Shown here in pieces: positions 1 through 36,047 of a DNA stretch of 36,047 bases (its first letter is position 1; every line of letters starts with the position of its first letter). Origin of the DNA: an uncultured Lachnospiraceae bacterium (lineage in GTDB: Bacteria; Bacillota; Clostridia; Lachnospirales; Lachnospiraceae); NCBI GenBank assembly GCA_902776305.1, contig CACYPS010000030.1, positions 1 through 36,047 of the forward strand, in the 5' to 3' direction. Made by a program: the position numbers and the translations under genes. Under the pieces are notes generated by a model. The model did no database searches and was not told the DNA's origin. It saw only the letters and a list, made by a program, of their open reading frames with translations.

Positions 1-53
1 TTCTTAATCATCGATTCATAGTGACGATATCTCTGCAGATCTTTATCCGACAT
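1..53 (-). CDS. 5' end of a gene running off the left edge
   Basis: Only 17 codons are visible, beginning MSDKDLQRYRHYESMIK. The ATG overlaps the 3' end of the upstream cysteine-rich gene by 11 nt, and a good Shine-Dalgarno (AAAGGAG, 8 nt before the ATG) lies inside that gene, so the two are translationally coupled. The charged, helical start resembles small regulators found just upstream of terminase genes in Gram-positive prophages, but too little is visible to name a family. Partial gene; function not assigned. Confidence 0.6.
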   Translation of the reverse strand, partial: MSDKDLQRYRHYESMIK

Positions 54-369
54 AGGCTGAACTCCTTTCTTCCTTCATCATCAGCTTCACGGCTCTGGCC
101 CGGCGTTCCTGAAGCCAGTGCTCCAGATCCTTATAACAGCTCGCCGTAACGCAGGGCTGACCTTTTGCGTAAGGGCAGTTCTCACATTTCTTTTCCTGTT
201 CTGTCTTTATGACTTCGGCCAGGTAATAGCAGTTCTCCTTGCCAAGAGTGCAGCCGACTTTCCTATTCTTCCAGAAAAAGCACTTTCTGCAGTCATGTGG
301 CCGATCTGCGTAATAGCGGACGCCGTCGATCATAATGGTTTTTCTCTGCAGTTTCTGTCTTGTTCTCAT
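43..369 (-). CDS. Small cysteine-rich protein, mobile-element type
   Basis: This is a 108-residue basic protein with eight cysteines at residues 27, 30, 40, 47, 62, 65, 73 and 78, including two CxxC pairs (DCRKC, KCENC). The layout suggests a structural metal site, probably zinc; that is inference. The ATG at 369 has GGAGG six bases upstream, supporting this start over the internal Met13. The gene overlaps the next leftward gene by 11 nt, a compact arrangement usual in prophages and conjugative elements. I do not recognise a named family. No membrane segment or signal peptide is visible. Cytoplasmic nucleic-acid or protein binding is plausible but unproven. Confidence 0.7.
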   Translation of the reverse strand: MRTRQKLQRKTIMIDGVRYYADRPHDCRKCFFWKNRKVGCTLGKENCYYLAEVIKTEQEKKCENCPYAKGQPCVTASCYKDLEHWLQERRARAVKLMMKEERSSAYVG

Positions 370-485
370 CTGATACCTCCATCTTCTTAAAAGTCCAAAG
401 AAAACGCCCGCTTCGTTACTGCAGCTGCAGATCAGAAACGGGCTATGTACGGAGGTTCAATACGGGGCGAGTGCTTTTAGAAGAA

Positions 486-531
486 CTAATATTTCCCGGC
501 ATAAAGTTCAATGAAGATGAAGAAATATTAG
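486..531. repeat. Inverted repeat CTAATATTTC / GAAATATTAG, operator-like
   Basis: A perfect 10-bp inverted repeat has arms at 486-495 and 522-531, separated by 26 bp. The same GAAATATTAG word recurs at 761-770. It lies upstream of the leftward cysteine-rich gene in an otherwise gene-free stretch (370-829). The arrangement resembles repressor operators of a temperate element, but no regulator is visible in the window and the role is inferred. I see no other gene in 370-829. Confidence 0.35.
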
Positions 532-829
532 CCGGAATCTGTGCCTGAAACGGACTGAAGATGGAAATGGGAGGAACTCTGTCTATGGGATGAAAAATCA
601 AAACGAATAGGAAAAGGCCCGTTTTTCAGGCATTTGCGAGAAATGATCTTTAATGATCGCGGATTATCACCGGTGCACTCGCGTGATCAGCACTACAAAC
701 GCCTTCGTTGAACCGGAACCCCGGAAATCGGGTAAAGATCGGCTCGTTAGAAGAATCGGCGAAATATTAGATTCCAGCTAATATGTAAAGGGGGATTTTA
801 GACGGAAATCGTCTTGTGAGATAGAAGAA

Positions 830-856
830 GCGGGAACCGATTTTTTCGGTCCCCGC
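830..856 (-). terminator. Rho-independent terminator after tRNA-Arg
   Basis: An 11-bp stem with one mismatch (arms 830-840 and 846-856) surrounds a five-base loop. On the minus strand it is followed by a pyrimidine/T-rich stretch. It sits 13 bp beyond the 3' end of the tRNA-Arg gene, the position expected for its terminator. Confidence 0.6.
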
Positions 857-869
857 CCTCTGAAATAGC

Positions 870-942
870 GTTCCTGGCGGGATTCGAACCCACGACCTTC
901 CGCTTAGGAGGCGGACGCTCTATCCTGCTGAGCTACAGAAAC
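870..942 (-). tRNA. tRNA-Arg (anticodon CCU)
   Basis: All four arms fold. The acceptor GTTTCTG pairs with CAGGAAC, the D arm is GCTC/GAGC, the anticodon stem TCCGC/GCGGA encloses loop CTCCTAA with anticodon CCT (reads AGG), and the T arm is GTGGG/CCCGC around TTCGAAT. The 73-nt gene encodes no CCA. Its 5' half differs clearly from the truncated tRNA-Arg(CCU) at 1171-1210, so it is not the rebuilt version of that gene. It probably belongs to the integrated element or is a second chromosomal locus. Confidence 0.9.
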
Positions 943-965
943 GTATGTGGTTTTTTCCCGTATTT

Positions 966-1115
966 TCAAGGCTTTCCGGCCTTTCGGGTTCGGGCTCCCC
1001 GGGCTCCAAATCGTCCATTTTTCATTAGAAGTTTTAGATGTTTTTTAGAAATTTCTAATATTGTCGTTTGTAGTGTTATGGAACACACGACTTTATTAGA
1101 TTTTTCTTTTGTCAT
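966..1115 (-). CDS. 49-codon basic ORF between tRNA fragment and tRNA-Arg
   Basis: The ORF starts MTKEKSNKVVCSI and ends in a basic tail rich in Gly, Arg and Lys (RFGARGARTRKAGKP). The ATG at 1115 follows a purine-rich GGGGG four bases upstream, an acceptable ribosome site. It ends 23 bp before the intact tRNA-Arg and starts about 55 bp after the break in the truncated tRNA. It would be transcribed from the promoter retained by that tRNA fragment. I recognise no family. It could be a tiny nucleic-acid-binding protein of the element, or a chance ORF. Confidence 0.4.
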   Translation of the reverse strand: MTKEKSNKVVCSITLQTTILEISKKHLKLLMKNGRFGARGARTRKAGKP

Positions 1116-1170
1116 TTTACCCCCTGAAAATCGAGCGGACAAATTTTTTCTGCCGCATGATCGATATTTT

Positions 1171-1181
1171 CTTAGGAGGCG
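1171..1181. other. Putative attachment-site core in tRNA anticodon region
   Basis: The word CTTAGGAGGCG (plus strand) is shared exactly with the intact tRNA-Arg at 903-913 and marks the last tRNA-like bases before the sequence diverges. It is inferred to be the att core where an element to the left recombined into the chromosomal tRNA. No integrase lies in the window; it would be expected beyond the left edge. Confidence 0.4.
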
Positions 1182-1210
1182 AGTGCTCTATCCAGCTGAG
1201 CTACGCAGAC
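1171..1210 (-). pseudogene. Truncated tRNA-Arg (CCU), 5' half only
   Basis: Reading leftward from 1210 the sequence gives acceptor 5' strand GTCTGCG, D arm GCTC...GAGC, anticodon-stem 5' strand CTCGC, and the full loop CTCCTAA plus one G. It then departs abruptly into unrelated AT-rich sequence (AAAATATCG...). The 3' anticodon strand (expected GCGAG), T arm and acceptor 3' strand are missing. The break at the anticodon loop is the usual crossover point of tyrosine integrases that target tRNA genes. Confidence 0.8.
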
Positions 1211-1226
1211 ATGAACTTCGCAATAT

Positions 1227-1255
1227 AATTTACCACGAAGCCGCTGAAATGTAAA
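1227..1255 (-). promoter_or_regulatory. Promoter of the truncated tRNA-Arg
   Basis: On the minus strand, TTTACA (1250-1255) and TAAATT (1227-1232) are 17 bp apart. The -10 lies about 17 bp before the first tRNA base at 1210. The promoter appears intact although the tRNA is broken, so transcription should continue into the 49-codon ORF and tRNA-Arg(CCU). Confidence 0.5.
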
Positions 1256-1352
1256 GCCTCCTATTTTTATTCTTCATCGTGCAATACTCTTGATTTACAT
1301 TCCTCTTGTCATCATTTTCAAACTCCTCCGACTTCATGCCGATTTCTTCCAA

Positions 1353-1718
1353 TTTACGGAAGTGGACGCCATTCCTGCTCATACTTCCGTAATCCCTGTC
1401 CTATATTTCTTGCCGGCTGCCTTCATTTACGGAAGTGGACGCCATTCCTGCTCATACTTCCGTAATCCCTGTCCCGGTTTCTTTGCCGGATGCCTGCATT
1501 TTACGGAAGTGGACGCCATTCCTGCTCATACTTCCGTAATCCCTGTCCTGATTTCTTTGCCCGCTGCCTTCATTTACGGAAGTGGACGCCATTCCTTCTC
1601 ACACTTCCGTAATTCCTGTCCTGATTTCCTTGGCGGCTGCCTTCATTTACGGAAGTGAACACCATTCCTTCTCACACTTCCGTAATCCTTGTCCTGATTT
1701 CTTTGCCGCTGCCTTCAA
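1353..1718. repeat. Tandem array of five 73-bp hairpin-bearing units
   Basis: Units start at 1353, 1426, 1500, 1573 and 1646, a period of 73-74 bp. Each contains the inverted repeat TTACGGAAGT ... ACTTCCGTAA with a loop of about 19 nt, followed by a 30-bp tail that varies more. The 10-bp arms are identical in all five units. The pair just inside the arms is G with T in units 1-3 and G with C in units 4-5, which keeps pairing in a plus-strand RNA. The plus-strand ORF across the array has no separate support. Location: between the tRNA fragment and the secreted SH3 gene. Confidence 0.85.
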
Positions 1719-1851
1719 TTTTGTACAGAAAGAAGCACAAAAGAATTTAAAAAACTCTTAGCCTCCCCCTCCCCTCCCGCCGTATATACAGTTGCAAAAC
1801 GAAAGAAATAAAAAAACACTAACGAAGAATTGATAAATGAAGTAAATAGAT

Positions 1852-3111
1852 ATGTTTAACAGAATCGTAAAAATCGCAACAATATCAGGACTCGCAGCAA
1901 TCACGGCTCTGACATTCCTCGGAATGGGAAGTGTAAACGTACTCGCAGATGATGCAAAGCTTCCGGCTTACGTCATCAACGGAACAAATGCCGAGCGCGC
2001 TATCTCTGATTACTTCGTAAATACATATGCACCGATTAAAGACGACAGCGTAGTGATCCCGCACATGGACATCATCAGCACAAAGGACAACGGATCCTCC
2101 TTCGACGTATACGGTGGCTTCTGCATCCAGGAGTACACAAAAGACGATGCCTCTCTTATAGAGGACGGCATGTTCGCAAAGAGCACAGGTCACTTCGTCC
2201 TGAACAAGAACGAAGATGGAACCTTCTCAATCGCTTCTTATCAGGACATTCCGGATAACGCAAGCAAGGAAGATTTCAATCAGATCTTCGGTGCAGGTCT
2301 TTCAGACGAAGCATTCAATGTATACTCTGAAAACTTCTACTCAGATCTCTGGAACTCAATCCGCACACAGGATGTTGCTTACTACTCATATGACAACAAT
2401 CTCGGACTGAGCAAGATCGGTGTAGATGAGAGCCATTCCATCGATCTGGCAAATGTATCCTTCTCCAACAGCGGCGCACACACAATGTACGCACAGCAGG
2501 ATGCAAATGTCCGCTCCGCAGCTACAACTCTCAGCACAGCCTTTGACGGAATCGGCGAGGGACAGGACATCACAGTAACAGGTCTTGCAAATGGCTGGTA
2601 CCGTGTAGGCATGAACGGCCGCACAGGCTTCATCTCCGCATCACTGCTTGACGACAGCAAGCCGGTCAAGGAGAAGAAGGCAGAAGAGAAGAAATCAGAG
2701 AAGAAATCAGAGAAAGAGTCTGATGAGTCCAAGTACTCATCCATGACAGGTGTAATCGAGAACTTCACCGGCAGCGATATCACAGTAGGCGGCGTAACAG
2801 TAAACGTCACAGGCAGTACAGCAATCAGCGGTGATCTCAAAGACGGCGACGTTGCAACCATTTACTTCTACAGCGGAGAACACGGTATCAACTATGCAAC
2901 ATCTATCCTTTCACACGGCACACCGTCCGACGGTGCAGTATTCTCTCCTGACGGAAGAGTAATCGACACCGAGACAATGGAAGAAGTCGGCTTCGAAATG
3001 CAGGGCGACGACGAATGGCAGGGTGGCCTCAGTGATGAGGAGAAGGCTCTTGAGAACAGCGGCGATCTGGATGACGGCGAAGAGTACGTCGAAGTAGAAC
3101 TGGAGGACTGA
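1852..3111 (+). CDS. Secreted SH3b-domain protein with acidic C-terminus
   Basis: The 419-residue protein has a Sec signal peptide (residues 1-32, hydrophobic core about 10-30, likely cut after VLA). Residues 35-205 form a domain I do not recognise. A bacterial SH3-like domain spans about 213-266 (NVRSAATT ... GWYRVGMNGRTGFI). Next come a Lys/Glu/Ser linker (271-294), a beta-rich region (296-360) and a strongly acidic tail. SH3b domains commonly bind peptidoglycan or surface ligands, so an extracellular, wall-associated role is likely; the exact job is unknown. There is no strong Shine-Dalgarno, but the start is fixed by the signal peptide. Transcription is head-on to replication. It is monocistronic, followed by two hairpins. 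Confidence 0.8.
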   Translation: MFNRIVKIATISGLAAITALTFLGMGSVNVLADDAKLPAYVINGTNAERAISDYFVNTYAPIKDDSVVIPHMDIISTKDNGSSFDVYGGFCIQEYTKDDASLIEDGMFAKSTGHFVLNKNEDGTFSIASYQDIPDNASKEDFNQIFGAGLSDEAFNVYSENFYSDLWNSIRTQDVAYYSYDNNLGLSKIGVDESHSIDLANVSFSNSGAHTMYAQQDANVRSAATTLSTAFDGIGEGQDITVTGLANGWYRVGMNGRTGFISASLLDDSKPVKEKKAEEKKSEKKSEKESDESKYSSMTGVIENFTGSDITVGGVTVNVTGSTAISGDLKDGDVATIYFYSGEHGINYATSILSHGTPSDGAVFSPDGRVIDTETMEEVGFEMQGDDEWQGGLSDEEKALENSGDLDDGEEYVEVELED

Positions 3112-3148
3112 TTATTTTCAGATAAATAATCAACAGCCACTCAGAGCC

Positions 3149-3180
3149 CGGATGTGAACGAACTCAATCGTTCACACCCG
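3149..3180 (+). terminator. Hairpin after the SH3 gene
   Basis: TGTGAACGA (3153-3161) pairs perfectly with TCGTTCACA (3168-3176), and the stem extends by CGG/CCG after one mismatch. It lies 38 bp past the stop codon. The downstream run is A-rich rather than T-rich, so it may be an RNA-stabilising 3' hairpin rather than a true terminator. Confidence 0.45.
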
Positions 3181-3264
3181 AACTAAAAATACGTGACTTA
3201 TAGGCACGTAACCCTTAATAAAGACAACTTACTAATATTTGATATAAACTCCCTTTTAACAGGA

Positions 3265-3313
3265 AGAGGGGTCGGACCATCAAGCAAAGTGCTGATGACC
3301 CGGCCCCTTTTCT
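3265..3313 (+). terminator. GC-rich terminator between convergent genes
   Basis: A long stem (AGGGGTCGG...CATCA with TGATG...CCGGCCCCT, two internal mismatches and a wobble) is followed by TTTTCTGT on the plus strand. It lies between the SH3 gene and the convergent glucosidase gene, and could serve both, although the T-run favours the plus strand. Confidence 0.7.
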
Positions 3314-3394
3314 GTATTATATATTACTCAATAACCTCTTCGTTAAGCCTGAAGTTCTCTTACATGAAAAGCCACATTCCCTGTCTGAAGCAAA

Positions 3395-4918
<1,524 letters not shown>

Positions 4919-5162
4919 TCACAAACCCGATTATCGTAATTCAATGCATAAATGCTCTTTTTTATCGAAATTTGCTGACACATCTTCTAAATTAAGAAAT
5001 ATTATATCATACTTAATGATAGAAAATACTTTTTATTCTTCATCAAGAATACAATATCGCGATGCCGAGGCGTTCTTGAATACATAGAAATTACCATCAG
5101 ATACAAACTGACAATATGATTCTCTCTCATGACCGAATCTCTTTTTTATACTGCTTTCCGTC

Positions 5163-6215
5163 CTACCTGCGCCTCTTTAAATCCTGCTCGAGCACAAACA
5201 AACTCTCCATGTGGCACCTGAGCAGCATAATTTTCATCTGATTCTTCTTCGAAAAATCCCCGAGCTCACACTTTTTAATTCCTATCTTATAAGGATTTGC
5301 TTTCGCGAGTCTCTTCAAATCCTGAACTCTCTCTCCGAGCTTTTTGGGATTATCCCTGTGGCACATATCGAACTTCGCCACGCCGATGAGACAGACCACA
5401 TAGCGCTTTCGCATCGCCTTTGTAATATCCTCATCAAAAGAGTCGCCGACGAGCTCCTTCAGATTTTTGAGAAATTCTCTGTCGTTCTCAACAATCTCCG
5501 GGTGATACCGATGTCCTGCCGAAGTCGGGTCGATCTGACGGATGTAGAGAGGTTCTTTTACAAATGAAACCCCATTTCGCTCCTTCAGCATACACTCGAT
5601 GAGGAACGTCACGTCCTCAGCAACGGTCATTTTCTCATTAAAGCAAATACCGTTTTCCTTCAGGAACTCAGTTCTGAACACCTTGCTCCACACATTCAAA
5701 AAGCCTTCAGGCACTCCCTTTTTATGAAATCCTTCTGCTATGAGATCAAGAAGAATCTCTCTCTTTTCTTCAGATCCCAGGGATTCGTTCTCCTCATAGG
5801 TAAGAGGGCAGTGAACACTCTCCGAATCACCCTCACACTTGACCGAGCCGAAAAATACAATATCCGTTTCTTTATCTTTCAGGTACTCCGTAAGAAACTC
5901 AACCGAATCCTCTCTGATACGATCATCGCTATCTATTAAGGCAATCCATTTGCTTCCGCTTGCATATGAAATGCCGGCATTTCGAGCAGCAGAAACGCCC
6001 TTATTTTTTCTGTTTATGACGGTAAAATTGTCATTTGCATCGGCATAGTCGCTACATAATACTTCAGCTCCATTTGTCGAACCGTCATTAACAAGGATCA
6101 CATCGTAATTATTGTATGTCTGGTGAGCAAGACTATCCAGACACATACCGAAGTATTTCAGATCAGGATTGTATACGGGAACAACAAATGTGATTTTATC
6201 TATTTCTATATGCAA
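5163..6215 (-). CDS. Family 2 glycosyltransferase
   Basis: The N-terminal GT-A fold is clear: VVPVYNP near residue 11, the nucleotide-binding VNDGST (42-47), GVSAARNAG (73-81), and the metal-binding DSDD (95-98). It should transfer a sugar from a nucleotide donor to a cell-surface or exopolysaccharide acceptor; donor and acceptor cannot be told from sequence. No transmembrane segment is visible, so it is probably cytoplasmic or peripheral. Translation starts at TTG (6213-6215), seven bases after a clean AGGAG, with no good ATG nearby. The 350-residue length is usual for the family. It stands alone, which is unusual because such genes normally lie in polysaccharide clusters. Confidence 0.85.
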   Translation of the reverse strand: MHIEIDKITFVVPVYNPDLKYFGMCLDSLAHQTYNNYDVILVNDGSTNGAEVLCSDYADANDNFTVINRKNKGVSAARNAGISYASGSKWIALIDSDDRIREDSVEFLTEYLKDKETDIVFFGSVKCEGDSESVHCPLTYEENESLGSEEKREILLDLIAEGFHKKGVPEGFLNVWSKVFRTEFLKENGICFNEKMTVAEDVTFLIECMLKERNGVSFVKEPLYIRQIDPTSAGHRYHPEIVENDREFLKNLKELVGDSFDEDITKAMRKRYVVCLIGVAKFDMCHRDNPKKLGERVQDLKRLAKANPYKIGIKKCELGDFSKKNQMKIMLLRCHMESLFVLEQDLKRRR

Positions 6216-6251
6216 ATAATATCTCCTATTGATTTTTAAAAATTACCTATA

Positions 6252-6355
6252 CCTAATTCAAGTCTCGCTCGCGAAAGTTGGCGCGGATTTTGGTCAGCGT
6301 TTGCAGACATCTTCCAAACCGAATCCATGCGCATCCTCGCATAGCGTATATCTTG
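6252..6355. repeat. Structured repeat-like block, flanks shared with 6821-6893
   Basis: The GC-rich block stands out in AT-rich surroundings and contains short inverted repeats (for example TCGC...GCGA near 6266-6275). Its right end, TGCGCATCCTCGC followed by GCGTATATCT, recurs at 6824-6892 with about 40 extra bases between the two words. This looks like a dispersed intergenic repeat family; no protein is supported. Confidence 0.35.
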
Positions 6356-6414
6356 ATTACAAAACCTGCTATTCAATTTATGATATACTGTCTCAATCAA
6401 TAATGCACACTTTC

Positions 6415-6423
6415 TGATATAAT
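6415..6423 (+). promoter_or_regulatory. Extended -10 promoter of possible small RNA
   Basis: TGATATAAT is a TG-n extended -10 element fused to a perfect TATAAT at 6418-6423. No good -35 is visible 16-18 bp upstream, which extended -10 promoters can tolerate. No plus-strand gene follows before the terminator at 6639. Confidence 0.35.
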
Positions 6424-6429
6424 AATACA

Positions 6430-6665
6430 ACAACCTTAATTGCAAAGAAAATGCTTTTCTTTTTCTTTCTTTTTATTTCTCAATTTGATAATAAATTAAA
6501 CACAAAACGTTCACAGACTTCCATTAATATAATGAAACATAAGGACGGAACAAAATCCTCCTTAAAAAAAACTTTTTCCTTTTTTCTTTTTTTGATATCC
6601 GCCGGGAGGCGGAACTCCTTCCCCTTTTTGATGGATTAGACCACTCGAGAGAGTGGTCTTTTCTA
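6430..6665 (+). ncRNA. Candidate small RNA ended by an orphan terminator
   Basis: A strong plus-strand terminator at 6639-6677 has no plus-strand coding sequence upstream; the nearest genes on both sides run leftward. A transcript from the extended -10 at 6415-6423 would be about 235 nt, containing polypyrimidine tracts, a small hairpin (TCCGCC/GGCGGA, 6599-6614) and the terminator. No known RNA family is recognised. Evidence is positional only. Confidence 0.3.
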
Positions 6666-6677
6666 TTCTTCTTTTAA
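6639..6677 (+). terminator. Orphan Rho-independent terminator
   Basis: GACCACTC (6639-6646) pairs perfectly with GAGTGGTC (6651-6658) around a GAGA tetraloop, followed by TTTTCTATTCTTCTTTT. This is a textbook plus-strand terminator, placed where no plus-strand gene is seen. Confidence 0.75.
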
Positions 6678-6820
6678 ACCGCCTTCAACTCACGCCACTA
6701 CAAAAAAAGACTGCCACATCAGACAACTCCCACTCTACAAACAGATATCTACAGATAACATCTGCACTGTTGTGGTCGCCGTCTGATGCGACAGCCTCCT
6801 TCATTCATTTTACCGAATTC

Positions 6821-6957
6821 CTGCGCATCCTCGCGTGCCTAAGCATGCGGAGCAATGCTCCGGTGGAGCATTGTGTAGCGGAGCGTATATCTCAGTGGGG
6901 ATTGACACCCGCCACTGATACTATTTTGTTGCCCACCACCTATAGAGGCTGGGCACC
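6821..6957. repeat. Block of three consecutive inverted repeats
   Basis: Perfect arms AATGCTCC/GGAGCATT (6854-6861, 6865-6872), CAGTGG/CCACTG (6893-6898, 6912-6917) and GCCCA/TGGGC (6931-6935, 6950-6954) follow one another. The block lies just past the 3' end of the leftward DUF3881 gene. The flank words match the block at 6327-6355. It may be a 3' structured region or an intergenic repeat. Apart from these structures and the orphan terminator, 6216-7016 holds no gene I can support. Confidence 0.4.
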
Positions 6958-7016
6958 TCACATTAAGATATACTTCTCCACCGTGAGTACAATCTTGCGA
7001 TGAAGACTGAATGGGC

Positions 7017-7892
7017 TCACACCTGAACTGTTCCCTGAAGCCATATCTGACCTCTGAATCTGCGTCCGACCGACGGTTCGCCGATCAGCGACTCCGCATT
7101 TATACATACGTCTATGGACATGTTGCAGACCGACAATTCCATCTTCCAGACCTCTTCTTCCGACATGTCATTCTTCAATTTCTGAACGTCCATGATGGTC
7201 CCGACGATCGTATATTGATCACATTCGATTCCGTAAGGCATGAAGTTTGTCTCAACGATAGATAAGATATCCTCTTTTTCCACTCTGCGCTGCAGCATGG
7301 AATAAGTATCCATATCTTCAAGTGTAAGATTTTCAATTGCATCCTCGTCGCCTTTTCTGGCTTCATTGACGAGTTTTATATGGTCTTTGAGACTTTTTGT
7401 TACCTGTTTATCCCACCACTCATTTCTGATAGCCGGCAGAATGATTTTTCCTTCGCGCGCCAGACCGGTGATTTTTACCCCTTCGAATTTGTCATCCGGA
7501 GAGACGAGGCCGCATTTGCATAAAATCTGACCCATGTTGATCACATAGAAAATGATCGTTATCCCTACTCTCGGATCATCGACCGCGCCTGCAAATGACT
7601 GCTTGTCCGCATGTCTCTCAAGGTTTACATCATCAAATGTTGTTATATGGTTTCCTCTCAGATACGGAAATGAATAATCCGGATGGAAGTCTCCGTTCTC
7701 ATCAAATTCACCACACACCGTCATTCCCATATCCGGAGCGTAATCCCTTGAGAACTCACCAATCATTCTTCCGTTATCATCGCGGAACAGATTCCTCCGG
7801 TCAAAATGCAGGACCGTCTGGCTGACCAACCTATCCATTTCCCGACGGCTCCTTATTTTTCTGAAACCAACCGATTCAAGATATTTATGCAT
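7017..7892 (-). CDS. DUF3881 family protein
   Basis: This 291-residue protein starts MHKYLESVGFRKIRSR, as I recall DUF3881 proteins from Lachnospiraceae and relatives doing; the length also matches that family. It has no signal peptide or membrane segment and is predicted cytoplasmic. The function of the family is unknown. It begins 9 bp after the serS stop with GGAG in the gap, so it is co-transcribed with serS. The assignment rests on recall of the N-terminal pattern and the serS neighbourhood, not on a search. Confidence 0.7.
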   Translation of the reverse strand: MHKYLESVGFRKIRSRREMDRLVSQTVLHFDRRNLFRDDNGRMIGEFSRDYAPDMGMTVCGEFDENGDFHPDYSFPYLRGNHITTFDDVNLERHADKQSFAGAVDDPRVGITIIFYVINMGQILCKCGLVSPDDKFEGVKITGLAREGKIILPAIRNEWWDKQVTKSLKDHIKLVNEARKGDEDAIENLTLEDMDTYSMLQRRVEKEDILSIVETNFMPYGIECDQYTIVGTIMDVQKLKNDMSEEEVWKMELSVCNMSIDVCINAESLIGEPSVGRRFRGQIWLQGTVQV

Positions 7893-7901
7893 GACACTCC
7901 A

Positions 7902-9191
7902 TTATTTCTTCGGAATGAGAACTTCCTTTCCGCCCATATACGGACGAAGCACTTCCGGTATTCTTACGCTTCCGTCAGCCTGCAGATTGTTTTCAAGGAA
8001 CGCGATCAGCATACGCGGCGGAGCAACAACAGTATTATTAAGTGTATGAGCAAGGTATTTCTTCTTATCCTCACCCGCTACGCGAATTCTGAGTCTTCTG
8101 GCCTGCGCATCACCGAGGTTAGAGCAGGAACCAACCTCAAAGTATTTCTTCTGGCGCGGAGACCATGCTTCCACGTCAAATGACTTGACCTTCAGGTCAG
8201 CCAGATCACCTGAGCAGCACTCCAGTGTACGGACCGGAATATCCATAGATCTGAAGAGATCTACTGTGTTCTGCCACAGCTTATCGAACCACATCGGGCT
8301 CTCTTCCGGCTTGCAGACAACGATCATTTCCTGCTTCTCGAACTGATGAATTCTGTAAACGCCGCGTTCCTCGATGCCGTGAGCACCCTTTTCCTTGCGG
8401 AAGCACGGTGAATAAGATGTCAGTGTCAGCGGAAGAGTAGCTTCCGGGATAATCTGATCAATAAACTTTCCGATCATGCTGTGCTCAGATGTTCCGATCA
8501 GATAAAGGTCCTCGCCTTCGATCTTATACATCATGGCATCCATCTCATCAAAACTCATAACGCCCGTGACAACGTTGCTTCTGATCATGAAAGGAGGTAT
8601 GCAATATGTAAATCCACGGTCGATCATGAAGTCTCTTGCATATGCGATGACTGCGCTGTGAAGACGGGCGATATCACCCATAAGGTAATAGAATCCATTT
8701 CCGGCAACGCGTCCGGCCGCTTCCATATCAATTCCGTCAAATCTTTCCATAATTTCTGTATGATATGGAATTTCGAAATCCGGAACAACCGGCTCACCGT
8801 ACTTTGTAACCTCAACATTCTCGCTGTCGTCCTTACCGATTGGAACAGACGGATCGATAATGTTCGGGATGACCATCATTCTCTTCTTGATTTCTTCCTC
8901 AACATTTTTCTCTTCTGCGGTGAGTTCGTCGATACGTTCACCTTCCTTGGCAATCTGTTCCTTGATAGCCATAGCCTCATCGCGTTTTCCCTGACCCATG
9001 AGCTTGCCGATCATTTTTGAGGTCTTATTTCTATTTGCCTGAAGCTGCTGTACTTCCTGCTTAATTTCACGATTCTTCTTATCAAGCTCAATTACTTCAT
9101 CGACCAGTTCAAGTTTTCTATCCTGGAATTTCTTCTTAATGTTCTCTTTAACGATTTCCGGATTCTCTCTTAAAAATTTAATGTCAAGCAT
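7902..9191 (-). CDS. serS: Seryl-tRNA synthetase
   Basis: The enzyme charges tRNA-Ser (and tRNA-Sec) with serine. The 429 residues carry an N-terminal long coiled-coil tRNA-binding arm (about 30-105, highly charged) and the class II catalytic core. Motif 2 appears as CFRKEKGAHGIEERGVYRIHQF and motif 3 region as HTLNNTVVAPPRMLIAFLENN. The latter differs from the common bacterial form ([16 protein letters not shown]), resembling a divergent subfamily. The start at 9191 (MLDIKFLRENPE) follows GGGAGG; an ORF extension of 14 codons upstream is not translated in normal SerS. No T-box signature is visible in the upstream 9192-9478 gap. Confidence 0.95.
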   Translation of the reverse strand: MLDIKFLRENPEIVKENIKKKFQDRKLELVDEVIELDKKNREIKQEVQQLQANRNKTSKMIGKLMGQGKRDEAMAIKEQIAKEGERIDELTAEEKNVEEEIKKRMMVIPNIIDPSVPIGKDDSENVEVTKYGEPVVPDFEIPYHTEIMERFDGIDMEAAGRVAGNGFYYLMGDIARLHSAVIAYARDFMIDRGFTYCIPPFMIRSNVVTGVMSFDEMDAMMYKIEGEDLYLIGTSEHSMIGKFIDQIIPEATLPLTLTSYSPCFRKEKGAHGIEERGVYRIHQFEKQEMIVVCKPEESPMWFDKLWQNTVDLFRSMDIPVRTLECCSGDLADLKVKSFDVEAWSPRQKKYFEVGSCSNLGDAQARRLRIRVAGEDKKKYLAHTLNNTVVAPPRMLIAFLENNLQADGSVRIPEVLRPYMGGKEVLIPKK

Positions 9192-9361
9192 AATTCCTCC
9201 CGATTTATTTACGTTTTGACGGCTCACTGGCATTCGCAGTAATTCTCATTAACAGGCCGGCAGAAGCTGACCTGTATCCCGCGCCAAATTTCGTAAACGA
9301 TATTTGAATTTCAGCGCATGAAAATGCCGTCTATTATTACATGATATAGTTACCAAAAGTC

Positions 9362-9407
9362 GATTACGGATTGTTCCGTACTTACGCACTCCCACAATCC
9401 TGTAATC
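9362..9407. repeat. Hairpin between serS and DUF4446 genes
   Basis: GATTACGGATTGT (9362-9374) pairs with ACAATCCTGTAATC (9394-9407), with one bulged base and a 19-nt loop. On the minus strand it lies downstream of the DUF4446 gene and is followed by a short T-run (ACTTTT). It may be a weak terminator. The rest of 9234-9478 holds nothing recognisable. Confidence 0.45.
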
Positions 9408-9478
9408 AATTCATATTTGCAAAGTGTAATTATAACACAGATTTTACATTTAGTCTGCAAATTATAAGTTTAAGACTC

Positions 9479-9994
9479 TTATACATCTGCGTCATCGCCA
9501 TATTTACGTGCGATTCTGAGCGCCTGAATTTCCTCATCGCTCAGGATGATATAGGACTCGCCATTCATTACTTCCTTAATATAAAGGAAACAATTCTCTT
9601 TACTGTGGATTGCATTCAGGACAAATCCCGTATCTGTCTGATCCAGCATGGCAAGCGCAAAACTCAGCTTGCCACCGACATCATCAAATGCATCATACTT
9701 TACTATGCCGTACTTAATCAGACTTCGATTCTGGACATTCTCCATACTCTCCATGTTTTCGGAGATTTTGTCCGTGATATCGCTCATTTTCTCGATCTGA
9801 TTAAACTTACGAATAAACCCTCGCTCCAGAGATTTTCCATCCTCGCCTTTCATGAAGATGCGGTATTTTTCTTCTGTTTTCTTTACAATACTAAACAGAT
9901 TCATTACCACAATGATCAATCCGACGGTCGTTACCATGAGGATGATAATTATAATCCCGGGATCAATACCCATAGCATCAAATATTTCGCTCAT
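9479..9994 (-). CDS. DUF4446 family membrane protein
   Basis: The 171-residue protein has one hydrophobic segment (about residues 12-36, IIIIILMVTTVGLIIVVMNLF), then a charged helical stretch and a compact C-terminal domain (YDAFDDVGGKLSFALAMLD ... GESYIILSDEE). This pattern and the position beside parB match DUF4446, a family of unknown function common near parAB in Firmicutes. It is probably a single-pass inner-membrane protein with a cytoplasmic C-terminus. The ATG follows GGAG with good spacing. It is separated from parB by about 160 bp carrying periodic short repeats. Confidence 0.75.
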   Translation of the reverse strand: MSEIFDAMGIDPGIIIIILMVTTVGLIIVVMNLFSIVKKTEEKYRIFMKGEDGKSLERGFIRKFNQIEKMSDITDKISENMESMENVQNRSLIKYGIVKYDAFDDVGGKLSFALAMLDQTDTGFVLNAIHSKENCFLYIKEVMNGESYIILSDEEIQALRIARKYGDDADV

Positions 9995-10072
9995 AATTAT
10001 CTCCGATCTTTCTATATTTAATTTTTCAAGAACCCCTTAATATTCTCGTTGATTCGTACAAGATATCAAAGC

Positions 10073-10150
10073 ACCTTTTATAGCAAAATACCTTCTTAAA
10101 GTATAGTTCCTTTTTAAGACGAATCACCTTTTTTAGGTATGGTACTTTTT
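10073..10150. repeat. Periodic CCTTTTTA motifs every 17-18 bp
   Basis: CCTTTTAT (10074), CCTTCTTA (10091), CCTTTTTA (10109) and CCTTTTTT (10127), plus a weaker ACTTTTTA (10143), are spaced 17, 18, 18 and about 17 bp apart. They fill the gap between the parB stop and the DUF4446 start. The spacing is close to but not exactly two helical turns. They could be binding sites or a degenerate tandem repeat. Confidence 0.5.
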
Positions 10151-10152
10151 AT

Positions 10153-11319
10153 TCAGTACTTATTAAGAGACTGCAGCATTTCAAATATTCGGTTAAGCTC
10201 ATCATCCGAATAATACTCGATTTCGATTTTTCCTTTGCTCTTTCCCTTCTCCGTGATGGAAACCTTTGTACCGAGAATAATCTTCAACTGCTCCGACAGA
10301 TTTCCGAGAATAGCCTCTTTCTGATAATCTCTCGCTTTCGTCTTTTTTGGAGTGTTACTGGTAAGCTTTTTCACCAGCTTCTCTGTTTCGCGAACCGAAA
10401 GCTTTTCCTTCACAATTCGCTCTGCGAGAAGTCTCTGCATCTCTTCATTTGGAAGACCTAAGAGAGTACGCGCATGTCCTTCCGATATATCACCGGCGAT
10501 GACCATCTGGCGCACATCATCTGCGAGCTTCAGAAGTCTGAGAGAGTTCGTCACTGCAGATCTGCTTTTTGACACACGTCCCGCTACCTGCTCCTGCGTC
10601 AATTCAAATTCCTGAATAAGCCTGTCGTAAGCCAATGCTTCTTCAATAGGATTCAAGTCTTCACGCTGGATATTCTCTATCAGGGAAATTTCAACAGCTT
10701 CCCTGTTCGAATAATCTTTAACTATCACAGGGACTTCCTTCAGACCGGCCTTCATAGCAGCTCTCCAACGTCTTTCACCCGCGATTATTTCATAATAATC
10801 TTCGCGTTTCTGGACCAGAAGAGGCTGAATAATACCATACTGTTTGATAGAAGAGGCCAGTTCTTCTATACCTTCCTCGCTAAAATGCTTTCTTGGCTGA
10901 TCTCTGTTCGGCTCAACAGAAGATATCTTCATTATAAGAACAGAGTCTCCCTTGTCATTGGATTCCGAGGAACTGTCATTTACATCTTCTGTATGACTTA
11001 CACTTTCGTCTTCAGTTTCTGAATAGCTATCATTTGAATCTGTAGGCATTTCAGAAGATATCATATCAGAACCTGATTGATTACTTGGTTCCAATTTTTC
11101 TTCCATTTTTTCCGGAATTGGTTCACTTATTACCATTTCAGGCTCATTATTTTGGCTTTCATTCCGTATTAAACTATCTTCCGGAGCCATTTCCGCATTT
11201 GCAGTTTTTACTCCGTTATCGGGAGAAACTTTACTTTTTACAGAATCAGAAAACGCCGATTTGTTTGGAATCAGTTTATCAAGACCTCTTCCAAGACCTC
11301 CTCTCCTTTTTACAGCCAT
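10153..11319 (-). CDS. parB: Chromosome-partitioning protein ParB (Spo0J)
   Basis: ParB is a CTPase clamp that loads at parS and organises the origin region. The N-terminus has the ParA-contacting basic motif (RRGGLGRGLDKLIP). The ParB/CTP-binding domain contains NRDQPRKHF (138-146) and GERRWRA (181-187), and the helix-turn-helix is around LTQEQVAGRVSKSRSAV. At 388 residues it is about 100 longer than usual; the excess is an acidic, Ser/Glu/Asp-rich, presumably disordered linker (about 25-125). It starts 26 bp after parA with AAGGAG, so the two form an operon. Five parS sites lie within 4 kb. Confidence 0.95.
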   Translation of the reverse strand: MAVKRRGGLGRGLDKLIPNKSAFSDSVKSKVSPDNGVKTANAEMAPEDSLIRNESQNNEPEMVISEPIPEKMEEKLEPSNQSGSDMISSEMPTDSNDSYSETEDESVSHTEDVNDSSSESNDKGDSVLIMKISSVEPNRDQPRKHFSEEGIEELASSIKQYGIIQPLLVQKREDYYEIIAGERRWRAAMKAGLKEVPVIVKDYSNREAVEISLIENIQREDLNPIEEALAYDRLIQEFELTQEQVAGRVSKSRSAVTNSLRLLKLADDVRQMVIAGDISEGHARTLLGLPNEEMQRLLAERIVKEKLSVRETEKLVKKLTSNTPKKTKARDYQKEAILGNLSEQLKIILGTKVSITEKGKSKGKIEIEYYSDDELNRIFEMLQSLNKY

Positions 11320-11345
11320 CCTGTTATCTCCTTATCTTGTCGTAA

Positions 11346-12116
11346 TCAACCTTCATGATGTTTTACTATTTCTTCAGCGAGATATCTGTAGCTTGCAGCG
11401 CCGGTAGATCTGTTATCGTACTCTATAACAGGCATTCCGTAACTCGGTGCTTCAGCAAGACGAACATTTCTCGGAATGATTGTATCGAAAACATTTATGT
11501 CGAGGTTTTCTTTAACATTTGCAACAACATCTGAAGATAGATTATTTCTTGCGTCAAACATTGTAAATACAACGCCCTCAATCTTGATTTCACTGTTCAG
11601 TCTTTCCTTAACAAGATTAATTGTATTCAATATCTGAGTAAGACCTTCCAGGGCATAATACTCACACTGAATAGGTACTATGATACCGGAAGATGCGCAC
11701 ATAGCATTGATAGTGAGTATTGATAAAGAGGGAGGACAATCAATTATAATGTAATCAAAGTCATCTTTAATTGATTCAATGTGATTTCTGAGAGTATACT
11801 CTCTGTCTTCATTATCTAAAAGCTCAATTTCAGCTCCGGCAAGATTACTGTTAGATGCAATGATACTGAGATTATCATAACCTGTTTCAAGTATACAGTC
11901 ATTCACACTGCATTCATCGACTAACATATCATAAACTGTATAGATTTCCGGATCATCTTTGTCGATTCCGAGTCCACTGGTTGTATTTCCCTGAGGATCC
12001 ATATCTATGACCAGGACTTTCTTGCCGATTTCGCCGAGACATGCTGATAGATTGATGGCGGTTGTTGACTTACCAACACCACCTTTTTGATTAGAAATAG
12101 AAAGGATTTTACCCAT
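11346..12116 (-). CDS. parA: Chromosome-partitioning ATPase ParA (Soj)
   Basis: This is a deviant Walker ATPase of 256 residues. The P-loop KGGVGKSTT (residues 10-18) carries the signature lysine, followed by VIDMDPQGN and DCPPSLS. Together with ParB it segregates origins, and in Firmicutes Soj also controls DnaA. It binds DNA non-specifically as an ATP dimer. First gene of parAB. The upstream 1.1-kb gap carries four parS sites. Confidence 0.96.
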   Translation of the reverse strand: MGKILSISNQKGGVGKSTTAINLSACLGEIGKKVLVIDMDPQGNTTSGLGIDKDDPEIYTVYDMLVDECSVNDCILETGYDNLSIIASNSNLAGAEIELLDNEDREYTLRNHIESIKDDFDYIIIDCPPSLSILTINAMCASSGIIVPIQCEYYALEGLTQILNTINLVKERLNSEIKIEGVVFTMFDARNNLSSDVVANVKENLDINVFDTIIPRNVRLAEAPSYGMPVIEYDNRSTGAASYRYLAEEIVKHHEG

Positions 12117-12218
12117 TTTTTCTCCTTTATTATTTAATCTTGCGCGAATTCTATATTACATTTTCGCGCGTAGACACATTATATCACTTATATAAAAGCT
12201 GTGCTATATCGATAACAA

Positions 12219-12234
12219 TGTTTCACGTGAAACA
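12219..12234. promoter_or_regulatory. parS site 1
   Basis: Perfect 16-bp palindrome TGTTTCACGTGAAACA, identical to the Firmicute Spo0J-binding parS consensus, about 100 bp upstream of parA. Confidence 0.95.
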
Positions 12235-12300
12235 TTTCATTAATTTTTCTATCATTTCTATATTTTGATTGAAGCATTCATTAACTTTCCATCATTCCTG

Positions 12301-12316
12301 TGTTTCACGTGAAACA
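12301..12316. promoter_or_regulatory. parS site 2
   Basis: Perfect TGTTTCACGTGAAACA, 66 bp beyond site 1. Confidence 0.95.
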
Positions 12317-12716
12317 TTTTATTTCTAATCATAATCTTATTGTTTTTGAACATAAAAATTAACTCGCAGAATAAAATTTTTCTCAGACTTATGATACAAA
12401 CTCAAGGAGGTGATGAATATTTCAGGCACATTGCAAATATTCGTTATTGAAGGCACTTACACACTGGTTACGTTAGAATAAAACTCCGTGGAGTTAATAA
12501 ATATGCTTTTCTATCATTTTTAATCCCTGACACAGCGCTTTCGTAACTATAGCAACGTGAGATAAATGCACAAACTGAAAATTTTCTCAGAAATAGGATA
12601 TAAATACGATTCAAAGCTGAAATATCTCAGGCCGATCACAGCTGCACATTTAAAGAAGGGACTTCAGACCATGCGTGTCGCGTCAAAATACCAAGAAATT
12701 TTTGATATTAATAGGA

Positions 12717-12732
12717 TGTTTCACGTGAAACA
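12717..12732. promoter_or_regulatory. parS site 3
   Basis: Perfect TGTTTCACGTGAAACA in the gene-free region right of parA. Confidence 0.95.
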
Positions 12733-12890
12733 TTTAATTTCTAATCATGTAATACCATGTAGTACTCAAAATACAAGAAAAGTACTTCATAAACCGCTGA
12801 TTTTAACAAAATATAAGTTTGTTTCGCATATATCTTAATAGAACTGAGATAAAACTATAGCATTGCTCTTATTTTTAGTCCTTATAAGAA

Positions 12891-12906
12891 TGTTTCACGT
12901 GAAACA
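12891..12906. promoter_or_regulatory. parS site 4
   Basis: Perfect TGTTTCACGTGAAACA, about 230 bp upstream of the hydrolase promoter. Confidence 0.95.
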
Positions 12907-13119
12907 TTACTCTTATTATTCATCACGCAATATTCGTAACTTCTGTCGTAGAAACTCACGCACGCTGGCATTCATTTGATCGCACATACCTTTTCGCGAA
13001 AAAATTCTCCGACAGATCACAGACATACCAGTAGGAGACGCTTTCAAGCCGCACATATAGCATCAAGAGCGCTGTAGCTTTATTGAATTTTCTCTTTTAT
13101 ATATGAAATAATGTCCCAC

Positions 13120-13148
13120 TTGAGAATTGACATCTCATATAGTATAAT
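13120..13148 (+). promoter_or_regulatory. Sigma-A promoter of the alpha/beta-hydrolase gene
   Basis: TTGAGA (13120-13125) and TATAAT (13143-13148) are separated by exactly 17 bp, 57 bp before the GTG start at 13205. A second -35-like TTGACA nearby is too close (10 bp) to serve this -10. Confidence 0.75.
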
Positions 13149-13204
13149 TTATAGGCATGTTAAAATCGAATCTTTAAGTAGGGGATACTAAACAGGAGGC
13201 CGAT

Positions 13205-14200
13205 GTGAAAAGAAAAACATTTAGAAATACTATTGCCTTCACCGCTTTATCAGCAGCTGGAATTTATCTTATTAATAATAACGCAAATAAGTACGCAGTT
13301 TCTAAGGATATCTTAAAAGCTGAACCTGAAAATTATTTTAAATGGAAGAATCTAAAGATTTACTATACGAAGAAAGGGACACTTGGCAGCCCTATTATTC
13401 TCATTCATGATCTAAATCCTGCAGCTTCAACGGCAGAGTGGGAAAAATTAGAGAAAGTTCTTTCTAAGAACCACCGAGTCTATAGCATTGACTTGCTCGG
13501 ATGCGGAAGATCTGATAAGCCGGAGCTCACATATACCAGCTTCTATTTTGTACAACTCTTAATTGACTTTATTAAGTCACGAGTATGTGAGAAATCCTTT
13601 GTTGTTGCTTCAGGTTATTCGTCTTCCATAGCTCTTATGGCAAGCGCGTATGATGCAACAAAATTCTCAGGGCTGTTATTAATTAACCCGCCTTCGATGA
13701 GTACATTATCACGCTTCCCGAATAATTCATCAAAAATAGCTAAATCATTACTCGAGCTGCCGCTGATAGGATCATTAATATATAATATCCTTTATGCAAG
13801 GGAAGTGATTGATGATAAATTCACAGAAGATTATCTGTATAATCCGTTCTTAGTTGATACAAAGCTCATAGATACATATTATGAGAGCGCACATCTCGCT
13901 AACGGTAACGGCAGATTTCTTCAGGCTTCAATTTCCGGCAATTATGTAAATATGAATATTGAACATGCACTTAAAAATACGCCAGTGTATGCCGATATTC
14001 TTATCGGTTCTTCGCTTCCGAATGCTAATTTCATTTCAAGAACCTGGAAGAGATTAAAACCGGATATTAAAATTTATTCAATCCATCAGGCGAAAAATCT
14101 TCCTCATTTTGAGAAACCGGAACTTACAGCATCCATCATAGAGAAGAGTATTGCTTCTGCAGCAAAAAAGAGAGAGGAATCTTTCAAGAACAGAAAATAA
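13205..14200 (+). CDS. Membrane-anchored alpha/beta-hydrolase-like protein
   Basis: The 331-residue protein has an N-terminal hydrophobic anchor (about 9-25) and an alpha/beta-hydrolase fold: strand and oxyanion region IILIHDLNPA (64-73), IDLLGCGRSDKP (95-106), and nucleophile elbow GYSSS (Ser139). The elbow lacks the last Gly of GxSxG. The usual acid strand reads IGSSLPNAN without a clear Asp, and the catalytic His of AGHxPHxE is Asn298 here (AKNLPHFEKPE). The triad therefore looks degenerate, so it may be a non-catalytic relative or use another layout. GTG start with AGGAGG five bases upstream; the ATG two bases earlier meets a stop at once. Monocistronic and head-on to replication. Confidence 0.75.
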   Translation: MKRKTFRNTIAFTALSAAGIYLINNNANKYAVSKDILKAEPENYFKWKNLKIYYTKKGTLGSPIILIHDLNPAASTAEWEKLEKVLSKNHRVYSIDLLGCGRSDKPELTYTSFYFVQLLIDFIKSRVCEKSFVVASGYSSSIALMASAYDATKFSGLLLINPPSMSTLSRFPNNSSKIAKSLLELPLIGSLIYNILYAREVIDDKFTEDYLYNPFLVDTKLIDTYYESAHLANGNGRFLQASISGNYVNMNIEHALKNTPVYADILIGSSLPNANFISRTWKRLKPDIKIYSIHQAKNLPHFEKPELTASIIEKSIASAAKKREESFKNRK

Positions 14201-14238
14201 AGTATTATAATAATAAAGTATAATAATGTATTTAGAAA

Positions 14239-14277
14239 AACAACAAGGACAGCTTATGCTGTCCTTATTGTTTTTCT
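14239..14277 (+). terminator. Terminator of the hydrolase gene
   Basis: A long stem AACAACAAGGACAGC / GCTGTCCTTATTGTT with a TTAT loop is followed by TTTTTCT. It may also act for the convergent rsmG gene, whose stop is at 14333. Confidence 0.85.
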
Positions 14278-14332
14278 ATTCATTCATCACATACTCTCGT
14301 CACAAGAATCTGAGTCATATATAAAATATTGA

Positions 14333-15046
14333 TTACAGTGGATTTTTACTTGGCGTTCCGGCCTTTCTAGGATATATTTTCGGAGTACTATTTACTTTTT
14401 TGATCAATACAATACTCCTGCCCATATCATACAATTCAAACACATCCGTCTTTTCAATTTTTCCACCCAGTGTCTTGACCGCATTTTTAGCATTTTCTAT
14501 TTCTTCTTCAATATTACCTGACTTGTAAGCGGCAAAATAACCGCCTATCTTCGCGTACGGGATACAATATTCCGACAGAACATTCATTGATGCCACGGCT
14601 CTTGCAGTCACCAGATCATACTTTTCTCTGTATTTTGAATTATGTGCAAGATCTTCTGTTCTCGAATGAATCGCTTCTACATCCTCTAAGCCCAGTTTTT
14701 CCACTACTTCGGATAAAAAATTAACTCTTTTACCCACAGAATCCACAAGTGTAAGGTGTAAATGTGGATAAACTATCTTCAATGGAATTCCCGGAAAGCC
14801 GGCACCTGTTCCTACATCACAGAGTGAACTTATCTTTTTCATATCAAGAACTCGAGAAATCATCATACTATCGATAAAATGCTTCTTCACTACATCATTA
14901 TATTCTGTGATTGCAGTGAGATTCATTACTTTATTCTTTGCAGTCAAAAGTTCATAATACAGATTAAATTGAGCAATCTGCTTATCACTCAATTCCATAC
15001 CGTTTTTCTTCGTTTCATCGAATAATAAAGTATTATAATCATTCAT
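14333..15046 (-). CDS. rsmG: 16S rRNA m7G527 methyltransferase
   Basis: RsmG (GidB) methylates G527 of 16S rRNA at N7 using S-adenosylmethionine; loss gives low-level streptomycin resistance in many bacteria. The family's MNLT motif is at 41-44 and the SAM-binding DVGTGAGFPGIP at 77-88. The 237-residue length is typical. AAGGA lies about 10 bases before the ATG. It follows mnmG by 142 bp, a gap that contains parS site 5. Confidence 0.95.
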   Translation of the reverse strand: MNDYNTLLFDETKKNGMELSDKQIAQFNLYYELLTAKNKVMNLTAITEYNDVVKKHFIDSMMISRVLDMKKISSLCDVGTGAGFPGIPLKIVYPHLHLTLVDSVGKRVNFLSEVVEKLGLEDVEAIHSRTEDLAHNSKYREKYDLVTARAVASMNVLSEYCIPYAKIGGYFAAYKSGNIEEEIENAKNAVKTLGGKIEKTDVFELYDMGRSIVLIKKVNSTPKIYPRKAGTPSKNPL

Positions 15047-15072
15047 GTACGATATATCCTTCCGAATTTATA

Positions 15073-15150
15073 AAGCATCAAGAACTCCTCGGCGTTCTTG
15101 CCGCACCGCGTATAGTGCGAAACACCTTTCTTACAAGAATTCTGCGTCAG
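15073..15150. repeat. Dispersed hairpin repeat, copy A
   Basis: The plus strand reads CCTCGGCGTTCTTGCCGC, then GCGAAAC and CCTTTC; the same words in order occur at 33431-33500 between two unrelated genes. An inner hairpin is AAGAAC/GTTCTT. It lies between rsmG and mnmG, next to parS site 5. Confidence 0.4.
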
Positions 15151-15161
15151 AGATCAAAAAA

Positions 15162-15177
15162 TGTTTCACGTGAAACA
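15162..15177. promoter_or_regulatory. parS site 5
   Basis: Perfect TGTTTCACGTGAAACA, in the gap between mnmG and rsmG, 11 bp beyond the mnmG stop codon. Confidence 0.95.
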
Positions 15178-15188
15178 TTCGCGCATTT

Positions 15189-17099
15189 TCACATCTTATT
15201 TTGTTTCAAATACACCAAAAGTACATTCACATCAGCCGGCGATACACCTGCCACTCTTGAAGCTTGTCCTATACTTGAAGGCCTGAATTCCTTCAATTTT
15301 TGTCTCGCTTCAATTCTCAGACTCTTCACATCATCATAATCTAAATCATTAGGTATAGCCTTTTTCTCCATCTTAGCAAATTGAAGAACCTGTTTTTTCT
15401 GGCGTTTAATATATCCATCATATTTAATTTCAATATTAACCTGTTCTATAATGTCTTCCGATAACTCAGGTCTCCCTCTATCTACAAAAGCAAGTTCCTG
15501 ATATGAAAGCTCCGGTCTTCTGATCAATTCAATGAGCTTAGCGCCTGTTTCAAGTATTGTACTGTTTTTACCCTCAAGAAAAGTGTTGATTTCAGCGGTA
15601 GGGGATACATTTACTCCTGAAACTCTCTCAATTTCTTTTCGGATAGCCTCTTCCTTGAAATTCACATAATCCATCTGCTCTTTGGAAATCAAACCAACTT
15701 GATAACCGTATTTTCTGAGGCGAAGATCTGCATTATCCTGTCTCAGAAGGAGTCTGTATTCTGCGCGGCTTGTCATCATTCGATAAGGCTCAAAATTTTC
15801 CTTTGTTACCAGGTCATCGATCAGAACTCCGATATAGGACTCAGAGCGCAGAAGAGTAAGCTGTTCCTTTTTCTTAATATACTGAGCAGCATTGATACCG
15901 GCTATAAGTCCCTGCGCTGCCGCTTCCTCATAACCTGAGCTTCCGTTGAATTGTCCTCCGGAAAACAGACCACTGATTTTCTTGAACTCCAATGTGCTTT
16001 TCAGCTGCTTAGGTGCAATACAATCATATTCGATAGCATAAGCATTCCGCACAATTTTCGCATTTTCAAGTCCGGGAACGGATCTGTACATTGCGAACTG
16101 CACATCTTCGGGCATAGAACTTGACATTCCATCAATATACATTTCATTTGTATATCTGCCTTCCGGTTCAATAAAGACCTGGTGTCTGTCCTTATCCGGA
16201 AATTTCATAACTTTATCTTCAATTGAAGGGCAGTAGCGCGGTCCTGTTGATTTGATTACGCCACCGTAAAGCGGAGATCTGTCTATATTTTCCCGAATTA
16301 CTTTGTGCGTATCCTCATTTGTATAGGTCAGCCAGCAAGACACCTGATCAATCTGTACATCCTCCGGATTTGTCGAAAAAGAGAATGGAACAACTCTATC
16401 ATCGCCTTTCTGCTCAACCATTTTTGAGAAATCAATACTTCTTTTATCGATTCGGGCAGGAGTTCCGGTCTTGAATCTTCTCAGTTCTATACCGTTGGCA
16501 CGGAGAGAATCAGACAAATGATTTGCCGCCATCAGTCCGTTCGGGCCGGTATATTGACTTACATCGCCGTAAATGCAGCGAGCCGTAAGATAAACGCCTG
16601 TGCAAAGAACAACTGCTTTCGCATGGAAAATAGCACCGGAAACGGTTTTTATACCTGCGATTCTTTTATAAATATTTCCATTATCGGAATTATCTATAAC
16701 ATCTTCAGTTATTATTTCCGCGACTTCCTGTTGTCTGATTGTAAGATGTTCCTGATTTTCCAGGACTTTACGCATGCTCAGAGAGTAGTCGGATTTATCT
16801 GCCTGAGCACGGAGCGAATGAACGGCAGGGCCTTTCGACTTATTAAGCATCTTAGACTGTATGAAGGTCTTGTCGATGTTCTTTCCCATCTCACCGCCGA
16901 GTGCATCAAGTTCTCTTACAAGGTGACCCTTCGAGCTCCCTCCTACATTCGGATTACAGGGCATGAGAGCAATGCTCTCAACACTGACCGTAAATATATA
17001 TGTCTCAAGACCAAGTCTCGCGCAGGCAAGCGCTGCTTCGCATCCGGCATGTCCCGCACCGACTACCACAACATCGCAAAATTCTTCTATGACAGGCAT
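15189..17099 (-). CDS. mnmG: tRNA uridine-34 carboxymethylaminomethyl enzyme MnmG
   Basis: MnmG (GidA) with MnmE installs the cmnm5 group on U34 of several tRNAs, using FAD, NADH, glycine and methylene-THF. FAD-binding [10 protein letters not shown] is at 14-23. Family signatures [16 protein letters not shown] and [15 protein letters not shown] are present, and the C-terminal helical MnmE-binding domain ends [16 protein letters not shown]. Length 636 is normal. GGGAG stands eight bases before the ATG. It is downstream of mnmE on the same strand, gap 195 bp. Confidence 0.97.
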
Positions 17100-17294
17100 A
17101 CATTAATCTCCCAACCTTCTGTTTTTCTTTCCCATGCTACCATAAAACTTTCATTTCGCAATCTAAATCTCAGAAATTATATCATATTATCTATTTCTGA
17201 AACTTTATCTTTCATTTCTAAGCACAGTTACAATCTTAAAAAAATAATTATTTCACTATACAAAACACAGCCACAATCATTAAAAATACAACTC

Positions 17295-18728
17295 TTACTT
17301 TCCCATACAAAACTTCGCAAAAATCATATCAACCAGATCCTCACCGACCTGCTCACCTATAATTCTTCCCAAAGCCGCATACGCATCCATAAGATCCACG
17401 ACATAAAAATCCTCCGGCATGCCGCTCTCTATCGAGTCACGCACAAGCCTGAGAGACGCCAACGCCTCCTCGCATGCTTCCTTATGGCGCACATTTGTAA
17501 GCATGATTTCCTCATTCACATGAAGCTTGCCTCTGAAGAACATCTCCCTGATCTGAGCCTCTATAAGCTCCCGACCCTCATTCATTTTGGCAGATATTAC
17601 CACGATCGGTGCATTACTGTACTTGCGAATCTCTGCCTCGTCTACTACAGTTTCAAGATCCGATTTATTCAGAAGTATAAGGGCCTTCTTACCCGAAATG
17701 AATGAAAGGATTTCTCTATCATCTCCATCAAGAGGCCGTGAGGAATCGAAGACCGCCAGAAGAAGATCAGCCTTCTCTGCGAGAGACATGGCGCGGTCGA
17801 CGCCCATTTTCTCAATGATATCGCCAGTTGAACGGATACCCGCCGTATCAGCGATTCGAAGGATCAAGCCGCCGAGCCTAACAGTCTCCTCAAGTGAATC
17901 CCGTGTAGTTCCGGCTATTTCCGTGACAATAGCCCTTTCCTCGCCGGTGAGATAATTGAGAAGAGAAGACTTTCCTGCATTCGGTTTTCCCAGAATGACT
18001 GTAAAGATTCCTTCCCTTATAAGCTTTCCTTCGTCAAATGAAGCCAGCAGCCTCTCAAGCTCCTCAAGAAGATTCACAAGCTTTTTATCCAGTTTCTCCG
18101 GATATCCCTCCAGATCATAATGCTCGGGATCGTCCAAAGCCGCCTCAATATAAGCCATCTCAGTGAGAATTCTCTCCCTGAGACTCTCGATTTTCCGACG
18201 CACAGAACCGTCGAGCTGCATGAGAGAACTCTTCAGAGCATCTTCAGAGCCGCTGCTGATTACATCCATGACAGCCTCTGCCTCAGTGAGGTCAATACGT
18301 CCGTTCAGAAAAGCTCTCTTCGTGAACTCTCCGGGTTCCGCTGCACGAGCACCGGCCTTAAGCACACTCGTCAGAATCTTCTGCATAACGAACGGTCCGC
18401 CATGGCAGTCAATTTCCACCGTATCTTCCGCGGTATATGTATGCGGTCCTTTCATGATCATGACCAGAACTTCATCTATAACCGTTTCATTCCGGACATA
18501 TCTGTTCCGCGTATCTGAAACCTGACCATCAGATCTACTTCCAACTTCATAATCAATAATATGTCCGTAATGAATCGTATTCGGCCTTACATTTTCTACC
18601 GTCTTATTCTTATTTGCAAAGCGAAAAACTTTTCCGAGGACGCGAAAAGCATCAGGCCCCGAAATCCTGATGATTCCGATGCCTGATGCTGTCATTCCGC
18701 TTGCAATTGCTGCGATCGTCTCTCTCAC
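17295..18728 (-). CDS. mnmE: tRNA modification GTPase MnmE
   Basis: MnmE (TrmE) is the GTPase partner of MnmG. It has the N-terminal THF-binding domain (from residue 1), G1 GKPNAGKS (247-254), G2 GTTRD, G3 DTAG (294-297), G4 NKSD (354-357), and the invariant C-terminal CMGK. At 477 residues it is about 20 longer than usual, from an insertion near residues 60-82 between the YGHIID and DEVLV segments. It starts with GTG overlapping the jag stop by 4 nt (GTGA), so translation is coupled to jag. The ribosome site before it is weak. Confidence 0.96.
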   Translation of the reverse strand: MRETIAAIASGMTASGIGIIRISGPDAFRVLGKVFRFANKNKTVENVRPNTIHYGHIIDYEVGSRSDGQVSDTRNRYVRNETVIDEVLVMIMKGPHTYTAEDTVEIDCHGGPFVMQKILTSVLKAGARAAEPGEFTKRAFLNGRIDLTEAEAVMDVISSGSEDALKSSLMQLDGSVRRKIESLRERILTEMAYIEAALDDPEHYDLEGYPEKLDKKLVNLLEELERLLASFDEGKLIREGIFTVILGKPNAGKSSLLNYLTGEERAIVTEIAGTTRDSLEETVRLGGLILRIADTAGIRSTGDIIEKMGVDRAMSLAEKADLLLAVFDSSRPLDGDDREILSFISGKKALILLNKSDLETVVDEAEIRKYSNAPIVVISAKMNEGRELIEAQIREMFFRGKLHVNEEIMLTNVRHKEACEEALASLRLVRDSIESGMPEDFYVVDLMDAYAALGRIIGEQVGEDLVDMIFAKFCMGK

Positions 18729-20014
18729 TGTCTCTTTGGTGCCACAACTACGTGACGATACGGTTCTTCACCCTCAGAGTATGTCTCAACATAGCGATTT
18801 CCCTGAAGAGAAGAGTGGATGATTCTTCTTTCATACGGATTCATCGGCTCAAGGGCGACGGGCCTTCTGGTCCTCTTTACCTTATAAGCGATGTTGCGGG
18901 AGAGATTCTCCAGCGTATCCGCACGGCGTGCCCGATAGTCCTCGGTATCGAGCTTAACTCTCGTATAATCATTCTTATTCTTGTTGATGACAAGGCTTGT
19001 GAGATACTGGAGAGAATCCAGTGTCTGTCCGCGCTTACCGATCAGGATGCCCATCTCATCACCTGAGAATGTACATCCCAGGCAGCCCTCTTTCTGATCA
19101 TATTCCATTGTAAGTTCAACATTGATACCCATGCAACGGAATATATTCTCAAGGAATGTGCGTGCCTTCTCCTTCATCTCAGCGACTTCTTCCTCTGTCT
19201 TCGGAAGAACTACGCGATCCGGTTTCGGCTGTGACGTTTTGTGCTGTTTCTCCGGAACTTCGGTAGGAGCACTCTCCACGCGTTCGTTGAACTTTCTGCC
19301 TTTTCTTTCACCGCGGTCACGACGATTTCTGCGGTCACGTCTGTCGCGTCTGTCTCTCTTTTTCGGACGCTCTTCATTTTCGCTGTTGTCGGACAGATCA
19401 ATGCCCTCAGCCTTTGCGCGAGCGGCCGCTGCAGCAGCTCTCTTTTCGATTTCATCGGCAGTAACGATACCACCGGCAGACTTTTTGGTTTCAGCCTTCT
19501 TTGGTGTCTCAGCAGAAGCTTCGTTCTTTTCAAATGCCTCCGCCTTCCTCTCAGCCTTGCCCGCAGCCTTATCAGCTTTCTTTTCCTCGATATTCTTTAC
19601 CGGCTTCTTCTCAGATTTAGCCGGCTTATCGATTTTTTTATCAGCTTTCTTTTCGGCTTTTACATTTTCCGGTTCCGCCTTTTCGGCAGCCTGTAATTTC
19701 TTTTCAACTGCCTTCTCGACAGCCTTTTCTACCTTCTTTTCCGGTTTCCTGTCGCTCTTCTTCTGAGTCTGATTTGCGGCAGGCTTAACATTTGCTTTTA
19801 CTTCCTCGACAGTCTTCTTGACTATCTCGACGACCTTTTTCTCTTTTATGCGGGCATTGATGACCGCATCGCGGCTTCCTATTCCGAAAAGAAATCCGGC
19901 TTTTCCTTCATCGATTACAACATAGTCAAGACGGTCAGATGGTACACCGAACTTTACGGTGGCCGACGTGATACACTCGTCAACTGTCTTTGCCCTGAAT
20001 TCCTGATAATCCAT
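18725..20014 (-). CDS. jag: RNA-binding protein Jag/KhpB
   Basis: Jag (KhpB, EloR) is an RNA-binding regulator of cell elongation, acting with KhpA in many Gram-positives. The N-terminal Jag domain (1-60, including AGFLFGIGSRDA), a KH domain around 283-345 with GKRG near 326, and a C-terminal R3H domain (about 349-429, with RRIIH) are clear. The linker (about 62-280) is very long, Lys/Glu/Ala-rich, with a run of Arg/Asp repeats (RDRRDRRNRRDRGERK). This makes 429 residues against about 200-250 in typical homologues. The gene lies 17 bp after yidC and overlaps mnmE. Confidence 0.93.
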   Translation of the reverse strand: MDYQEFRAKTVDECITSATVKFGVPSDRLDYVVIDEGKAGFLFGIGSRDAVINARIKEKKVVEIVKKTVEEVKANVKPAANQTQKKSDRKPEKKVEKAVEKAVEKKLQAAEKAEPENVKAEKKADKKIDKPAKSEKKPVKNIEEKKADKAAGKAERKAEAFEKNEASAETPKKAETKKSAGGIVTADEIEKRAAAAAARAKAEGIDLSDNSENEERPKKRDRRDRRDRRNRRDRGERKGRKFNERVESAPTEVPEKQHKTSQPKPDRVVLPKTEEEVAEMKEKARTFLENIFRCMGINVELTMEYDQKEGCLGCTFSGDEMGILIGKRGQTLDSLQYLTSLVINKNKNDYTRVKLDTEDYRARRADTLENLSRNIAYKVKRTRRPVALEPMNPYERRIIHSSLQGNRYVETYSEGEEPYRHVVVAPKRQ

Positions 20015-20031
20015 TTGTTAAGACACCCCTC

Positions 20032-21342
20032 TTACTTTTTCTTTCCTTTATTTGCAGCTACTTTTTCATCGTACAGCTTCACCATATTTGCCTTTGAAGC
20101 GATGGATCCGGGTTTCGCATTTTTATTATAATATGCGGTAGAATCCTTTATGGCAGCCTGAGCCTTGGCGACTCTTTCTTTCTGGCTCTCCTCAATGCGC
20201 TTCTCCTCAGAGGCGATGGTTCTTGTGGAGGTGTTGGCTGTATTTGTAATCTTCTGAGGCGGAAGACCTCTCTTTTCACGTTTCTTGTTCGCCTTCTCCT
20301 GGTTCTTGCGAACGATCTCATCGATTCCCAGATTATCCAGATATCTATTGATCAGGAGCTGCTGAATACTTCTTACAAGGGCACCGATGACCCAGTAAAT
20401 ACCGATACCGACGGGGAGAGAGAAGCAGAATACTGCCGACATGATCGGCATGAATGTATTCATGGAATTCATAGTCTGACTCATGGTGTCATCGGACTTC
20501 TTATTGTTATTTCCGGATACGCCCTGAGCGAGCTTGATATTCATCATCTGTGTGACCCACGCGAGAATCGGGATCATAACAGCTACAACTACAAGACCGT
20601 ATGCGCCGGTCTTCAGAGCAGACTGGAAAATATTCATCGGTGAATCGGAAATATTCAAACCGAGGAAAGATGTAGCTCTGTGAATGTACTCGTGTACGCT
20701 CTGCAGTGTGGCTTCAAATTCTTTTCCCTCTCCGAGTTTCAGGACTTCGGCCCACTGCTCGGTATTGAGCTTATAGACCGTATCCATAACTCTCTCTGTT
20801 GTGACTTCACTGTTGAGTCCGAGAGCAGCAGAGAGGGCGTTGTTATCAAGCTTTGTGATATAATCTGTAAAAAACTTTACAAATGCGCTGTCCTCAGCAA
20901 CCTTTCTCAGAACATCACCGATATAAGTGATGTAACCCGGGATGCGGTAAATAACCTGATACAGTGCAAAGAGTACGGGCATCTGAATCAAAAGCTGAAT
21001 ACATGAGCCCATCGGGTTGACGCCATACTTGGCGTAGACGGCGTTTGTTTCGTCCGCCATTTTCTGCTGGGAAATCTGATCGTTCTTCCCCTTGTACTTG
21101 GCCTGGATTCTCTGGAGCTCAGGATTCATGACAGCATTCAGTTTTGTGAAACGCTGCTGCTGGACCTGAAGCGGCGTCATGAGCAGATACATGACGATTG
21201 TGAACAGGATGATGGCGAGACCAACATTCGGAATACCGATTTTGCTGATAAAACCGTACACTCCGTTCATCAGGAATCCGAGTAACTCCGGGATCCAATT
21301 CAAGAAAAAGATCCAGTTACTCTTAGTTAATGCAATTCCCAC
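20032..21342 (-). CDS. yidC: Membrane protein insertase YidC
   Basis: YidC (Oxa1/SpoIIIJ family) inserts and folds inner-membrane proteins, alone or with Sec. Five membrane segments are visible: near FFLNWIPELLGFLMNGVYGF, GLAIILFTIVMYLLM, LLIQMPVLFALYQVIY, GLVVVAVMIPILAW and a C-terminal hydrophobic pair (MSAVFCFSLPVGIGIYWVIG). No lipoprotein signal is present, unlike SpoIIIJ of Bacillus. A Lys-rich cytoplasmic tail ends KGKKK. The start is GTG at 21342 (GTG-GGA-ATT), preceded by AAAAGGAGG at seven bases; a longer ORF from an upstream ATG lacks a ribosome site. This gives 436 residues. Confidence 0.94.
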   Translation of the reverse strand: MGIALTKSNWIFFLNWIPELLGFLMNGVYGFISKIGIPNVGLAIILFTIVMYLLMTPLQVQQQRFTKLNAVMNPELQRIQAKYKGKNDQISQQKMADETNAVYAKYGVNPMGSCIQLLIQMPVLFALYQVIYRIPGYITYIGDVLRKVAEDSAFVKFFTDYITKLDNNALSAALGLNSEVTTERVMDTVYKLNTEQWAEVLKLGEGKEFEATLQSVHEYIHRATSFLGLNISDSPMNIFQSALKTGAYGLVVVAVMIPILAWVTQMMNIKLAQGVSGNNNKKSDDTMSQTMNSMNTFMPIMSAVFCFSLPVGIGIYWVIGALVRSIQQLLINRYLDNLGIDEIVRKNQEKANKKREKRGLPPQKITNTANTSTRTIASEEKRIEESQKERVAKAQAAIKDSTAYYNKNAKPGSIASKANMVKLYDEKVAANKGKKK

Positions 21343-21519
21343 GTTTTTTCCTCCTTTTCTTTTTTCGTGGTTTTCAGGCGGTAAATACCGCATTTAAAGA
21401 GCAGGACTACCTGCCCAATACTGACGCTATTAAAACAATTCAATTAACTCAAACTTCCACCTTACATTGAAGGCTCAGTCGAATCATTAAAAATTCAATC
21501 GGAAGTTTTAGTTAATCTC

Positions 21520-21732
21520 TTACGGAACCGGATCATAACCCCCATGCGAAAACGGATTACAACGCAAAATTCTCCAGAGAGCCAGCAAGCCTCCCTGGAT
21601 CACGCCGTATTTTTCTACTGCCTGAAGTGCATAATTCGAACAGGTAGGGATATAAGGGCACTTCGTACCCTTATAAGGAGAAATGTTTCTCTGATAAAAG
21701 CGGATAGCCGCCTTAACAATCTTCTTTCCCAT
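21520..21732 (-). CDS. yidD: Membrane protein insertion factor YidD
   Basis: YidD is a small membrane-associated helper of YidC-dependent insertion. Conserved features: [29 protein letters not shown] with Cys residues at CPYIPTCS, and the ending [24 protein letters not shown]. Starting at MGKKIVKAA (21732) gives 70 residues, normal for the family; it overlaps the rnpA 3' end by 20 nt with GGAAG upstream. Confidence 0.95.
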
Positions 21733-22078
21733 CTTCTTCCGTCTTGCGCAGGATATCCATCTTCCTCGCAATGTGCAATATTGATTTTTCTATATCCTTG
21801 AAATTTTTATCTTTTGATGAGACGCGGGCAATAAAGACAAGATCATACCCGCATACAAACGCATCCTCATTCAAGCGGTAGGCCTCCTTGATAAGCCTCT
21901 TTACTCTGTGTCTGACAACACTGTTGCCTACCTTCTTACTGACTGAGATGCCGAGTCTGTTTTGTTCGCTGTCATTCTCCTTGACATAGAGAACAACCGT
22001 ATAATTCGCTTTGGATCTTCCCTGTCTGTATACTTTGCTGAAATCCGAATTTTTTCTTAGACTCTCGGTAAATTTCAT
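21713..22078 (-). CDS. rnpA: Ribonuclease P protein component
   Basis: The protein subunit of RNase P helps the catalytic RNA cut 5' leaders from pre-tRNAs. The RNR signature is seen as [18 protein letters not shown] (51-68), with the N-terminal [11 protein letters not shown] and central [11 protein letters not shown]. 121 residues, normal length. It follows rpmH, with a terminator-like hairpin between them, and overlaps yidD. Confidence 0.96.
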
Positions 22079-22104
22079 ATGGTACTTCCCTTATTCCAAC
22101 GCGA

Positions 22105-22146
22105 AATAAAGAAAAAAGAAGAAAAGACCACATAACATGTGGTCTT
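22105..22146 (-). terminator. Terminator between rpmH and rnpA
   Basis: On the minus strand AAGACCACATG and its complement form a 9-bp stem (22124-22146) followed by TTTTCTTCTTTTTTCTTT. It lies directly after rpmH, so rpmH transcripts should partly end here and rnpA expression would depend on read-through or its own promoter. Confidence 0.7.
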
Positions 22147-22159
22147 GGGCTTCTTTTTT

Positions 22160-22297
22160 TCAGGCTGAGAGAACCTTTCTTCCTTTTGCTCTTCTGGCAG
22201 CCAAAACTTTTCTTCCGCCTTTTGTACTCATGCGGGCCCTGAAACCATGAACTCTGGACCTTGAGATTTTCTTAGGCTGAAATGTCATTTTGCTCAT
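22160..22297 (-). CDS. rpmH: 50S ribosomal protein L34
   Basis: A 45-codon gene reading [18 protein letters not shown] then [18 protein letters not shown] and ending AKGRKVLSA, which matches L34 almost throughout. The start at 22297 has AAGGAAG about nine bases upstream; an internal ATG at codon 4 would give the more usual N-terminus (MTFQPKK), so the first three residues are uncertain. First gene of the leftward origin cluster. Confidence 0.97.
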
Positions 22298-22434
22298 AAT
22301 AACACTCTTCCTTTCTGCCAACAGGAACTTTTTTCCAAATGTGCCCTATCATTATACTTTTGGCTTCTATACGTGTCAAGCTAGTTTTTCTCATATTTAT
22401 GCATAGGCATCCGGTTACCTTTGTTTACATAAAC

Positions 22435-22750
22435 TTATCCACAAAATGTGGACAAGTTGTGGATAAGTTCACGGATTTCTGTGTTTATGTAAGTGGTCAT
22501 CTCCGGGGCGGTCTGCCCATTTTGCTTGTAACTAAGCCATTTTCGGCTATGTTGATACGTTGGAGAACTTTTTTTGGATTATTTTACCTAATCCACACAT
22601 GTTATGGTAACCTGGCGCACTTGCACACGGTATAATGTGGATAAAAATGGGTATAAAGTGTATAACTTTTGAGTTTGTCCACACCGTTTTTTGCAAAGTT
22701 TGATTATTGTAAATATACCGCTTTTTTAGTATTATATACTAGTATGATTG
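22435..22750. other. Origin of replication, upstream DnaA-box cluster (oriC part 1)
   Basis: Between rpmH and dnaA are the consensus boxes TTATCCACA (22435-22443) and TGTGGATAA (22458-22466, 22636-22644), and near-consensus TGTGGACAA (22447-22455), TAATCCACA (22589-22597) and TTGTCCACA (22675-22683). AT-rich sequence follows (22684-22750). Divergent gene orientation on both sides agrees with replication starting here. This corresponds to the incA/incB arrangement upstream of dnaA in Bacillus. Confidence 0.9.
22691..22719 (+). promoter_or_regulatory. Likely dnaA promoter
   Basis: TTGCAA (22691-22696), a 17-bp spacer, and TATACC (22714-22719) lie about 105 bp before dnaA, just after the DnaA box at 22675-22683, which would allow DnaA autoregulation. 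A second AT-rich stretch (22728-22745) could hold another start. Confidence 0.45.
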
Positions 22751-22823
22751 TGTTCATAGAATGGGCTTACTATCGGACTTTCTAAAGAGCACACATAACA
22801 GCACGGACGGAGTATAAATCTAT

Positions 22824-24176
22824 ATGAGCAATTTTCAACTGGTAAAAGACAAATGGCCGGAAATACTAAGCAAGATCAAGGTTGATCATGAGCTCTCCCA
22901 GGTCTCTTTCGCTTCCTGGCTCGAGCCTTTGGAAATAAAGAGCGTCGACGATCAGAACATTACTTTCATAGTTCCCTCCGGAATCATGGGAATCAATGTT
23001 CTCAATAAAAAATACACGCTTGCAATAAAAGTAGCCATCGCTGAAATCACCGGTCTTTCCCTGAATATACGATATCTCACGCCGGATCAGACGAATCCTA
23101 TCGAGGAGAAAAAGGAAGATCCTCTGCGCAGTGTGATGGAGAAGGCGCATTTGAACCCGAAGTATACCTTCGAGTCATTTGTCGTGGGCGGAAATAACAT
23201 GTTCGCACACGCAGCCTCCCTAGCAGTAGCGGAATCTCCGGGTGAAATCTACAACCCGCTGTACCTTTACGCGGGAGTGGGACTCGGAAAGACACACCTG
23301 ATGCATTCGATTGCTCATTTTATACTTCAGAACAATCCGGAGGCCAAGGTCCTCTACGTCACCAGTGAAGATTTTACAAATGAACTGATCGACTCCATCC
23401 GTAACGGCAACAACATGGCAATGTCCAAGTTCCGCGAGAAATACCGAAACATTGACGTGCTCCTTATTGACGATATCCAGTTCATCATCGGTAAAGAGAG
23501 TACGCAGGAGGAATTCTTCCATACATTTGAAGCTCTTTACGGAGCCAAAAAGCAGATTATCATCTCCTCGGATAAGCCTCCGAAGGATCTGGATATTCTG
23601 GAAGAGCGCATTCGCTCCCGCCTGGAGATGGGCCTCATCGCCGATATCTCCTCTCCGGACTACGAGACAAGAATGGCTATTCTCCGAAAGAAAGAGGAGG
23701 CCGACGGATATCACATCGATGATGCAATCTTAGATTACATTGCGAAGAACATAAATTCCAACATTCGAGAGCTGGAAGGGTGCCTTAATCGTATCCGTGC
23801 CAAGAGTATACTGGAAAAGAGAACTATAACGCTGGAGCTGGCGGAGGAGATTCTCAAAGATCTCATATCTCCCGAGGAGAGCCGGAACGTCACCTCCGAA
23901 ATGATCATAAATGTTGTGGCTGAGCATTTCCACATCACAACATCTGAGATTCGGAGCTCCAAGAGAGACGCCAAGTTTGTCTACCCGCGAAAGATTGCGA
24001 TGTACCTGTGCCGCGAGATGACGGAAGATTCTCTTCTGACGATCGCATCTCTTCTTAATAAGAAGGATCACACAACAGTCATGAGTGCGCATCGCAAGAT
24101 TGAGAAGGAAATGCGGACTTCCGAGGAGACCAGACAGAATGTGAATATAATAAGAAAGAAGATTTCACCTGTTTGA
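22824..24176 (+). CDS. dnaA: Chromosomal replication initiator DnaA
   Basis: DnaA binds the boxes at oriC and opens the duplex. Domain I (1-80), a short domain II, then the AAA+ domain: Walker A GVGLGKTH (151-158), Walker B LLIDDIQF (213-220), and sensor regions. Domain IV ends with the DNA-binding signature KDHTTVMSAHRKIE. Length 450 is typical. The nearest GGAG is about 13 bases upstream of ATG, a weak ribosome site, which may keep expression low. Flanked by DnaA boxes on both sides. Confidence 0.98.
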   Translation: MSNFQLVKDKWPEILSKIKVDHELSQVSFASWLEPLEIKSVDDQNITFIVPSGIMGINVLNKKYTLAIKVAIAEITGLSLNIRYLTPDQTNPIEEKKEDPLRSVMEKAHLNPKYTFESFVVGGNNMFAHAASLAVAESPGEIYNPLYLYAGVGLGKTHLMHSIAHFILQNNPEAKVLYVTSEDFTNELIDSIRNGNNMAMSKFREKYRNIDVLLIDDIQFIIGKESTQEEFFHTFEALYGAKKQIIISSDKPPKDLDILEERIRSRLEMGLIADISSPDYETRMAILRKKEEADGYHIDDAILDYIAKNINSNIRELEGCLNRIRAKSILEKRTITLELAEEILKDLISPEESRNVTSEMIINVVAEHFHITTSEIRSSKRDAKFVYPRKIAMYLCREMTEDSLLTIASLLNKKDHTTVMSAHRKIEKEMRTSEETRQNVNIIRKKISPV

Positions 24177-24181
24177 GGCAT

Positions 24182-24620
24182 TCGTCCACACTGTCCACGT
24201 TGACAGGATGTGGACAGCATGTGTTTCCGGATTAAAGCACATTTTGTACACAGCCTATTCGAGGACCTAACTACATACTTGTCCACGAAATTTTGTGTGG
24301 ATAAATCGTAATACACATGTGTGTGCAAATGCAGACGAGATCTCTCATGAAACCACCCACAATTATTTCAGTATTTCCGATACTTCTCTCCGAAGAAATT
24401 CAAAATCATCGGAAAACTGCTGTTTTATAAATGAAAATGTTGTCCGGAATATTATTATTTGGAAGCATCGGCTGCCTGTAAGATATAAGGCTCAGACATT
24501 TATTAATGCTGTGGATAACCTGTGTACGATATGTGTATGTTCATCCGAAAGCACTTATCCACAGCCCTTAATACTAAGACTGCTTCTAATCTCTTAATAA
24601 TTATATATTTATTTAGCGCG
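24182..24620. other. Origin of replication, downstream cluster and unwinding region (oriC part 2)
   Basis: Between dnaA and dnaN lie boxes TCGTCCACA (24182-24190), TGTGGACAG (24210-24218), TTGTCCACG (24279-24287), TGTGGATAA (24296-24304, 24510-24518) and TTATCCACA (24555-24563). The last is followed by a GC step and CTA/TTA-type triplets, then a purely AT stretch (24590-24616). This order (box, GC spacer, triplets, AT-rich) resembles the DnaA-trio unwinding element of Bacillus. No gene is supported in the 460-bp gap. Confidence 0.8.
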
Positions 24621-24637
24621 GGAGGCGCTTCCTTCAG

Positions 24638-25741
24638 ATGAAAATTACCTGCTTAAAATCGGAACTCTTAAAAAGTATTAACATCGCTCTCAGAGCTGTT
24701 CCTGTCCGTTCTACCATGCCGGTCCTGGAATGCATTTTGATCGATGCCACACATCAGGACATTCGATTCATAACCAACGACATGGAGATGGGAATTGAGA
24801 CCCGTGTTCAGGGAAGAATATCCGAACCCGGAGTACTCGCAATCAACGCCAAGATGCTTTCCGATATTGTAAGGAAGCTGCCGGATAATAACGTAACCAT
24901 CAGTTCTGATGAGAATTACAATGTCAGAATCAACTGCGAGAAGGCAAAATTTGCGATTGGCGGTGAGTCAGGCGAAGATTTTGCTTATCTGCCCGTTGTT
25001 GAGAGGGACACATGTGTGACCATTTCCCAGTTAGCGCTTCGCCAGGTCATTCTGCAGACCATTTTCTCCATAGCGAGCGGCGAAACGAATAAGCTCATGA
25101 CAGGTGAACTGTTCGAAATCAAAAATGACAGGCTTCGTGTGATTTCACTGGACGGTCATAGAATTTCTATTCGCAGAGTGGATATCAAGGAATCCAACAC
25201 GAACAATAAAGTTATTGTACCCGGAAAGACTCTGCAGGAAATCAGTAAAATCATGACCGGCGATCACGATGATATGGTCAATATATACATAACCGAGAAT
25301 CATATTTTATTTGAAATGCCGGATACGACAATCGTGTCCCGCCTGATTGACGGTGAGTATTTCGCAGTCGACCAGATGATATCCGGAGATTATGAGTCAA
25401 AAGTCAAAATCAATAAGAAGACTTTCCAGGATTGTATTGACCGCGCTACCCTCTTTGTGAAGGAGGGTGACAAGAAGCCTATTATTCTTGAATTTACGGA
25501 GGGGAACTGCAACCTCAGTATCGAGTCACCGCTCGGTGCGATGAATGAGGACATTGATATCGAGAAGGATGGCAAGGATCTTACAATAGGATTCAATCCC
25601 CGCTTCATGATCGATGCTCTTAAGGCGATAGAGGATGAGGATATCACCCTATATATGACAAATGCCAAGTCACCGTGTTTCATCCGAGATGATGAAGATA
25701 ACTATACATATCTTGTGCTTCCGGTGAATTTTACAAGGTAA
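24638..25741 (+). CDS. dnaN: DNA polymerase III sliding clamp (beta)
   Basis: The clamp tethers polymerase III to DNA and recruits repair factors. The 367-residue sequence shows the three-domain beta-clamp pattern: MKITCLKSELLKSINIALRAVP, then RSTMPVLECIL, KFAIGGESGEDFAYLP, LDGHRISIRRV and the C-terminal YLVLPVNFTR (clamp family end MPM/VLPVR). GGGAGG stands 12 bases upstream, rather far. First gene of a rightward series with yaaA, recF, gyrB and gyrA. Confidence 0.97.
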   Translation: MKITCLKSELLKSINIALRAVPVRSTMPVLECILIDATHQDIRFITNDMEMGIETRVQGRISEPGVLAINAKMLSDIVRKLPDNNVTISSDENYNVRINCEKAKFAIGGESGEDFAYLPVVERDTCVTISQLALRQVILQTIFSIASGETNKLMTGELFEIKNDRLRVISLDGHRISIRRVDIKESNTNNKVIVPGKTLQEISKIMTGDHDDMVNIYITENHILFEMPDTTIVSRLIDGEYFAVDQMISGDYESKVKINKKTFQDCIDRATLFVKEGDKKPIILEFTEGNCNLSIESPLGAMNEDIDIEKDGKDLTIGFNPRFMIDALKAIEDEDITLYMTNAKSPCFIRDDEDNYTYLVLPVNFTR

Positions 25742-25834
25742 CGATTTCGGAAAATGTCAGTTGAACTGAATTTCGTGCCGGGTACCGCGCACGAGTCTTG
25801 AAACGAAACCGGATAGAAAGAGAATGAGTAAACC

Positions 25835-26044
25835 ATGAAAGAATTACACTTAAAAGGCGAATATATTACTCTCGGACAGCTTCTCAAAGCTGAATCTCTT
25901 GTATCGGACGGCGTGGAAGCTAAGATCCGCATCCAGTCGGGAGAGGTAAAGGTCAACGGTGAGGTGGATACCCGCCGCGGCAGGAAGCTGCACATAGGAG
26001 ATGTAGTCGAGTTTGACGGAACGGAGATAAAAGTTGTACGTTAA
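25835..26044 (+). CDS. yaaA: S4-domain protein YaaA (RlbA)
   Basis: A 69-residue single S4 RNA-binding domain (ITLGQLLKAESLVSDGVEAK ... GEVKVNGEVDTRRGRKLHIGDVVEF). This small protein is found between dnaN and recF in Firmicutes; it probably binds structured RNA, and its exact role is not settled. It overlaps recF by 11 nt. The ribosome site is weak. Confidence 0.93.
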   Translation: MKELHLKGEYITLGQLLKAESLVSDGVEAKIRIQSGEVKVNGEVDTRRGRKLHIGDVVEFDGTEIKVVR

Positions 26045-27110
26045 ATCTCTCGATCTTCTGAATTTCAGGAATTATGAGAAGCTCTCCCTGACTTTGGATC
26101 CCGGTATCAATATATTTTACGGGGCAAATGCTCAGGGAAAGACGAACATTCTCGAGGCCGTTTATCTCGCCGGCACTTCCAAATCTCATCGCGGTACCAG
26201 AGACCGGGATATGATTCGAATGGGTGAGAGCGAAGCGCATATTCGTATGCATGTGGATAAGAACGACAGCGATTATCGAATCGATATGCATCTTCGCAAA
26301 AATAAATCGAAGGGGATTGCGATCGGAGGCATTCCCATCCGAAGGGCCGGAGAACTTTTCGGAATCGTGAACATCGTTTTCTTCTCGCCTGAAGATCTGA
26401 ATATCATTAAAAATGGTCCCTCTGAGAGAAGAAGGCTGGTTGACAGGATCCTGTGTGAGATCGACCGCATTTATATGTCTGATTTGACGCAGTATGGAAA
26501 ATGCCTCAACCAGAGAAACCGTCTTCTCCATGACTTGTATTTCAATCCTTCCCTTGAGAGCGAGCTTCCCGTGTGGGATGAGCAGCTGGTGAATTACGGG
26601 TGCCGCATCATTGCGAAGCGGGAAGAATTTGTCCGGATGCTTGAAAATATTGCTTCCGAGATTCACGCGGAATTGACCGGTGAAAAAGAAAAGCTGACGC
26701 TGGTCTATGAGCCGAATGTGACTGTGGAGGAATTTGCGGATAAAGTCGCAAGGAGCAGGGATGCGGACCGCAAGATCAAGAGTACGACGGTCGGGCCGCA
26801 CCGGGATGACGTCTGCATAAAGGTAAACGATATGGACCTGCGGCTTTACGGGTCGCAGGGGCAGCAGAGGACGACGGCGATTTCGCTGAAGTTGTCGGAG
26901 ATCCGCATTATTGAGGAGAGGATAAGGAATAAGCCGGTGCTTCTGCTCGATGATGTGCTGTCGGAGCTGGACCGGGACAGACAGAATTATCTTCTCGGGA
27001 ATATAAGGGATATACAGACGCTGATAACGTGTACGGGGTTGGATGAGTTCGTGCAGAATAGGTTTGAGGCGGATAGGACGTTTAGGGTGGTAAATGGAGA
27101 AATTTTCTAA
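26034..27110 (+). CDS. recF: DNA replication and repair protein RecF
   Basis: RecF is an SMC-like ATPase that loads RecA at gaps with RecO and RecR. Walker A is GANAQGKTN (30-38), the ABC-type signature GSQGQQRT lies near 280, and Walker B is PVLLLDDVLSELD. 358 residues, typical. Translation starts at TTG (26034-26036), seven bases after GGAG inside yaaA; the product MYVKSLDLLNFRNYEKL aligns with normal RecF starts, so TTG is well supported. Confidence 0.96.
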   Translation: MYVKSLDLLNFRNYEKLSLTLDPGINIFYGANAQGKTNILEAVYLAGTSKSHRGTRDRDMIRMGESEAHIRMHVDKNDSDYRIDMHLRKNKSKGIAIGGIPIRRAGELFGIVNIVFFSPEDLNIIKNGPSERRRLVDRILCEIDRIYMSDLTQYGKCLNQRNRLLHDLYFNPSLESELPVWDEQLVNYGCRIIAKREEFVRMLENIASEIHAELTGEKEKLTLVYEPNVTVEEFADKVARSRDADRKIKSTTVGPHRDDVCIKVNDMDLRLYGSQGQQRTTAISLKLSEIRIIEERIRNKPVLLLDDVLSELDRDRQNYLLGNIRDIQTLITCTGLDEFVQNRFEADRTFRVVNGEIF

Positions 27111-27141
27111 GAAAAAGTTTTACAACAGTCTTCTCAATTAA

Positions 27142-29103
<1,962 letters not shown>

Positions 29104-29219
29104 TATTAACGCTTACCGAGAATCCAGAAATGGTTCCTGATAATGATTTAGATTTATGATTTAAATGTTTCCAAATAAGTTCCTGCACGTAATTTATCAA
29201 CTAGATAAGAGGAGAAGGA

Positions 29220-31937
29220 ATGGACGATAAAGTATTTGACCAGATACGGGAAGTAGACCTTAAAAAGACGATGGAGACCTCGTACATTGACTATGCCATG
29301 TCCGTCATTGTAGCGAGAGCCCTTCCGGATGTTCGCGATGGTCTGAAGCCGGTTCAGAGACGTGTACTCTGGTCAATGATTGAATTGAACAACGGTCCGG
29401 ATAAGCCGCACCGCAAGTGTGCCCGTATCGTCGGTGATACAATGGGTAAATATCATCCGCACGGAGATAGCTCCATTTACGGCTCACTCGTAAATATGGC
29501 CCAGGATTGGTCCATGCGTTATCCGATGGTCGACGGACACGGCAATTTCGGTTCCGTTGACGGCGATTCACCGGCAGCCATGCGTTATACTGAGGCTCGT
29601 CTCTCCAAGATATCCATGGAGATGCTGGCTGACATCAATAAAAACACGGTAGATTTTATGCCGAACTTCGATGAGACGGAGAAGGAGCCGACGGTTCTTC
29701 CGGCAAGGATTCCGAATTTGCTGGTCAACGGAACCACGGGAATTGCGGTCGGTATGGCTACCAATATGCCTCCGCACAACCTCAGAGAAGTCATTGGTGC
29801 ATGTGTCAAAATGCTGGACAATGAAATAGACGGGCACGAAACGACAATCGAGGAAGTTATGGATATCGTGCAGGGTCCGGATTTTCCGACCGGTGCTATG
29901 ATCCTCGGAAGAAAAGGCATCGAGGATGCCTACCGGACCGGTCGCGGCAAGATCATAGTCCGTGCAATCACAAGAATTGAGACAAAACCGAACGGCAAGA
30001 CAGAAATCCTGGTTTCGGAACTTCCGTATCTTGTCAATAAGGCGAGACTCATTGAGTCGATCGCCGATTTGGTGAAGAACAAGAAAATTGACGGAATCAC
30101 TGCGCTGAACGATCATTCCAGCCGTGAGGGTATGGAAATCTGTATAGAAGTCCGCAGGGATGTCAATGCCAATGTCCTGCTCAATCAGTTATATAAACAT
30201 ACGCAGCTGCAGGATACATTCGGCGTCATTAATCTTGCGCTGGTAAACGGCGAGCCGAAGGTCCTTAATCTTCTGCAGATTCTCGACAACTACCTGAAAC
30301 ATCAGGAAGATGTCGTGACACGCCGCACAAAATATGACCTCAACAAGGCTGAGGAGCGTGCCCATATTTTGGAGGGCTTGCTCATTGCGCTCGATAATAT
30401 TGACGAGGTCATCCATATTATTCGTTCTTCGGAAAATGTTCAGGTCGCCAAAGCAGAACTCATCAAGAGATTCGGTCTCTCCGAAGCGCAGGCACAGGCC
30501 ATCGTCGATATGCGTCTTCGTGCTCTGACAGGTTTGGAGAGAAGTAAAATCGAGGGTGAATATAAGGCTCTGCAGGAGACAATCGCACGTCTTCGCATGA
30601 TTCTTTCCGACAGACATGAGCTTCTTCGCGTGATCAAGAAGGAGCTGATTGAGATTTCCGACAAGTACGGAGATGACAGAAGAACACAGATCGGATTCGA
30701 CCGGTTCGATATTTCCGCTGAGGATATGATCCCGGATGAACCGACAGTCATCACGGCGACACAGCTCGGATACATTAAGCGTATGACAGTTGAGAATTTC
30801 CGCAACCAGAATCGCGGCGGACGTGGTATAAAAGGTATGCAGACTCTCGAAAATGACGCTGTCGTTGATGTCATGATGACGACAAATCATCATCATATGA
30901 TGTTCTTTACGAATAAAGGCCGCGCTTATATGCTCAAGGCTTACCAGATTCCGGAGGCAAGCAGAACTGCCCGCGGTACTGCGCTCATCAATTTGCTGAT
31001 GCTGCAGCCTGATGAGTACGTTACGACTGTTATGCCGATTCGTGATTATAAGGGAGAGGACAAATATCTGCTCCTTGCGACGAAAATGGGCATGATTAAG
31101 AGAGTGGAGCTGTCGGCATTTGCAAATATCAGAAAGACCGGCATCATTGCCATGACTCTCCGCGAGGGTGATGAGCTGATCGAAGTAAAGTTTACCGAGA
31201 AGGATGAGGATGTCTACCTTGTCACGCGCAACGGTATGTCGATCTGCTTCAAGGAGACTGATATCCGTCCGACAGGAAGGTCTTCCATGGGCGTTCGCGG
31301 CATTGAGCTCGATGAAGGTGACGAAGTCGTATCTATGCAGCTCGGAATTCAGGGCGATTATATGCTGATCATATCCGAGAAGGGTTACGGCAAGCGCTCG
31401 GCACTCAGTGATTTCAGACCTCAGAAGCGCGGCGGAAAGGGTATCAAGTGCTACAAGATATCCGAAAAGACAGGAAAGGTCGTCGGAGCCAAGTTTGTGA
31501 TTGACGAGAGCGAGGTGCTGCTCATCACGACGGAGGGAATCATGATTCGAACGTCCGTCAGCGATATTTCCGTACTCGGCAGGATCACATCCGGCGTTAA
31601 GGTCATGAACCTGGAGGAGGGCGTGAAGGTAGCGAGCTTCTCAAAGGTGAAGAATGACGATCGTCCGGATGAGCCGGACGGAGAGAATTCCAAGGGCATT
31701 GATGAAGCTGATTTTGAGGAGACGGATTTTGATGAGGACTCTGAGATGAATGATTCTCAGGAGGATGCTTTCTCAGATGAAGATGCTGAAATCGATGATT
31801 CTCAGGAAGATGCTTTCTCAGATGAAGATGCTGAAATTGATGATTCTCAGGAAGATGCTTCTACAGACGATGTTCCGACTATAGATAAAGGAATAGATGA
31901 ATTGATTCAGCGTGCTGAAGATGATTCTGACAAATAA
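29220..31937 (+). CDS. gyrA: DNA gyrase subunit A with repeated acidic tail
   Basis: GyrA breaks and rejoins DNA through Tyr123 (AAMRYTEARL). The C-terminal beta-pinwheel carries a GyrA-box relative (NRGGRGIKGM, about 531-540). At the quinolone site the sequence is HGDSSIYGSL: Ser84 (E. coli Ser83) is kept, but Gly88 replaces the usual acidic residue (E. coli Asp87). Length 905 exceeds the usual 820-870 because of an acidic tail with three copies of a 15-residue DDSQEDAFSDEDAEI-type repeat encoded by 45-bp DNA repeats (from 31749). Good GAGGAG ribosome site. Confidence 0.97.
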   Translation: MDDKVFDQIREVDLKKTMETSYIDYAMSVIVARALPDVRDGLKPVQRRVLWSMIELNNGPDKPHRKCARIVGDTMGKYHPHGDSSIYGSLVNMAQDWSMRYPMVDGHGNFGSVDGDSPAAMRYTEARLSKISMEMLADINKNTVDFMPNFDETEKEPTVLPARIPNLLVNGTTGIAVGMATNMPPHNLREVIGACVKMLDNEIDGHETTIEEVMDIVQGPDFPTGAMILGRKGIEDAYRTGRGKIIVRAITRIETKPNGKTEILVSELPYLVNKARLIESIADLVKNKKIDGITALNDHSSREGMEICIEVRRDVNANVLLNQLYKHTQLQDTFGVINLALVNGEPKVLNLLQILDNYLKHQEDVVTRRTKYDLNKAEERAHILEGLLIALDNIDEVIHIIRSSENVQVAKAELIKRFGLSEAQAQAIVDMRLRALTGLERSKIEGEYKALQETIARLRMILSDRHELLRVIKKELIEISDKYGDDRRTQIGFDRFDISAEDMIPDEPTVITATQLGYIKRMTVENFRNQNRGGRGIKGMQTLENDAVVDVMMTTNHHHMMFFTNKGRAYMLKAYQIPEASRTARGTALINLLMLQPDEYVTTVMPIRDYKGEDKYLLLATKMGMIKRVELSAFANIRKTGIIAMTLREGDELIEVKFTEKDEDVYLVTRNGMSICFKETDIRPTGRSSMGVRGIELDEGDEVVSMQLGIQGDYMLIISEKGYGKRSALSDFRPQKRGGKGIKCYKISEKTGKVVGAKFVIDESEVLLITTEGIMIRTSVSDISVLGRITSGVKVMNLEEGVKVASFSKVKNDDRPDEPDGENSKGIDEADFEETDFDEDSEMNDSQEDAFSDEDAEIDDSQEDAFSDEDAEIDDSQEDASTDDVPTIDKGIDELIQRAEDDSDK

Positions 31938-31952
31938 AGAAAAATAATAACG

Positions 31953-32003
31953 AGAAAAGCGAAGGATAAAAAATGCTGTTTAAAAATAATCCTTCGCTTT
32001 TCT
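31953..32003 (+). terminator. Terminator after gyrA
   Basis: AGAAAAGCGAAGGAT (31953-31967) pairs perfectly over 15 bp with ATCCTTCGCTTTTCT (31989-32003) around a 21-nt loop. The T-run is part of the stem's 3' arm, so efficiency is uncertain; the next gene begins 20 bp later. Confidence 0.65.
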
Positions 32004-32022
32004 ATGAATCATGGAGGAATGT

Positions 32023-33417
32023 ATGCTTTTCAGTTCGATGATATTCTTATGGGCGTTTCTTCCTACAGTACTTATTCTGTATTGGATGGCCCCGTCGATT
32101 CGTCTGAAAAATATAGTTTTACTTGTAGCAAGTCTTATATTTTATGCATGGGGAGAACCGATTTATATTTTTCTCATGCTGTTCGTAGTTTTGATAAACT
32201 ATGTGACTGCTCTTTTATCTGTCCGATTCGGACGTGTCGCTCTTATAATAGGGGTGACGGGGAATCTTATGATTCTCGGTTACTTTAAATATTTCAATTT
32301 TTTAATCGGAATAGTCAATAGTATTTTAAGGGCGGAGAAGATAGCACCAAAAGAAATTGTCCTGCCTCTGGGAATTTCTTTTTTTACTTTTCAGGCAATG
32401 TCTTATGCAATCGACGTGTACCGCGGAAATGTGAAGCCATGTTATAATTTCTTTAATGTGCTGCTGTACGTGTCGCTGTTTCCTCAGCTTGTAGCGGGAC
32501 CGATTGTTCGTTACTCTGAGGTTGCTGAAGAAATAACCAACCGTGTGATAGACAGAGACGAGGTGGCTTATGGTATAAAACGTTTCTGCTATGGACTCGG
32601 AAAGAAAGTTATATTGTCAAATATTCTTGCGGAATATGCAGATATAATATTCAATGCGGAGATCGGAACATTTTCCGGCCCTGTGCTTTGGTTGGGGACA
32701 CTTCTTTACACACTGCAGATATATTATGATTTCTCCGGTTATTCGGATATGGCTATTGGTTTAGGTCGAATGTTCGGCTTCCATTTTAGTGAAAATTTCA
32801 GATATCCTTATATTTCACAGTCAATACGTGAGTTTTGGAGAAGATGGCATATATCCCTTTCAACATGGTTTAGGGAATATGTGTATATACCGCTCGGAGG
32901 AAATCGAAAGGGAAAATTCAGGACCTATATTAATCTTGGAATTGTATTTTTCCTGACGGGATTATGGCATGGAGCCAGCTTTGCATTTGTCTTCTGGGGA
33001 TTGTTCCATGGTTTCTTTATGATCATAGAACGAATTTTCTTAGGAAAGATGCTTGAGAGGAACCGTTTCCGCATTTTAAATCATATATATACCCTTTTTG
33101 TTGTTATGATAGCGTGGGTCTTCTTTCGGCTTGCTTCCTTCAGAGCAAGTGTGAAATATCTTCGTCAGATGCTTCTGCTTAGAAGCGGAGAATACGGATT
33201 AGCAGATTTTCTGTCGTTGAGATTGATTATTATACTGATACTTGGACTTGTGTTCTGCGGTTTCCTGCAGACGAGAGTCTCTGTTATTGAGAAAAGAATT
33301 TTTGATGAGAAACAGTTAAGTGCTGCGGGAATAATAATATCCTTCATTTGCCTGGCTGTGAGCTGTATGCTTCTTGTCGGAGGACTCTATAATCCGTTTA
33401 TATACTTTAGATTCTGA
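32023..33417 (+). CDS. MBOAT O-acyltransferase (AlgI/DltB-like)
   Basis: Membrane-bound O-acyltransferases move acyl groups, mostly acetyl, across the membrane to polymers. The 464-residue protein has many hydrophobic segments and the signatures DFSGYSDMAIGLGRMFGF, REFWRRWHISLSTWFREYVYIPLGG, and LWHGASFAFVFWGLFHG with the catalytic His316 and neighbouring His329. The start at 32023 uses GGAGGAA directly upstream; an ATG four codons earlier is part of that ribosome site. Paired with the SGNH protein 133 bp downstream. Probably O-acetylates an exopolysaccharide or wall polymer. Confidence 0.9.
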   Translation: MLFSSMIFLWAFLPTVLILYWMAPSIRLKNIVLLVASLIFYAWGEPIYIFLMLFVVLINYVTALLSVRFGRVALIIGVTGNLMILGYFKYFNFLIGIVNSILRAEKIAPKEIVLPLGISFFTFQAMSYAIDVYRGNVKPCYNFFNVLLYVSLFPQLVAGPIVRYSEVAEEITNRVIDRDEVAYGIKRFCYGLGKKVILSNILAEYADIIFNAEIGTFSGPVLWLGTLLYTLQIYYDFSGYSDMAIGLGRMFGFHFSENFRYPYISQSIREFWRRWHISLSTWFREYVYIPLGGNRKGKFRTYINLGIVFFLTGLWHGASFAFVFWGLFHGFFMIIERIFLGKMLERNRFRILNHIYTLFVVMIAWVFFRLASFRASVKYLRQMLLLRSGEYGLADFLSLRLIIILILGLVFCGFLQTRVSVIEKRIFDEKQLSAAGIIISFICLAVSCMLLVGGLYNPFIYFRF

Positions 33418-33430
33418 TAGATTCAATAAT

Positions 33431-33500
33431 GCCTCGACGTTATTGCCGCGACGTGCGCGGCGCGAAAGTGCCTTTCACTGCGCACGTCTGCGATCCGCCG
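33431..33500. repeat. Dispersed hairpin repeat, copy B
   Basis: The perfect 9-bp arms GACGTGCGC / GCGCACGTC (33450-33458, 33480-33488) enclose a second hairpin (AGTG/CACT). The opening CCTCGACGTTATTGCCGCG and the words GCGAAA and CCTTTC match copy A at 15073-15150. It lies between the MBOAT and SGNH genes. Confidence 0.45.
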
Positions 33501-33550
33501 GAAGCTTTTATTTTTCATCGCGAGTATATTAAATACATCAGGAAAACTAT

Positions 33551-34720
33551 ATGAAAAAAAATCTGTTTATCATTATTTTCACCCTGGCTATCGTGCTGCC
33601 TAACATAGTCTATTATGTATTTCGTGATCATTTCGATACGGAAAACTATGAGAACAGGGCGTATGCGGAGATGCCTGCGTTTACATTTGAAAATATTGAG
33701 GAAATTCCCGAAGGTCTCGAAAATTATTATATGGACAGGGTTCCGTTCAAAAATGAAATAAAATCCGTCACTTCTAAAGTAGATATAGGACTCGGAAAGT
33801 ATCGTTCTCTTTATGAGATTTTGAATGGCGGGGTAAGCGGCGTAACATTGGGAATAGACGGCTGGATGTATTACACCGTAAACGGGGAGTCAGAAAATTC
33901 CATAAAAGAAATGTTTGGCAGAAACATGTATTCTGAAGATGAACTTGCTTCCATAAGTTCCATGATAAAGGATACAAATGATTTCTTCAGAGATCGTGGC
34001 GCAGAATTTATTCCTTACGTGGTACCAAATAAGGAACAGGTTTATGATCAGTACCTGCCGGAAACGTATCAGAGACATATAACAAATTATACCAGAGCGA
34101 ATCAGTTGACAGATTATGTGAATGAACATACTGATGTAAAAATGATTTATCCTCTGGATTATATGAAGAAATATCGGGATAGCATAAATCTGTTTTACAA
34201 GTATGATACACATTGGAACCAGCCCGGCGCATTTGTCGGTATACAGCCGATTCTTGAAACGGTGGGCATAGAAGCAGAAGAGGTGACAGATCAGAAATTT
34301 GAGAAAATAACTCCCTGTTATTCGAACGATCTGGCAAAAATACTTAATCTACAGGATTCCTATACGGATGATGTAGACCTTGTGCTTGTTGATTATAAAC
34401 CCGAAATAGAAGTGCATGCGAAGGATGAGGAATATAGTGTTCCTGACAATATCGTAATCAGTGTTCGCTATGATTCAAATGCTCCTGATGACAGGGAAGT
34501 TGTCTTCATAGGAGATTCTTTCCGCAATATGCTGGTGGGGATGCAGATACTGCCGAAGTATTTTTCGCATGTGTCAATCGTGAGTCGTTATCAGGAAAAG
34601 CAGTTGAAGGATTATTTTAATAAATATAATCCTGATATAGTTATATATGAGATGTCGGAGAGATATGTCAAGGATCCGGAAACGGTGTATACGGGGCTTG
34701 TGGATCTGATTCGTCAATAA
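33551..34720 (+). CDS. SGNH/AlgX-like acetyltransferase partner (DHHW type)
   Basis: The 389-residue protein has one N-terminal membrane anchor (about 5-23) and an extracellular SGNH-like domain. The Asp/His pair appears in YDTHWNQPGA (Asp219, His221) and the nucleophile in FIGDSFRNML (Ser323). An ENRAYAEMPAF motif (35-45) is common in AlgX/AlgJ and DHHW proteins. It likely takes acetyl groups delivered by the MBOAT protein and attaches them to an extracellular polymer, as AlgX does. No polymer-synthesis genes are adjacent. Its ATG follows AGGA. Confidence 0.85.
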   Translation: MKKNLFIIIFTLAIVLPNIVYYVFRDHFDTENYENRAYAEMPAFTFENIEEIPEGLENYYMDRVPFKNEIKSVTSKVDIGLGKYRSLYEILNGGVSGVTLGIDGWMYYTVNGESENSIKEMFGRNMYSEDELASISSMIKDTNDFFRDRGAEFIPYVVPNKEQVYDQYLPETYQRHITNYTRANQLTDYVNEHTDVKMIYPLDYMKKYRDSINLFYKYDTHWNQPGAFVGIQPILETVGIEAEEVTDQKFEKITPCYSNDLAKILNLQDSYTDDVDLVLVDYKPEIEVHAKDEEYSVPDNIVISVRYDSNAPDDREVVFIGDSFRNMLVGMQILPKYFSHVSIVSRYQEKQLKDYFNKYNPDIVIYEMSERYVKDPETVYTGLVDLIRQ

Positions 34721-34724
34721 TATC

Positions 34725-34753
34725 TTGACGTAGATATGCAAAAGCGGTAAAAT
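34725..34753 (+). promoter_or_regulatory. Promoter of tRNA-Gly
   Basis: TTGACG (34725-34730), 17 bp, TAAAAT (34748-34753), with the mature tRNA starting 11 bp later. Confidence 0.8.
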
Positions 34754-34763
34754 ACACTCGTTC

Positions 34764-34834
34764 GCAGGTATAGTTCATCGGTAGAACACGACCTTCCCAA
34801 GGTTGAGAGGTGGGTTCGATTCCCATTACCTGCT
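34764..34834 (+). tRNA. tRNA-Gly (anticodon CCC)
   Basis: The acceptor GCAGGTA pairs with TACCTGC, D arm GTTC/GAAC, anticodon stem CGACC/GGTTG encloses TTCCCAA with anticodon CCC (reads GGG), and T arm GTGGG/CCCAT. 71 nt, no encoded CCA. It has its own promoter and terminator. Confidence 0.95.
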
Positions 34835-34840
34835 CGTGAG

Positions 34841-34876
34841 AAAAGGATGCGGAGAGGGTTCTGCATCCTTTTTTAT
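34841..34876 (+). terminator. Terminator of tRNA-Gly
   Basis: AAAGGATGC and GCATCCTTT pair perfectly over nine bases around a 12-nt loop, followed by TTTATTG. Confidence 0.85.
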
Positions 34877-34951
34877 TGTGTTGGGGTATGAGTTTCTTCC
34901 TATATATAGTGGGGAGAAATGGGGAGGGGGTACAATATATAGGGGAAAAGA

Positions 34952-35190
34952 AAGTAAATTTCTTAAGTGGTACAGCTAAGCAGTCTCATCATAAAAAAAT
35001 GCATCGTCGGGACGCTTGCGCTCGGTCTCGCTTGCGCTCGGTCTCGCTTGCGCTCGGTCTCGCTGGCAGCGGTACTAATAAAAATTCATCGCTGAAGCTC
35101 GAATTTTTAAAGTACCGGCCGCTCGACGACGCCCTCCGATCGCATTTTTAATGATTCGACTGCACTGTAGTATGGAGCTATGTAGAAATT
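34952..35190. repeat. Structured duplicated repeat, copy 1
   Basis: Near-identical to 35240-35446. It contains three tandem 16-bp units CGCTTGCGCTCGGTCT (35013-35060). An inverted repeat follows: GGTACT plus TAAAAATTC (35071-35087) against GAATTTTTA plus AGTACC (35101-35116), loop 13 nt. The plus-strand ORF that crosses it is translated repeat, not a supported gene. The family is probably dispersed in the genome. Confidence 0.85.
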
Positions 35191-35239
35191 TACTGGGGGA
35201 GTGGTGGAAAGCTCACGGCGGAGTTTAGGATAAAAAAAT

Positions 35240-35446
35240 AGTAAATTTCTTAAGTGATACGGCTGAGCAGTCTCATCATAAAAAAATGCATCGTCGGGAC
35301 GCTTGCGCTCGGTCTCGCTGGCAGCGGTACTAATAAATTTTCTGCGCCGTTGGCTTGAAAATTTAAAGTACCGGCCGCTCGACGACGCCCTCCGATCGCA
35401 TTTTTAATGATTCGACTGCGATGTAGTATATAGCTGAATAGAAATT
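35240..35446. repeat. Structured duplicated repeat, copy 2
   Basis: Same order of blocks as copy 1, but only one 16-bp CGCTTGCGCTCGGTCT unit. The stem arms are changed to TAAATTTTC (ending 35342) and GAAAATTTA (from 35357) so that all nine pairs are kept. The loop (14 nt) is unrelated to that of copy 1. Confidence 0.85.
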
Positions 35447-35459
35447 AGCCAATTTATCG

Positions 35460-35488
35460 TTGACAAGGAAAATGCAGTTTAGTATAAT
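35460..35488 (+). promoter_or_regulatory. Promoter of tRNA-Ser
   Basis: Consensus TTGACA (35460-35465), 17 bp, consensus TATAAT (35483-35488), 75 bp before the tRNA. A very strong sigma-A promoter. Confidence 0.85.
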
Positions 35489-35563
35489 AATTGAGCATTA
35501 GCAGTGCACGAAACAGCAGTTATGGGGTCACCTAAGATCCCTTGACAAGGCGGTTCGGACTTT

Positions 35564-35651
35564 GGAGAAGTACTCAAGAGGCCGAAGAGGCGCCCCTGCT
35601 AAGGGTGTAGGTCGGGTGACCGGCGCGGGGGTTCAAATCCCCCCTTCTCCG
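35564..35651 (+). tRNA. tRNA-Ser (anticodon GCU)
   Basis: A class II tRNA with a long variable arm: acceptor GGAGAAG/CTTCTCC, anticodon stem CGCCC/GGGTG with loop CTGCTAA (anticodon GCT, reads AGC/AGU), variable stem GGTCGGGTGACC, T arm GCGGGGG.../CCCCC. 88 nt with G discriminator, no encoded CCA. Confidence 0.95.
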
Positions 35652-35674
35652 TTTCGGATTTAGTAAATCCAGGG

Positions 35675-35709
35675 GTTCACCACAAGATATTGTGGTGAAC
35701 TTTTTATTT
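35675..35709 (+). terminator. Terminator of tRNA-Ser
   Basis: GTTCACCACAA pairs perfectly over 11 bp with TTGTGGTGAAC, loop GATA, followed by TTTTTATTTC. Confidence 0.9.
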
Positions 35710-35752
35710 CAACTATTTTCGAAAAAAATAATTATTTTCCTGAAAAAAGTGC

Positions 35753-35781
35753 TTGCACAGGATGAGAATATCTGATATGCT
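35753..35781 (+). promoter_or_regulatory. rRNA operon promoter P1
   Basis: TTGCAC (35753-35758), 17 bp, TATGCT (35776-35781), preceded by an AT-rich UP-like stretch (35718-35745). Confidence 0.6.
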
Positions 35782-35888
35782 TGAAAAGCTTCACAAATGA
35801 AGCAGGAAAATAAACACCAACTTTTGTAGAAAACCACAATCCAATTCAGATCTTCAAAAAAAAATCTGAAAAAAGATTAAAAAAGTTC

Positions 35889-35917
35889 TTGACAGATTAA
35901 GAACCATGTGCTATCTT
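35889..35917 (+). promoter_or_regulatory. rRNA operon promoter P2
   Basis: TTGACA (35889-35894), 17 bp, TATCTT (35912-35917), with an A-tract UP-like region just upstream (35850-35885). Together with P1, 136 bp apart, this is the tandem-promoter pattern of rRNA operons. Confidence 0.7.
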
Positions 35918-35924
35918 ATAGAAG

Positions 35925-36047
35925 TTGCGGCGAACAACACAAAATGATCGCCGAAGAGAACATTGATAACTGAACAGCGTAACACATCAAGACTCGAAAA
36001 TTCTTTACAGTTTCGTAAAACGGAACAAACCAAAAAACAGTAATGTA
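35925..36047 (+). other. rRNA operon leader, 16S gene expected past the right edge
   Basis: After P2 the leader holds a small hairpin (GGCGA...TCGCC, 35928-35953) and ATTGATAACTGAACAG, which resembles the antitermination/boxA region of clostridial rRNA leaders. The 16S 5' sequence itself is not reached, so the operon identity is inferred. Confidence 0.55.

Follow-up and report, generated by a model that had tools for sequence, protein, structure and literature searches.

Bacterial MITEs such as QMITE2 of Coxiella are described as short, intergenic sequences with inverted ends and target repeats, whose transcripts are predicted to fold (PMC10969869). The same MITE review credits BOX and SPRITE of Streptococcus pneumoniae with riboswitch-like or terminator-like folds (PMC10969869), and it is this description of folds that likens them to the element reported here. 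In the Bacillus cereus group, bcr1-bcr3 are interspersed MITE-like repeats located in UTRs and operon gaps; bcr1 is reported at a mean of 39 copies per strain and as restricted to that group (PMC3446304, PMC6542083). The GTAG- and CGTC-tagged REPs are palindromes present in many copies and characterized by conserved unpaired motifs, the CGTC type being described without a known transposase (PMC3733652). REPs measure 20-40 bp. The element considered here spans ~160 bp or more in its complete form, with 200-240 bp for the window copies, and is set apart further by terminal repeats and target duplications. The main text of the REP paper contains neither 'firmicutes' nor 'clostrid' (PMC3733652).

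The present element shares with MITEs generally a short length, terminal inverted repeats, target duplications and an intergenic location. It is unlike them in that one folded core occurs on differing ends and with differing duplication lengths, across a family and, as the genomes are labelled, into another class, and in that no partner transposase was found for it. The bcr1-bcr3 repeats are set apart from it by their description, bcr1 being confined to the B. cereus group. Compensatory changes are a feature of bcr1 too. In kind the element is a MITE; its novelty lies in a core common to elements with different ends, in its wide distribution and in the pattern of the arms. No published description of it was found in the open-licence literature, mostly among top-ranked matches. 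The reading favoured here, with moderate confidence, is that of a non-autonomous, MITE-like mobile DNA palindrome with a conserved folded core.

The window, that is, the whole stretch of 36,047 nucleotides that was analysed, harbours two tandem copies of an imperfect palindrome of 200-240 bp, spaced 287 bp from start to start. The copies, their parts and their neighbours are as follows.

34764-34835, + strand: tRNA-Gly (CCC), upstream neighbour outside the element (ARAGORN, Rfam)
34953-35194, + strand: hairpin element copy 1, from the sequence; outer ends AGTAAATTTCT (34953-34963) and AGAAATTTACT (35184-35194)
35013-35067, + strand: three units of the 16-nt repeat CGCTTGCGCTCGGTCT in copy 1, with mini-hairpin P1a (GC[UUGC]GC); direct repeats
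35071-35116, + strand: core of copy 1, GGTACT (35071-35076) and AGTACC (35111-35116) around helix P3 TAAAAATTC/GAATTTTTA
35240-35446, + strand: hairpin element copy 2, from the sequence; right end partly lost (AGAAATT)
35300-35322, + strand: one P1a unit only in copy 2; direct repeats
35326-35372, + strand: core of copy 2, GGTACT (35326-35331) and AGTACC (35367-35372) around helix P3 TAAATTTTC/GAAAATTTA
35563-35652, + strand: tRNA-Ser (GCT), downstream neighbour outside the element (ARAGORN)

The inner stem is fully paired in both copies, with nine of nine pairs: the arms lie at 35079-35087 and 35101-35109 in copy 1 and at 35334-35342 and 35357-35365 in copy 2, and two adjacent A-T pairs are swapped between the copies. 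This compensatory swap had been pointed out in the first-pass annotation and is borne out, as are the near-identical flanking blocks (89-93% identity between the copies over long blocks) and the position between two tRNA genes; the rRNA operon mentioned there would lie past the end of the window. The loops, described there as unrelated, appear by eye not to be wholly so. The inner stem was correctly recognized, but it is not the whole palindrome, which extends beyond it over nearly the entire length of each copy. Folding of copy 1 (34951-35197) and copy 2 (35238-35450) gives z values of -4.42 and -4.38 relative to dinucleotide shuffles, with none of 200 shuffles as good in either case, and the reverse strand of copy 2 folds with a z of -4.97. 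Both copies are matched by the covariance model described below, copy 1 with 67.4 bits and an E of 2.3e-20 (L001 1286-1424, equivalent to window 35023-35161) and copy 2 with 79.5 bits and an E of 1.2e-24 (L001 1539-1681, equivalent to window 35276-35418). No ORF of at least 100 aa overlaps the window copies and no target duplication is seen at them; their only inverted ends are the outer pair listed above, incomplete in copy 2, and the usual ends are missing. Rfam returned no match to the element at gathering score in the window and 11 further loci: the window gave the two tRNA matches only, and the matches obtained for the 11 loci at an E-value threshold all lie far below the gathering scores. 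The P1a unit of copy 1 is tripled in tandem with a 16-nt period, resembling microsatellite-like growth within the element.

A DNA search detected at least 52 matching pieces in the own genome, with 40 of the 71 candidates scored. Scanning of 47 own-genome loci gave 30 distinct copies whose core could be read. All nine pairs of the inner stem are Watson-Crick in 27 of them, and the count rises to 28 if one copy with a single G-U is admitted; the inner-stem pattern is therefore no chance pair. Broken stems, which according to the first-pass annotation would have spoken against selection if common, are rare among the own-genome copies that retain the core (3 of 30 fall below nine Watson-Crick pairs). 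The 5' strand of the stem is TAAATTTTC in 13 copies, TAAAAATTC in eight and GAATTTTTC in five, which together account for 26 of the 30, with four single versions. Beyond this genome, related DNA was detected by DNA search in 10 of the 61 genomes searched, own included, all belonging to one genus. The core pattern GCAGCGGTACTAA...AGTACCGGC gave at least 113 stretches, corresponding to at least 80 loci (L057-L136). Among the matches listed, most of these loci are titled Lachnospiraceae or other Clostridia, including Eisenbergiella tayi, Oribacterium sinus and Butyrivibrio, while one is labelled Selenomonadaceae and one Muribaculaceae. Viral contigs gave no match to the core pattern, and plasmids and phages no blastn match to the element.

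The fold that these copies share runs, from 5' to 3', through a long stem P1, a mini-hairpin in CGCTYNCGCT, a helix P2, a bulge AGC opposite G, GGTACT paired with AGTACC, AA and the helix P3. It was assessed on two alignments. The first, A1, was made without structure: 57 less redundant pattern loci were kept, 52 cores were chosen (usual spacing, core under 60 nt, CGCT motif with at most two substitutions, exact GGTACT/AGTACC) and 43 sequences entered the alignment, one per locus, with L085, L088, L111 and L132 set aside by hand. The way A1 was assembled fixes the letters of GCAGCGGTACTAA/AGTACCGGC, including GGTACT/AGTACC, and in part those of the CGCT motif. Pairing cells amount to 78.7% in A1 as against 63.9% when shuffled and 34-45% with slid partners, and both-sided changes occur at 26 of 34 pairs. 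The covariation score of 0.354 (0.140 shuffled) was reached by none of 500 shuffles; the covariation over many genomic copies for which the first-pass annotation had called is thus present, by a score other than R-scape. RNAalifold alone on A1 proposes 16 pairs only, eight of them with both-sided changes. The covariance model R1 was built from the same 43 sequences. The second alignment, A2, comprises 128 model matches, 126 of them distinct, from a search set of 100 hand-picked loci, and as a model-fitted alignment it leans towards structure; pairing reaches 83.8% (62.4% shuffled), covariation 0.483 (0.151 shuffled) and both-sided changes 31 of 34 pairs. Removal of three antisense partial matches and of duplicates from the model matches left 123.

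The mini-hairpin is the best-kept part of the fold, since in 38 matches from 29 model-found loci CGCTYNCGCT is exact in 35, as against 22 for AGTACC, 17 for AGCGGTACT (26 with at most one substitution) and six for the full search pattern; the starting pattern did not contain the CGCT motif. The P1a pairs show both-sided changes in a few relatives. A pseudoknot between the CGCT of the loop and the AGC bulge was considered and rejected, as neither CGCT pairs consistently: the first box fails in L057 and the second in L105, L119 and L111, the last of these lying outside A1. A mini-hairpin GC[UYNC]GC fits better. In five copies (L292, L294, L022, L028 and L106) a stretch of ~50 nt (GCACAGCATAAGTTCGATCACGG...CTTATT), itself foldable, replaces the loop of the mini-hairpin, and L065, L079, L112 and L120 carry extra stretches between the mini-hairpin and P2.

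Model R1 extends the distribution to 63 of 294 genomes of the order and 35 of 145 genera, all within the family of the window, with E values down to 1e-29 and at most 11 candidates scored per genome. At the level of the phylum, matches were obtained in seven of 398 genomes: the own genome, three further members of its family, one genome of another class with strong matches (G660) and two with weak matches (E about 2e-4). Two MAGs labelled Selenomonadaceae and Muribaculaceae (G728 and G729, labels as recorded) contain 63 and 90 matches, respectively. The strong, many-copy matches in G660, G728 and G729 possibly reflect cross-class transfer, or else wrong labels.

Copies of the own genus end in CTMAAACTTCCCAC and its complement, and the own genome has 53 occurrences of AAACTTCCCAC compared with two of a reversed control. 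The flanks of many of these copies carry a 7-bp target duplication. In 36 end pairs from the own genome, congeners and the goat MAG RGIG2452 (L006, L022 and L028 counted twice, with alternative ends), the flanks are identical in 10 and match at six or more positions in 14, relative to a null mean of 1.9 and maximum of 7 over 2000 shuffles; the duplication is unclear in the other 22 pairs, and a control shifted by one base is little lower (4.2 vs 4.5 of 7). The copies of CE91-St56 and E. tayi have the ends GGGTGYAGATAAAA and 9-bp duplications, with a mean of 6.0 matches as against a null of 2.3 (maximum 3.4) in the 31 of 68 copies in which both ends were recognized. In genome CAJTEN the ends are CAATGTCATTAAG and 10 flanking bp are identical in five of six copies (from 15 loci), but not above shuffles; this 10-bp class is provisional, because its targets mostly share GTTCA and some shuffles do too. 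The length of the duplication, 7 or 9 bp and 10 bp on few copies, thus varies by lineage. An inverted duplication of host flanks was tried as an alternative and rejected: oriented copies give inverted matches equal to the null (2.06 vs 2.00), and 9-bp direct repeats are found instead. End-to-end length is mostly 200-260 bp for the own type, core-less copies being shorter (from 59 bp), 234-345 bp in the CE91-St56 and E. tayi set and 158-189 bp in the set with the 10-bp class. A palindromic motif, GTTACTATTCACGGC and its complement, is located at or just outside the ends of some elements in CAJTEN and of one element in E. tayi (L072, L075, L278); it may represent a favoured insertion target or belong to a separate family of repeats. 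At L035 the element is followed, from about position 1620 on, by tandem repeats of ~28 nt (GGGAGCCTTCCAGGACCCTGACTGAGAA).

Mobility is indicated by an orthologous site compared for one element, L004, at four loci from 20 congeners. In G003 and G025 the site has no element, only diverged sequence and a terminator-like hairpin, so that the exact uninserted target is unreadable; in G005 and G035 it is taken up by different short elements whose ends are of the same kind. Core-deleted and half elements are present both in the own genome and in CE91-St56. Terminal inverted repeats, target duplication, short length without a transposase gene and presence/absence mobility, the features by which MITEs are recognized, are all found here, and the suggestion of a mobile hairpin element made in the first-pass annotation is supported by the terminal inverted repeats, the target duplications and the one empty site. 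The copies lie largely between genes: eight of 218 are inside a called ORF of at least 150 aa, and incidental reading frames cross some copies. The 177 copies flanked by genes on both sides are distributed over 110 co-directional, 36 convergent and 31 divergent gaps; in the co-directional gaps, 65 copies share the direction of the genes and 45 oppose it (p = 0.07, with crude gene calls). At L230 three elements in both orientations occupy two successive gaps of one same-strand gene row.

No related autonomous transposon with the same ends was found in a search with exact ends: pairs of such ends at transposon distance are absent from the own draft genome, and in the complete CE91-St56 there are none besides elements and lone ends. 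The E. tayi end pattern GTTACTRTTCAYGG yielded one inverted pair, which is one element. Twenty lone ends of CE91-St56 were fetched and are mostly lone or core-less remnants. Three of them (L305, L311, L318) have a weak second end, with 3 mismatches, 1.3-2.2 kb away, and the five proteins scanned there include no transposase, matching Pfam families of other functions. A dedicated gene between paired elements was also considered: nine paired-element regions were fetched and ORFs were listed for five (L230, L231, L232, L234, L235), which by eye contain host-type genes or none. An autonomous partner is often missing for accepted MITEs. Its absence therefore counts against placing the element in an IS family, not against reading it as a MITE.

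The arms and the core of the element follow different regimes. A 60-nt arm stretch compared in 36 E. tayi copies is identical to the complement of its own opposite arm at a median of 98% (minimum 43%), while its identity to the arms of other copies is 65% (maximum 87%), compared with 60% for shuffled sequence; the cores are 90% alike (minimum 80%). Pair-by-pair selection on long arms, acting via mismatches, is expected to leave more wobble pairs at such divergence. Arms that are near-random between copies and 98% complementary within them point to correction of one arm by the other at the DNA level. Across 68 copies of E. tayi and CE91-St56, 6391 arm columns contain 88 G-U, 58 A-C and 157 other mismatches (L270 failed the anchor and the Ns of L244 are scored as mismatches), G-U accounting for 1.4% of columns. 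A cruder count over 193 mixed copies gives 229 G-U vs 298 A-C, and isolated mismatches in the same copies give 51 vs 97 raw and 34 vs 23 by unique context. In 15 CE91-St56 copies of exactly 238 bp, 58 cells are compensated and 31 changed on one side (G-U 16, A-C 5, other 10). The preference for G-U over A-C among these one-sided changes (p = 0.03) speaks against a process in the arms that is wholly blind to strand.

The core was counted in 81 representatives of less than 70% identity, obtained from 125 clustered matches after three of under 100 nt had been dropped. P2 contains 80 G-U vs 25 A-C (p = 7e-8), an excess also observed in the unfitted A1 (47 vs 13, expected 35 vs 30). The corresponding counts are nine vs seven in P1, 31 vs 30 in outer P1 and seven vs one in the GGTACT helix; P3 has eight vs 27, with 14 of its A-C at one doubtful pair. 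The wobble regimes thus differ: the arms are symmetric like DNA, whereas P2 is strand-specific like RNA or ssDNA. Copies with different ends share one and the same core, composed of the mini-hairpin, P2, the bulge, the GGTACT/AGTACC-type helix and P3.

On the favoured reading, a transposase supplied in trans would cut at the element ends, and at replication the palindrome would extrude into a hairpin or cruciform, in which one arm could be rewritten from the other by mismatch repair or template switching. Such copying would account for arms that are free to drift yet remain complementary, and most of the compensatory changes of the outer arms would then be single DNA-level events, because one arm is copied onto the other; the same extruded hairpin may also cause the core deletions observed. 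Arm correction within the element is inferred from sequence comparison, and against it stands the weak preference for G-U of all arms in the 68-copy count, as would arise from selection on one strand or from strand-biased mutation. More tentatively, selection would preserve the core in the form of a single folded strand with a fixed polarity, since P2 tolerates G-U far more than A-C; this could be RNA in read-through transcripts or ssDNA, and RNA possibly offers the more natural form. A bolder version, regarded as speculative and rather doubtful, holds that the core is an undescribed folded RNA or ssDNA module carried by several unrelated transposition systems, under one-strand selection and flanked by self-correcting arms, swapped between different ends, reaching ~90 copies in one genome and crossing classes. 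A portable core of this kind might make operon insertions harmless or recruit a shared host factor.

Three other explanations have to be weighed against the mobile palindrome. If the element represented a structured RNA gene of a new class or a cis-acting RNA, the fold of the transcript would be selected in every copy and covariation would follow. The strong covariation in A1 and A2, the G-U excess of P2 in both the representatives and A1, the few both-sided changes of P1a together with the longer hairpin that replaces it in five copies, and the stretches inserted between mini-hairpin and P2 are all consistent with this. It is nevertheless judged unlikely, given that the E. tayi arms are complementary within copies but nearly random between them, that G-U is scarce in the arms and in no excess in P1, that copies occupy divergent, convergent and co-directional gaps in both orientations, and that several copies have lost the core. 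The undescribed structured RNA proposed in the first-pass annotation may accordingly hold for the core, where P2 shows its G-U excess, but not for the outer arms, which lack strand-specific wobble across families, and it sits poorly with the near-even orientation; similarly, the covariation noted there is real, but for the arms it does not follow from it that the structure is selected.

An improbable alternative is a REP-like element moved by a hairpin-recognizing tyrosine transposase (Y1, IS200/IS605-type) without target duplication. It would suit the high copy number, the intergenic location and the conserved unpaired motifs of the hairpins, but target duplications are not expected of IS200/IS605-type transposition and those of 7 and 9 bp are present here, nor is a transposase seen by eye between paired copies at the five loci. 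That the palindromes are unrelated MITEs, alike by chance or convergence and with no common core function, is very improbable: lineages do differ in ends and duplication lengths, yet a model built from 43 sequences recovers a common fold from 63 of 294 genomes and 90 times from a single one, and 35 of the 38 matches at model-found loci carry CGCTYNCGCT unaltered, although A1 itself required the motif with at most two substitutions.

If the mobile palindrome is the correct reading, mobile hairpins of one family are widespread among Lachnospiraceae, and a conserved core is combined in them with transposon ends of different kinds. The family would also be a naturally occurring example of long stems with strong 'compensatory' covariation, probably owed to DNA-level arm correction, and hence a trap for covariation-based discovery of RNA genes, in which arms and core can be compared under two regimes within one element. 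Two further features of arms and core were noticed by eye. The 5' arms of E. tayi copies (e.g. L185, L195 and L248) look very rich in pyrimidines (CCGCCCTGCCC...), and the palindrome by itself does not account for this strand asymmetry. In the congeners G034 (L038, L047, L056) and G036 (L039, L048, L055), the interval between GGTAC and GTACC seems to form two hairpins in place of one, as in a junction with more arms.
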